Made by a program: the position numbers and the translations under genes
The notes under the pieces: model-generated
What the model was told of the DNA's origin: nothing
Seen by the model: only the letters and a program-made list of their open reading frames with translations
Databases searched by the model: none
Part shown: one piece after another, positions 1 to 53,621 of the stretch
How the letters are laid out: each line of letters starts with the position of its first letter
Numbering within the stretch: position 1 is the stretch's first letter
From: Desulfurobacterium atlanticum
Lineage (GTDB): Bacteria > Aquificota > Aquificia > Desulfurobacteriales > Desulfurobacteriaceae
Assembly: GCF_900188395.1 (NCBI RefSeq)
Contig: NZ_FZOB01000011.1
Span: forward strand, 1 to 53,621
Direction of reading: 5' to 3'
Length of the DNA stretch: 53,621 nucleotides

Positions 1-165
1 GGTATGAATGGGAGAACGCCTTTTGAGGTTTTAAAGAGTAAGTGGGATTGTTTGTTTAATCTTAATGTTGCTTGTTTCCCTGTTGTGCTGCTTGAGGATG
101 TTTTTGTGGTGGCTAATAGGCTGGGGGTATTGGAAAAGGGTGGGGAGAATGTGCTCACCCCCTAC
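1..165 (+). mobile_element. Right end of an insertion sequence (partial)
   Basis: The window opens inside a transposase coding sequence. The segment near 139-159 contains GGGTGGGGAG followed by ATGTG and ACC. The reverse complement of 53474-53495, at the other end of the window, shows the same pattern with only a few mismatches. I read the two as right and left terminal inverted repeats of one IS family. The exact boundary is uncertain: the transposase frame runs past the repeat into flanking DNA and stops at 199-201. Confidence 0.5.
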
Positions 166-201
166 CGAAAAACCTATTTTGCGTGTTTTCCTGTAAAATA
201 A
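1..201 (+). CDS. IS transposase, C-terminal fragment (integrase-core type)
   Basis: The open frame enters from the left edge and ends with TAA at 199-201. The first residues, GMNGRTPFEVLKSK, resemble the C-terminal part of rve/DDE integrase-core transposases of the IS481/IS3 type, where N/D-G-R-T-P-x-E follows the catalytic core. The catalytic DDE residues would lie upstream of the window. The reading frame passes through the terminal repeat at about 139-159, so the last dozen or so residues may come from chromosomal flank. It abuts the 3' end of the convergent UPF0114 gene. Family assignment is moderate because only about 60 residues are visible. Confidence 0.5.
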   Translation, partial: GMNGRTPFEVLKSKWDCLFNLNVACFPVVLLEDVFVVANRLGVLEKGGENVLTPYRKTYFACFPVK

Positions 202-734
202 ACGGTAAGCGCTATGGTTAAAATAGCACCACCAAATACTAAAAGGTCCATAGGAGTAGAATAAGCAACTCTCTGAGCGTACTTAAAAAAGGTAACGATA
301 AGTACCATTAAAACAACTTTTGCAAGCTTTGTTTTTAAATCCTCCAGGGACTTAATGTTAAGAATTTTAACATTATCAGACACTTCTGCAGGCTCAAGCT
401 TGCTTACGTAAAGTTCATAGAGGCCAAGTGAAAAAATAATCATTACTGTAGCTATCAGATAAATATCAACGGCAGTTATAATGTTACCTATAGCATATTT
501 GTAGTAATTTGCATCATAGTCCATAAAATTTTCCATAGTCTTTACAAATACCTTAAAAATCTTATTTGTCCCTATTATGAAAAGGGCAAATGAGGCACAA
601 AGAGACGGAATAACTGCTATAAGAACAAGAAGACGGCTTGCCCATAACGCCTTTTCAAATGTTCTTTCAAGGAAAGGCCTGTCTTCACATAAACAATCCT
701 TCTCTTTTGTTTCAGTTCCTTTACCTTCCATAAT
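174..734 (-). CDS. UPF0114 (YqhA-like) family integral membrane protein
   Basis: The protein is about 186 aa with four hydrophobic segments. Family hallmarks are FEKALWASRLLVLIAVIPSL, the central DIYLIATVMIIFSLGLYEL, and the C-terminal KSLEDLKTKLAKVVLMVLIV region. The function of this family is unknown; it is an inner-membrane protein. I choose the ATG at 734 because AGGGAG lies about 11 bases upstream; an in-frame ATG at 788 would overlap the upstream gene and has no such site. It is the last gene of the leftward operon. Its stop codon (174-176) lies within a few bases of the IS end, so the final residues could have been altered by the insertion, although the length fits the family. Confidence 0.85.
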   Translation of the reverse strand: MMEGKGTETKEKDCLCEDRPFLERTFEKALWASRLLVLIAVIPSLCASFALFIIGTNKIFKVFVKTMENFMDYDANYYKYAIGNIITAVDIYLIATVMIIFSLGLYELYVSKLEPAEVSDNVKILNIKSLEDLKTKLAKVVLMVLIVTFFKYAQRVAYSTPMDLLVFGGAILTIALTVYFTGKHAK

Positions 735-777
735 AAAACTTCTCCCTAGTAAATTAATATTGCTACTATTAGCATAT

Positions 778-1032
778 TTAAAGGTCAAGCAATTGAGCTT
801 CCCTTTTCATAAGTCTATTAAACAAAGTATCCCAGAAATAGTTGGAAGACTTTCTTACTGCAGCACTTACGTTTGAGTTATAAAATTTTTCAGAATCTTC
901 AAGCTCTCCGCTTAAAAGGTCAAAAAGAGTATCTTCTTTCAACGCCTTATCTATCTTATCCTGATTGTATAAAAAGAAGTCTGCAACTACCGTTCTTGCA
1001 AGTCTTTCCGCCTTCTTTAAATCTTCCTGCAT
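778..1032 (-). CDS. Small conserved helical protein of unknown function
   Basis: 84 aa if it starts at the ATG at 1032. That codon is preceded by GGAGG at ideal spacing; this Shine-Dalgarno overlaps the upstream in-frame ATG at 1044, which makes 1044 unlikely. The segment LARTVVADFFLYNQDKIDKA resembles the short alpha-helical domain seen at the C-terminus of some deltaproteobacterial zinc-finger and FHA proteins (LARTIVxDIxLYNxxKV). No catalytic motif, signal peptide or membrane segment is seen. It lies 30 bases downstream of cysH and just before the UPF0114 gene, probably in one transcript. Function unknown. Confidence 0.75.
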   Translation of the reverse strand: MQEDLKKAERLARTVVADFFLYNQDKIDKALKEDTLFDLLSGELEDSEKFYNSNVSAAVRKSSNYFWDTLFNRLMKREAQLLDL

Positions 1033-1062
1033 AACTTCCTCCATTAAAATCTATCAACAATT

Positions 1063-1743
1063 TTACTCTATTTTTTCTGTAAAAGTATGAATTCCACATT
1101 CTGTTTTACTTTTTCCCTTCCACCTTCCTGAACGTTCATCAGAAGACATAGGTAAATCGGTACATGGCACACAACCAAAACTTGTATAACCCCTATCATA
1201 AAGAGGATTATACATAAGACCGTGCTTGCTAACAAAACCCCAAACCTCTTTTCTGCTCCAGTCAGCAAGAGGATTAATCTTTATAATATTCCTTCCGGAA
1301 GGAAGTTTATGAAACTCTACCTTTTTCAAATTACTTCTTGTCTTTGACTGGTCTCTCCGCATACCTGTAATCCATAAATCAACACTCTGAGTTTCAAGAA
1401 AAGTTTCAAGAGGCTTAACCTTTCTCAAAAAACAGCACTTATCAGGGTCGCTATTCCATAAGTTATCTCCATAAAGTTCTGCCTGCTCTTTCAGGGAAAT
1501 TTCAGGCTTTATAATTTTAAGATTAATATTAAATTTACTCCTCACTTCCTCCATAAACCGGTATGTTTCCTTAAAAAGCAACCCGGTATCAATAGATACA
1601 ACCTCTATGTCAGGTTTTATCTTTAAAGCAAGGTAGATGAGAACAACTGTATTTATACTGAAAGAAGCGGTTAAAATCGGATATCTGGCTTTTAAAATAA
1701 AAGTCTCCATTAAATCGTAAGCGGATAATTTTTCGTAATCCAA
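1063..1743 (-). CDS. cysH: Phosphoadenylyl-/adenylyl-sulfate reductase (APS reductase type)
   Basis: 226 aa PP-loop superfamily reductase that reduces APS (or PAPS) to sulfite with thioredoxin electrons in assimilatory sulfate reduction. The SFS motif of the PP-loop is near residue 27 and VSIDTGLLF follows. A Cys-Cys pair (DKCCFLRK, about residue 103) and a CxxC (FGCVPC, about residue 193) together give the four cysteines that bind a [4Fe-4S] cluster, which is the signature of APS-type enzymes. The catalytic C-terminal Cys is in ECGIH. The start codon is TTG at 1743 with AAGGGAG 10 bases upstream; no better ATG exists. It lies in the leftward operon between an RNA methyltransferase gene and a small unknown gene. 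A cysE gene at 48351 completes a cysteine-synthesis theme. Confidence 0.9.
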   Translation of the reverse strand: MDYEKLSAYDLMETFILKARYPILTASFSINTVVLIYLALKIKPDIEVVSIDTGLLFKETYRFMEEVRSKFNINLKIIKPEISLKEQAELYGDNLWNSDPDKCCFLRKVKPLETFLETQSVDLWITGMRRDQSKTRSNLKKVEFHKLPSGRNIIKINPLADWSRKEVWGFVSKHGLMYNPLYDRGYTSFGCVPCTDLPMSSDERSGRWKGKSKTECGIHTFTEKIE

Positions 1744-1769
1744 GGCACCGATACTCCCTTAATTAAAAG

Positions 1770-2867
1770 TTAACCTCTATATAAACTAACCCTTATTCCC
1801 CCGTTTGAAAAGGTCAAAACCTTCCTGCACTTTAAACCTGTCACCCGGGCAAGTTTTTTATCAGGAGAAAGAAAGGCTACTTTCACCGCAGGAAAACTTT
1901 TCCTTAGCCACTCTCCAAACCGTCTGTAAACAGAAAAGGTATCTGCAACTATCCGCTTGCCGTAAGGCGGATTGGTAACAACATAAGCTATTTCCGGTAA
2001 ACCATTTTCTGGAAGGGAAGCCTTTCTAAACTTTATACTAAGATTGAAAAACTTCATATTTTCAACAGAAGCTCTTATCGCATTTTCAGATATATCAAAG
2101 CCAAAAATTGAAGGGATTTCAGTTTTTATTCTGGATTCAAGTTCAGTTTTAACAGAATAAAAAAGAGTTTCATCAAAGTTTTTCCACTTCATAAAAGCAA
2201 ATTTTCTCTTTATTCCCGGAGGAATGTTGCCAGCTATCATCGCCGCTTCTATGGGAATCGTCCCTGAACCGCAGAAAGGGTCAACAAGAGGTATCTTTCT
2301 ATCCCATCCTGAAGCAAGAACAATCGCTGCTGCAAGATTCTCTCTTAAAGGAGCCTGTGTTTCAACAACTCTATAACCTCTTTTATATAAAGGTTTCCCG
2401 GAACTGTTAATACTTACAGTGCAAAAATCGTTTTCTATTTTTACAATTAAAGAAGTTCCCTCATCTTCAAATTTTGCCTTTTCAATTGTATGTTTTAATC
2501 TATTATTTATCCCTTTTAAAACTCTTTCAGCAACAGCATCAGAGTGGTAGAGCTTTGATTTTTTACAGGTTACCCTTATCTTAACCTTCTGAAAATATGG
2601 GAAATAGATATCCCATGGATACCTGGCAATTCGTTTTACAAGTTCAGCAAATGTTTTCACCCTGAAAGAAGCAACTCTTACCAAAACACGGTTAGCTGTT
2701 CTAAGACAAAGATTTGAAAGATAAAGTTCCCTGAGACCTCCCCTAAACTCAACACCACCGGGAACTACTTCTCCCTTTATTCCGATGTTTTCAAGCTCTG
2801 AAAGGGTAATTTCCTCTATCCCCGGCTGGGAAACGGCAAACAGTTTTAAAACCGTTTTATTTTCCAT
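1770..2867 (-). CDS. THUMP-domain class I RNA methyltransferase (RlmL N-terminal/TrmN type)
   Basis: 365 aa. The N-terminal part (residues 1-~60) and the THUMP domain (~60-155) precede a Rossmann methyltransferase domain. Visible motifs are VDPFCGSGTIPIEAA (motif I, SAM binding), FGFDISENAIRASVENM (motif II) and VVTNPPYGKRI, the NPPY signature of N2-guanine methyltransferases. This fits 23S rRNA m2G2445 or tRNA m2G6 enzymes; the exact target cannot be told from sequence alone. I take the ATG at 2867; a TTG at 2873 is in frame two codons earlier. It overlaps the stop of the upstream gene, suggesting translational coupling. Confidence 0.85.
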   Translation of the reverse strand: MENKTVLKLFAVSQPGIEEITLSELENIGIKGEVVPGGVEFRGGLRELYLSNLCLRTANRVLVRVASFRVKTFAELVKRIARYPWDIYFPYFQKVKIRVTCKKSKLYHSDAVAERVLKGINNRLKHTIEKAKFEDEGTSLIVKIENDFCTVSINSSGKPLYKRGYRVVETQAPLRENLAAAIVLASGWDRKIPLVDPFCGSGTIPIEAAMIAGNIPPGIKRKFAFMKWKNFDETLFYSVKTELESRIKTEIPSIFGFDISENAIRASVENMKFFNLSIKFRKASLPENGLPEIAYVVTNPPYGKRIVADTFSVYRRFGEWLRKSFPAVKVAFLSPDKKLARVTGLKCRKVLTFSNGGIRVSLYRG

Positions 2868-3099
2868 TGCCAAAAGTCCAGTGAATGATACCTACAATCT
2901 CAACGATAGCGTAAATTATTGAACTTGTTAAAATGCCATACTGCTTTGTCTTAAAAGCATATACAGCATAAAGAGTTGAAGCACAAAGAGCAACCATAAA
3001 TCCGATATTCGGATAGCCAAGTGCTGTAATGAATAAACCTGTAACGCCAAAAGCCGAAGCAACTATCTCAAGGATTTTTTGACCTTTCGTTCTTTCCAT
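2857..3099 (-). CDS. Small three-helix membrane protein
   Basis: 80 aa, with hydrophobic stretches at about residues 10-27, 30-47 and 55-75. The C-terminal part (KTKQYGILTSSIIYAIVEIV) is reminiscent of single repeats in PnuC-like nicotinamide riboside transporters and of short membrane proteins annotated only as hypothetical. A good Shine-Dalgarno (AGGGAG) precedes the ATG at 3099. Its last 11 bases overlap the start of the RNA methyltransferase gene. Function unknown; transport is a guess from topology alone. Confidence 0.7.
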   Translation of the reverse strand: MERTKGQKILEIVASAFGVTGLFITALGYPNIGFMVALCASTLYAVYAFKTKQYGILTSSIIYAIVEIVGIIHWTFGNGK

Positions 3100-3154
3100 A
3101 AATACTCCCTGTATAAAATTTGCAAAAGGAAATTTAGGTTGAGGATGAATGAAG

Positions 3155-4042
3155 TCAAATATTAATTTTCTCTCCAGCTCTCAACTTTGCACTTCTTGCT
3201 GCAGAATTTGTTTTTATCTCTTCATCAGAAGGAAGTATTGGTTTTTTTGTTACTATCTTAAGATCTTCTCTACTTTTTAAAATGTTTTTAACTATTCTGT
3301 CTTCAAGTGAATGAAATGTAATAACAACAATTCTTCCACCCTCTTTAAGTCTTTCAACAGCTTTTGGAATTCCCTCTTCTATACTTTCAAACTCTTTATT
3401 AACATAGATTCTTATAGCCTGAAACGTTTTTGTAGCAGGGTGTTTTTTTCTTCCTGCCCAGAGCCTTTTAGGTATAACCTCTTCAACTATCTTTGCAAGT
3501 TCAGCGGTTGTTCTTATAGGTTTAATTTTACGCCTTTTAACTATCTCCCTTGCTATTTTTCTTGCAAACCGCTCTTCTCCATACTTGAAAATTATATCTG
3601 CAAGTTCCCTCTCTGAAAGGGTATTTACAACCTTTTCTGCTGTTAATTTCTGTGTTCTGTCCATTCTCATATCAAGAAAATCATCTTTCCAGAAAGAAAA
3701 ACCTCTATCTCCCCTAAGCTGGAAATGGGAAACACCAAGGTCAAAAAGAATCCCATCAACAAAGTCAACACTTTCCTCATCAAGAACAGCATCTATCTGG
3801 GAAAAGTTTGCATGATAAACAGAAAACCTATCACCGAATCTCTCAAGTTTTTTGATGGCTCTTTCTATCGCTTCCTCGTCCCTATCTATTGCTATTACTT
3901 TGTTTTCCGGATTTGCTTCAAGAATCGTCTCTGTATGCCCTCCGCCTCCCAAAGTGCAGTCAACAAAAACACCCCCTTTCTCTGCATTCAAAAACTTAAC
4001 ACTCTCTTTTAAAAGAACAGGCGGATGAAATATCTCACTCAT
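3155..4042 (-). CDS. rsmH: 16S rRNA (cytosine-1402-N4)-methyltransferase
   Basis: 295 aa RsmH (MraW), which methylates N4 of C1402 in the P site of 16S rRNA. Family features in order: HxPVLLKE at the N-terminus, the SAM-binding GVFVDCTLGGGGHT, IDRDEEAI, ILFDLGVSHFQL, the mobile helical region with RMDR, and ITFHSLEDRIVKNI near the C-terminus with SAARSAKLRAGE at the end. The length matches the family. The ATG at 4042 overlaps the CDF transporter stop in an ATGA arrangement, so expression is probably coupled. It is not next to cell-wall (mra/dcw) genes as in many bacteria. Confidence 0.97.
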   Translation of the reverse strand: MSEIFHPPVLLKESVKFLNAEKGGVFVDCTLGGGGHTETILEANPENKVIAIDRDEEAIERAIKKLERFGDRFSVYHANFSQIDAVLDEESVDFVDGILFDLGVSHFQLRGDRGFSFWKDDFLDMRMDRTQKLTAEKVVNTLSERELADIIFKYGEERFARKIAREIVKRRKIKPIRTTAELAKIVEEVIPKRLWAGRKKHPATKTFQAIRIYVNKEFESIEEGIPKAVERLKEGGRIVVITFHSLEDRIVKNILKSREDLKIVTKKPILPSDEEIKTNSAARSAKLRAGEKINI

Positions 4043-4944
4043 CTATCACTGCCATCAACAATCTTGTGTTCATGGTTTATAGAATCATCAACAGGATCAA
4101 GGTGGATTGTAACTTCCCATCTTTTATCAGGATCTATCTCTTTAATTCTCCTTTCAACTTCATCAGCTATATCGTGAGCTTCCTGAAGCGAAATTTCCGG
4201 ATTAAAAACAAGATGAACATCAACGAAGTTAAAAGGTCCAGCTTTACGAGTTTTGAGAAAATGGTAATCTGTTACCTTTGGTGTTGATCTTATTATTTCT
4301 TTTATCTTCTCAACCTTTTCATCTTCAAGGGCTACATCCATCAAGATTAAAACACCCTCTTTGATAAGCTCATACGCAGAATAGATAATATAAAGAGCTA
4401 TAGCTATACCAAAAATCCCATCAATCACATAAAACTTAGTGAAGTAAACTATCAGCAAAGATAAAACAACAGCCGAGTTTGAGAGAAGGTCGGTTTTATA
4501 GTGTAAGGCATCCGATTTAACAACAAGATTCCCGGTTTTCTTTGCCACATACTCAAGGAAAATCACAAGAGCAGCCGTTAAGATTATAGAAATCACCATC
4601 ACAATAAGAGAAGGGCCAAGGTAATGAATTGGCTCGTTATGAATGATTTTCTTAACAGCCTGATACATTATAAAAAGACCGGACATTGTGATTATTGTCC
4701 CTTCTATTACTGCAGCAAGAGCTTCTATCTTACCCAGACCGTAATTAAATCTTTCGCTTGGCGGCTTTTCAGAATTATGAATTGCGAAATAGTTAAACAT
4801 AGAAACGAAAATATCAAGGACAGAATCCATAGCTGAAGCAAGAACGGCAACTGAACCGCTAATAAGTCCGACAGCAAGCTTTATAACAACGAGAATTCCT
4901 GCGACACCACTTGCAATTACAGTAGCTTTTTTCTGAAGTGACAT
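4039..4944 (-). CDS. Cation diffusion facilitator (CDF) family metal transporter
   Basis: 301 aa inner-membrane cation/proton antiporter of the FieF/ZitB type that exports divalent metals (Zn, Fe, Mn or Co). Six transmembrane helices lie in residues 10-200. The metal-site motifs are SAMDSVLDIF (DxxxD, helix II) and KSDALHYKTDLLSN (HxxxD, helix V). The cytoplasmic C-terminal domain (about 205-290) has the histidine-containing segments DYHFLKTRKAGPFNFVDVHL and EVTIHLDP. AAGGAG precedes the ATG at 4944 and overlaps the end of pheA. The metal cannot be predicted. Confidence 0.93.
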   Translation of the reverse strand: MSLQKKATVIASGVAGILVVIKLAVGLISGSVAVLASAMDSVLDIFVSMFNYFAIHNSEKPPSERFNYGLGKIEALAAVIEGTIITMSGLFIMYQAVKKIIHNEPIHYLGPSLIVMVISIILTAALVIFLEYVAKKTGNLVVKSDALHYKTDLLSNSAVVLSLLIVYFTKFYVIDGIFGIAIALYIIYSAYELIKEGVLILMDVALEDEKVEKIKEIIRSTPKVTDYHFLKTRKAGPFNFVDVHLVFNPEISLQEAHDIADEVERRIKEIDPDKRWEVTIHLDPVDDSINHEHKIVDGSDR

Positions 4945-4947
4945 AGC

Positions 4948-6030
4948 TTACTCCTTAAAACCTTTCGGATATGAACCTAAAATTTTCATAAAACTTGTAT
5001 CTTTAGCCACCTCTTCAAGAGCTTTTTTGACTCTTGGTTCAGTTTTATGTCCGTCTATATCAACAAAGAAAACATACTCCCACGGTCTCTTTTTAGTGGG
5101 TCTTGACTCAATTTTAGTAAGGTTAACATCATAAAGGGCAAACGGCTTAAGAGCATGAAAAAGTGCCCCGGCAACATGTTTCGTGCTGAACATAATGGAA
5201 GTTTTATCATTGCCTGTAGGAGTTTCAGAATCCTTCTTGCCTACAACAAAAAACCTTGTAAAGTTCTTTGAAATCTCCTGAATATTTCTCTCAAGAATGT
5301 TTAAGTCATATAAAAGAGCTGCTGCTTCACTTGCAATTGCTGCAACACCCTTCTCTTTACTTGCCAGTTCCGCTGCTTTTGCAGTACTTGAAACTTCAAT
5401 AACTTCAGCATCAGGAAGATTTTCAGCAAGCCATTTTTTGGCCTGTGCAATAGCATGCCTGTGAGAGTAAACTTTCTCTATATTTTCAAGAGAAGTTTCA
5501 CGGCTTAGAAGGTGAAGATTAACAGGAACAAAAATCTCTCCACATATTTTTAGTTCCGTATCAAGAAACATGTCAACTGTATAATTAACAATCCCTTCTA
5601 TAGAGTTTTCAACAGGAACAACCCCGTAATCAACCCTCCCTTTATCCACCTCTTCAAAAACATCGGTAATAGAGGTCATCGGCCTCAAATCGGAAGAGGT
5701 GCCAAAATGTTTCAAAGCGGCAAGGTGAGTAAACGTAGCGTAGGGACCGAGGAAAGAAACCTTTGTCGGTTCCTCAAGTGCCCTGCAGGCTGAAATTATC
5801 TCTCTAAAGATGGCCCTAATAGATTCGGGAGGAAGAACACCATAATTTTTATTTAGCTCTTCAAGCTTTGTAAGAATCTCAGCTTCTCTTTCAGGGACAT
5901 AGAACGGAAGTCCTTTTTTTCTCTTTACCTCTCCTACTTCACTGGCAAGTTTTGCCCTTCTGCTTAAAAGGTCTATAATCTGTCTGTCTATCCCATCAAT
6001 CTCTTTCCTGAGCTCTTCAAGAGTTCTCAT
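4948..6030 (-). CDS. pheA: Bifunctional chorismate mutase/prephenate dehydratase (P-protein)
   Basis: 360 aa. An AroQ-type chorismate mutase domain (residues 1-~85, with LRKEIDGIDRQIIDLLSRR) is followed by a prephenate dehydratase domain (~90-270, FLGPYATFTHLAA, GVVPVENSIEG, and the catalytic TRFFV) and a C-terminal ACT domain (~275-350) containing LTKIESRPTKKRPWEY. The ESRP motif is the known Phe-binding site for feedback inhibition. The enzyme makes phenylpyruvate from chorismate in phenylalanine synthesis. AAGGAG lies just before the ATG at 6030 and overlaps the stop of the tiny gene at 6035-6157, so the two are probably translated together. Confidence 0.96.
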   Translation of the reverse strand: MRTLEELRKEIDGIDRQIIDLLSRRAKLASEVGEVKRKKGLPFYVPEREAEILTKLEELNKNYGVLPPESIRAIFREIISACRALEEPTKVSFLGPYATFTHLAALKHFGTSSDLRPMTSITDVFEEVDKGRVDYGVVPVENSIEGIVNYTVDMFLDTELKICGEIFVPVNLHLLSRETSLENIEKVYSHRHAIAQAKKWLAENLPDAEVIEVSSTAKAAELASKEKGVAAIASEAAALLYDLNILERNIQEISKNFTRFFVVGKKDSETPTGNDKTSIMFSTKHVAGALFHALKPFALYDVNLTKIESRPTKKRPWEYVFFVDIDGHKTEPRVKKALEEVAKDTSFMKILGSYPKGFKE

Positions 6031-6034
6031 CCAA

Positions 6035-6157
6035 CTATCTCCTTCTGTTAAAAGGACAACTTTTCCTTTTACACGTTGAACACTTTCCAGATTTTATCCT
6101 GAAAATTGCAAAAACCGCAGTAAGAAATATTATAACTAAAAACAGATTTTCAATCAC
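6035..6157 (-). CDS. 40-aa Cys-rich single-span membrane peptide (FeoB-associated-like)
   Basis: A short gene with a perfect AAGGAGG seven bases before a GTG at 6157. The product begins MIENLFLVIIFLTAVFAIF, one hydrophobic span, and ends in a basic Cys-rich tail (CSTCKRKSCPFNRRR, residues 26-40). The layout resembles the P12/FeoB-associated Cys-rich membrane protein family (a short helix followed by clustered Cys), but no feo gene is nearby. The stop codon at 6035-6037 overlaps the pheA ribosome-binding site, indicating coupled translation. It is the first gene of the leftward operon, in the divergent gap opposite mfd. That it is coding is inferred from the strong start site and composition. 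Confidence 0.6.
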   Translation of the reverse strand: MIENLFLVIIFLTAVFAIFRIKSGKCSTCKRKSCPFNRRR

Positions 6158-6223
6158 TAAAACCTCCTTACAGGATTAAATGTAAAATATACTCCCAAAA
6201 ACCAGGCAAGCAGGAAAATAGAA

Positions 6224-9200
6224 ATGGATGAAAGGCTGTTAAAACTTGTAACAGGAAAGCTTAAACTGAAAGAAAAAGTAAAATGCTCCGGGCTTCCTGG
6301 AGCATCTAAAGCGCTCTTTATAAAAGAGCTACTTTCAAAAATAAACAGGCAGGTTTTAGTTATAACCCCTTCAGAGCCACTTGCAGAAGCTCTTTATCAT
6401 GACCTTGAAAGGGAAAAAATTAAAACTGTCCATTTTTCAGCATGGGACACATCACCATTTGACATCGCTTCTCCATCTGCACTTTCCCAGTTCAAAAGAT
6501 TACATGCCCTTCACAGATTAATGGAAGAAAAAGTAGAAGTTGTTGTTGTAAGTGTGGAAAGTCTGCTTCAAAAGGTGATACCTCCTGAAGAGCTGATAGA
6601 GGTAATCTTTGAAGTAAGAAAAGGAGAGGAAATAGACAGGGATACACTTTCGGAGTTTTTATCCTCTGCAGGTTTTACAAGAGTTGATGCTGAGCCTGAC
6701 GAAGGAGAGTTTATACTTAAAGGAGACCATCTTGTAATTCAAACCCCTGAAGAAAAAATTTCTGTTGAATTTTTCGGAGATACAGTTGAAAAAATCACAG
6801 TAAACGGAAAAGAGACACAGAGCTATGTTTTAACACCAATTTATGAAATGATACCTGATAAAAAGAAAATGAAACCGATAAAAGACCTCTATCCTGAAGT
6901 TTATGAGAAACATCTTCTCTTCCCTTCAATAAGTGGTGGAGAAAAGCTACTTCCGTTTATATTTGATTTAACTCCTATTACAACCTACCTTAACGATTTT
7001 TTAACTGTAACTATTGAAACTCACCAGTGTAAAGCCATTAAAACTGATCTTATAAAAAATTATGAAAACGACTTCAGGCTTTTAAAGAGAGAAAACATAC
7101 CGGTAGCAGACTTTGAAGATTTTATAGAATCGCAACTTCCTGAACCTGAAATTGAAATATTTGAAAAGGAAAAGTGTGAAATAGATTTTGAAATTTCCCC
7201 GATGCCACCAATAGACGTTGTTGAGGCGGAAGAGATTTTAAAATCTGTAAAAAATGACAGAATAAAAGTTATCTACTCAACAGAAAGCTTGAAGGATGAA
7301 ATTGAAAAACTGCGGAAAAAGTTAACCCTGCAAATTGAGATAGAAAAAGGCATCTCTTCTGGAGGATACAGAATCAAAAATAAAAATTTCACCTTTCTTA
7401 CAGAAACTGAAATATTTACTCCTGTTAAAGAAAAGAGCGTTTTTACCCTTACGCCTGGAGAACTTGTAATCCACAGAGATTACGGTATAGGAATATTTAA
7501 AGGAATAACAAGTAGAGATATAGCCGGGAAAAAATTTGACTTTGTTGAAATTGAATATGACAGAGGAGAAAAGCTTTTTGCCCCATTTACTCAGATAGAC
7601 AGAATATTCCCCTACACAGGATATAAAGGAAAGAAACCGAAACTTGACAGACTCGGTGGAACTTCCTGGAAAAATCTTGAAAGAAGGGTTAAAGCTTCTC
7701 TTATAAAGTTTGCCCAGCAGCTTGCTGAGCTTTATAAAGAGAGGAAAACGTCCTCTGGAGAAGCGATAATCGGTGACAGGCAGCTTTTAAAAGAGTTTGA
7801 AAGTGCATTTCCCTTTAAAGAAACAGAAGACCAGCTAAAAGCAATAAGGGATGTTTATAAAGACATGGAATCGGAAAAGCCGATGGATCGCCTTATATGT
7901 GGAGATGTAGGATTTGGAAAAACGGAAGTGGCGATGAGAGCTGCGATGAAAGCTGTTTCTGACGGAAAACAGGTTGCACTCCTTGCACCTACAACAATCC
8001 TTGCAGAGCAACACTACAGAACATTTAAAAAGCGTTTTAAAGGATTTCCTGTAAAAATTGAACTTATTTCAAGATTTAAAACAAAAAAGGAGCAAAAAGA
8101 AATTTTAGAAAAGGTAAAAAGCGGTGAAGTGGACATTTTAATAGGAACCCACCGAATCACATCGGATGACGTTGAGTTTAAAAACTTAGGTCTATTAATA
8201 ATAGATGAAGAACACAAGTTTGGCGTAAAAACCAAAGAGAAAATCACATCGTTAAAGAAAAATCTTGATGTTCTCTATCTTTCAGCTACACCCATACCGA
8301 GAACTTTATACTCTGCAATCTCTGGTTTCAGAGATATTTCTGTAATAGAAACACCGCCTGTTGGACGGAAAGGAACAAAAGTTTCTGTAATGAAATATTC
8401 TGACAAAGTTTTGAAAACTGCCATAGAGAGAGAACTTGAAAGAGAGGGACAGATTTTCATAGTTCACAACGACATCTCATCCCTTGAAGAGATAAGACAG
8501 AAAGTTGAAGCAATGTTTCCTGACACCCCGGCTGAGATAATCCACGGCCAGATGAGAGCTGATAAAGTAGAAAGAATTATGCACCGATTTATTGAAGGTG
8601 AAATCAAAATACTCATCGCAACATCCATTATAGAATCCGGTATAGATATACCGTCTGCAAACACATTAATAGTTATAGGAGCTGAAAATTTCGGACTTTC
8701 CCAGCTTTACCAGTTAAAAGGAAGGGTTGGTAGAGGTGTTGAAAAGGGATACTGCTACCTTCTCACATCACCAAAAGCAAAACTTACAAAAGACGCTGTA
8801 AAAAGACTTGAAGCGATAAAAAAAGTCTCCCAGCTTGGAGGAGGATTCCAGCTTGCACTTAAAGACCTTGAAATAAGGGGAGCTGGGAACCTTTTAGGTC
8901 CCCAGCAGAGCGGTTATATAAACTCTGTCGGGCTCGATCTTTATATGAAACTGTTTTCAGAAGTGTTAGAGGAGAAAGAGCAGGAAAAAGATGTTAAGTT
9001 AAATGTTCCCGTGGAAGCATTTATCCCTGAAGATTACATTCAGGATGCAAAAGAGCGGATTAAAATTTATTCAGAGCTTTCAACAGCAGAAAATCCCCAA
9101 ACTCTTCTTTCAAAGATGGAAGAGCTTTACGGACCGATACCAGACCCTGTTGTAAACACTTTCAAGCTTTTTAGAATAAAGAAACTTGCAAAAGCTCTGG

Positions 9201-9418
9201 GAGTAATGGAACTTTCCCTTACTCCATCTGGGAAACTTATTCTTAAATTTGGAAATGATATAAACATTGACCCTGAAAAGCTTGTTGAATTTGTGAAAGA
9301 GAAGGAAGCAACCTTTACACCGGAAAGAATACTTTATATAGATTGTGGCACATCCCTTGAAAATGTTGAAGCAACTCTCAAAGAGCTTAAGGAGAAAACC
9401 TGTGATAAAAAAGCTTGA
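6224..9418 (+). CDS. mfd: Transcription-repair coupling factor
   Basis: 1064 aa Mfd, which removes RNA polymerase stalled at DNA lesions and recruits UvrA. The N-terminal UvrB-like module spans about residues 1-340. The CarD-like RNA polymerase interaction domain starts near 405 (GELVIHRDYGIGIFKG). The RecG-like translocase domain has Walker A GDVGFGKTE near 562, IDEEHKFG near 660, the SATPIPRTL motif, and RGRVGRG in the second RecA fold. The C-terminal TRCF domain (from ~910) binds UvrA. It is slightly shorter than E. coli Mfd (1148). The ATG at 6224 has a weak AGGAAA site upstream. uvrB lies at 21439. The last 17 bases overlap the hydrogenase large-subunit gene. Confidence 0.97.
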   Translation: MDERLLKLVTGKLKLKEKVKCSGLPGASKALFIKELLSKINRQVLVITPSEPLAEALYHDLEREKIKTVHFSAWDTSPFDIASPSALSQFKRLHALHRLMEEKVEVVVVSVESLLQKVIPPEELIEVIFEVRKGEEIDRDTLSEFLSSAGFTRVDAEPDEGEFILKGDHLVIQTPEEKISVEFFGDTVEKITVNGKETQSYVLTPIYEMIPDKKKMKPIKDLYPEVYEKHLLFPSISGGEKLLPFIFDLTPITTYLNDFLTVTIETHQCKAIKTDLIKNYENDFRLLKRENIPVADFEDFIESQLPEPEIEIFEKEKCEIDFEISPMPPIDVVEAEEILKSVKNDRIKVIYSTESLKDEIEKLRKKLTLQIEIEKGISSGGYRIKNKNFTFLTETEIFTPVKEKSVFTLTPGELVIHRDYGIGIFKGITSRDIAGKKFDFVEIEYDRGEKLFAPFTQIDRIFPYTGYKGKKPKLDRLGGTSWKNLERRVKASLIKFAQQLAELYKERKTSSGEAIIGDRQLLKEFESAFPFKETEDQLKAIRDVYKDMESEKPMDRLICGDVGFGKTEVAMRAAMKAVSDGKQVALLAPTTILAEQHYRTFKKRFKGFPVKIELISRFKTKKEQKEILEKVKSGEVDILIGTHRITSDDVEFKNLGLLIIDEEHKFGVKTKEKITSLKKNLDVLYLSATPIPRTLYSAISGFRDISVIETPPVGRKGTKVSVMKYSDKVLKTAIERELEREGQIFIVHNDISSLEEIRQKVEAMFPDTPAEIIHGQMRADKVERIMHRFIEGEIKILIATSIIESGIDIPSANTLIVIGAENFGLSQLYQLKGRVGRGVEKGYCYLLTSPKAKLTKDAVKRLEAIKKVSQLGGGFQLALKDLEIRGAGNLLGPQQSGYINSVGLDLYMKLFSEVLEEKEQEKDVKLNVPVEAFIPEDYIQDAKERIKIYSELSTAENPQTLLSKMEELYGPIPDPVVNTFKLFRIKKLAKALGVMELSLTPSGKLILKFGNDINIDPEKLVEFVKEKEATFTPERILYIDCGTSLENVEATLKELKEKTCDKKA

Positions 9419-10562
9419 GATAGAACCGATTCCACTTACAGAAGGTCATTCTAAATTGGTGTTAAAGGTTGAGGATGGGATAATTACAGAAGGGTTTTAT
9501 TACGCCCTCGTTCCTGTAAGAGGATTTGAAACGATGCTCCTTGATAAAGAGGCAACATTTGCTCCCATAGCAGCTTCAAGGATATGCGGAATGTGTCAGG
9601 CTGTTCACAGTATAGCAGTATCAAGGGCTGTAGAAAACGCCTGCCAGATAGAGGTTCCTGAGAAAGCAAAAAAACTAAGAGAGGTAATAAATCTCTCTGT
9701 TAGAGTCTACAACCACCTCCTTCATCATATTCTCATTTCCGGAAATATTTTTAAAAACGACAAAGAGCGCTTTGAGTTCATAAAATCGGTGCAGAAAATC
9801 AGAAAAACAGTATCTTCTATTCTTGAAATCGTGGGAGGCGGAACAATCCATCCTTCAAACATAGTTATAGGTGGCATCTCTTCACCGATAGAAAACAGTG
9901 TGAAAGAGCGGCTTCTTAAAATGATAGAAGAGATAAAAAGCCTTGCAGAAACAGAAGTTAAAACATTTATAGAATATATAGAAAAAGTCTGGAAAGAAAG
10001 AAATCTTCCTGAAACCTTAGGGAAGCACAATTTACCGTTTTTCTCGCTAAAAGATTTAAAATCCTCCAGTCTAAAAGAAATATACCCTCAGGAGATATTT
10101 GAAGAACTTCCACTAAAAAGGGAAGCTACAAACACAACTATACTCATAAACGGAAAAGGAGCAGAAACCGGTGCAAGGGCAAGAAAAGTAACAGATGGAA
10201 AATTTAAACCTAAAGGCGGAATAAAAGAACTCCATATACTAAGAGCACAGGAGATAGTTCCATCCATTAAAAAAATAGAAGAAATCCTTGAAAAAGATAC
10301 GTTTGAAAAGGAGATAAGAAATCCAACATTTCCAACATCTGATAACGAAACTGTTGGGATAGGAGCAGTTGAAGCACCAAGGGGTGTAAATATCCACAAA
10401 GTTAAAGTTGATAAATCAGGTAGAATAACATATTATAAAGTTATGGTTCCCACCGCTATAAACATGATAGCGATAGCTGAATCTTTAAAAGGGGAAAGAG
10501 CTGAATATGCAGAAATTATAGTGAGAGCCTACGACCCGTGTATCGCCTGTTCAACCCATTGA
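9402..10562 (+). CDS. [NiFe] hydrogenase large subunit, FrhA/MvhA-like (group 3)
   Basis: 386 aa catalytic subunit. The N-terminal nickel ligands are in SRICGMCQAVHS and the C-terminal pair in DPCIACSTH. I choose the GTG at 9402, preceded by AAGGAG at 9391-9396; an upstream in-frame ATG at 9345 lies deep in mfd and has no ribosome site. The protein ends exactly at the His of DPCxxCxxH, so it has no C-terminal extension for a maturation endopeptidase to remove. It is followed directly by small-subunit and FrhB-like genes. The closest described arrangement is archaeal frhADGB/mvh, here without the protease gene frhD. The physiological electron acceptor is unknown. Confidence 0.9.
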   Translation: MIKKLEIEPIPLTEGHSKLVLKVEDGIITEGFYYALVPVRGFETMLLDKEATFAPIAASRICGMCQAVHSIAVSRAVENACQIEVPEKAKKLREVINLSVRVYNHLLHHILISGNIFKNDKERFEFIKSVQKIRKTVSSILEIVGGGTIHPSNIVIGGISSPIENSVKERLLKMIEEIKSLAETEVKTFIEYIEKVWKERNLPETLGKHNLPFFSLKDLKSSSLKEIYPQEIFEELPLKREATNTTILINGKGAETGARARKVTDGKFKPKGGIKELHILRAQEIVPSIKKIEEILEKDTFEKEIRNPTFPTSDNETVGIGAVEAPRGVNIHKVKVDKSGRITYYKVMVPTAINMIAIAESLKGERAEYAEIIVRAYDPCIACSTH

Positions 10563-10573
10563 AGAGGTAGAGA

Positions 10574-11308
10574 TTGATATACTCTTTCAATGAATTTGAT
10601 GAAGATATAAAAGTTAAGCTTGGTTTTTTCCATCTATCAAGCTGTTCAGGGTGTCAGATAGCATTTCTTGATATGTTTGATGAACTAACAGAAATTCTTG
10701 ATACTGTTGAAATAGCTTACTCAAATCTTTTAACAAATAAAAAAGAAATTCCAAAAATAAACGTTGCTTTTGTTGAAGGTTCTTTCTCAATAGGATTTGA
10801 GCCACATATAAAGCTTGTTAGAGAGATAAAAGAGAAAGCTGATATCGTTGTTGCCGTCGGCGGCTGCGCCGCTTTTGGCGGAATAAGAAGACTTAATGTG
10901 GGAGCTCAAGCTCCACAACCATCTCATCAGGCATCTATACCAATAACCGAACTTGGAATGCTTAAAGGAAAGGTAAAGTATGTAATTCCCGGTTGTCCTC
11001 CGAATCCTTACCTTTTGTATAGATTTCTGCTTGCCCTTCTGGAAATTGATGAGGATTTTCTGCAACCTTTTGAACACATGGTATTTTCAACATTTGCCTC
11101 CGGCTATGACATTTTAACCGAAGTTGTAAACAAGGGACTATGCACAGGCTGCGGAACATGTATTTGTGCCTGTCCAACAAAAGCGATAGAATTCAGTAGA
11201 AAAACACAGCGTCCAATCTTCAATAGAACACTTTGCGTTGGTTGCGGTTCCTGCCTTGCAGGATGTCCACAATCGTTTAAACCTTATCCTCAACCAGTTT
11301 ATGAGTAA
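10574..11308 (+). CDS. [NiFe] hydrogenase small subunit with ferredoxin tail (FrhG-like)
   Basis: 244 aa electron-transfer subunit, cytoplasmic (no Tat signal). The proximal [4Fe-4S] cluster ligands appear in LSSCSGCQIAF (about residues 22-28), VGGCAAFGG (~97) and IPGCPPNPY (~138). The C-terminal third carries two ferredoxin motifs, CTGCGTCICACP and CVGCGSCLAGCP, as in FrhG of F420-reducing hydrogenases. The start codon is TTG at 10574 with GAGGTAGAG just upstream; no in-frame ATG is near. It lies 11 bases after the large subunit and 12 before the FrhB-like gene, so a single complex is likely. Confidence 0.92.
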   Translation: MIYSFNEFDEDIKVKLGFFHLSSCSGCQIAFLDMFDELTEILDTVEIAYSNLLTNKKEIPKINVAFVEGSFSIGFEPHIKLVREIKEKADIVVAVGGCAAFGGIRRLNVGAQAPQPSHQASIPITELGMLKGKVKYVIPGCPPNPYLLYRFLLALLEIDEDFLQPFEHMVFSTFASGYDILTEVVNKGLCTGCGTCICACPTKAIEFSRKTQRPIFNRTLCVGCGSCLAGCPQSFKPYPQPVYE

Positions 11309-11320
11309 TGGAGGAATTGA

Positions 11321-12229
11321 ATGTTCGGACTTTATAGACAATTTACTATAGGAAGATACACAAAAGCTTTTCTTATAAAGGACAAAAAAAGCTGCACTTC
11401 ACGTAGCAATTTAAAGGCTATTTTGAAGGAAGCTTTCAAAAAAGGCTTAATAGACAGTGCTATCGGAACTACTCTTGAAAAAAACTGCGAAAACCCGTCA
11501 GTAAAGCCGGTATTTATTAAATCCCTAAAAGAGATTGATAGCTTTGAACCGTTCTTCTTTATCCATGGAGGGCAAAATTCCATTTTGAAAGAGATAACCC
11601 AAAAGTATAGTTTTGAAAAACTCGGAGTTATAGGACACTCCTGTATTCTTGATGGAATAAATAAGATGCAGTACTACGGAATAGGAAGCAACTTTGCTGT
11701 GCTTAAATTTTCTCTAAAAATAGGAATAGGATGTATAGGTGCACTGTCCCTTGAAGGTATGAATTGTCTATTAAAGGAGAAAAAACTTCCGCAGTGTGAT
11801 TTTGATGAAACTTTCTTCAAAAAGGGGAGAGTATTCATATCTAAAAAAGAGCCGTTTGCATTTTCAATTGAAGAGTATTACTATTATTTGAATGAGGGAT
11901 GCAAAGTGTGTATGAATTTATCCTCCAGAGGAAGTGACTTAACATTTGTTCCATATATGGAAGATGGATATTCTCTCTGTTTTGTAAGAACGAAAAAAGG
12001 GCTTAAACTATTTGAGAATCCAGATTTTGAAGTTAAAGAAGCACAAGAGCGCAACATAACTGAAGTTGAAGAAACAGTAAAGCAGGTTTTAAAAAAGAAC
12101 ATAGAAAACGTTCTTGAAAGAGCTGAACTTGGAGTTCCATCAAACAAATGGGATGGAAATAGGTTCGGTAAATTCAGTGCTTTATGGAACAACATATACG
12201 CTGAAAATATAGAAGAGGAGGTGTTTTAA
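11321..12229 (+). CDS. FrhB-like iron-sulfur flavoprotein subunit of the hydrogenase
   Basis: 302 aa, related to the coenzyme F420 hydrogenase/dehydrogenase beta subunit family. Matching landmarks are the N-terminal helix NLKAILKEAFKKGLIDSAIG, then KLGVIGHSCILDGINKMQ, LKIGIGCIG, EGCKVCMNLSSRGSD and SLCFVRTKKGLKLFE. The cysteines at GHSC, GIGC and CKVC match those that hold a [4Fe-4S] cluster next to FAD in FrhB. The N-terminal ferredoxin-like CxxCGxC motif found in some relatives is missing. GGAGG lies upstream of the ATG at 11321. The family partner could be F420, but bacteria of this type are not expected to rely on F420, so the acceptor is open. Confidence 0.85.
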   Translation: MFGLYRQFTIGRYTKAFLIKDKKSCTSRSNLKAILKEAFKKGLIDSAIGTTLEKNCENPSVKPVFIKSLKEIDSFEPFFFIHGGQNSILKEITQKYSFEKLGVIGHSCILDGINKMQYYGIGSNFAVLKFSLKIGIGCIGALSLEGMNCLLKEKKLPQCDFDETFFKKGRVFISKKEPFAFSIEEYYYYLNEGCKVCMNLSSRGSDLTFVPYMEDGYSLCFVRTKKGLKLFENPDFEVKEAQERNITEVEETVKQVLKKNIENVLERAELGVPSNKWDGNRFGKFSALWNNIYAENIEEEVF

Positions 12230-12230
12230 A

Positions 12231-12512
12231 ATGGTTATTACTTCAGAAATGAAAATGAAAGCTGAAATCATCAAAGTGCTCGGTCATCCTGAAAGAATAG
12301 CAATTCTTATGCTTCTTTCAGACGGAGAAAAATGTGTAAAAGAGCTTAAAGAGGAGCTTGGAATCTCTCAACCAAAGGTTTCTCAACATGTGGGAATTAT
12401 GAAAGAACTTGGAATTCTCAACTTTAGAAAAGAAGGAACTAAAGTGCTTTACTCAATTGGGGACGATAGAGTTAAAAAGCTCCTTGACATTTTTATCAAC
12501 GAAGAGATTTAA
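12231..12512 (+). CDS. ArsR/SmtB-family transcriptional regulator
   Basis: 93 aa winged-helix protein. LGHPERIAILMLLSDGEKCVKELKEELGISQPKVSQH is the typical ArsR helix-turn-helix, followed by the beta wing NFRKEGTKVLYSI. It has a single Cys (EKCVKEL) where metal sensors usually have CxC (ELCVCDL), so a canonical alpha3 metal site is not present. It starts two bases after the FrhB-like stop codon, with GAGGAGG upstream. It is therefore translated with the hydrogenase operon, and autoregulation of the hydrogenase is plausible but unproven. Confidence 0.92.
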   Translation: MVITSEMKMKAEIIKVLGHPERIAILMLLSDGEKCVKELKEELGISQPKVSQHVGIMKELGILNFRKEGTKVLYSIGDDRVKKLLDIFINEEI

Positions 12513-12520
12513 CTTAATGC

Positions 12521-12548
12521 GGGGAGATAAATATCTCCCCCTATTTTA
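12521..12548. terminator. Bidirectional terminator between arsR and perR
   Basis: GGGGAGATA and TATCTCCCC form a 9-bp stem with a two-base loop, followed by CTATTTTA on the plus strand. The convergent genes end on either side, so it probably stops both transcripts. Confidence 0.75.
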
Positions 12549-12971
12549 ATGCTGACATTTGTCGCAGATGCCGTAGCATACAAACTCACATTTCTCAACG
12601 CATAGGTTCATATCTTCCAGCTTTTTAGTGTCAATTTCTACTTTGCAATCAATATCTATAACCCTTCCACATTCTGTACAGATAAAATGGCTGTGAGGTT
12701 TAACATTTCCGTCAAATCTTGCTATACCATTAACAGTAGCAACTTTTTGAGCAAGTCCAATTTTCTCAAGATTGGTTAAAGTTCTGTAAACAGTAGCAAG
12801 TGAAATTCCGGCAAACTTATTTTTTAAAGCTTCATAAATCTCCTCTGCTGAAGGATGGTCATACCGGCTAACAAGCTCCCTGTAAATAGCCACCCTCTGT
12901 GGAGTAACTTTCAATCCTTTTGCTCTTGTTATCTCCTTAAATCTCTCTACAAGTTTATCTATCATTTCCAT
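12546..12971 (-). CDS. Fur-family regulator, PerR-like
   Basis: 141 aa Fur-superfamily repressor. The winged helix contains KVTPQRVAIYRELVSRYDHPSAEEIY and SLATVYRTLTNLEKIGL. The dimerization domain contains FDGNVKPHSHFICTECGRVIDID, whose Asp-Gly-Asn-x-x-Pro-His pattern is typical of PerR rather than Fur. Structural-zinc cysteines are CTEC and a C-terminal CDKC. It likely senses peroxide and iron or manganese. AAGGAG lies eight bases before the ATG at 12971. A promoter-like sequence sits at 13013-13040. Confidence 0.88.
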   Translation of the reverse strand: MEMIDKLVERFKEITRAKGLKVTPQRVAIYRELVSRYDHPSAEEIYEALKNKFAGISLATVYRTLTNLEKIGLAQKVATVNGIARFDGNVKPHSHFICTECGRVIDIDCKVEIDTKKLEDMNLCVEKCEFVCYGICDKCQH

Positions 12972-13012
12972 ATCTACACTCCTTATATTAAATTTGAAAA
13001 TTTTCAGCTAAA

Positions 13013-13040
13013 ATTATACTTTCAGGCAACGAAAATCAAC
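13013..13040 (-). promoter_or_regulatory. Candidate sigma-70 promoter of the perR-like gene
   Basis: On the minus strand TATAAT (13018-13013) is preceded at about 15-16 bases by GTTGATT as a -35. It lies about 45 bases upstream of the perR-like start codon. The spacing is slightly short. Confidence 0.45.
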
Positions 13041-13185
13041 TTCCTCTAGAAATTAAACGGTTTTCTCCCATTTAATAAAAAAGCAAAAATTTAGCAGATA
13101 ATTCTGCCTATAAATAACCACTGATTTTAATTTAACAAAATGATACAATATTTTCAAGAAAATCATTAAATTTAGGGGATGAAAC

Positions 13186-13431
13186 ATGAGTGTTGAAACG
13201 GTATCTCTTGCTGTAATAGCAACCTGTATGGTGATTATAACAGTTTCCATTGTGGTTCTGACAATTGTGGCTTATTCTATACTTAAAAAATTAGGAGAAC
13301 TTATAGATAAAACGGAAACAGAAGTTACATCAACATTTAGAGAGCTTAAAGAGGTTGTTAATTCTTTTACAGACACATTAAGAGGATTTGCTACAGTAGC
13401 AAGATTTGTAACAGGAAGAAAGAAGAGGTAG
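13186..13431 (+). CDS. Small membrane-anchored coiled-coil protein (DUF948-like)
   Basis: 81 aa. One N-terminal transmembrane helix (residues ~6-32) is followed by an amphipathic/coiled helix (KKLGELIDKTETEVTSTFRELKE region) and a basic tail GRKKR. This layout fits the DUF948/YtxG group, whose function is unknown. GGGGATG precedes the ATG at 13186. It is alone between divergent perR and convergent gyrB, and its stop falls within a hairpin that also covers the end of gyrB. Confidence 0.7.
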   Translation: MSVETVSLAVIATCMVIITVSIVVLTIVAYSILKKLGELIDKTETEVTSTFRELKEVVNSFTDTLRGFATVARFVTGRKKR

Positions 13432-13443
13432 CATTGCCACCTC

Positions 13444-13445
<2 letters not shown>
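13423..13445. terminator. Hairpin shared by two convergent gene ends
   Basis: AAGAGGT (13423-13429) and ACCTCTT (13439-13445) form a 7-bp stem over the stop codons of the small membrane protein gene and gyrB. There is only an AT-rich tail, no clean U-run, so termination strength is uncertain. Confidence 0.4.
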
Positions 13446-15915
<2,470 letters not shown>

Positions 15916-15918
15916 TTA

Positions 15919-15927
15919 ATTATACCA
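15919..15927 (-). promoter_or_regulatory. Extended -10 promoter of gyrB
   Basis: On the minus strand TGGTATAAT (TGn plus consensus -10) lies in the 85-base gap between tRNA-Thr and gyrB. The -35 region would fall within the 3' end of the tRNA gene. Supercoiling-sensitive gyrB promoters are often of weak -35 type. Confidence 0.5.
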
Positions 15928-15937
15928 TTATTTAAGA

Positions 15938-16014
15938 TGGTGCCGGCGAAGGGACTTGAACCCTTGACCTGGGCATTACGAGTGCCCCGCTCTTGCCACC
16001 TGAGCTACGCCGGC
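15938..16014 (-). tRNA. tRNA-Thr(CGT)
   Basis: The minus strand folds as a full cloverleaf: acceptor GCCGGCG/CGCCGGC, D-arm GCTC...GAGC, anticodon stem GGGCA/TGCCC around loop CTCGTAA (anticodon CGT), and T-arm AAGGG TTCAAGT CCCTT. The discriminator is A and CCA is encoded (15938-15940). Its 5' end is only 14 bases from the divergent truD start, and gyrB follows downstream on the same strand. Confidence 0.95.
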
Positions 16015-16028
16015 AGAAGGAGAGACAG

Positions 16029-17120
16029 TTGGCAAAGATAAAATTTAGTCCTGAAGATTTTAAAGTAAAAGAAATTTTAAACGATAATTTCTTCAAAAAC
16101 CGCGGAGACTATAGAATTTACAGGCTCTGGAAAAGGGGGCTTGAAACCCAGGAAGTGATGGAAAGGATAGCAAAAATCTCCAAAATTCCCGTAAAGTTTA
16201 TAGGATATGGTGGGCTGAAGGACAAAAATGCAGAAACTGTTCAGTTTATCTCTATTCCCGCAAAATATAGTTTGAAAGAGCTAAATAAGGGAAACCTTAA
16301 ATTATCTTTCTGCGGATTTTCAACATCACCTATAACATCCTCCTCTATAAAAAGAAACCGATTTGAAATTGTTGTAAGAGAAACGCTAAAAGACAAAGAA
16401 AAGATAGAAATTATTAGAAGAGCAGGAGTTCCTAACTATTATGGCGAACAGCGGTTTATATCTTTAAGAAAAGGACAACTTTTCATTCATCACCTGATTA
16501 GTAGAAATTACAAACAGGCAATAGAATATCTTTTCACACCAGCAGGCTGGGAAAACTCAAAAAGCAGAAAAGGAAAAAAAGCGTTTTTAGAAGGTAATTT
16601 TAAAGAAGCCGTTCTTCTCCTTTCTGGATGGAGAAAAAAGATAGCACAGTATCTTCTAAAAATTCCAGCAGCATCTCCAGAAACCCTTTTTAAACTCATA
16701 CCCCGCAAAGAGATAGAGTTTCAAATAAATATTTTTCAGAGCCTTCTTTTTAATAAAGCTGTTGCAAGTATGATAAAAAAAAGCGGTAAAGAACTTTTCG
16801 CATTTAAATATAAAGCTGGAATTATGTTTTTCCCGGTAGAAAAACCGGGTATCCCCGAAAAAATTGAGATGTTCTACCCGGAGATTAAAAATCCTATATA
16901 TGCTCCAATTCTCAGGAAAGAGGGAATAAAAGTTGATTCTATGAAAAGGTTTTCCGGCTATTTTCACCGCTTTTCAAGAAAAACGTTTGTCAGAGTGGAA
17001 AATTTTGAAATTACAGAGATGAAAGAGAAAACCGTTCTAAAATTTGAACTTCCATCAGGAAGCTATGCAACAAATGTTGTAAGATTTCTATTTAACAGTA
17101 TCAAATTTAAGGGGGTGTAA
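16029..17120 (+). CDS. truD: tRNA pseudouridine(13) synthase
   Basis: 363 aa TruD-family enzyme that isomerises U13 of tRNA-Glu. Visible motifs are FSPEDFKVKEI at the N-terminus, KIPVKFIGYGGLKDKNAETVQ with the catalytic Asp of the GxKDxxA signature, PNYYGEQRFIS, and the C-terminal LPSGSYATNVVRFLF. I choose the TTG at 16029, with AAGGAG seven bases upstream (16017-16022). A possible ATG at 15993 lies inside tRNA-Thr on the other strand and is rejected. It is followed after one base by the amidotransferase gene. Confidence 0.93.
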   Translation: MAKIKFSPEDFKVKEILNDNFFKNRGDYRIYRLWKRGLETQEVMERIAKISKIPVKFIGYGGLKDKNAETVQFISIPAKYSLKELNKGNLKLSFCGFSTSPITSSSIKRNRFEIVVRETLKDKEKIEIIRRAGVPNYYGEQRFISLRKGQLFIHHLISRNYKQAIEYLFTPAGWENSKSRKGKKAFLEGNFKEAVLLLSGWRKKIAQYLLKIPAASPETLFKLIPRKEIEFQINIFQSLLFNKAVASMIKKSGKELFAFKYKAGIMFFPVEKPGIPEKIEMFYPEIKNPIYAPILRKEGIKVDSMKRFSGYFHRFSRKTFVRVENFEITEMKEKTVLKFELPSGSYATNVVRFLFNSIKFKGV

Positions 17121-17121
17121 A

Positions 17122-17796
17122 ATGAAAGCACTGTTTGTGAAAAACATAGAGATTGAAGGACCGGGAACACTTGCCCCTCTCTTTGAGAGAAAAGGACTGA
17201 AAGTTGAAACTATAAGCGCTTTTAAGAACGAAACCGTTGATAGCATTGACGATTACGAAGTTATAACGATACTAGGTGGACCTATGGGAGTCTATGAAGC
17301 GGAAAAATATCCCTTTCTAAAGTATGAATTTAAACTTGTTGAAGAAGCAATTAAAAAGGGAAAAAGAGTTGTTGGAATATGTCTTGGTTCTCAGATAATA
17401 GCTCATGTATTGGGTGCAAGAGTTTACAAAGGAGAGATGGGAAAAGAGATAGGCTGGTATGAACTTTATCCTCAAAATGAGTTTGAGTATATATTTCAAA
17501 ACAAAATTGAAGTTTTTCAGTGGCACGGTGATACCTTTGATATACCAGAAGGTGCTGTAAAGCTTGCTTCAACTCCCCTTTATCCAAATCAGGCGTTCAG
17601 ATATGAAAAAGCTGTAGGAATCCAGTTTCACATAGAGGTAACAAAAGAGGATATTTTAAAATGGATAGAAGCTTACAAAGATGAGGTAGAAAAAGAGAAC
17701 TTAACACCTGAACAGATTCTGGGAAACAACGATAAAAGGTGGGACATGCTTAAAGTTTACTCTTCCGTTTTTGTTGAGTTTCTATTTAAAATATGA
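17122..17796 (+). CDS. Class I glutamine amidotransferase (GuaA N-domain-like)
   Basis: 224 aa stand-alone class I GATase. The catalytic Cys is in VVGICLGSQIIAH (about residue 91), with the His and Glu in VGIQFHIEVTKED (~175) and an oxyanion-type LGGPMGVYE. The segment FQWHGDTFDIPEGA is typical of the subgroup that is annotated as GMP synthase-like glutamine amidotransferase. The true acceptor domain is not present, so the substrate is unknown; glutamine or gamma-glutamyl compounds are possible. It probably shares a transcript with truD. Its last 40 bases overlap the end of the convergent ftsB-like gene. Confidence 0.88.
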   Translation: MKALFVKNIEIEGPGTLAPLFERKGLKVETISAFKNETVDSIDDYEVITILGGPMGVYEAEKYPFLKYEFKLVEEAIKKGKRVVGICLGSQIIAHVLGARVYKGEMGKEIGWYELYPQNEFEYIFQNKIEVFQWHGDTFDIPEGAVKLASTPLYPNQAFRYEKAVGIQFHIEVTKEDILKWIEAYKDEVEKENLTPEQILGNNDKRWDMLKVYSSVFVEFLFKI

Positions 17797-18098
17797 AATT
17801 TTTGCTCTTTTTTCCTGACAAAAAGGAAGGTCTCTTCACCTTCCTTTCCTTTTATAAACATCTCTCTTGCAAGTTTTTCATAGTAAAAATCTTTATTTTT
17901 CTCTATGGTTTTGATTCTCTCTGAAAGTATATCTATTTTTGACTGCCAGAATTCCTTCTCTTTCAGCAACTTTTTATAGTTTGCCTCAAGCTGACGCAAA
18001 GTGGTTAAAGAATTTTCTCCCACAAAGTAACTGTAAAAATAGAAGGGAACAAAAACAGCCCATCCAACAACAAGAATTTTAGCTATCTTCTGTATCAA
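17757..18098 (-). CDS. FtsB/DivIC-like septum formation initiator protein
   Basis: 113 aa. One N-terminal membrane helix (residues ~6-26) is followed by a coiled coil (about 35-75, RQLEANYKKLLKEKEFWQSK) and a short FYYEKLAREMFIKGKEGEE segment, the typical end of FtsB/DivIC proteins (YxExxAREKLGMVKPGE). These proteins bridge FtsL and FtsQ in the divisome. It overlaps the DUF507 gene start-side by 20 bases and its 3' end overlaps the convergent amidotransferase gene by 40 bases. Confidence 0.8.
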   Translation of the reverse strand: MIQKIAKILVVGWAVFVPFYFYSYFVGENSLTTLRQLEANYKKLLKEKEFWQSKIDILSERIKTIEKNKDFYYEKLAREMFIKGKEGEETFLFVRKKEQKFHILNRNSTKTEE

Positions 18099-18660
18099 TT
18101 AACCCTCTCGCTATCAGTTCTTCTTCATAAAACTTCCTGTAAAGAGCATTCCATTCAGGAGTCCCTTCTGGAACAGGCTTTGACATAGACTCAATCTTTT
18201 CTCTTGCCGCTCTGTCAACCTCTTTTCTAACTTTAGATATTGTGTTAAAAGCTCTAACTATGTGCTGTCTTATTATTCCTCTTTCCTGAGTGTAGTCTAT
18301 CTCATCGTCTGTAAGAATAAACCTTAAAATTTTCCCGGCTATATAGTTCGCCTTCTCCCGGGTAAAAATGCTCCCTGGAGCGGGTAAACCCCTCTCTTTA
18401 GCAAGTTTTTCCATTATAAGCTTCCTTGCTTTAAAAAACGGAATCCCTCTATACATTATCTCATCAGAATTTTCCTGAAGGATTTTCTCCGCTTCCTCTT
18501 CAAGTTCTTTATCTATTCTGTACTCATTAAGTATTATCTCTTTCACCTTCTCTTTAAAGTATTCTTCATCATCAACTATCACATACTCATTATTAAGAAG
18601 ATTTTTTGCTATTTCGTTAACCAAAAGCTCTATAAATTTACTACCTTTCTGTTTCTGCAT
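18079..18660 (-). CDS. DUF507 family protein
   Basis: 193 aa, mostly helical and highly charged, with no signal or membrane span. It has two similar halves, each with a KIxxxL...VIxDDE-type segment (EYVIVDDEEYFKEKVKEIIL and ILRFILTDDEIDYTQERGI), as in DUF507 proteins of Aquificota and Deltaproteobacteria. Function unknown. It overlaps the TPR protein gene upstream and the ftsB-like gene downstream, so the three are probably one operon with a cell-envelope or division theme. Confidence 0.85.
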   Translation of the reverse strand: MQKQKGSKFIELLVNEIAKNLLNNEYVIVDDEEYFKEKVKEIILNEYRIDKELEEEAEKILQENSDEIMYRGIPFFKARKLIMEKLAKERGLPAPGSIFTREKANYIAGKILRFILTDDEIDYTQERGIIRQHIVRAFNTISKVRKEVDRAAREKIESMSKPVPEGTPEWNALYRKFYEEELIARGLIDTEDS

Positions 18661-21393
18661 CTGATAAGCCTCCTCTCATCTTTTTCTCTATTTCCTTTAT
18701 CCTTTCAAGAGCTTTCAGCCCTTCAGGAGATTTCCCTTTAATTTTAAACACTTTTCTGTATAACTTCAAAGCTTGCTCATACTTACCCTGAGACTCAAGA
18801 ATTGATGCAGCTTTATAAATAGCTGTTGAATTCCATGGTTCAGAACCAATCTCATAGTGAATTTTCAGATAGTTCATAACAGCACTATCAACGTCCCCTT
18901 TCTCCTCCTGAACTGTAGCAAGCCAGAAAAGAGACTCTGCTTTCTGCTCCTTCTTTTTAGCCTTCCTGTAGGCTTCTTTTAAAAGCTTCTCAGCGTCATC
19001 CCTTTTCCCCTTTTTATCAAGGAAAAGGGCAAGATTAACAAGGTCATCATAATCTATTTCAGAAAGATGCCCCTTATTCACTATGTAATTAAGAAGCCTC
19101 ATCGCATCTGTTTCTTTCCCGGCAAGCTTGTAAAGGGAAGCAAGCTGAGCGGCAAACTTTATCCGCTTGTCCTCTGGAAGATTCTCTATATCACTTACAG
19201 CCCTTCCAGCATTTAAAGCATCAAGAAGTCTTCCCTGCTTGTAGTAAATCTCCATCAGAAGGAAGTTTTTCACATCTTTTCTTTTTTCAGTATCCTCAGG
19301 AATCATGGATGCATCTTCAACTGCTCTTCTGTAGTTTTTCAACTTCAGGTCAATATCAACCATTCTCATAGCCGCAAAAGTTCTGATTTCAGGGTCGGAA
19401 GAACGTTCAACTGCCATTCTGTAAAGGCCATAAGCTTTTAAAAATCCTTTAGCATCATAGTAATCGTTTGCTTTCTCAATAAGAGCATGGATATCTGAAA
19501 GGGTGTTTTCAGGGTTGTAAGCTATAAACTCCGGATTGTTTAAAAGAAGAGTATCAAACTTACCAGAAACATAGGCATCATACTCTTCCATCTGCTGAGC
19601 AAATTTTGCTATTTCAGGAGTAGATGCTACAGCCTTTAAAAGGGAAAGATAGTAAAACCTCTTTTCAGGCGATTTTTCAATGGTCGCAAGGGTGTAAAGA
19701 AGAACCATCTTTTCAACTTCGCTAACTCTTGAAAGCAGACTTTTCATAAGTTTTTTATTGCCTGCAATCACTCCATACATCGTTGCTACCGTGGGTTCTT
19801 TAGGTGGAGAAACTTTCTTTATCAGTTTTGTTTTCCCGAGTTTTGAGGAAAGGTAAAATAGCCTTCCGTAATCAACATAAGCAAATAGTCTGTTATTATT
19901 TAGCTTTAATCTTAAATATTCAAAAGCCACATCCAATTTTCCGTTTAAAGCTTTATCAAGAATGAAAAAGTGGAACGCCTCATCGTCTTTGAAAATTATT
20001 GGCTTTAAAACCTTTTCACTTTTCCCATACTCTCTGGCAAAATAGTAAGCTTTTCCTAAAAGCTTGCGAAGTAAAGGAGTGTCCATCTTAAACTGCTCTT
20101 TCCCATACTCAAGAACTTTAACAGCAGGAGAAAAATCCCCTTTTAAAATTAAGGCCCTTGCATAAGGAATGATTGAAGCTTTATAGTAGGGAGTTCGCTG
20201 ATAACTGTTTGAAATCCGGGAATACACCATTACCCCGATATCTTTATTTATTCCGGCTGTTTCACCTATAATGTAAAGAGTTCTTGGAGTTAAGTATCTA
20301 TCTCTCTTTACAGCAACGGCCTGTTTTAAATAATCAAAAGCTTTATCAAACTTTCCTGACTCATAAAAGAAGAAACCAGCATCGTGATAATTAACTCCAT
20401 TAACAGACTCATCGGCAAAAGTGGAAAATGTGTAGAGGAGCGCCTTATAGTAATACTCAGGATAGTATTTTTTGACAGCATCAGGGTCTATTTTCCCTTT
20501 GAAGAAATCAATAGCAACCTTTAAACTTTCAGGAACAGCAGGTTTTTTAACACTCATTCCAAGTTCTTCAAAAGCCTTCTTTTTAAGACCAAGCTTGAAA
20601 TAAGCCCAGGCTCTAAGGAATTTTGCCTCTTTTGAATTAAGTTTCCTTGCAAGTTTTAAAGCTTTACCATACTCTCCCTGAAGGTAATACACTTTTGCAA
20701 GTTCAAAAAGAATCTCCGGAGATTTATCTTTCGCATAAAGTTTTTGAAGCCTTAAAACTGCATCTGCATATTTACCCTTTGAAATCAGATACCTGACATA
20801 CGGAAGGGCAAATTTTTCCTTATTAAGCCAGTCTCCGTAATTTGCAAAAAGATAATCTGTTATATCCTGCCTTTTGTATTTAACAGCTTCTTCAGCAAAT
20901 TTTTCAAGAAAACCGCTCTCCGCAAGGGCTCCTTTTATATCAACATTTTTCTCACCAAGGGTTAAAAGATAAAACTTATCATCAACAGAAAGTGGAAAAT
21001 CTGAAATTACCCTTAAAAATTCAACTTTACCATTTACCGACAACGCCAGAAAACTGTTTTTATCAAAGCTTTCTTTAAATGGCTTTCCAGACTTTATATC
21101 AACAAAAAGTTTTGCCGCAAGAAGAACCCCGCGATGATATGAAGGATATTTAGCCTCCCATATCTTGATAAGCTTCTTTAAACTACCAACATCTCCCGTT
21201 TTTACGAAAGTTTCAGCCATCGGAACAAGATAATTTTTAAGGTCAAAAGAAGGGCTCTCATTTAAAATCTGAGAAAAGGTTTGACCGGCAAGGTCATACA
21301 TTCCATCTCTATAAAGTTAAGCCCAAAATTTATATCTGCTGAAAATGATGTTGTTGAAAGAGATAAAAGGACAATTAATAGAATTTTTCTCAT
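18641..21393 (-). CDS. Secreted TPR-repeat protein, apparent single-base frameshift near its start
   Basis: The main frame (18641-21301) encodes 886 aa of tandem TPR-like helical pairs (for example ILFELAKVYYLQGEYGKALK and AIYKAASILESQGKYEQALK), probably a periplasmic or outer-membrane-associated scaffold. Upstream, an ATG at 21391-21393 with GGGAG six bases before it starts a classic signal peptide (MRKILLIVLLSLSTTSFSA) in another frame. One extra T in the short T-run at 21313-21315 would join them as ADINFGLNFYRDGMYDLAG, the usual start of such proteins. So the gene is either disrupted or there is a sequence error. Ligand unknown; it is cotranscribed with DUF507 and the ftsB-like gene. Confidence 0.8.
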
Positions 21394-21425
21394 TTTTTAC
21401 TCCCTGTTTAAGCTCGCAGGTATAA

Positions 21426-21433
21426 ATTATACT
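21426..21433. promoter_or_regulatory. Divergent -10 elements for uvrB and the TPR gene
   Basis: The 45-base gap contains TATAAT on the minus strand (21431-21426), about 33 bases before the signal-peptide ATG. It also has TATACT on the plus strand (21428-21433), only five bases before the uvrB ATG. The overlapping -10 elements suggest that the two promoters compete. Confidence 0.5.
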
Positions 21434-21438
21434 CTACT

Positions 21439-23424
21439 ATGAGTATATTTAAAGTTAAATCTCCATTTACACCTAAAGGCGACCAGCCTAAAGCGATAAA
21501 AGAGCTGTCAGAAGGAATAAAAGAAGGACTTAAATACCAGACCCTTCTTGGAATTACAGGAAGCGGAAAAACCTACACAATTGCCAAAGTTATTGAAGAA
21601 GTTCAAAAACCCACACTTGTAATATCCCACAACAAGACCCTTGCAGCTCAGCTCTACCATGAGCTTAAAAATTTCTTCCCGGACAATGCTGTTGAGTATT
21701 TTATAAGCTACTACGACTACTACCAGCCGGAAGCCTACATCCCAAACAGGGATGTTTACATAGAAAAAGACTGCTCAATAAATCCTGTAATAGACAGAAT
21801 GAGACACTCTGCCACAGTATCACTACTTACAAGAAGAGATGTTATCGTTGTCTCTTCAGTCTCCTGTATCTACGGCCTTGGTTCCCCAAACTTCTACTCA
21901 AACCTTGCACTACGATTTACGGTAGGAGAGGAGATAGACAGGGATAAAGCTATAAGAAAACTGGTAAATCTCGGATATGAAAGAAGTGAATTTGAAATGC
22001 GCCCGGGAATTTTCAGAGTAAAAGGGGATGTGATAGACATTTTTCCGGCTGATGTTGAAGACCGCTATATCAGAATAGAGTTTTTCGGAGATGAAGTGGA
22101 TTCCATAACAGAACAGGACTATTTTGACAGGAAAGTGTTGAGAAGATTTAATGAATATACAGTTTATCCAGCATCCCACTATGTTACCCCTTATGAACAG
22201 ATAGTAAAAGCAGTAAACTCAATAGAAAGGGAACTTGAGGAGAGAATAGAGTTTTTTCTCTCTCAGGATAAGATTGTAGAAGCAAAAAGGATAGAGCAGA
22301 GAACAAGATATGACATGGAACTTCTTCTTGAGATAGGCCACTGCAAGGGAATAGAAAACTACTCAAGGCACCTTGACGGGAGAGCGCCAGGTGAACCGCC
22401 CTTTACCCTTCTTGATTATTTTCCTGATGATTTTCTCGTTGTTATAGATGAATCACACGTAACCATCCCCCAGATAAAGGCGATGTGGCGGGGAGACAGA
22501 GCAAGAAAACACAACCTGATAGAACACGGTTTTCGCCTGCCTTCTGCTTACGACAACAGACCCTTAAACTTTGAAGAGTTTCTTGAAAGAGTTAATCAGG
22601 CTATTTTTGTCTCTGCAACTCCGGGACCGTTTGAGCTTGATGTTTCTGAAAAAGTTGTGGAACAGATAATAAGACCAACAGGACTGCTTGACCCTGAAAT
22701 TGAAGTTAGAAAAACTGAAGGACAGATGGAAGACCTTCTCTCAGAAATAAGGAAAAGGATAGAAAGAAATGAAAGAACACTTATCACAACTCTTACCAAG
22801 AAAACTGCAGAAGAGCTAACAGGATACTTGATAGACAAGGGAATAAAAACAAAGTACTTACACTCTGAAATAGATTCTGTTGAAAGAGTTGAGATAATAA
22901 GAGGGTTAAGAACCGGTGAATTTGATGTTCTTGTGGGAGTAAACCTTTTAAGAGAAGGGCTTGACCTGCCGGAAGTTTCCCTTGTTGCAATTCTTGACGC
23001 AGATAAGGAAGGATTTTTAAGGTCAACAACAGCACTTATCCAGACGATGGGTAGAGCGGCAAGAAACGTTAACGGAAAGGTTATTCTCTATGCTGACAGA
23101 ATAACCGACTCCATGAAAAAAGCCATTGAGGAAACAAACAGGAGAAGAAAACTTCAAAAAGAGTATAACGAAAAGCACGGTATAACACCTGAAACAGTAA
23201 AAAGAGAGATAGACTCAAGCATTCTTGAAGATGCCGGCCTTTCTCAGTTTTACACACTGAAAATTAAGAAAGAAGAAATGCCAAAAACAGAAGAAGAACT
23301 TTTTGAAGAGATTGCAAAGCTTGAAAAAGAGATGAAAGAAGCTGCGAAAAACTGGGAGTTTGAAAAAGCCGCAAAATTAAGAGACAGAATAAAAGAACTG
23401 AGAAAACTTATAGTTCCGGCATAA
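21439..23424 (+). CDS. uvrB: Excinuclease ABC subunit B
   Basis: 661 aa UvrB, the damage-verifying helicase-like subunit of nucleotide excision repair. Walker A GITGSGKT is at residues 38-45. The beta-hairpin [12 protein letters not shown] lies near 91-102. Further motifs are VVIDESHVT, the SATPGPFEL box, and GRAARN in the second RecA domain. The C-terminal UVR domain, [14 protein letters not shown], binds UvrC. No Shine-Dalgarno is seen near the ATG, and a -10 element lies just upstream, so a leaderless message is possible. Together with mfd at 6224 it supplies transcription-coupled repair. Confidence 0.97.
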
Positions 23425-23576
23425 GGCATAAAACTGTTTTAATTTTTTAGTTTTTAAAATTCTTCGCATATATATTGCGCATATAATCCACATCATTTAA
23501 ATTACTCTTTGCTGCTCCAATTAATGCTAAAATTTTTCCTATCACACCGTAGCATAAAATCGGGAGGTAAAAACAG

Positions 23577-24144
23577 ATGGAAAAGACCCATGTTGAAACA
23601 GACTTAAACGTTCAAAAAGAGATTCAGGAACTTCGCTCTCTTAATAAGAGATATTCCTGATTTTCCAAAACCTGGAATAGTTTTCAAAGATATTACTCCT
23701 CTCCTTCATAAACCGTGGGCAGTTCAGAAAGTTGTTGATTTCATAGGGAACAGATACATAGGAGCAGGTGTTGATATTGTAGCAGGAATTGAATCAAGAG
23801 GGTTCTTGCTCGCTTCAGCCCTTGCATATAAGATAGGAGCAGGACTTGCAATCATAAGAAAACCGGGAAAACTTCCCTATAAAACTGTAAGTGCCACATA
23901 CACACTGGAATATGGCGAAGACAAAATAGAAGTTCACGAGGATGCCATCCAGAAAGGAATGAAAGTTGTTCTTATAGATGATGTCCTTGCAACAGGCGGG
24001 ACTATGAGCGCAGCTATTGATTTAGTAGAAAAACTTGGCGGTAATATTGTAAGCGTCGATTTTCTCCTTGAACTAACATTTCTTGGAGGAAGAAAAAGAA
24101 TTGAGGATAGAGGCTATCCAGTATTTTCATTAATTAAATTTTAA
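23577..24144 (+). CDS. apt: Adenine phosphoribosyltransferase, apparent frameshift after codon 22
   Basis: APRT makes AMP from adenine and PRPP. An ATG at 23577 with GGGAGG upstream encodes MEKTHVETDLNVQKEIQELRSL, then the frame hits TGA at 23658-23660. Reading CTTATAAGA instead of CTTAATAAGA at 23640-23648 (one A fewer) continues as IRDIPDFPKPGIVFKDITP, the conserved APRT N-terminus. The rest is intact to TAA at 24144, with GIESRGFLLASALAYK, the PRPP-binding VVLIDDVLATGGTM loop and SVDFLLELTFLGGRKR. It is a disrupted gene or a sequence error. Without correction only a protein from the ATG at 23806 could be made, which would lack key residues. Confidence 0.85.
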
Positions 24145-24153
24145 TGGAGAGAA

Positions 24154-26070
24154 ATGAAACGCATTACCCATTTTATATTCATACTCTTACTTCTAATATC
24201 ATATAAAGCATTAGCTTCTCCTTCCTACAAGGAGAAGCTATTACCTGATTTTGCAACAACCGTTGTTGACAGAAACGGAAAAATTATAGGTTATTTCTTC
24301 TCTAAACATTTTAGACTTTACGCACCTATAGATGAAATACCTCAAAACCTGAAATTTGCAGTAATATCAGCAGAAGATGCCCGATTCTATGAACACAGAG
24401 GGATAGACCCCGTTGGACTTTTAAGAGCAGCAGTTAAGGATTTAACAGCAGGGAAAATAGTTCAGGGGGGGAGTACCATAACTCAGCAACTTGCAAAGCT
24501 TATATTTTTATCCCCTCAAAGAACTTTATCCAGAAAATTGAAAGAGATAGGTATAGCTAAAGAGCTTGAAAATAATCTTACAAAAGATGAAATACTGGAA
24601 CTTTATTTAAACTACGTATATCTGGGAAGTGGAGCTTACGGAGTAAAAGCTGCTGCAAAAGTGTTTTTCGGAAAAGACCTGAAAAACCTTACACTTACAG
24701 AATGCGCACTTCTTGCCGCTCTTATAAAAGGTCCTGGATACTACAACCCTTTTAAGTATCCCGAAAGAGCTTTAAGAAGAAGAAACTGGGTTCTGAAACA
24801 GATGTATGAAAACGGATACATAACAAAAAACATCTATCTTAATGCAGTAAGACAGCCCCTTGACATCTTACCTGCACCAGAAAAACCAAGAACAGCAGGA
24901 TATGACCTTGATTTTATCAAGTTTATGGCAAAAAGAGTTATTTCACAGAAAGAGATATATACCGGAGGACTTACAATCAAAACAACCCTTGACAGTAATC
25001 TTCAGGACTTTGCCCAGAAAACACTTTCAGAATATGCACAGAAATACTCTGAAAGTCATGAAATTCCAGACCTTCAGTGTGCTGGGATGGCAATGACCAG
25101 ATTTGGAGAAGTGCTGTTTGTCGTTGGAGGAACAGATTACAAAAAAACAAAACTAAACCGTGCATTTCAGATTTTAAGGCCTATAGGTTCTACGGCAAAG
25201 CCGATAACCTATCTTTCTGCATTCCAGAAAGGAATTTCCCCTTATGATTACATAGAGAACACACCAATAGAGCTTCCGATGGAAACAAAGGAAAAAAATG
25301 AAAAAGAACAAAAGTTCTGGCGACCTCAAAACTATTCAAGTAGATACAAAAAATACATTGAAGTTAAAGATGGATTGAGAAAATCCATAAATGTTGCCAC
25401 TATTCATCTTGCAATGATGATTCCCAAAACTGTAAAAGCAAACCTTAAGAAATTCCGATTTACAAACGGGGATTTCAATCTATCTTACGTGCTGGGAAGT
25501 TTTCCTTCAAATCTTTACAGGATAATCAGAGCTTTCTCGGCAATAGAGAACGGAGGAATTTTATACAAACCTTTTGTAATCAAAGAAATCAATAATAAGC
25601 ATGGAAATTTAATATACAAAGGAACTCCTTCTTTCACAAAAGTTGCCGATGCTAAAGATATAGCCATCCTGAGAACAATTCTTCAGGATGTTGTTAAAAA
25701 CGGAACAGCAAGAAGAATAGCATACCTTACAAATATGTTTGATGTGGCAGGAAAAACAGGAACCACCGACAACTGGAGAGATGCTTACTTTACAGGATTT
25801 ACAACATCCTTTGTAATGAGTGTATGGTACGGTAGGGACAGCTATAAAACCCTATGGAAGAGAGCTGACGGAGGGAGATTATCCGCTCCACCATGGGGAA
25901 AAATAGCACAAAAAATCTGTTCCGTTTACGGATGCGGAAAATTTACACCATCTTATGAAGAGATAGTTAAGAACGATTATCCTCTTCCGTCACTTCCTAT
26001 AAAATCGGAAATTGACACATTTCTCTCAACAACTTCAATAGATTCAAACAGTATAATTCCCGCCCTTTAA
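24154..26070 (+). CDS. Class A penicillin-binding protein (PBP1A family)
   Basis: 638 aa bifunctional peptidoglycan synthase anchored by an N-terminal hydrophobic helix (residues 5-22). The glycosyltransferase 51 domain has EDARFYEHRGID (catalytic Glu), QGGSTITQQLAK and YLNYVYLGSGAYGVKAAA. The transpeptidase domain has GSTAKP (SxxK with the nucleophile Ser), KSINVAT (SxN) and GKTGTTDN (KTG). The protein is shorter than E. coli PBP1A and lacks a large OB insert. GGAGAG precedes the ATG at 24154, nine bases after apt. Confidence 0.95.
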   Translation: MKRITHFIFILLLLISYKALASPSYKEKLLPDFATTVVDRNGKIIGYFFSKHFRLYAPIDEIPQNLKFAVISAEDARFYEHRGIDPVGLLRAAVKDLTAGKIVQGGSTITQQLAKLIFLSPQRTLSRKLKEIGIAKELENNLTKDEILELYLNYVYLGSGAYGVKAAAKVFFGKDLKNLTLTECALLAALIKGPGYYNPFKYPERALRRRNWVLKQMYENGYITKNIYLNAVRQPLDILPAPEKPRTAGYDLDFIKFMAKRVISQKEIYTGGLTIKTTLDSNLQDFAQKTLSEYAQKYSESHEIPDLQCAGMAMTRFGEVLFVVGGTDYKKTKLNRAFQILRPIGSTAKPITYLSAFQKGISPYDYIENTPIELPMETKEKNEKEQKFWRPQNYSSRYKKYIEVKDGLRKSINVATIHLAMMIPKTVKANLKKFRFTNGDFNLSYVLGSFPSNLYRIIRAFSAIENGGILYKPFVIKEINNKHGNLIYKGTPSFTKVADAKDIAILRTILQDVVKNGTARRIAYLTNMFDVAGKTGTTDNWRDAYFTGFTTSFVMSVWYGRDSYKTLWKRADGGRLSAPPWGKIAQKICSVYGCGKFTPSYEEIVKNDYPLPSLPIKSEIDTFLSTTSIDSNSIIPAL

Positions 26071-26094
26071 ACTCTAATAAAATCCTCCTAAGAT

Positions 26095-26122
26095 TTGAAT
26101 TCCACAATAAAACTGCTAAAAT
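26095..26122 (+). promoter_or_regulatory. Candidate sigma-70 promoter of the diguanylate cyclase-atp operon
   Basis: TTGAAT (26095-26100), 16 bases, then TAAAAT (26117-26122). The gene start at 26149 lies about 20 bases after the expected transcription start. This makes an initiation codon at 26095 (also TTG) unlikely, as it would be inside the -35 element. Confidence 0.55.
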
Positions 26123-26148
26123 TCCACCGAACAAATTCGGGGAATAGA

Positions 26149-27633
26149 TTGAAAAGAAAAGGAGTAAATTCGCTAACAAAAAAATCTTTACTGCTTCTCT
26201 TAGTTATGACTCTATTTTCTCTTGGACTTTCCTTATCGTTGGAAATATGGTTCTCTAAAAAACTGTTTTGCCAAATTAAAATTAAAGAGAAAAGAAGGAT
26301 AGAACAGGCTTTTCCCACCCTAATCCAACTACATGAAAACCGTATAGGAAATATGCTAAACAGTTTCGGAATGTGGGATGAAATGTATGAAAACGTAAAA
26401 AAGAAAAATACCAAGTGGTTAAGAGAAATGTTTGAAGATGACGAAATGGTAACAACACAATTTGAAATATACGGAGTGTATAACGAAAAGGGAGAAGCCG
26501 TATATGTAAACCAACCTTTCTTTAACAAAAATGAAGTAAAACAAATAATAACCTACTTACGAAAGAATTTTAGAAAAGGGGACATGGCAAAACCGCTAAC
26601 ATTCTTCTTGTGGAAGGAAAAAGAAAACCTTTATCACGTTGGAATACTACCACTATCTGACAGTTACGGTTACATAAAAAGCTTTGGTTTTATATATTTT
26701 GGAACCTTATTCTCAAAAAAGGAAATTAAAGAAGCGGAAAAGCTTCTTTCAGTTAAAATGAAAGTTTTTAGCACAAGGCACCAGTTAAAAAAAGATAAAA
26801 CCGAAATTACTACCATGCCCCTTAAAAATCTTTTTGGAGAAACTGTAGCTTTATTAAAGGTATATGAAGGAAATATTTTAACCTCTTTCTTCCATAACAT
26901 AAAACATACTTTAATAATTATAGCAATTATACTGATAACATCATACACTATCATTTTCCTGATAATTTCACGGAAATTCTCAAACACAGTAAGAGAAATT
27001 CTTAAAGAGATAGCAATCTCCCTTGAAGAACTATCAAAAGGAAACTTTAATGCACTTAAAAACCTTGAGAAAATTTCCTCAAGAAAAGATGAACTCGGAA
27101 TACTCACAGAAAACATTAAAAACGTCGGAGAGCAGCTATCTAAAAACCTTCTAACAGACCCTTTAACTGGAAGTTACAATAGACTATATTTCATAAAAAA
27201 ACTTGAAGAAGATATAGAAAGGGCAAAAAGAGAGAAAACTCCCCTTGCATTTGCAATTATAGACCTTGATGATTTTAAAAATATAAATGATACATACGGA
27301 CATAAAACGGGAGACCTTGTATTAAAAGAGTTTGTAAAAACTGCAAAAAACTGTATAAGAAAAATAGATACTTTAGCAAGAGTTGGTGGAGAAGAGTTTG
27401 CCCTGATATTTCCATCCGCAAATATAGATGCAGCAAGAAAAATAGTTGACAGGATAAGAAAAAACTTAAAACCGATAAAAACTGAAGACAATAGACATAT
27501 TTCTTTAACCTTCAGTTGTGGTATCACGTCCTTCAAAAAAAATGATAATGTTGATACAATCTACCATCGTGCAGACATAGCCCTTTACAGAGCAAAAGAA
27601 AAAGGAAAAAACAGAACAGAAGTTGAGGAGTAA
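26149..27633 (+). CDS. Membrane diguanylate cyclase with CHASE4-like periplasmic sensor
   Basis: About 494 aa from a TTG at 26149, preceded by GGGGAA. A TM helix (~residues 12-32) leads into a periplasmic domain (~35-245) with SFGMWDEMYENV, typical of CHASE4 sensors. A second TM (~248-275) and a HAMP-like linker with EELSKGNF follow. The GGDEF domain begins at LTDPLTGSYNRLYF, contains FKNINDTYGHKTGD and the active-site GGEEF, and has an RxxD inhibitory site (RKID) five residues before it. It should make cyclic di-GMP under product inhibition. Its stop overlaps the start of the next gene (TAATG), linking it to the ATP synthase F0 genes. Confidence 0.9.
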   Translation: MKRKGVNSLTKKSLLLLLVMTLFSLGLSLSLEIWFSKKLFCQIKIKEKRRIEQAFPTLIQLHENRIGNMLNSFGMWDEMYENVKKKNTKWLREMFEDDEMVTTQFEIYGVYNEKGEAVYVNQPFFNKNEVKQIITYLRKNFRKGDMAKPLTFFLWKEKENLYHVGILPLSDSYGYIKSFGFIYFGTLFSKKEIKEAEKLLSVKMKVFSTRHQLKKDKTEITTMPLKNLFGETVALLKVYEGNILTSFFHNIKHTLIIIAIILITSYTIIFLIISRKFSNTVREILKEIAISLEELSKGNFNALKNLEKISSRKDELGILTENIKNVGEQLSKNLLTDPLTGSYNRLYFIKKLEEDIERAKREKTPLAFAIIDLDDFKNINDTYGHKTGDLVLKEFVKTAKNCIRKIDTLARVGGEEFALIFPSANIDAARKIVDRIRKNLKPIKTEDNRHISLTFSCGITSFKKNDNVDTIYHRADIALYRAKEKGKNRTEVEE

Positions 27634-27872
27634 TGAAGGAGAAAAAACGGTTTAAGATTACACAGGAAGATATTAAAACAGCTTCACTATCAAGCGTTGC
27701 CTTGAGTTTTGTCTTTGCAGTTGCAATAGGTTTTTTTATAGGTTACTATCTTGATAAGTGGCTTGGAACAAAACCGTGGATGACTCTTTTCTGGTTATTC
27801 ATCGGGATAGCTGCTGGTTTTAAAAACATCTATATGGCCGTTCAGGATGGATATGACAGAAAAAAATTTTGA
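27633..27872 (+). CDS. AtpZ/AtpI-type small F0F1 ATPase accessory protein
   Basis: 79 aa with two transmembrane helices (about residues 21-40 and 48-65) joined by YYLDKWLGTKPWM, the D-x-x-x-G-T-x-P/W loop of the PF09527-like ATPase gene 1/AtpZ family. Such proteins accompany F-type ATP synthase operons and have been linked to assembly and Mg/Ca handling. The ATG overlaps the cyclase stop codon, and GAGGAG serves as ribosome site. Its end overlaps the next gene by 26 bases. Confidence 0.85.
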   Translation: MKEKKRFKITQEDIKTASLSSVALSFVFAVAIGFFIGYYLDKWLGTKPWMTLFWLFIGIAAGFKNIYMAVQDGYDRKKF

Positions 27873-28266
27873 ATTAAAAGTTTTAAAGATTCTGGCTATG
27901 GTTTCTTTTTTCGGAGTGGTTCCATTTGGTATATATTCAAAGCTGTCCGTTGCAAAAATATTATGGTTCATCTACGGAACATCGGTAATTTACCTGGATT
28001 ACATATTTCTGGCAAGATTTTCATCACAATGGCGAAAAAAAATAATTCAAGGCAATAAAGGAACAGGGGGATCCTTTATATTAAAATACTTCGTTATAAT
28101 ACCTTTACTCTATGCAGGAATCAGGGTTGCACCACAGCACATCTTTGCTATAATTAGCGGTGCTGTATGGGCAACTTTCGCCTTTATTATAACTACAATC
28201 ATAATCTTAAAGGAGAGGAGCGGATGGAACACGGAGGAGCATCAGGATTCATCACATGGCCAGTAG
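27847..28266 (+). CDS. atpI: ATP synthase I-like protein
   Basis: 139 aa with four predicted hydrophobic helices, a short charged loop (SSQWRKKIIQGN) and a charged C-terminal tail. Position and topology fit AtpI (ATP synthase protein I), an assembly chaperone for the c-ring placed before atpB. Sequence conservation in this family is low, so the name rests largely on context. It overlaps atpB by 43 bases. Confidence 0.7.
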   Translation: MDMTEKNFELKVLKILAMVSFFGVVPFGIYSKLSVAKILWFIYGTSVIYLDYIFLARFSSQWRKKIIQGNKGTGGSFILKYFVIIPLLYAGIRVAPQHIFAIISGAVWATFAFIITTIIILKERSGWNTEEHQDSSHGQ

Positions 28267-28892
28267 TTTACTGGACATGGATAACCATGGCTTTTGTTAT
28301 CTTCATCTCATACCTGGTTTCAAGAAATCTCAAAAAAATACCAGGTAAACTCCAGTATCTTTTTGAAGCTTTTGTTGGTTTTATAGCCGGCGTTCTGGCC
28401 GATGCTTTAGGAGAGGAAAAAGGCTTATCCTTCCTATCGCTTGTAGGAGGACTTGCGTTCTTTATCCTTTCTTTAAACCTTGTAGGACTTGTTCCGGGAG
28501 CAATACAGCCTACATCAAACCTTAATACAACAGTAGGACTTGCACTTATATCCTTCTTCGCCTACAACATTGTTGCTGTTAAAGAGCAGGGACTTTTAAA
28601 CTACCTAAAACATTTCCTGGGACCTGTTAAGGCCCTTGCACCTTTAATGCTGCCTATTGAAATTGTTTCTCACCTATCAAGAATTTTATCACTATCTCTT
28701 CGTCTCTTTGGAAACATGTTCGGTGACGAGATGATTGTCTGGGTTCTACTAAAAATGGTTCCTTTACTTGTTCCTGTATTCGGGCTTGCAATTGTATTTG
28801 GTAACAGCTTCTTACAGACTTATATTTTCTGTATGTTGACAGTTGTTTATCTATCACTTGCAGTACACCACGAAGAAGAGGAAGAACACTAA
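28224..28892 (+). CDS. atpB: ATP synthase F0 subunit a
   Basis: 222 aa. The essential helix contains SLSLRLFGNMFGDEM with the conserved Arg that faces the c-ring, and the C-terminal helix has GNSFLQTYIFCMLTVVYL. I take the ATG at 28224, preceded by AAAGGAGAGGAG; the in-frame ATG at 28167 has no ribosome site and would add an unrelated leader. It lacks the long N-terminus of mitochondrial forms. It forms the proton half-channels with subunit c, encoded 33 bases downstream. Confidence 0.95.
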   Translation: MEHGGASGFITWPVVYWTWITMAFVIFISYLVSRNLKKIPGKLQYLFEAFVGFIAGVLADALGEEKGLSFLSLVGGLAFFILSLNLVGLVPGAIQPTSNLNTTVGLALISFFAYNIVAVKEQGLLNYLKHFLGPVKALAPLMLPIEIVSHLSRILSLSLRLFGNMFGDEMIVWVLLKMVPLLVPVFGLAIVFGNSFLQTYIFCMLTVVYLSLAVHHEEEEEH

Positions 28893-28925
28893 AACAACAC
28901 TACTTGAAGTTTACGGAGGTATAGG

Positions 28926-29252
28926 ATGAAAATTAAAAAGGAAACTCTTCTCTACACTCTTTTCCTTCTAATAGCAGGCGTTTTACCTGCTATGGCTGCA
29001 GAAGGTGCTGCAGCAGGAGCTGCTTCTGTTAAATCTGCTGCTGCTATGGCCGCCGGGCTTGCAATTGCCATTGGTGCTGCTGGCGCTGGTATCGGTCAGG
29101 GTATCGGTCTTAAAGGAACACAGGAGGCCATTGCAAGAAATCCAGGAGCTGCTGGAAGACTTACAACAAACATGTTTATCGGTCTTGCTCTTATTGAAGC
29201 TCTTGCTATTTACGCTCTCGTTGTTGCTCTTATCCTTCTATTTGTATTTTAA
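28926..29252 (+). CDS. atpE: ATP synthase F0 subunit c with N-terminal signal peptide
   Basis: 108 aa, about 25 longer than usual. The first residues ([19 protein letters not shown], then LPAMA) form a signal peptide with a cleavage site before AEGAAAG. The mature hairpin has [23 protein letters not shown] (loop with the conserved RNP) and the ion-binding Glu in [14 protein letters not shown]. The Na+-type Ser/Thr after that Glu is absent (EA), which favours protons. A signal-bearing c subunit is known from Aquifex. A strong terminator follows directly. Confidence 0.96.
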
Positions 29253-29273
29253 TCTTAAAAGGCTATTATTAAA

Positions 29274-29298
29274 GGGGGAGTTAACTCCCCCTTTTTTT
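29274..29298. terminator. Strong terminator after atpE
   Basis: GGGGGAGTT/AACTCCCCC is a 9-bp stem followed by seven T on the plus strand. On the minus strand it abuts the stop of the convergent zinc-ribbon gene, so it is probably bidirectional. Confidence 0.9.
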
Positions 29299-29812
29299 AT
29301 ATATTCCTTTCCCACAAAACCCTTACAAATTTCTGCTCTTCATTGTACTTAAATTTAAAATCTCCCTTATACGCACTGTTAACTGCTTCACCAATATATC
29401 TTGCAAGATGCTCTGTTGTTGTTGCTATCTCAATTACAGGAATACCATCTTCCTGCTTCTCCTCTACCCATAAAATTCTCTGAAGTGGCCTTAAACCTGA
29501 AACATCATCAACAACATTCTTAATTCTATTTAAAATCTCCTCTTTATGTTTCTCAAGAAATTTTCCTTTCAATACTACTATTCCGCCAGGATACTTATCC
29601 CTTTTTCTTCTGCACGCCGGACACAAAGTTTTGTTTACATCTGAGGGGAAAGAACCTTCCACATCCTCCTTCCACTGCCATCTACCATCTTTGAAGACAA
29701 TACCGCACTCCGGGCACACAGTTGGTTCTGGATATTTCCTCCCTTCATAGTAAGGATTGTCACTTTCCCATGTGTACTCTTTTCTGCCTGCTGGAACATA
29801 TCCCTGTCCCAT
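29297..29812 (-). CDS. BCAM0308-type zinc-ribbon protein
   Basis: 171 aa soluble protein with two CxxC pairs, TVCPECGIVFKDGRW and TLCPACRRKRD, which can bind one Zn. The downstream YPGGIVVLKGKF and the C-terminal EIATTTEHLARYIGEAVNSA segment match proteins annotated as BCAM0308 family and distantly resemble the NMD3 zinc-ribbon/adaptor fold. Function unknown; the RNA- or ribosome-binding idea rests on that resemblance only. GGGAGG precedes the ATG. It is transcribed alone, toward the atp operon. Confidence 0.75.
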   Translation of the reverse strand: MGQGYVPAGRKEYTWESDNPYYEGRKYPEPTVCPECGIVFKDGRWQWKEDVEGSFPSDVNKTLCPACRRKRDKYPGGIVVLKGKFLEKHKEEILNRIKNVVDDVSGLRPLQRILWVEEKQEDGIPVIEIATTTEHLARYIGEAVNSAYKGDFKFKYNEEQKFVRVLWERNI

Positions 29813-29930
29813 GAAATACCTCCCATTTTTATTATTACTGTATTTCTAAATATAATTCTCACATTTGTTATTGCATATTAAAAAAAGAGATTGTATCTTT
29901 CATTAGTTTCAACCTCGGAGGCAAAATGCC

Positions 29931-31181
29931 GTGAAATTAAAATACAGAGAAAAGCGCAAACTTGCAGCAGCAAGAAGAAATTTTAATAGATTTATACCCG
30001 GACTTATCACAGGAGGTTCTGGAAACGACCCTGCTGGAATAGTTACTTACACTGCTGTAGGAGCAACCACAGGATATTCCCTGCTCTGGCTTTTACTGCT
30101 CTCAACCCCGATGATGATAGAAGTCCAGAATATGGCTGCTAAACTTGCTGTAGTAACAGAAAAAAGTCTTCCTGAAATAATCAAATCTATCTACTCAAAA
30201 AAGGTAACAATTTTTATAGTAACACTTCTTGTCATCGTAAACATAATCACAATAGGTGCAGATCTTCAGGGACTTTCAGAAATCCTTGCAATAATAACGA
30301 ACTCTAAAGCTGTCTATTTTGACGCACCTTTAACCGCTCTTATAGCTTACCTTGTAATATTTAGAAGCTACAGAACAGTAAAAAAAGTTCTTGTTTTCTT
30401 TTCATCCATCCTCTCTGTCTACATAATTTCAGCAATTGTTGCAAAACCTGATATCGGTAAAATGGTGATCAATACATTTATTCCTCACATAAAAGCAAAT
30501 CTAAGTTTTATAATAGCCGCTCTCGGTCTTCTCGGAACAACAATTTCCCCCTATCTTCTTTTCTGGCAATCATCTCAGGAGAGAGAAGAGCAAAAAACTG
30601 TAGTTCAGGTTGAAGAGGTCAAACTTGGCACCGTGGTCGGAATGGTATATTCAAATTTAGTGGCATATGCAATTATAGTAGCCGCAGCAGCGGAATTCTT
30701 CGGCAAAAATGTAAAGCTTGATACTGTAAAAGATGCAGCCCTTGCTTTAAAACCTTTTGCAGGAGAATACGCATTTGCACTTTTCAGCATAGGTATAATA
30801 TTCTCCGGGCTCCTTGCCATCCCGGTGCTTGCAGGCTCAGCCGCATACGCTGTTGCAAACACATTCGGCTGGAGGGAAGGACTGAAAAACAGAGTGAGTG
30901 ATGCAAAAGGATTTTATGCAGTATTTTTCGGTGCACTTGTAATAGGAAGTTTTATGCAGTTTTTCTCAATATCTACTGTTGACGCCCTATACTACAGCCA
31001 GGTGCTTGACGGCATTTTAATTCCTATAATTGTTGGAATACTTTTACTCTTGTGCAACAAAAAAGAGTTACTTGGTAAATATACCAACGGAATCTGGAGC
31101 AACGTATTTGGATTCATAACATTTTTCATAACAGCTATTTTATCGGTTATAATGGTTTATCAGATGGTTTCAGGAAAATAA
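29931..31181 (+). CDS. NRAMP-related divalent metal transporter with altered metal-site motifs
   Basis: 416 aa, about 11 transmembrane helices. The helix-1 motif is SGNDPAGIVTY where classical NRAMPs have DPGN, and the helix-6 region is GLLGTTISPYLLFWQSSQE, lacking the Met that selects transition metals (A-x-x-MPH). Such changes occur in NRAMP-related carriers that can use other ions such as Mg2+; the substrate here is not known. GGAGG (29917-29921) lies nine bases before the GTG start. A two-codon ORF (ATG CCG TGA, 29926-29934) overlaps that start. The two-component pair follows after one base. Confidence 0.88.
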   Translation: MKLKYREKRKLAAARRNFNRFIPGLITGGSGNDPAGIVTYTAVGATTGYSLLWLLLLSTPMMIEVQNMAAKLAVVTEKSLPEIIKSIYSKKVTIFIVTLLVIVNIITIGADLQGLSEILAIITNSKAVYFDAPLTALIAYLVIFRSYRTVKKVLVFFSSILSVYIISAIVAKPDIGKMVINTFIPHIKANLSFIIAALGLLGTTISPYLLFWQSSQEREEQKTVVQVEEVKLGTVVGMVYSNLVAYAIIVAAAAEFFGKNVKLDTVKDAALALKPFAGEYAFALFSIGIIFSGLLAIPVLAGSAAYAVANTFGWREGLKNRVSDAKGFYAVFFGALVIGSFMQFFSISTVDALYYSQVLDGILIPIIVGILLLLCNKKELLGKYTNGIWSNVFGFITFFITAILSVIMVYQMVSGK

Positions 31182-31182
31182 A

Positions 31183-32472
31183 ATGAATGGAAAAGTCTTA
31201 ATAGTTGAAGACGACTCTATACAGAGGGAACTGCTTGAAGAAAGTTTAAATGAAAAAGGATTTGTTGTAGTTTCTGCCTCATCAGCTGAAGAGGGAAAAA
31301 GTATTCTTGAGAAAGAAAATGTTGATGTTGTAGTAACAGATGTAAAACTTCCAGGAAAATCTGGAATTGCATTTTTGAAAGAGATAAAAAATACCCGCCC
31401 TGAAACCGAAGTTGTAATTATCACAGCTTTCAGCAATATAGAGGACGCCGTTGAAGCTATAAAAGCAGGTGCCTTTCACTATATCACCAAACCTTACGAT
31501 ATAGATGTTCTTACAAATCTTCTAAACAAGTGCTGCGAACTTTCCCGCCTGAGAAAGAAGCCGGAAAGTTCCGATTTCATTTTCAAATCTCCTGTAATGA
31601 AAAACCTTATCTCCACAGTAAATATTTTCGCAAAAAGCGATGCACCGATTTTAATAACAGGCGAGAGCGGCACAGGTAAAGAGGTAATAGCAAGATACAT
31701 CCATAAGATAAGCGAACGGAAAGGAAAATTTATACCCGTTAACTGCACATCAATCCCGGAAAACCTTTTTGAAAGCGAACTTTTCGGATATGAAAAAGGA
31801 GCGTTTTCAGGAGCAACAAAATCAAAACCGGGTTTAATAGAAGAAGCAGATAAGGGAACACTGTTTCTTGATGAAATAGGAGACTTACCCCTTTACCTGC
31901 AGGCAAAACTTTTAAGATTTCTTCAGGAAAAAGAGGTTAGAAGAGTTGGTGGACTTTCCACCAGAAAAGTTGATGTAAGAATCGTTGCCGCAACAAACAG
32001 AAATCTTGAAGAAGCTGTAAAAAAGGGGGAATTTAGAGAAGACCTGTTTTACAGACTTAACGTTTTAAGAGTTGAAATCCCACCTTTAAGAGAAAGGAAA
32101 GAAGACATAGTGGAACTTACAGGATTTTTCCTTAAAAAATTCAATACTAAATACGGTAAAAAGGTAATTCTGTCAAAAGATGCTTTAAACACACTGTTAA
32201 ACTACACTTTCCCCGGAAATGTAAGAGAACTTGAAAACATCATCCACAGAGCTGTCCTAATAGCTGAAAATGAAATCACCTCCGAACATCTATTAATAAA
32301 ATCAAACTCATCTGATATTAGAAAAACTCTACCTGAGCAGATTGAAGAACTTGAAAAAAAACTCATAAAAGAAGCCCTTGAGAAAGCAGGGTATGTTCAA
32401 ACTAAAGCGGCAAAACTTCTTGGAATAGATGAGAAATCCTTAAGATATAAGCGGAAAAAGTATGGAATATAG
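31183..32472 (+). CDS. NtrC-family sigma-54-dependent response regulator, GAFSGA variant
   Basis: 429 aa. The receiver domain (1-~120) has the acidic pair EDD near the N-terminus, phospho-acceptor Asp in VVTDVKLPGKSG (~residue 53), and the Lys in YITKPYD. The AAA+ domain (~135-370) has Walker A GESGTGKE, Walker B LFLDEIGDLP, and GAFSGA where the sigma-54 contact loop is normally GAFTGA. The Fis-type helix-turn-helix is at the C-terminus (TKAAKLLGIDEKSLRYKRKK). Its start is two bases after the transporter stop, and its end overlaps the histidine kinase gene. Confidence 0.93.
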   Translation: MNGKVLIVEDDSIQRELLEESLNEKGFVVVSASSAEEGKSILEKENVDVVVTDVKLPGKSGIAFLKEIKNTRPETEVVIITAFSNIEDAVEAIKAGAFHYITKPYDIDVLTNLLNKCCELSRLRKKPESSDFIFKSPVMKNLISTVNIFAKSDAPILITGESGTGKEVIARYIHKISERKGKFIPVNCTSIPENLFESELFGYEKGAFSGATKSKPGLIEEADKGTLFLDEIGDLPLYLQAKLLRFLQEKEVRRVGGLSTRKVDVRIVAATNRNLEEAVKKGEFREDLFYRLNVLRVEIPPLRERKEDIVELTGFFLKKFNTKYGKKVILSKDALNTLLNYTFPGNVRELENIIHRAVLIAENEITSEHLLIKSNSSDIRKTLPEQIEELEKKLIKEALEKAGYVQTKAAKLLGIDEKSLRYKRKKYGI

Positions 32473-33613
32473 AAGCAGACTTAAAATAGTTGTCCCTGTC
32501 ATATTAACACTGACTCTTATGGGAGTTTTCAGCTTTAACTTTTACAGACTTAAGACCGAATGGGAAAATTTTTTCACATCAACCATCAACAATGAATTGA
32601 AACGGGTAAAATCTATGGTTGAAAGCACCGTGGAAAGTGGAGGTGATCCGGTTAGTTCACTTTCATCATACATGGAAAACTCAAGCCTTTTAAAAGGAGC
32701 AAAGATTAAACTTTACGATAGGACCGTAAAAGTTCCAGGATCAAATTTTGAAAAAAATTTTATGGAAAGAAAAATAGACTTTAAAAACTTCTCGGTAATA
32801 CTATACTTTGACATATCAAAGGAAAAAGAGATAAACACCCATATATTAAATCAGTTTCTCATAGCCACAGCTATAAGCATTGCCCTCATTGCAGGAATTT
32901 TCCTATCCCTTAAACTCTATTTTGACGAAAGAGAAAGTCTGAGCAGAGAAACAGCAGAAAAAGAACGCCTTAAAAGCATCTCAATAGCGATCTCCTCAAT
33001 ACTTCACGAAGTAAAAAATAGCTTAAGCAGATTAAACATGATAGCTTATAGAATAGCAACAAAAAAAGACCTAAAATATGCAGAAATACTTCAAAAAGAG
33101 GTCCAGCAACTATCAAAATTTATAGATGAGGCAGCTGCCCTGAACAAACCTTTAAAACTGAATGTGAAAAAGTTAAACATTAAAGATATTATTGATGAAG
33201 CTGTTAAAGAGTTTAAAGAACTGACTTCATTGAAAGGGATAGAAATTATCTGTAAAGCAGAGAATATCTTTACTAAAGGGGATAAAAATCTTCTAAAAAG
33301 TGCACTAAGAAACATAATCAAAAACGGCATAGAAGCTCTTGATGTTTCAAACAAAAAAGAGAAAAAACTTATAATAGAGACAAAGAAAGGGAAAAACAGT
33401 CTCAAAATAATAATAAAAGATAACGCAAATATTCCGTGGAAAGAGGATGAACTATTTTCCCCTTTTAAAACCACCAAGGAAAAAGGTTTCGGCATTGGAC
33501 TTTTCAGCGTTAAAAGAATAATAAAAGCTCACAATGGAACAGTTAAAGCTTACAAAAGTAAAGGTTACTCGGTATTTGAAATAACTATCCCTATAACCAC
33601 TGCTTCTTCCTGA
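32462..33613 (+). CDS. Membrane sensor histidine kinase (partner of the 31183 regulator)
   Basis: 383 aa. TM1 (~residues 9-28), a short periplasmic sensor (~29-125) and TM2 (~135-158) are followed by the dimerization helix with SILHEVKNSLSRL (phospho-His) and an HATPase_c domain with IIKNGIEAL (N box), KDNANIPWKED (weak G1) and GFGIGLFSVK (G2). It overlaps the regulator gene by 11 bases, so the two form a pair. Stimulus unknown; the transporter upstream may hint at metal or ion status. The 3' end overlaps the convergent corA-like gene by 23 bases. Confidence 0.92.
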   Translation: MEYRSRLKIVVPVILTLTLMGVFSFNFYRLKTEWENFFTSTINNELKRVKSMVESTVESGGDPVSSLSSYMENSSLLKGAKIKLYDRTVKVPGSNFEKNFMERKIDFKNFSVILYFDISKEKEINTHILNQFLIATAISIALIAGIFLSLKLYFDERESLSRETAEKERLKSISIAISSILHEVKNSLSRLNMIAYRIATKKDLKYAEILQKEVQQLSKFIDEAAALNKPLKLNVKKLNIKDIIDEAVKEFKELTSLKGIEIICKAENIFTKGDKNLLKSALRNIIKNGIEALDVSNKKEKKLIIETKKGKNSLKIIIKDNANIPWKEDELFSPFKTTKEKGFGIGLFSVKRIIKAHNGTVKAYKSKGYSVFEITIPITTASS

Positions 33614-34535
33614 AATAGGCAAGAAATCCAAAGCTCATAAGAGCCATCATTCCTGTAACTATCAGAAGCCCTAAATGGGAGTCAGCAAACGGAAGGTCAA
33701 CAATATTCATTCCGTAATATCCAGAAATCATGGTTATAGGTGCAAAAACGGTCATTATTATAGTCAGAGTTTTCATAATATCGTTAAGCTTAAACTCAAC
33801 AAGAGAAGAAAAAACAGAGAAAATGTTCTGAAGCATTTCATGAAGCGTATCTATATGGTCATAAAGCATAACAAGCTCATCAGCCACATCCCTTAAAAAA
33901 TGGATGCTCTGAGTTTTTCCAAATCGCGGAAGAGAGGAAAGAAAAGAACGAAAAACATCTCTCAACTGCTTCACCGTTCTCCTTAAAGAGATAATCTCAA
34001 AGCTAAGGTCTGAAATATCTTCAAGAAGCTCCGGGTTCTGCTCCCGGAAAACTTTAACCTCAATATCATCAAGCTGTCTTTCAAGAGTTAATGCAACTTT
34101 CTTACATCTATCAACAACAGTACTTGATATAAGCCAGAAAATTTTATCTGGAGTAATATCTTCCGGTTCTTCAAGTGAAAGTTCTATTTTTGTCTCTTCA
34201 AAAAGTTTTCTGCTTCCGATAGTAACAATCAGATCTTTCGTCCAGAAGATAGAAAACTTTCTCTTTCTACTGATTCTACCATCAAAATAGATAAGAAGGA
34301 TAAATACGTAACTCTCAAAAGTTTCCGCTTTAGGTCTATCTTCAAGAATAACATCCTCTATTGAAAGTTCATTTATCTTCAGTTTCTCAAGTAGAAAATC
34401 CTCAATATCTTCCCTCATGTTTCTAAAATGGATCCAGAGCGGTTTCTTTTCAAGAATTTCAGCTAATTCATCAATAGAAACAGTTTGACTTTTAACTCCT
34501 TCATCCGTTTTAAACACAACCCAACATTTTTCCAT
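33591..34535 (-). CDS. CorA-family magnesium/cobalt transporter
   Basis: 314 aa. The long cytoplasmic N-terminal domain with coiled helices ends in two C-terminal transmembrane helices. The signature YGMN lies between them (ISGYYGMNIVDLPF), which is the selectivity loop of CorA channels. AGGAAA precedes the ATG at 34535. It is the last gene of the leftward rpsO-pnp operon and abuts DUF2148. Mg2+ is the most likely cargo; Co2+ or Zn2+ are alternatives in the family. Confidence 0.93.
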   Translation of the reverse strand: MEKCWVVFKTDEGVKSQTVSIDELAEILEKKPLWIHFRNMREDIEDFLLEKLKINELSIEDVILEDRPKAETFESYVFILLIYFDGRISRKRKFSIFWTKDLIVTIGSRKLFEETKIELSLEEPEDITPDKIFWLISSTVVDRCKKVALTLERQLDDIEVKVFREQNPELLEDISDLSFEIISLRRTVKQLRDVFRSFLSSLPRFGKTQSIHFLRDVADELVMLYDHIDTLHEMLQNIFSVFSSLVEFKLNDIMKTLTIIMTVFAPITMISGYYGMNIVDLPFADSHLGLLIVTGMMALMSFGFLAYFRKKQWL

Positions 34536-34537
34536 AT

Positions 34538-35053
34538 CTATTTCCTGTCAAAAAAGATACTCTTTCCTGAAACAGAAAGAGGAATCCCATAACCCACTTT
34601 AATCTCTTCTGGAATAAACCTTCCTTCAATAGCCGCCTTCCCAAAAGAAAACATTATTCTGTTATCAATTCTGTGGTCAGCAGCAACAGAAACGGCAGAA
34701 CCTACAGCTATACCGAGATCTCCTATAGCATAGGCACAGTAAAACCCTTTTTTGACAGAGTCAATACAGTTTAAAGCTCCACAAAAACCACAATTGGGAA
34801 CATTTCTTGGAGCAATCTTTGTTCCTATAAAAACAACTACAGGAGAATCAATAACATTTTTTCCATCCCTTATAAAAAATGGAATATTTTTCTCCCTTCC
34901 TATCTCAATCATAAACTCAGCAACTCTATCTTTTCTATCTCCTGTAAAAATATCAACATATAAAAGATTAACACCTCTTCCTTTAGGAGCTGTAACGGCT
35001 GCAGCACACATAAGCTCTGCAACTGTCATAACAGCATTTTCAATAAACCTCAT
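34538..35053 (-). CDS. DUF2148 ferredoxin-like domain protein
   Basis: 171 aa from the ATG at 35053, preceded by AGGAGG; an upstream in-frame ATG at 35092 lacks a ribosome site. VPNCGFCGALNC and FYCAYAIGDLGIAVGSAVSVAADHRIDNRIMF are characteristic of DUF2148, often annotated as ferredoxin-domain proteins in anaerobes. The clustered cysteines could hold an Fe-S cluster. Biochemical role unknown. It sits between the rhomboid and corA-like genes. Confidence 0.85.
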   Translation of the reverse strand: MRFIENAVMTVAELMCAAAVTAPKGRGVNLLYVDIFTGDRKDRVAEFMIEIGREKNIPFFIRDGKNVIDSPVVVFIGTKIAPRNVPNCGFCGALNCIDSVKKGFYCAYAIGDLGIAVGSAVSVAADHRIDNRIMFSFGKAAIEGRFIPEEIKVGYGIPLSVSGKSIFFDRK

Positions 35054-35102
35054 TGTCCCTCCTGATGAAATTTCCAGAAAAATAATAAACAATTAACAGA
35101 TG

Positions 35103-35792
35103 CTATTCAATTACTTTTAAAGGCCTCCCTTTAAAAGTAATTGCAAACCTCGTTATAAGCATACCAACTATAAATCCGCCAATATGGGCAAACCAGGCAA
35201 CCCCTACTCCGTTAACAGATGTAGAAGCAAGAAGGCTCAAAAATTGCATTAAAAACCAAAAAAGTATCCAGATATAAGCAGGAACAACTATCAGGTCAAC
35301 AAAAAAACCTAAAAAAACAAGAGTAACTATTTTAGCATTGGGATAAAGGACAAAATAGGCTCCAAGAACACCGCTTATAGCTCCTGAAGCACCTATTAAA
35401 GGGGCTACAGAGTCAGGATATGCAAAAACCTGCATAAGAGCAGCCATTACACCGCAGAAAGTGTAAAAGATAAAAAACTTTAACTTTCCAAAATAATCCT
35501 CAACGTTATCACCAAATATCCACAGAAACAGCATATTCCCGATTATATGGAAAAAACCTCCATGAAGATACTGATGACTGATAAGATTCCCGTAAGGGGT
35601 AAGAGGATCAGGGGGAGGAATATCAACTCCTCTAACTATTTCATAGGGAATTACACCGAAAGCGTGAAAAAGATAAACAACATTTCTGCCCATTGAAAGC
35701 TCAAAAAGAAAAATAATAACGCAAATGACAATTATGTAGGTTGTAACAACAGGCACCGTTCTGCTTTTATTTAAATCCTTTAAAGGTATCAC
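35103..35792 (-). CDS. Rhomboid-family intramembrane serine protease
   Basis: 229 aa with six or seven transmembrane helices. The HxxGNMLFLWIFGDNVED segment (oxyanion/His-Asn), catalytic Ser in LIGASGAISGVLGAYF and catalytic His in FAHIGGFIVGMLI complete the Ser-His dyad. It also has a long first loop with PPPDPLTPYGNLISHQYLHGG. The start is GTG at 35792 with AAGGAG ten bases upstream that overlaps the dUTPase stop region. Substrates are unknown. Confidence 0.94.
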   Translation of the reverse strand: MIPLKDLNKSRTVPVVTTYIIVICVIIFLFELSMGRNVVYLFHAFGVIPYEIVRGVDIPPPDPLTPYGNLISHQYLHGGFFHIIGNMLFLWIFGDNVEDYFGKLKFFIFYTFCGVMAALMQVFAYPDSVAPLIGASGAISGVLGAYFVLYPNAKIVTLVFLGFFVDLIVVPAYIWILFWFLMQFLSLLASTSVNGVGVAWFAHIGGFIVGMLITRFAITFKGRPLKVIE

Positions 35793-35806
35793 CTATCCAC
35801 ATCTCC

Positions 35807-36670
35807 TTACTTTCCGGTACTTCCAAATCCTCTTTCCCCTCTCAAAGTTTCATCAAGGGAAGAAACCTTCTTTACCTCAAGAGGATAAAACCTTCTTGGA
35901 ATAAGCTGAACAGCCCGCCACGGAAGCTCTGGAAACTCTTTTGAATGGTCAATCCTGACAAGAGGAACTTTAATTGTGCCTCTATACGTCATATCTATAA
36001 TACCTACAGAGTTTGCAAGAATAAAACCGCTTTTATATATGCTTGAACGGGGAACAAGGTCAAGATAATATCCGGCAGGAGGTTTTACTTTAACTTTCGT
36101 ATCAAAAAGATAAACATCTCCTGATTGCTTTACAACTTCAACAAGATACAAATCCCAGCCACTGTCAGAAATTCTCTTTTTAAAAGGAGGAATTCCCCCT
36201 TCTTCTACAGAAACCTCTATAAACTTTCTTTTCCAATCTCCTCCATAAAGAAAGGAGAGAAACTTTTCAAAATGGTATTCCGATCTTTCCCCTTTAGATT
36301 CATCATATATAGCATGTAAGAAGAGAACAGCTCCATCTCCTTTAAGAAAAAAACCCTCTCCTGCCTCATAAGGAGAAAAAGGAGAAAGAATCTCTGCTAT
36401 CTTTTTAGAAAACCGGGGAACAGACGGAATAAAAACCGTCTTATTTCCCCACACACCGCTTGCTTCAAAAATACCTTTAACAAACTCAATATCCACAGAA
36501 AAACCTTCAGGAAAAGAGTAAAGGGAATAGATAAATTCTTCTCCCTCTCTTTTTAAATTTCCACCTAAAATGCTATGAATCTTAACAGCTACATCAAGGA
36601 ATCTCTCATCAAACACTATATTTAGGCCTTTTCCATAAACCCAGCCAGCCGCCCAGTTAAAACCGTTCAC
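35807..36670 (-). CDS. dUTPase with N-terminal degenerate LAGLIDADG-like domain
   Basis: 287 aa, twice the length of a normal dUTPase. The C-terminal half has all five dUTPase motifs: SDSGWDL (168-174), PRSS (207-210), GIIDMTYRG (223-231), RAVQLIP (252-258) and RGERGFGSTG (277-286). It should hydrolyse dUTP to dUMP. The N-terminal ~150 residues show two LAGLIDADG-like motifs, AAGWVYGKG (7-15) and VKGIFEASG (64-72). Each is followed by a short beta/alpha run, and FEKFLSFLYGGDW closes the domain. The catalytic acidic position is Lys in the first and Ser in the second, so nuclease activity is not expected. GTG start directly after the pnp stop, with GGAGG upstream. Confidence 0.8.
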   Translation of the reverse strand: MNGFNWAAGWVYGKGLNIVFDERFLDVAVKIHSILGGNLKREGEEFIYSLYSFPEGFSVDIEFVKGIFEASGVWGNKTVFIPSVPRFSKKIAEILSPFSPYEAGEGFFLKGDGAVLFLHAIYDESKGERSEYHFEKFLSFLYGGDWKRKFIEVSVEEGGIPPFKKRISDSGWDLYLVEVVKQSGDVYLFDTKVKVKPPAGYYLDLVPRSSIYKSGFILANSVGIIDMTYRGTIKVPLVRIDHSKEFPELPWRAVQLIPRRFYPLEVKKVSSLDETLRGERGFGSTGK

Positions 36671-38803
36671 TTACTTATCCTCCGGCTCAGCATAGAATCC
36701 ACCACTTTTTCTGAGTTCCTTCTCCTCTTCCTCGTTAACATCAATTCTACTAAGCTTCATTCTTCCAAGCTTATCAATCTCTATAACCTTTACAGGAATA
36801 ATATCACCAACCTTCACTTTATTGAGAATATCCTCTTTAAGCTCAGGAGGAAGCTTTGAAATATGAAGCAATCCTATTTTTCCAGGGAACATCTCAACAA
36901 AAGCACCGTAGTTTTCCACCCTGGTAACTCTTCCAAGATAAGTATTGCCAACGGCAATATCCTCTGTTACATCGTGAATCATCTTTATCGCCTGAGCTGC
37001 AGCTTCCTCTGAAGGAGCAGAAACAAGCACTGTGCCGTCCTCTTTTATATCTATCTTAACACCGGCCTTATCAAGTATCATTTTTATTGTCTTTCCGCCA
37101 GGTCCTATAAGATCTCTTGTTTTCTCAGGGTCAATGTGGGTAGAAACTATCCTTGGAGCAAAAGGAGAAACCTCTTCTCTCGGTTTATCTATCACAGCAT
37201 CCATTCTGTCAAGAATGTAAAACCTTCCTTCCCTCGCCTGTTTAAGAGCTGTCATAAGAACATCCCGGGAAATACCTTTAACCTTTAAATCCATCTGAAT
37301 AGCTGTCACTCCTTTTCGTGTTCCTGCAACCTTAAAGTCCATATCCCCAAGATGGTCCTCATCGCCAAGAATATCTGAAAGAACAACAAAATTATCCCCT
37401 TCTATAATCAATCCCATTGCTATACCAGCAACCTGCGCTTTTATAGGAACACCAGCATCCATCAGAGAAAGACTGCCTCCACAAACTGTCGCCATAGAAG
37501 AAGAACCGTTTGATTCAAGAATATCAGAAACAACCCTGATAACGTAAGGAAATTCAGATTCATCAGGAATTACAGGAGCAAGAGCCCTTTCAGCAAGAGC
37601 ACCGTGCCCTATCTCTCTTCTTCCAGGTCCTCTCATAGGAGCAACTTCTCCAACACAAAACGGCGGAAAGTTATAGTGAAGCATGAACCTTTTTTCCTCT
37701 CCCGGCATAAGTCCTTCTACAAATTGATATTCCTCAGGAGTACCCAAAGTAGTAGTAACAAGTGCCTGAGTCTGTCCTCTGGTAAATAGTGCAGAACCGT
37801 GAGCCCTCGGCAAAACTCCGACTTCAACAGATATTGGTCTTATTTCATCAGGTTTTCTACCATCTATCCTTATCCTTCTATTTAGAACAAGCTGTCTTAC
37901 AAACTTCTTTTCTGCCTCAGCAAACGCCTCTTTAGCAAGTTTTGCCATCTCCTCCGGTATCCCAAGCTCTATAAACATCTCCTCTCTTAGAGCACGAAGC
38001 TTCATTCGTCTTTCATGCTTGTCAGGAATTGTGATAATAGGTTCTATCCTTTCCATAACCCATTTTTCTATCTTTTCCCTTGTATCTTCATCAAGAGATG
38101 GGACTGTGAATTCGTATTTCTCTTTTCCTACAAGCTCTCTCAGCTCTTCCTGAAGCTTTACTATCTTTTTAATCTCCTCGTGAGCAAACAAAATAGCATC
38201 AAGAACTTCCTCTTCAGGAACCTCTTTTGCCCCTCCTTCAACCATAACAACCGCTTCATCTGTACCTGAAACAACAAGGTCTATATCCGCTTTCTGTCGC
38301 TCCTCATAAGAAGGATTGATTTTAAGCTCCCCATCTATCCTGCAAACACGAACGCCTGCCACAGGTTTTTCAAACGGAATTCTTGAAATATGAACAGCTG
38401 CTGAAGCACCATTTATAGCAAGAACAGAAGGATCATTTTCCTGATCAGCAGATATAACAAAAGCTATAACCTGAACATCATTTCTAAAACCTTTTGGAAA
38501 AATCGGCCTTATGGAACGGTCAATAACTCTTGATTTTAAAACTTCTTCGTCGGAAGGCTTGCCTTCCCTTTTTATAAATCCTCCAGGAATTTTACCAGCA
38601 GCATAAGCTCTCTCTCTATACTCAACAAGAAGAGGGAAAAAATCTATATCCTCCCGCGGTTCATCAGACATAACAGCAGTTACAAGAACAACAGTATCTC
38701 CCTGAGACACAACAACACTTCCGTCAGCCTGCTTTGCAACTTTACCTGTTTGAAAGACAAGAGGTTTACCTCCTATTTCTCCTGAAACTTCTGTTATTGA
38801 CAT
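36671..38803 (-). CDS. pnp: Polyribonucleotide nucleotidyltransferase (PNPase)
   Basis: 710 aa. Two RNase PH domains (~1-225 and ~305-540) flank an alpha-helical linker. RNA-binding KH (HIDPEKTRDLIGPGGKTIKMI) and S1 (NTYLGRVTRVENYGAFVEMF) domains follow. It degrades RNA phosphorolytically from the 3' end. The ATG at 38803 has AAGGAGG seven bases upstream, and the in-frame ATG at 38824 precedes that site, so it is rejected. The rpsO-pnp order is the classical one; a hairpin lies between them. Confidence 0.97.
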   Translation of the reverse strand: MSITEVSGEIGGKPLVFQTGKVAKQADGSVVVSQGDTVVLVTAVMSDEPREDIDFFPLLVEYRERAYAAGKIPGGFIKREGKPSDEEVLKSRVIDRSIRPIFPKGFRNDVQVIAFVISADQENDPSVLAINGASAAVHISRIPFEKPVAGVRVCRIDGELKINPSYEERQKADIDLVVSGTDEAVVMVEGGAKEVPEEEVLDAILFAHEEIKKIVKLQEELRELVGKEKYEFTVPSLDEDTREKIEKWVMERIEPIITIPDKHERRMKLRALREEMFIELGIPEEMAKLAKEAFAEAEKKFVRQLVLNRRIRIDGRKPDEIRPISVEVGVLPRAHGSALFTRGQTQALVTTTLGTPEEYQFVEGLMPGEEKRFMLHYNFPPFCVGEVAPMRGPGRREIGHGALAERALAPVIPDESEFPYVIRVVSDILESNGSSSMATVCGGSLSLMDAGVPIKAQVAGIAMGLIIEGDNFVVLSDILGDEDHLGDMDFKVAGTRKGVTAIQMDLKVKGISRDVLMTALKQAREGRFYILDRMDAVIDKPREEVSPFAPRIVSTHIDPEKTRDLIGPGGKTIKMILDKAGVKIDIKEDGTVLVSAPSEEAAAQAIKMIHDVTEDIAVGNTYLGRVTRVENYGAFVEMFPGKIGLLHISKLPPELKEDILNKVKVGDIIPVKVIEIDKLGRMKLSRIDVNEEEEKELRKSGGFYAEPEDK

Positions 38804-38929
38804 CGGCTTCCTCCTTAAAAACATAAGCTCAATAGATATTATTTTTGTTTTTTAGATTTATGCAGAGATAGTATATCACCTGACACAGAACAATGGGAGG
38901 GGAAAATGTAGAAAGTAGAGATTGAAATA

Positions 38930-38946
38930 AGGGGGAAACTCCCCCT
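38930..38946 (-). terminator. Attenuating hairpin between rpsO and pnp
   Basis: AGGGGGA/TCCCCCT, a 7-bp stem with a three-base loop, lies just after the rpsO stop on the minus strand. The tail is TTATTTC rather than a clean U-run, so partial termination is likely, as in E. coli rpsO-pnp. Confidence 0.55.
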
Positions 38947-38963
38947 GAACAAAATTGAAAAAT

Positions 38964-39233
38964 TTACTTTCTTAGACCAAGCTTTAAAACAATCTCTTTA
39001 TACCTGTTAAAGTCTTTTTCCTTGAGATACTTCAGAAGTTTCTTTCTCCTTCCAACAAGCCTGTAAAGAGCTCTTTTGTTATTATTATCATGCTTATGCT
39101 CTCTAAAATGCTCTGTAAGAATGTTAATTCTCTCTGTTAAAAGAGCAATCTGAACTTCTGGAGAACCTGTATCCTTCTCATGAAAACCATACTTCTTTAT
39201 AATTTCCTGCTTTACATCTTTATCTACAGCCAT
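38964..39233 (-). CDS. rpsO: 30S ribosomal protein S15
   Basis: 89 aa S15, which binds the three-way junction of 16S rRNA helices 20-22. Visible features are [20 protein letters not shown] (conserved DTGSPEVQ), [25 protein letters not shown] and a basic C-terminus. The length is exactly that of E. coli S15. AGGAGG precedes the ATG at 39233. A leader hairpin at 39255-39282 may serve autoregulation. Confidence 0.98.
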
Positions 39234-39254
39234 CTATATAACCTCCTGATTCTG

Positions 39255-39282
39255 TTTCACCGGTGACAAAGGCAAGGTGAAA
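39255..39282 (-). promoter_or_regulatory. Hairpin in the rpsO leader, candidate S15 autoregulation site
   Basis: On the minus strand TTTCACC and GGTGAAA form a 7-bp stem with a 14-base loop, about 20 bases upstream of the rpsO start codon. S15 represses its own translation through leader structures in several bacteria. The match here is structural only. Confidence 0.3.
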
Positions 39283-39391
39283 TTTATCAAAGGAAATCTT
39301 CTTTGTAAAGGGGTAATAGAATTAAAAAAACCTTATTTGTTACCCAAATTTATGGGATAATTACAACACTTAAGTTTCTTCCGGAGGACAA

Positions 39392-39571
39392 ATGTTTGAA
39401 TGGATTTTAATAGCGATTATAGCAGCGCTTGTCTTTAAAGGAAATCGGCTTATGGAACTTATAAAAACTTTTAGAATCGCAAAAGAAGAGTTTAAAAAAG
39501 GGAAGGAAGGTATTGAAGAAGAAGTAATCTGTGACGGAAAACCTAAAATAAAAGTTGTAAAAAGAAAATGA
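39392..39571 (+). CDS. Short TatA/E-like twin-arginine translocase protein
   Basis: 59 aa, starting at an ATG with CCGGAGG four bases upstream. The short membrane helix (EWILIAIIAALVF, residues 3-15) is followed by KGNRLMELIKTFRIAKEEFK, an amphipathic helix with the R-L-x-E-L spacing of TatA (FGPKRLPELxRxLG), then an acidic/basic tail. TatA subunits form the pore of the Tat system that exports folded proteins. Here F-K-G replaces the F-G hinge and the family Pro is absent, so it could be a divergent TatA/TatE or a membrane-anchor look-alike. It heads the rightward operon before a lipoprotein gene. Confidence 0.6.
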   Translation: MFEWILIAIIAALVFKGNRLMELIKTFRIAKEEFKKGKEGIEEEVICDGKPKIKVVKRK

Positions 39572-39590
39572 CACAATAAGGAGAAAAGTT

Positions 39591-40001
39591 ATGAAAAAAC
39601 AAATTTTAACAGTTTTAGTAGCGGGACTTGTCATAGGCTGTGCTCCTGAAAAAGCAGAAGTAAAGACAAACATCCAAAAAGAACCAATAGTTATTAAACC
39701 TGAAATAAAAAAAGTAACCCCAAAATTTTTCATCGGAAAGGTTTTAAGCATAGCTCCTTTAAAAAATAAAAGGGGATTTTATGTTCTGAAAGTCAAGACT
39801 AATGATGGAATAATTTACAACATTCAGATAGATTCACGTTATCTTATAAAAGGACTGACTACCACCATAGGAGATACATTAAGAATTTACGGTTACTCTC
39901 CTTATTCTACAGCAGTTGTCCCGTTTAAAATATCTTCCGTCAAAACAGGTCTATTTTATTACTACACTCCTTACTGGAAAACAAATCCGCCGAAAAGGTG
40001 A
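39591..40001 (+). CDS. Lipoprotein of unknown function
   Basis: 136 aa with a lipoprotein signal (MKKQILTVLVAGLVIGCAP, lipobox VIGC, lipidated Cys at residue 17). The mature part has a basic Pro/Lys stretch and a small beta-rich domain (FIGKVLSIAPLKNKRGFYVLKVKTNDG, TIGDTLRIYGYSPY). No known domain is recognised; a beta-barrel OB-like fold is possible. GGAG precedes the ATG. It follows the TatA-like gene by 19 bases. Confidence 0.75.
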   Translation: MKKQILTVLVAGLVIGCAPEKAEVKTNIQKEPIVIKPEIKKVTPKFFIGKVLSIAPLKNKRGFYVLKVKTNDGIIYNIQIDSRYLIKGLTTTIGDTLRIYGYSPYSTAVVPFKISSVKTGLFYYYTPYWKTNPPKR

Positions 40002-40064
40002 AGAGGGTAAAACCGGCTGGATGCTGGTATAATTCAAACTATAAACTGAATATTATGAGGCACC

Positions 40065-40472
40065 ATGGAAAAGTTACCTGAAAGGGATAACTTCTGTTTT
40101 GTATGCGGAAAAAAGAACCCAAAAGGTTTAAAACTTGAATTTAAAAAAGAAAACGGAAAAGTCTATACAACTTTTTTTCTTGATAAGTATTACCAGGGAT
40201 ACAGCAACATTATTCATGGTGGCGTCATATCAATGATACTTGATGAGGCAATGGCGCACCTTCAAACAGAAGAAGAAAGATTTTTAACAGGGAAAATTAC
40301 AGTAAAGTTTATAAAACCTTTAAAAGTGGAAGAAAAGGTAACAGTTACAGCATGGATAGAGAAAAACCGAAAAAGATTAAAAGAAACCAGAGCAGTAATG
40401 AAGAAAGAAAACGGAGAAACAGTAGCAGAAGCAGAAGCTATAATGTTTGTTAAAAGGGAGAACACTGAATGA
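40065..40472 (+). CDS. PaaI-type hotdog-fold thioesterase
   Basis: 135 aa with NIIHGGVISMILDEAMAHL, the hotdog catalytic segment (HGG followed by Asp/Glu), and the N-terminal DNFCFVCGKKNPKGLKLEF typical of the PaaI/THEM4-like group with a CxxCG pair. It likely hydrolyses acyl- or aryl-CoA thioesters; the substrate is unknown. GAGGCACC precedes the ATG at 40065. Its stop overlaps the next start (ATGA). Confidence 0.88.
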   Translation: MEKLPERDNFCFVCGKKNPKGLKLEFKKENGKVYTTFFLDKYYQGYSNIIHGGVISMILDEAMAHLQTEEERFLTGKITVKFIKPLKVEEKVTVTAWIEKNRKRLKETRAVMKKENGETVAEAEAIMFVKRENTE

Positions 40473-41590
40473 AAAATCTACTTATAAAGATGGCTGCAAT
40501 GATTTTTATAGGAGTAGTTTCAGCAAAGGCTACCACAACCGCACAGGTTATGATAGATTCCATCTCCATAAGGAAGCAACCTGAAGGAGAGATAGTCGGC
40601 ACTTTAGATAAAAACACAGAAATAACTTATCAAAACAGATATAACAACTGGATAAACACTTCCAGCGGATGGTTAAACAGTGATTTCACAAAACTATCCC
40701 CTCAAAACAGCTTTTTATTTACAGAAAAGATAGAAGGAACGTTTACTCTTATAGAAGAATCTCTTGAAGGAGTTTCTCTATACGGAAAAGAGATTTTAAA
40801 GGAAGGAAGCATTTTTCCTGTTATAAAATCTGAAAAAGGTATAACCATAATTGAAAAGAAGGGTGAAAAGATAGCAGTTCCAACAAGCAAAATAAAGATT
40901 GAAAAAGGAACTTTCCCGGCGGGAATAATTCTTAAAAATGGAACGTTAATTTCGGAAAAAGGAAAAACCCTGTCTTTCATAAAAGAAAAAACACCGTTTA
41001 TAAAAATCGGCAATTTCATAGCTGTTAACGGAAAGTTTGGCAATTTTATACCGATAACTCCAAAAGTGAATCACATTTCTGCTTCAAGCATACTTTCAAA
41101 AGTAAATATTTTAGTAGATACATTCAATAGTGCCAGGATATCAAGTGCAATTACAGAAAGGCTTGGATATTTTCCAAAAGTTCTACCTATAACACCTGAA
41201 GATATTCACATCGTCAACCTTGAGGAAGAAAGAAAAGGTGTTTTTTTAAACATTAAATATATGTTCTATGACCTTGACGGAAGCAAAATGAAAGACAGAA
41301 AAACAAGACTTATTCTAAAAAGAGGAAATGAAGTTTTCTGGGAAAAAGTAAGCAAAGAAGTCTTCTCCCTATCTCCTTCAGTTAAATTTGTGCAAATAAA
41401 TATCTTCCGCTACGACGGAAAAGGGAATTTTGAGAAAAAAGGATTTGTCGCCGTTGGAATAACCGATTTTAAAAAAGGAATCTGCGACGCTCCGCCTGAA
41501 AAATTTATGGAAAAGACAGAATCTGAATTAAGCGAAGACCTATGGTTCTTTGCAAATGAAGTTTATGAGAGGGTAGAAAATGGGAATTAA
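40469..41590 (+). CDS. Secreted protein with SH3-like domain
   Basis: 373 aa. A signal peptide (residues 1-~23, cleaved near ATT) precedes a bacterial SH3-like segment (QVMIDSISIRKQPEGEIVGTL to GWLNSDF, ~25-75). A long beta-rich region follows with no family I recognise, then a C-terminal domain (~205-370) with KVNILVDTFNSARISSAITERLGY. The SH3-like part could bind cell-wall peptides. It overlaps the thioesterase gene by four bases and the yggS gene by 11, so it is cotranscribed. Function unknown. Confidence 0.7.
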   Translation: MKNLLIKMAAMIFIGVVSAKATTTAQVMIDSISIRKQPEGEIVGTLDKNTEITYQNRYNNWINTSSGWLNSDFTKLSPQNSFLFTEKIEGTFTLIEESLEGVSLYGKEILKEGSIFPVIKSEKGITIIEKKGEKIAVPTSKIKIEKGTFPAGIILKNGTLISEKGKTLSFIKEKTPFIKIGNFIAVNGKFGNFIPITPKVNHISASSILSKVNILVDTFNSARISSAITERLGYFPKVLPITPEDIHIVNLEEERKGVFLNIKYMFYDLDGSKMKDRKTRLILKRGNEVFWEKVSKEVFSLSPSVKFVQINIFRYDGKGNFEKKGFVAVGITDFKKGICDAPPEKFMEKTESELSEDLWFFANEVYERVENGN

Positions 41591-42266
41591 AGAAAATATA
41601 GAAGCTATAAAAGAGCGAATCTCTAACGCTGCCAGAAGAGCAGGAAGAGATCCAGAAGAGATAACGCTCCTTGCAGCATCCAAAACAAGAGCCCCACAGG
41701 AGATAAGAGAAGCTTTCAACTGCGGAATAAAAGTGTTTGGCGAGAATAGAGTTCAGGAAGCAAGAGAAAAAATCCCGGCACTTTCAGACCTCCCGATAGA
41801 GTGGCATATGATAGGCCATCTCCAGACAAACAAAGTTAAATACGCCGTAAAAATGTTCACATTAATTCATTCTGTTGATTCTGAAAATCTCATTGAAGAG
41901 CTTGAAAAAAGAGCAAAAAAAGAAGAAAAAATTCAGGAAGTTTTAATAGAGGTAAAGCTTTCCCCCGAGGAAACAAAACACGGATGCAAAGAAGATGAAG
42001 TTCCTTTTTTAGTTGAAAAAATCCTTGAAAAAGAAAACCTTAAACTGCTCGGATTTATGACAATACCTCCCTACGTTGAAAACAGAGAAGAGGTAAGGCC
42101 TTACTTTGCAAAACTCAGAGAGATAAAAGAAGCGATGGAAAGGAAATTTGGCAGAAGATTCCCTCATCTTTCTATGGGAATGACCCACGATTTTGAAGTG
42201 GCAATAGAAGAAGGAGCAACAATTGTTAGAATTGGAACAGCAATTTTTGGACCAAGAAACTATTAA
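41580..42266 (+). CDS. YggS-family pyridoxal phosphate homeostasis protein
   Basis: 228 aa PLP-binding TIM barrel. The PLP lysine is K35 in LLAASKTR. Other family motifs are [71 protein letters not shown] and RIGTAIFG at the C-terminus. It buffers free PLP; null mutants in other bacteria show amino-acid imbalance. GAGGG serves as ribosome site within the end of the upstream gene. purL follows after 11 bases. Confidence 0.95.
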
Positions 42267-42277
42267 AGGAGCGATGG

Positions 42278-44491
42278 ATGAAAAAAGAGATTATTGAAAA
42301 ACACCTGCCTTTAAACGAATATAAGAAAGCGGTTGAGCTTCTTGGCAGAGAACCCAATCTTGTTGAACTTGGCATATTCTCAGCTATGTGGTCAGAACAC
42401 TGCTCTTATAAATCTTCCCGTGTTCATCTTTCAAAATTTCCCACAAAAGCTCCGTGGGTTGTTCAGGGACCCGGGGAAAATGCCGGAATAATCATGGTTG
42501 ATGAAGAAAAAGGGATATGTGCGGCTTTTAAGGTTGAATCCCATAACCATCCCTCATTTATAGAACCTTTTAACGGAGCCGCAACAGGAGTTGGCGGAAT
42601 TTTAAGAGATGTATTCACAATGGGAGCAAGACCAATAGCGTGTATGGACTCCTTAAGATTCGGGGAACTTTCCGACCCGAAAATGAAATATGTGATGAAA
42701 GGAGTGGTTTCTGGAATAAGTCACTATGGTAACTGCGTTGGCGTCCCAACAGTAGGTGGTGAGGTGTATTTTGATAGCTGTTATCAAACAAATCCTCTTG
42801 TAAACGCTTTTGCTCTTGGAATTGTGAAAAAGGATAAGATTTTCTACGCACAGGCAGCCGGTGTAGGAAATCCTGTAATTTATGTTGGTTCAAAAACAGG
42901 AAGGGACGGAATCCACGGAGCAACCATGGCATCTGAAGAGTTCTCATCAGAAGAGGAAGTTGAAAAAAAAGTAAACGTTCAGGTTGGAGACCCGTTTATT
43001 GAAAAACTACTGATAGAAGCGTGCCTTGAAGCAATGGAAACAGAAGGAATAATTGCAATTCAGGATATGGGAGCGGCAGGGCTGACATCTTCTTCTGTTG
43101 AGATGGCATCAAGAGGAAATGTAGGCGTTAAACTTGACCTTGATAAAGTTCCCACAAGAGAAGAAGGAATGACACCTTACGAGATTATGCTTTCAGAATC
43201 TCAGGAAAGAATGCTTGTTGTGTGCGAAAAAGGTAAAGAAGAAAATATTATAAAAGTATTTAAAAAATGGGGCCTTGATGCATGTATTATCGGTGAAATC
43301 ATAGAAGAACCTGTAATAAGACTTTTCTGGCATAATGAAAAAGTCGCAGAGCTTCCAGTAAATATCCTGACAGATGAAGCACCTGTTTATTACAGACCTT
43401 TCAAAGTTCCACAGTATATAATAGAAAACAGAAGCTACAACCAGGAAATCCTCCCCCAGCCTGAAGACTTAAATGAAATAACATTAAAGCTTTTATCTTC
43501 CCCCACCATAGCAAGTAAAAGGTGGATTTATGAACAGTATGACCACATGGTTCAGATAAATACTGTTGTATATCCTGGCTCAGACGCTTCTGTTTTAAGA
43601 GTAAAGGAAAGCAGAAAAGGTATCGCTATAAGCTCTGACTGTAACTCAAGATACTGCTATCTTAATCCTTACGAAGGTGGAAAGATAGCTGTTGCAGAAG
43701 CTGCAAGAAATGTTGCATGCAGCGGTGCAACACCAAGAGCCATTACAGACTGTCTAAACTTTGCAAGTCCAGAAGATCCAGAAATAATGTGGCAATTTGT
43801 AAAATGCACCGACGGAATGGCAGATGCGTGTAAAATCCTTGAAACCCCTGTGGTAAGCGGAAATGTTAGCTTTTATAATGAAACCGCTCTTGAAAACGGA
43901 AAAAGAGCCATTTTCCCCACTCCAACAGTTGTATGTGTGGGCGTTCTGGAGAACGTTGAAAAAAGAATGACAAAAGATTTTAAAGATGAAGGTGATGTAA
44001 TAATCCTGCTTGGAGAAAATACAGGTAATATTTCTGGAAGTGAATATCAGAAGCTTATTGAAGGAGAATTTAAAGGAACAGGGCAAACAATTGACCTCAA
44101 GTTTGAAAAGACCCTTCAAAACAGCATTGTTGAAGCTATCCAGAAAGAGCTTATAAAAAGTGCCCATGATATTTCAGAAGGAGGTATAGCCGTAGCTCTT
44201 TTTGAATCTTCTTTCGGAAGAAACCTCGGATTTGAAGTAAATCTAAACGACAATATCAGAAGTGATTTTCTGCTTTTTGGAGAAGAACAGAGCAGAATCA
44301 TTATTTCTGTATCTCCAGAAAAAGAGGAAGAGGTGCTTGAATTTTTCAAAGAAAGAACCATCCCTGCAAAGAGAATAGGAGTGGTAAAAGGAAACAGAGG
44401 TATAATAAGTCATAATGGAAAAGAGGTCATAAATATCTCTGTAGAGGAGGCAAAACAGTATTACGAGACCGGCCTTGAAAAGAACCTTTAG
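42278..44491 (+). CDS. purL: Phosphoribosylformylglycinamidine synthase, small-type PurL
   Basis: 737 aa FGAM synthase catalytic subunit of the PurL-PurQ-PurS type (no C-terminal amidotransferase domain). It catalyses the fourth step of purine synthesis, FGAR to FGAM. Motifs include [53 protein letters not shown]-type [11 protein letters not shown], and the second half with [11 protein letters not shown] and [14 protein letters not shown]. purQ and purS must be elsewhere. AAAGGAG lies before the ATG. Its last 17 bases overlap the downstream kinase gene. Confidence 0.97.
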
Positions 44492-45692
44492 GGAAAGAGA
44501 TTTTTTAAAAGATTTTTTTCTCTACTATAAACTTTCAAGAGTAATATTTGCTGTATCTCTACTGCTTATTATCCTTTCCCTCTCGTTTTTACGGGAGGGA
44601 GCTTTCTCCTACACCAATCCCGCAATAGTTATCTTTATCTATTCAATAGTAGCAATGGCTTCCCTATTCTATAAAAAAGAGAACCCTTTAGATTTCCTTC
44701 TTGACATAATATTTATCTCCGCTCTAATAAGAAGCAATCTACTATACTGGGACTATGTATCAATACTTTATCTGTTCCCGATATTTTTCTCCTCGCTCTT
44801 TCTTGAGAAACCATACACAATCATATTTCCTGTTATAAGCCTTATAATCTACGGTGGAATTATCTACACAACAGGATACTATTCACAACAGGAGATATTA
44901 ATAAAACTATTTCTGAACGGTGTAGCCTTTTTCTCCATCTACTTTGCAGGAAAAGCATTTGAGAAAAAACTGAAAACTCAATCACTTTACATTTTAGAAC
45001 TTGAAAAGGAAAAGAGAAAAAATGAAGTATTCAAAAGACTTTACCACATAAGTGCTGACCTTGCACATGAAATTAAAAACCCCGTTGCATCAATAAAAGC
45101 AGCTGTAGAACTTTTAGATGAAGCTGAAAAACCAAACAGAAAACTCCTTAACCTTATAAAAAAAGAAACCATAAGACTTTCAAACATAGTAAACGATTTT
45201 TTAATACTCTCAAGACCACTTGATATGCAAAAGTCTGAAATATCAATAATAGAACTTATAAAGAATATTGTCGATTCTTTAAAAGTTATCCATCCCGATA
45301 AAAAAACAAAGGTAAATTTAAAAACCGATAGAAACTTAAAACTACTCTTACCTTATAAGTCATTTTTTTCAGCTATCTCAAATCTTATAAAAAACAGCTT
45401 TGAATGGGCAGAAAGTGAAGTGGAAATAACTGTAGAAGAGACAGAGAAAACTGTTAAAATAATTATAAAAGACGACGGACCGGGAATAAAAAAGGAACAT
45501 TTAGATACTATATTTGAACCTTTCTTCACAACGAAGAAAGAAGGAAGTGGACTTGGACTTGCAATAGCAAAGCGGGTGGCAATAGAACTTGGAGGAAACT
45601 TAACAGTAAAAAATTCCCCTGAGAAAGGAGCAATTTTCATATTTGAAATACCAAAAAAGAAGAGAACAGAAGATGAAAGCGCTTATAGTTGA
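44475..45692 (+). CDS. Membrane sensor histidine kinase (PilS/NtrB-like)
   Basis: 405 aa. Five or six hydrophobic helices in residues 15-170 form the membrane sensor, with no large periplasmic domain, similar to PilS. The catalytic core has [23 protein letters not shown] (H box), [13 protein letters not shown] (N box), IKDDGPGI (G1), [21 protein letters not shown] (F/G2). The TTG at 44475 is the start, lying inside the end of purL. It overlaps the response-regulator gene by 20 bases and so forms a pair with it. Stimulus unknown. Confidence 0.92.
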
Positions 45693-47019
45693 TGATGAGA
45701 AAAGCATCAGGGATATACTATCCATAATGCTTTCAGAGTTTAACTTTGACATTGAAGAAGCAGAAACCGTAAAAGAAGCCAGTAAAAAGCTAAATGAAAG
45801 CAGGTTTGACCTTCTACTTCTTGACCTTAGATTGCCTGACGGCCACGGTATGGACATACTGAGAACTCTCAGGGAAAAAGGTAAAAAAACAGAAGTGATA
45901 ATTATCACTGCCTTTGGTTCGGCAGAAACTGCACAGGAAGCGTTAAAACTCGGAGCGTTTGATTATGTCACAAAACCTTTTGATGTTTCAGAATTAAGAC
46001 TGATACTGAGAAATGTAAAGAAAAAAATAGAGCTTGAAAAGAAAGTTGAAGAGTATGAAAAAACATATAAAGAGTTCATAGGAGAATCTCCCCAAATCCG
46101 CAGGATAAAAGAGTTCATAAAAAAAATAGCTCCCTTTGACACAAACGTGCTTATACTTGGGGAAAGCGGAACAGGAAAAGAGGTTGTGGCACAAACAATT
46201 CATCAATTAAGCCACAGGAAAGACAAACCCTTTATAGCAATAAACTGTGCATCTCTTCCGTCAGAACTTCTTGAAAGTGAACTTTTTGGATATAAAAAAG
46301 GAGCTTTTACAGGTGCAGTATCAAACAAAAAAGGTCTCATAGAACAGGCTGACGGCGGAACACTTTTTCTTGATGAAATAGGAGACATGCCTCTTCCCCT
46401 TCAGGCAAAAATTCTAAGATTCATAGAGGATAGAAAAATCCGCCCTATTGGAAGCCTTGAAGAGAAAGAGGTGGACGTTCGGATAATTGCTGCTACCAAC
46501 AAAAACCTTGAAGAGCTTATAAACAAAGGACTGTTTCGTGAAGACCTTTACTACAGACTTTCAACCATAACTGTAGAACTACCTCCTCTAAGAGAAAGAA
46601 AAGAGGACATTCCTCTTCTTGTTAAATATTTCCTTGAAAAACTTTCAAAAAAATACAAAAAAGAGATAAAAAGAATAGACCCGGACTTTTTAGACTATCT
46701 TTATTCCCTGCCTTTTAAGGGAAACGTAAGGGAACTCAGAAATATTGTTGAAAAGGCGATTATTCTTTCTGACGGAGAAACTCTTACAATTCCGGGAAAA
46801 AGAGAAAAGGAACTAACTTCCAAAATAAAAATCGGGGATTTTCCAGAAAATGGGGTAAATCTTAAAAAAATCCTTGAAGAAACAGAAAAATTTTACCTGA
46901 AAAAAGCCCTTGAAAAGGCAAGCGGGAAAAAGATAGAAGCTGCAAAACTGCTGGGTTTGACCTTCAGAGAGTTCCGTTATAGACTTTCAAAGTATCAAAT
47001 TGAAGACAAATTAAGCTAA
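45673..47019 (+). CDS. NtrC-family sigma-54-dependent response regulator
   Basis: 448 aa from the ATG at 45673 (preceded by AGAAGAG/AGAAG). Receiver domain with [20 protein letters not shown] (phospho-Asp) and YVTKPFDV. AAA+ domain with Walker A GESGTGKE, the standard GAFTGA loop, Walker B LFLDEIGDMPLPLQ and arginine-rich YRLSTITVELPPLRER. The C-terminal Fis-type HTH is KKIEAAKLLGLTFREFRYRL. It activates sigma-54 promoters, none of which I could place in this window. An in-frame start at 45643 falls inside the kinase gene and lacks a ribosome site. Confidence 0.94.
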   Translation: MKALIVDDEKSIRDILSIMLSEFNFDIEEAETVKEASKKLNESRFDLLLLDLRLPDGHGMDILRTLREKGKKTEVIIITAFGSAETAQEALKLGAFDYVTKPFDVSELRLILRNVKKKIELEKKVEEYEKTYKEFIGESPQIRRIKEFIKKIAPFDTNVLILGESGTGKEVVAQTIHQLSHRKDKPFIAINCASLPSELLESELFGYKKGAFTGAVSNKKGLIEQADGGTLFLDEIGDMPLPLQAKILRFIEDRKIRPIGSLEEKEVDVRIIAATNKNLEELINKGLFREDLYYRLSTITVELPPLRERKEDIPLLVKYFLEKLSKKYKKEIKRIDPDFLDYLYSLPFKGNVRELRNIVEKAIILSDGETLTIPGKREKELTSKIKIGDFPENGVNLKKILEETEKFYLKKALEKASGKKIEAAKLLGLTFREFRYRLSKYQIEDKLS

Positions 47020-47084
47020 CTTTAGTTGGCTGTGATAGAAATTTAACATAATATTTACACTGTTTTAGATAAACTTAAATATTG

Positions 47085-47113
47085 TTGACACTACATATTC
47101 TCTCTGTTATTAT
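47085..47113 (+). promoter_or_regulatory. Sigma-70 promoter of the multiheme cytochrome gene
   Basis: TTGACA (47085-47090), 17 bases, TATTAT (47108-47113). The -35 is consensus and the spacing ideal. The ATG at 47157 is preceded by AGGAGGG, giving a leader of about 40 bases. Confidence 0.75.
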
Positions 47114-47156
47114 TAGTTGTAAAGTTGAAAATCCCAAAGCAGGAGGGTCGTTAATA

Positions 47157-48230
47157 ATGAGAGGGAAATTAAAAGCACTCATCCTCTGTTCTATGCTGAT
47201 GGGTGCTACAACGGCTTACGGTGTAACCCTTACAAACTGCCCACCCTCCCTTACAGCAGGAGGAAATCTTCCGAAAATAGGTCCGGAAGAGAAGGCTTTA
47301 TTTACTAACCCGGTTCAACCGTTAAAGCCAGCCGATTGTGGTGCCTGTCACTATAGTATCTATAAAGCGATGCAGAAAGAGGGTGGAAGACACAAGTTTG
47401 ATTGTACTATCTGTCACAAGAAGTTCCACGAATGGAACCCTAAAATGGGTGTAAAAGGCTGGCAGGAGATGATGCCAAAATGTGCCACATGTCACGGTCT
47501 ATACCACGGCCCAACTATACCTGATTGTGCTAAATGTCACACAGATCCACACGCTATCAAAAAGCCAATGCCTGTTACAACACCGTTTACTGGCTTTGTT
47601 GGCGGTAAGAAGTATCCAGGAACAGGCCAGCCTGAAAACTACGTGGCTAAAAACTGTCAGGTATGTCATGAACCAATCTATGACCTTATGCAGCAAAAAG
47701 TTACGAAACATACAGAAATCGGCTGCGCTGCATGTCACCATTCTGAACACGGATACATTCCAGAGTGTCTTGAATGTCACCTTCCACACACACCAGAACA
47801 GACAAACAACGATTGCTTTGCATGCCACCACAATCCACACGATCCTCTCAACATCACATACGGCAAGAACACTCCAAATTCTCAGTGTGCTGCATGTCAC
47901 GCTCTTGTTACAAAGAATCTGGAAACATCACCTACAAAACACAGCAAGGTTGCATGTGTTGCATGTCACCACAGCAAGCACGGATTTATCCCAAGATGTC
48001 AGGATTGTCACGGAGAGTATCCACACGGAAAGGCTATCCACGAAAAATATCCAGATTGTCTCACATGTCACATCACTCCTCACGACCCAGCATGCAGAAG
48101 CAATCCAAAACCAGACGATGTTCTCAAAGCAGAATTTGCAGAAGAATACAAAGCTCTGGAAAAACTCAAAGCATTCAGAGCAAAAGGTGGAAAACTCAAC
48201 TACATCAATCTGGAAAAACTTACAAAGTAA
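47157..48230 (+). CDS. Periplasmic dodecaheme c-type cytochrome
   Basis: 357 aa with a Sec signal peptide (MRGKLKALILCSMLMGATTA) and twelve CxxCH heme sites: CGACH, CTICH, CATCH, CAKCH, CQVCH, CAACH, CLECH, CFACH, CAACH, CVACH, CQDCH and CLTCH. These fall into three similar four-heme modules, each ending in a CxxCHxxPH motif. Many extra His could serve as distal ligands. A lysine-rich helical tail ends the protein. The role is likely periplasmic electron transfer; the donor and acceptor are unknown. The gene has its own promoter and terminator and no neighbours encoding a reductase. An in-frame ATG at 47082 lies in the promoter and is rejected. Confidence 0.93.
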   Translation: MRGKLKALILCSMLMGATTAYGVTLTNCPPSLTAGGNLPKIGPEEKALFTNPVQPLKPADCGACHYSIYKAMQKEGGRHKFDCTICHKKFHEWNPKMGVKGWQEMMPKCATCHGLYHGPTIPDCAKCHTDPHAIKKPMPVTTPFTGFVGGKKYPGTGQPENYVAKNCQVCHEPIYDLMQQKVTKHTEIGCAACHHSEHGYIPECLECHLPHTPEQTNNDCFACHHNPHDPLNITYGKNTPNSQCAACHALVTKNLETSPTKHSKVACVACHHSKHGFIPRCQDCHGEYPHGKAIHEKYPDCLTCHITPHDPACRSNPKPDDVLKAEFAEEYKALEKLKAFRAKGGKLNYINLEKLTK

Positions 48231-48247
48231 TCATTATAAGTACCATC

Positions 48248-48275
48248 AAAAAGGGGAGCAGTTGCTCCCCTTTTT
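48248..48275 (+). terminator. Rho-independent terminator of the cytochrome gene
   Basis: AAAGGGGAGCA/TGCTCCCCTTT, an 11-bp stem with a two-base loop followed by T residues. It separates the cytochrome unit from cysE. Confidence 0.9.
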
Positions 48276-48350
48276 CCATTTTAAAACCCCTATTTTTCTA
48301 AACTGTTATATAATTCCTTCAATAACATCATCCATTTTAAAGGAAGCTTG

Positions 48351-48998
48351 ATGCTTAACAGATTAAGAGAAGACATCTCTACAGTTTTTGAAAGAGACCC
48401 TGCCGCAAGAAGTATATTAGAGGTTATAACCTGCTACCCGGGTCTTCACGCAGTATGGATGCACAGAATAGCACACTGGCTTTGGAATAAAAACTTAAAA
48501 CTTCCTGCAAGGCTAATTTCACATTTTGCAAGATGGATAACCGGAATAGAAATACATCCTGGTGCAAAAATAGGAAGAAGATTTTTTATAGACCATGGAA
48601 TGGGTGTTGTTATAGGTGAAACAACAGAAATCGGAAATGATGTAACAATATATCATCAGGTAACTCTCGGAGGAACAAGCACCCACAAAGGAAAAAGGCA
48701 TCCTACAATTGGTAACAATGTAGTTATAGGGGCAGGTGCCAAAATACTTGGTCCTATAAAAATCGGAGATAACTGTAAAATAGGTGCGAACTCCGTAGTT
48801 GTAAAAGATGTTCCCCCAAATTCAACTGTTGTAGGTATACCTGGAAAGATAGTAAAAAGGGACGGAATAAGAACTACAAGGGTTGACCTTGAACATGGAC
48901 AGCTCCCAGACCCTGTTATGGAAACTTTAAAACAGATGCTTGATATAATTCATTTTCTTGAACTGGAAATAAAAACCCTAAAAGAGGACAAAAAATGA
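48351..48998 (+). CDS. cysE: Serine O-acetyltransferase
   Basis: 215 aa. A helical N-terminal domain is followed by a left-handed beta-helix of hexapeptide repeats (for example [20 protein letters not shown], with the His-Gly-x-Gly-x-V-I-G-E active segment, and [20 protein letters not shown]). It makes O-acetylserine, the sulfide acceptor for cysteine synthesis. The length is that of short CysE forms. ATG at 48351 with AAAGGAAG upstream; a TTG three bases earlier is also possible. It overlaps the SPOR-like gene by four bases. Confidence 0.95.
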
Positions 48999-50128
48999 AA
49001 ACCTTAAAATTTTTAATAATCCTATTACTTTTACCTGTAACAGTTTTAGCTCAGACCTACTACTCCATCCAGATTTCCGCAAGAAAAAGCCTAAAAGATG
49101 CTGTCAAAATTCTAAAACAGGTTGAAAACTACCAGGATGCAAGAATTGACAAAGTTGACGGATTTTTCAAGGTAAGAGTTGGGTTATTTGAAACATACAA
49201 AGACGCAAGAAGCTATCTTCTAACAAGCGGAATAAAAAAGCAGTTTAAAGACGCATTCATCTCAAAGGTAACAGATAAAGTTCTTGAAAACAGCATATTC
49301 CCTCCAGAATTAATAGAACAGCAAGAACCTGTGAAAAAAGAACCTATAGAAAAAGAAACAAAACCGAAAGAGAAAACCAACTACTCAATCACAATTTTAA
49401 AAACTAAAAGCATAGAAGAAGCAGCAAAATTTTTCATTAACCTTCCTGAAACTGTAAAGAAACACGCGTTTATATACAAAGATAATAACAAAACATACTC
49501 TGTAAGGCTTTTTATTGAACCAGGAAAGGAAAAAATAACAGAAAGACTTTCACAGATAAAGCAATACCATTTTGAAACAAAAATAGAACCTACTGACAAA
49601 AAAAACATAGTAAATATTAAAATTAAATCTTCCAGCAAAACCGATAAAAATCAAATATCTGAAAAAGAAGAGAGGAAATCTAATAAAAAAGCAGAAGTTG
49701 AAAAAGCAAAGAAGACGCAAAAACAGACAGAAAAGAAAGGAAAAAGCTACTCTCCAATAACCGTCTTAATAGCGGGAATTGTAGTCATAACAGCGATTGT
49801 CATTATTATAAAAAGAGGAAAAAATAGTGAAACTTCTGAAGCGAAAGATATGTACCATATCCTTGAAGAAGCCCTTAAAAAAGGTAACACTTCCCTTGTT
49901 AAAGAAATTGTAGTTCCCTATCTTTCAAGATTCCCAGAAGACATAAAAGCACAGGAATTTTACGCCATGGCACTTGAAAAAGAGGGAAGATACATGGAAG
50001 CTGCAGATATATATTTCACCATAGCAGAAGTCCTTGAAGGAAAACAGCAGTTTGAAGATGCGATGAGATACAAAAAAAAAGCTGAAGAGCTCGTAAACAA
50101 AGAATTCAATAAAAAAAGAAAACAGTAA
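48995..50128 (+). CDS. Membrane protein with SPOR-like periplasmic repeats and cytoplasmic TPR-like tail
   Basis: 377 aa. An N-terminal signal or anchor ([19 protein letters not shown]) is followed by two SPOR-like segments, [20 protein letters not shown] (~22-80) and [19 protein letters not shown] (~128-190). A Lys/Glu-rich linker leads to a transmembrane helix ([20 protein letters not shown], ~254-275). The C-terminal part (~285-370) looks like TPR ([28 protein letters not shown]). SPOR domains bind septal peptidoglycan, so a division or envelope role is plausible. If the N-terminus is a cleaved signal the topology is periplasm-in, TPR in the cytoplasm. It lies between cysE and polA. Confidence 0.7.
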
Positions 50129-50138
50129 AGAGGCGCAT

Positions 50139-52649
50139 GTGAAACAAAAAACAGTTTATCTTTTTGATGGAACAAGCTTTGCTTACAGAGCATTTTACGC
50201 AATTAAGGGACTCTCTACATCAAAAGGATTTCCGACAAACGCCATTTACGGTTTTGCAAGAATGTTTCTAAAACTTTATAGAGAACTGAAACCTGAATAT
50301 GTTGCAGTTGCTTTTGATGTAAGCAGAAAAACTTTCAGAGAAAAAATTTCTTCAGACTACAAAGCAAATAGGAAACCCGCCCCTGACGATTTTAAAGCCC
50401 AGTTACCATATATAAAAAAATTTCTAACCTGCCTTGGCATTCCCGTAATAGAAAAGGAAGGATTTGAAGCTGATGACATTTTAGGAACACTGGCAGGAAA
50501 ACTATCAGAAAAGAGATTTAAGGTAATAATCGTTTCCCCAGACAAGGATATAAGACAGCTTATAAATGAGAAAGTATCAGTTCTCTCCATAACACCTCAG
50601 AAAAAAACTGAAATTCTTTACACCTTTGAAAAGTTTATAGACACATTTGACTACAGTCCCTCTCAAATTCCGGACATTTTCGGACTTGCAGGAGATACAA
50701 GCGATAACATTCCAGGAGTTCCCGGAATAGGAGAGAAAACGGCAACAAAACTGATAAAAGAATTTGGTTCTCTTGAAAATCTTTATGAAAATCTTGAAAA
50801 ACTGCCTCCAAAAAGAAAAGAAACTCTTAAAAACTTTAAAGAACAGGCTTTCATAAGCAAGCAACTTGCAACGATAGACTGCAACGTTCCAATAGACGTT
50901 TCAGAAAAAGAACTTAAAAAGAAGAATCCGGATGAAAAATGTTTATCGGAACTTTTAAAAGAGCTTGAAATGGTTTCTATAGTTAAAGAATTAAAAGAAA
51001 TTTTTCCTTCCCTTAAACTTAGTAACAACATTGAAGAATCAAAAGAGGTTGAAGAAAGCAAAATAGAAGAATTTCTAAAAGAGAAAGACCTTTTCACAAA
51101 AAAAAAGATAGGACTGCTTGATAATAAAAAAACCATAGTGGCAGTGCAAGAAAGTTTATTCTCTTCCATAGAAAAACCTGAAAAATTCATAGAACTGGCA
51201 GACGAAATTTTCACATTTAATCTTAAAGAGTTTTACCATAAATATGGAAACACAAAACACCACAAAAAATTTTTTGACATATCAATAGGTGAATACCTCC
51301 TTAATTCTATTCAAAAAGACTACTCTCCTGAAACAATTATAAAAAAACACCTTAAAATTGTTGAAATTGAGAACACTGAAAAGTTTGCTCACCACATCAT
51401 AAAAATAGGGGAAACTGTAAAGAAAGAACTTATCAAGGAAAATTTGCTTACTCTTTACAAAGAGATAGAGCACCCTTTAATTGAGGTTCTCTTCTTTATG
51501 GAGAAAAGAGGAGTTCTATTTGACCGAGACTACATGGAAAATTTAAAAGAAACTCTTACAGAAAGAATGACCAAACTTGAAAAATTGATTTTTCAAATAG
51601 CAGGAAAAACTTTCAACCTTAACTCTCCAAAACAACTCTCAAAAATACTGTTTGACAAGCTCCAGATTAAACCTGTAAAAAAAACAAAATCTGGATACTC
51701 TACCGATGTTGAAGTTTTAACAACTCTTGCGTTAAACGGCTACAAAATTGCCGAATACATCCTTGAATACAGAAAATACTCAAAACTAATAGGAACTTTT
51801 GTTGACGGAATAGTTAAGCACATGGATAGAAATGGAAGAGTGCACACAACGTTTATTCAGACCGGAACTGCAACAGGAAGATTATCAAGTTCTGAACCAA
51901 ACCTTCAAAACCTTCCCGTTTCAGATGAAATATCAAAACAGATAAGAAAATCTGTAATAGCTCCAGAAAACTACTTACTTTTGTGGGCTGACTACTCACA
52001 GATAGAACTGAGAATACTTGCTCACCTATCACAGGACGAAAAACTTATAAAAGCGTATAAGGAAGGAAAGGATATTCACAGGGAAACAGCATCAATACTT
52101 TTTAACGTTGATTTTTCCAGTGTAGATGAAAAGATGCGGAAAGTTGCCAAAATGGTTAATTTTGGAATAATCTACGGAATGAGCCCTCAAGGCCTATCTC
52201 AAAGACTTGGGATTCCTATAAATGAAGCAAAAGAGTATATAGAAAACTATTTCAAAAAATTCCCTTCTGTTAAAGAGTTTATTGAAAAAACAATAGATGA
52301 AGCCTACCGCAAAGGATATGTTAAAACACTCTTTGGAAGAAAGAGACCTGTCCCTGAACTTAAAGCAAAAAACAGCAACATAAGAAATTTTGGTGAAAGA
52401 GCAGCATTTAACGCAGTTATTCAGGGAACAGCAGCAGACATAATGAAAATCGCAATGATAAAACTGTTTAATCAATTTAAGAACACAAATATATATCTCA
52501 CTCTACAGGTTCACGACGAGATAGTTATGGAAGTACCAGAAAGCCAGATAAATCCTGTAAGGAAACAGGTAAAGGAGATAATGGAATCGGCAACTAACCT
52601 TGATATTCCTTTAACTGTTGATATCAATACTGGAAAAAGATGGGAATAA
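50139..52649 (+). CDS. polA: DNA polymerase I
   Basis: 836 aa family A polymerase. The N-terminal 5' nuclease domain (1-~290) has YLFDGTSFAYRAFYAI, GFEADDILGTLA, VSPDKDIRQL and GDTSDNIPGVPGIGEKTA. The middle region (~300-420) is divergent, and I do not see the DxE...D residues of the 3'-5' exonuclease, as in Taq. The polymerase domain has motif A LLWADYSQIELRILAHLSQD, motif B RKVAKMVNFGIIYG and motif C QVHDEIVMEVPE. The start is GTG at 50139 with AGAGG upstream; it overlaps an ATG-TGA pair. The gene ends one base from the 3' end of rnpB. Confidence 0.96.
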   Translation: MKQKTVYLFDGTSFAYRAFYAIKGLSTSKGFPTNAIYGFARMFLKLYRELKPEYVAVAFDVSRKTFREKISSDYKANRKPAPDDFKAQLPYIKKFLTCLGIPVIEKEGFEADDILGTLAGKLSEKRFKVIIVSPDKDIRQLINEKVSVLSITPQKKTEILYTFEKFIDTFDYSPSQIPDIFGLAGDTSDNIPGVPGIGEKTATKLIKEFGSLENLYENLEKLPPKRKETLKNFKEQAFISKQLATIDCNVPIDVSEKELKKKNPDEKCLSELLKELEMVSIVKELKEIFPSLKLSNNIEESKEVEESKIEEFLKEKDLFTKKKIGLLDNKKTIVAVQESLFSSIEKPEKFIELADEIFTFNLKEFYHKYGNTKHHKKFFDISIGEYLLNSIQKDYSPETIIKKHLKIVEIENTEKFAHHIIKIGETVKKELIKENLLTLYKEIEHPLIEVLFFMEKRGVLFDRDYMENLKETLTERMTKLEKLIFQIAGKTFNLNSPKQLSKILFDKLQIKPVKKTKSGYSTDVEVLTTLALNGYKIAEYILEYRKYSKLIGTFVDGIVKHMDRNGRVHTTFIQTGTATGRLSSSEPNLQNLPVSDEISKQIRKSVIAPENYLLLWADYSQIELRILAHLSQDEKLIKAYKEGKDIHRETASILFNVDFSSVDEKMRKVAKMVNFGIIYGMSPQGLSQRLGIPINEAKEYIENYFKKFPSVKEFIEKTIDEAYRKGYVKTLFGRKRPVPELKAKNSNIRNFGERAAFNAVIQGTAADIMKIAMIKLFNQFKNTNIYLTLQVHDEIVMEVPESQINPVRKQVKEIMESATNLDIPLTVDINTGKRWE

Positions 52650-52650
52650 A

Positions 52651-52974
52651 ACAGGCAGGCCCGTAAGCCGGGTTCTGTTTTAGAGGGTCATTTCTCTAAG
52701 CGGCTTACCCGTCGGCTTCGGGCGGGCAACCCTCAAACGCCGACCTATTTAGCCTTGCTCCGGGAGGGGGTTACCGTGCCCTTCCACCTCACGGTAGAAG
52801 GCGGTGGTCTCTTACACCACCTTTTCACCCTTACCCTGAAAAAATCAGGGCGGTCTGTTTTCTGTGGCCCTATCCGCAGGGTTACCCCTGCCTGGCTCAA
52901 CGCCAGCTCCCTGCCCTGTGGAGCCCGGACTTTCCTCTTCCCGAAAGGGAAGCGACCCTCCAGCCTGCCTGTCT
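52651..52974 (-). ncRNA. rnpB: RNase P RNA, bacterial type A
   Basis: On the minus strand the transcript starts with ACAGGCAGGC and ends with GCCTGCCTGT, the 10-bp P1 helix. The universally conserved GAGGAAAGTCCGGGCTCC, ACAGAAAACAGACCGCC, AGGGTGAAAAGG and AGAACCCGGCTTACGG segments are all present in order. The length is about 324 nt, normal for type A. P1 plus a U-run (TTTTA) may end the transcript. It is convergent with polA and separated from it by one base. Confidence 0.97.
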
Positions 52975-53047
52975 AAAATAGAAATATTGGAAAACATCAA
53001 AGTAAAATCAATAGTATATGGAAATAAAAATTTGGTGGGTATTAGAA

Positions 53048-53124
53048 TGGTGGGCCTGGGAGGACTTGAACCTCCGACCGTCCGGTTATGAGCCGGATGC
53101 TCTGACCAACTGAGCTACAGGCCC
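53048..53124 (-). tRNA. tRNA with CAT anticodon (elongator Met, or Ile2)
   Basis: Cloverleaf on the minus strand: acceptor GGGCCTG/CAGGCCC, anticodon stem TCCGG/CCGGA around CTCATAA (CAT), T-arm GGAGG TTCAAGT CCTCC. Discriminator A and CCA encoded. G1-C72 pairing and no GGG/CCC in the anticodon stem argue against initiator tRNA. Whether C34 is modified to lysidine (Ile2) cannot be told from sequence. Confidence 0.93.
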
Positions 53125-53133
53125 TCTATTTGA

Positions 53134-53209
53134 TGGTGGAGCCGGTGGGATTCGAACCCACGACCTTCAGACTGCCAGCCTGACGCTCTCCCAGCTGAGC
53201 TACGGCCCC
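53134..53209 (-). tRNA. tRNA-Ala(GGC)
   Basis: Minus strand, acceptor GGGGCCG/CGGCTCC with the G3-U70 wobble that defines alanine identity, anticodon loop CTGGCAG (GGC), T-arm GTGGG TTCGAAT CCCAC, encoded CCA. It is the third gene of the four-tRNA cluster in transcription order. Confidence 0.96.
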
Positions 53210-53239
53210 GCAGTCTTGTTTTAAAACGGGGTATATAAA

Positions 53240-53317
<78 letters not shown>

Positions 53318-53324
53318 GCTTTAA

Positions 53325-53400
<76 letters not shown>

Positions 53401-53416
53401 ACTTTTGGCGAGTGAT

Positions 53417-53445
53417 AATATAGGTTCTTATATTCCCGATGTCAA
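53417..53445 (-). promoter_or_regulatory. Strong sigma-70 promoter of the tRNA cluster
   Basis: On the minus strand TTGACA (53445-53440), 17 bases, TATATT (53422-53417), 17 bases before tRNA-Lys. The consensus -35 and ideal spacing suit a stable-RNA operon reading Lys, Glu, Ala, CAT-tRNA. The IS end lies only about 30 bases upstream. Confidence 0.8.
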
Positions 53446-53518
53446 CCAATATTAAAAAATTTTTCCTGCATAGGTATACACATACTCCCCACCCACACCA
53501 AAGGAAAAAGGCTGCCCA

Positions 53519-53584
53519 CCTGGTAGTTAAAATATTAAGAGCACTAAACATTCAAATTTTCAGAAAACCAAAACCACTACCAGG
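53519..53584 (+). repeat. Inverted repeat overlapping the ribosome site of the IS gene
   Basis: CCTGGTAG (53519-53526) and CTACCAGG (53577-53584) are a perfect 8-bp inverted repeat 50 bases apart. The second arm includes the first bases of the AGGAGG ribosome site (53582-53587). In RNA read from outside the element, this stem would hide the ribosome site. Confidence 0.45.
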
Positions 53585-53593
53585 AGGACAACC

Positions 53594-53621
53594 ATGCAGC
53601 TAAATATAAACCTATACCACG
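53594..53621 (+). CDS. Start of a probable transposase gene, cut by the window edge
   Basis: Only nine codons (MQLNINLYH) are visible after an ATG with AGGAGG seven bases upstream. The call rests on position just inside a terminal-repeat-like sequence matching the IS end at the left of the window. The protein itself cannot be identified from so few residues. Confidence 0.4.

Follow-up and report, generated by a model that had tools for sequence, protein, structure and literature searches.

The dodecaheme cytochromes GSU1996 and GSU0592 from Geobacter (PDB 3OV0) are periplasmic "nanowire" proteins, which have been proposed to serve as an electron capacitor (PMC10138318). The cytochrome described here resembles them in having 12 CxxCH hemes on one exported chain of about 37–42 kDa composed of tandem homologous modules. 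It should be noted, however, that GSU1996 is built from four triheme c7 domains with one His-Met heme each, whereas in the present protein there are three tetraheme modules, the repeat period is four hemes, and the number of invariant histidines is sufficient for bis-His ligation throughout. The tetraheme build thus shows that heme chains can be extended by duplication in another way than with the triheme units of the described soluble dodecaheme type. STC/CctA from Shewanella is also tetraheme and periplasmic, and a search with the module profile matched STC chains at E 0.02; the alignment covers only part of a module, however, and STC/CctA has one module where there are three here. The multidomain class III c3 cytochromes of sulfate reducers (16-heme HmcA, 9-heme NhcA) are likewise periplasmic carriers with tandem heme modules, and HmcA chains head the list of module-profile matches in the PDB. 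They differ in that the class III c3 model (PF02085) scores below cut-off with the present protein (18.1 versus 22.9 bits), which lacks CxxxxCH motifs and has no genes for Hmc-type membrane partners nearby. Where alignments were displayed, the single-stretch E-values of the PDB matches (HmcA, GSU1996, and others) were 0.1 or worse; these matches, which reflect CxxCH content, were discounted.

Two Pfam models are passed, Cytochrome_C7 (PF14522; 30.9 bits, cut-off 24.8) and Cytochrom_c3_2 (PF14537; 30.0 bits, cut-off 25), and both matches are generic, since many other multiheme proteins tested match these models too. The best NCBIfam model, that for CctA/STC tetraheme cytochromes (NF047727), reaches 19.8 bits with an equivalog cut-off of 180. 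Comparison with the NapC/NrfH, OmcA-like, and c554 families, which the original prediction had named for comparison, yielded no passing score: PF03264 (NapC/NrfH) and PF13435 (tetraheme c554) gave no match up to E 10, and PF22113 (OmcA/MtrC surface decaheme) remained below its cut-off (25.9 versus 30 bits). There is also no membrane anchor past the N-terminal signal. The c7 triheme model TIGR04257 does not match up to E 10 either; another protein encoded in this genome, L036, does match it (76.7 bits, cut-off 40). No curated dodecaheme family matches the protein, and none of the solved structures is a full-length relative.

The 12-heme gene and its transcription

The window, i.e., the entire stretch of 53,621 nucleotides that was analysed, comes from a thermophilic vent bacterium belonging to the Desulfurobacterium group. 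Its only multiheme gene (47157..48230, + strand; frame and motif count) encodes a c-type cytochrome of 357 amino acids with 12 CxxCH sites in a single frame, at 47337, 47403, 47481, and 47526, at 47655, 47724, 47766, and 47814, and at 47886, 47955, 47997, and 48057. A scan of the protein for CxxxCH, CxxxxCH, and CxxCK motifs found none. Hydropathy is at its maximum at residues 7–25, and beyond the N terminus there is no second hydrophobic segment. By eye and hydropathy, residues 1–22 (MRGKLKALILCSMLMGATTAYG; 47157..47222, +) are probably a cleavable signal peptide and the protein is probably exported. The mature protein has a mass of about 37 kDa without hemes. Alignment of the homologs delimits a conserved, charged, heme-free C-terminal tail, which is probably helical (residues 314–357; 48096..48227, +).

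That the gene has a private promoter and terminator, as had been proposed, is borne out by conservation and folding. A sigma-70-type promoter, TTGACA-17-TATTAT, whose second hexamer is preceded by TG (11 of 12 matches), is located at 47085..47113 (+); in the scan of the single genome the total count of such sites was at chance level, and the assignment relies on the scan together with conservation. From the promoter to the start codon 75–76 of 80 bases are identical in three congeners, and 17–23 of 60 in the stretch directly upstream of the promoter; the coding DNA is 82–87% identical in the two congeners compared. The 5′ leader (47119–47156, +) is more conserved across species than the coding DNA, and folding prediction gave no stable structure for it. 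Within it, the ribosome-binding site AGGAGGG (47141..47147, +), 9 nt before the ATG, is kept in four species, bar one base in one of them (G003). Downstream of the gene follows an intrinsic terminator hairpin (48248..48275, +) of 12 bp with a loop of 4 and a T run at its end (−19.5 kcal/mol, z −5.7), and comparable GC-rich hairpins were seen by eye 3′ of the gene in 5/5 homologous loci. In the genome of a sister family that also carries the gene (G022), it is likewise a single gene; its surroundings there are unrelated, and a promoter-like site (TTGACA-TATAAA) precedes it. Because of the conserved promoter and leader, the terminator hairpins, and the isolated gene in G022, the 12-heme gene is, judged from its sequence, a monocistronic transcription unit of its own.

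The tetraheme modules and their probable heme ligands

The sites were predicted to group as 4+4+4, and the sequence repeat between the modules confirms this grouping. Alignments place module M1 at residues 57–136 (47325..47564), M2 at residues 163–232 (47643..47852), and M3 at residues 240–313 (47874..48095), all on the + strand. Of the module starts given in the original prediction, 47337 and 47655 coincide with the first CxxCH of their module, whereas 47884 is off by 2 nt, the site being at 47886. The spacing of the CxxCH sites is 22, 26, and 15 in M1, 23, 14, and 16 in M2, and 23, 14, and 20 in M3, with 43 between M1 and M2 and 24 between M2 and M3; the M2/M3 border, invisible in these distances alone, is revealed by the sequence repeat. 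All three modules have the order CxxCH - H - CxxCHxxxH - CxxCH..H - CxxCH..H, and in M1 an extra 12 residues separate the second heme from the third. The core CAACHH/CVACHH-x2-HG[YF]IP-x-CxxCH ascribed to M2 and M3 is real. The motif CxxCHxxPH, thought to close every module, does so here and in the genus; the distant homolog departs from this in its M2, where there is an insertion. Among nine aligned modules 16 columns are invariant: 12 heme-site residues, three distal histidines, and one proline.

Proteins rich in CxxCH can align spuriously, for example in the profile matches to PDB entries of unrelated multiheme proteins, and the 4+4+4 pattern could in principle be mere spacing of heme motifs in modules without common descent. 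The pairwise scores of the modules (M1-M2 111, M1-M3 123, M2-M3 180) make this extremely unlikely. In 2000 shuffles with every Cys and His held fixed, no score as high was obtained for any pair (0/2000 each), and z was 4.3, 5.2, and 6.0, respectively. Against a harder, natural null, 15 other, unrelated multiheme proteins encoded by this bacterium, the best scores were 69 for M1, 76 for M2, and 85 for M3. The self-alignment of the modules therefore exceeds by far what CxxCH spacing explains, and the analysis of the sequence supports a tandem triplication of a homologous tetraheme unit, as originally suggested. Aligned with its own counterpart in G022, M1 scores 287, M3 313, and M2 166, the M2 of this homolog being diverged and carrying the insertion. 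Because of this module-by-module pairing of M1 and M3, the triplication probably predates the split of the two families which hold the gene, or it arrived as a unit.

Across an alignment of six homologs no cysteines are invariant except the 24 of the heme sites. Outside the motifs 14 histidines are invariant: 79, 91, 117, and 132 in M1; 185, 195, 198, 211, and 228 in M2; and 262, 272, 275, 290, and 309 in M3. Full bis-His ligation requires 12, and the two in surplus are the second histidines of the CxxCHH motifs. As there are at least four invariant non-motif histidines per module, all 12 hemes can be bis-His, a ligation which we infer from conservation. Four methionines (72, 106, 138, and 178) are invariant, too. 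Structure prediction reached a pLDDT of 39 for the whole protein and of 66 for M3 alone; with this low-confidence M3 model Foldseek found no match below E 4, the only matches being with MccA at E 4 or worse, and these were disregarded.

Neighbourhood and distribution

In 4/4 genomes of the genus the gene order is purL, histidine kinase, NtrC-type regulator, cytochrome, cysE, SPOR protein, polA. The neighbours directly upstream are thus the genus-conserved genes for a histidine kinase (44475..45692, +) and for an NtrC-type sigma-54 response regulator (45676..47019, +), as obtained from locus comparison, and, as had been stated, no reductase gene is adjacent to the cytochrome. A sigma-54 promoter for the adjacent regulator was sought by eye upstream of the cytochrome gene, and none was seen. 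In other genera cysE is kept, in most cases with a SPOR-like gene after it, and the block upstream of cysE is missing; at three such loci inspected further, transporter-like genes replace it. The kinase-regulator pair (44475–47019, +) stands beside the cytochrome in the genus and is absent upstream of cysE elsewhere.

The 12-heme gene is present in 4/4 genomes of the genus and in G022 (51% identity) and absent from the other 131 Aquificota genomes examined. Phyla outside the Aquificota were covered by exact peptide patterns, which detect close relatives only: over 84,980 species genomes they gave a single match, in a Desulfurobacterium sp. MAG. Among 72,556 plasmid records there were no relatives. 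The arrangement of three times four hemes is a new, lineage-restricted form of a familiar type of electron-transfer protein.

Proposed function and other multiheme proteins of the genome

The 12-heme protein is fairly likely to be a soluble, exported carrier with a triplicated, all-bis-His four-heme module, which in the periplasm relays and stores electrons between quinol dehydrogenases and multiheme reductases. It would be exported via Sec and then receive its hemes, and the modules would fold as three linked four-heme units with the hemes close together. The protein could then carry and store electrons at low potential in the periplasm; these would be supplied by NapC/NrfH-type quinol dehydrogenases of the membrane and handed on to multiheme terminal reductases, e.g., the octaheme Hao-type enzyme encoded on contig C4. 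The identity of the partners is the most uncertain part of this proposal, no gene neighbour naming one. A free periplasmic carrier, as first suggested, fits the apparent cleavable signal, the lack of a further hydrophobic segment, and the monocistronic unit. The genomic context is rich in multiheme proteins, including pairs of NrfH-like tetraheme and octaheme Hao-type proteins. The genes were located by pattern, and all counts are minimum values: at least eight other stretches of the genome encode proteins with four or more hemes; at least three octaheme Hao-type proteins are found in the 1.7 Mb (L040, L041, and L042; contigs C4 and C6 of G000); at least two NrfH-like tetraheme proteins each lie beside one octaheme Hao-type protein; and an Otr-like octaheme protein is also encoded.

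Co-occurrence with the 12-heme gene was compared for five cytochromes (the 24-heme protein, the C6 Hao, the Otr-like octaheme protein, the C3 hexaheme protein, and the C4 Hao), of which only the C4 Hao is present as a close relative wherever the 12-heme gene is (81–100% identity; 5/5 genomes). Close relatives of the C4 Hao occur in 2/13 other genomes of the order (other genera, 73% identity), the rest having distant paralogs only. The hypergeometric probability is 0.002 per genome and about 0.17 per genus, not significant; the association is a weak one, to be taken as a lead only, because it is one of five comparisons, involves two genera, and is phylogenetically clumped. For Nautilia it has been proposed that Hao runs in reverse and converts nitrite to hydroxylamine (PMC10092268). 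By analogy, the 12-heme carrier could feed a reverse-type Hao enzyme. It is improbable, though conceivable, that the family is confined to the Desulfurobacteriales, with modules stacking as a continuous 12-heme wire which spans much of the periplasm or polymerises and serves a Hao-type nitrite/hydroxylamine pathway.

The protein might instead be the periplasmic link in extracellular electron transfer, delivering electrons to a multiheme conduit in the outer membrane or at the surface and not to a soluble reductase. Porin-cytochrome clusters have been reported in Desulfurobacterium thermolithotrophum and Thermovibrio ammonificans (PMC4245776), and the present genome has a 24-heme cluster with cytochrome b and a beta-propeller protein as well as a genus-specific 6-/5-/8-heme cluster found in 4/4 genomes of the genus. 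Both clusters are, however, missing from G022, which has the 12-heme gene, the 24-heme cluster is present in most genera of the family without that gene, and by eye neither cluster stretch contains an outer-membrane porin. A role in extracellular transfer is therefore considered unlikely. Less likely still, and indeed very doubtful, is that the protein is itself a redox enzyme reducing a nitrogen or sulfur compound. Although this genome is well supplied with multiheme reductases of the Hao and Otr types, the Hao, Otr, and NrfA models of Pfam and NCBIfam do not match, the only Foldseek matches are the insignificant ones with MccA, there is no CxxCK, CxxxCH, or CxxxxCH motif, and with at least twelve invariant distal histidines for twelve hemes there is no obvious open heme. 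The protein may help to identify the periplasmic carrier in vent bacteria with Hao-type octaheme enzymes. Its small size, export, and thermophilic origin make it well suited for redox and structural work, as does the possibility of working with one module at a time.

Some observations on other genes may be added. The cluster kept in most Desulfurobacteriaceae (L043:8755-11280, G000 contig C16:17754-20279, and L043:4727-8755) combines the 24-heme cytochrome with a hexaheme membrane cytochrome, a diheme protein of lipoprotein-like type, cytochrome b, an NHL-type beta-propeller, and a triheme protein; its hexaheme member is similar to Dester_0351/Theam_0871 as described in PMC4245776. On contig C3 (L039:137-9744), genes for 6-, 5-, and 8-heme cytochromes are clustered with genes for a foldase-like protein and for proteins resembling beta-propellers; among the genomes tested, the hexaheme gene is confined to the genus, where 4/4 have it, and a close paralog of the 8-heme protein is encoded at L035 (C1:61 kb). 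The Hao-type protein at C4:106 kb is 81% identical in G022, a member of another family, versus 73% in genomes of the same family, which hints at horizontal exchange; genome G005 holds two C4-type copies with equal scores. Within the window, 9348–12226 (+) encodes three subunits of a Ni-Fe hydrogenase (alpha, gamma, and beta), which resemble the F420-reducing FrhA/FrhG/FrhB (329.9, 223.6, and 79 bits, all under the equivalog cut-offs). They are followed by a gene for an ArsR-type regulator, and the set looks unusual for a bacterium.
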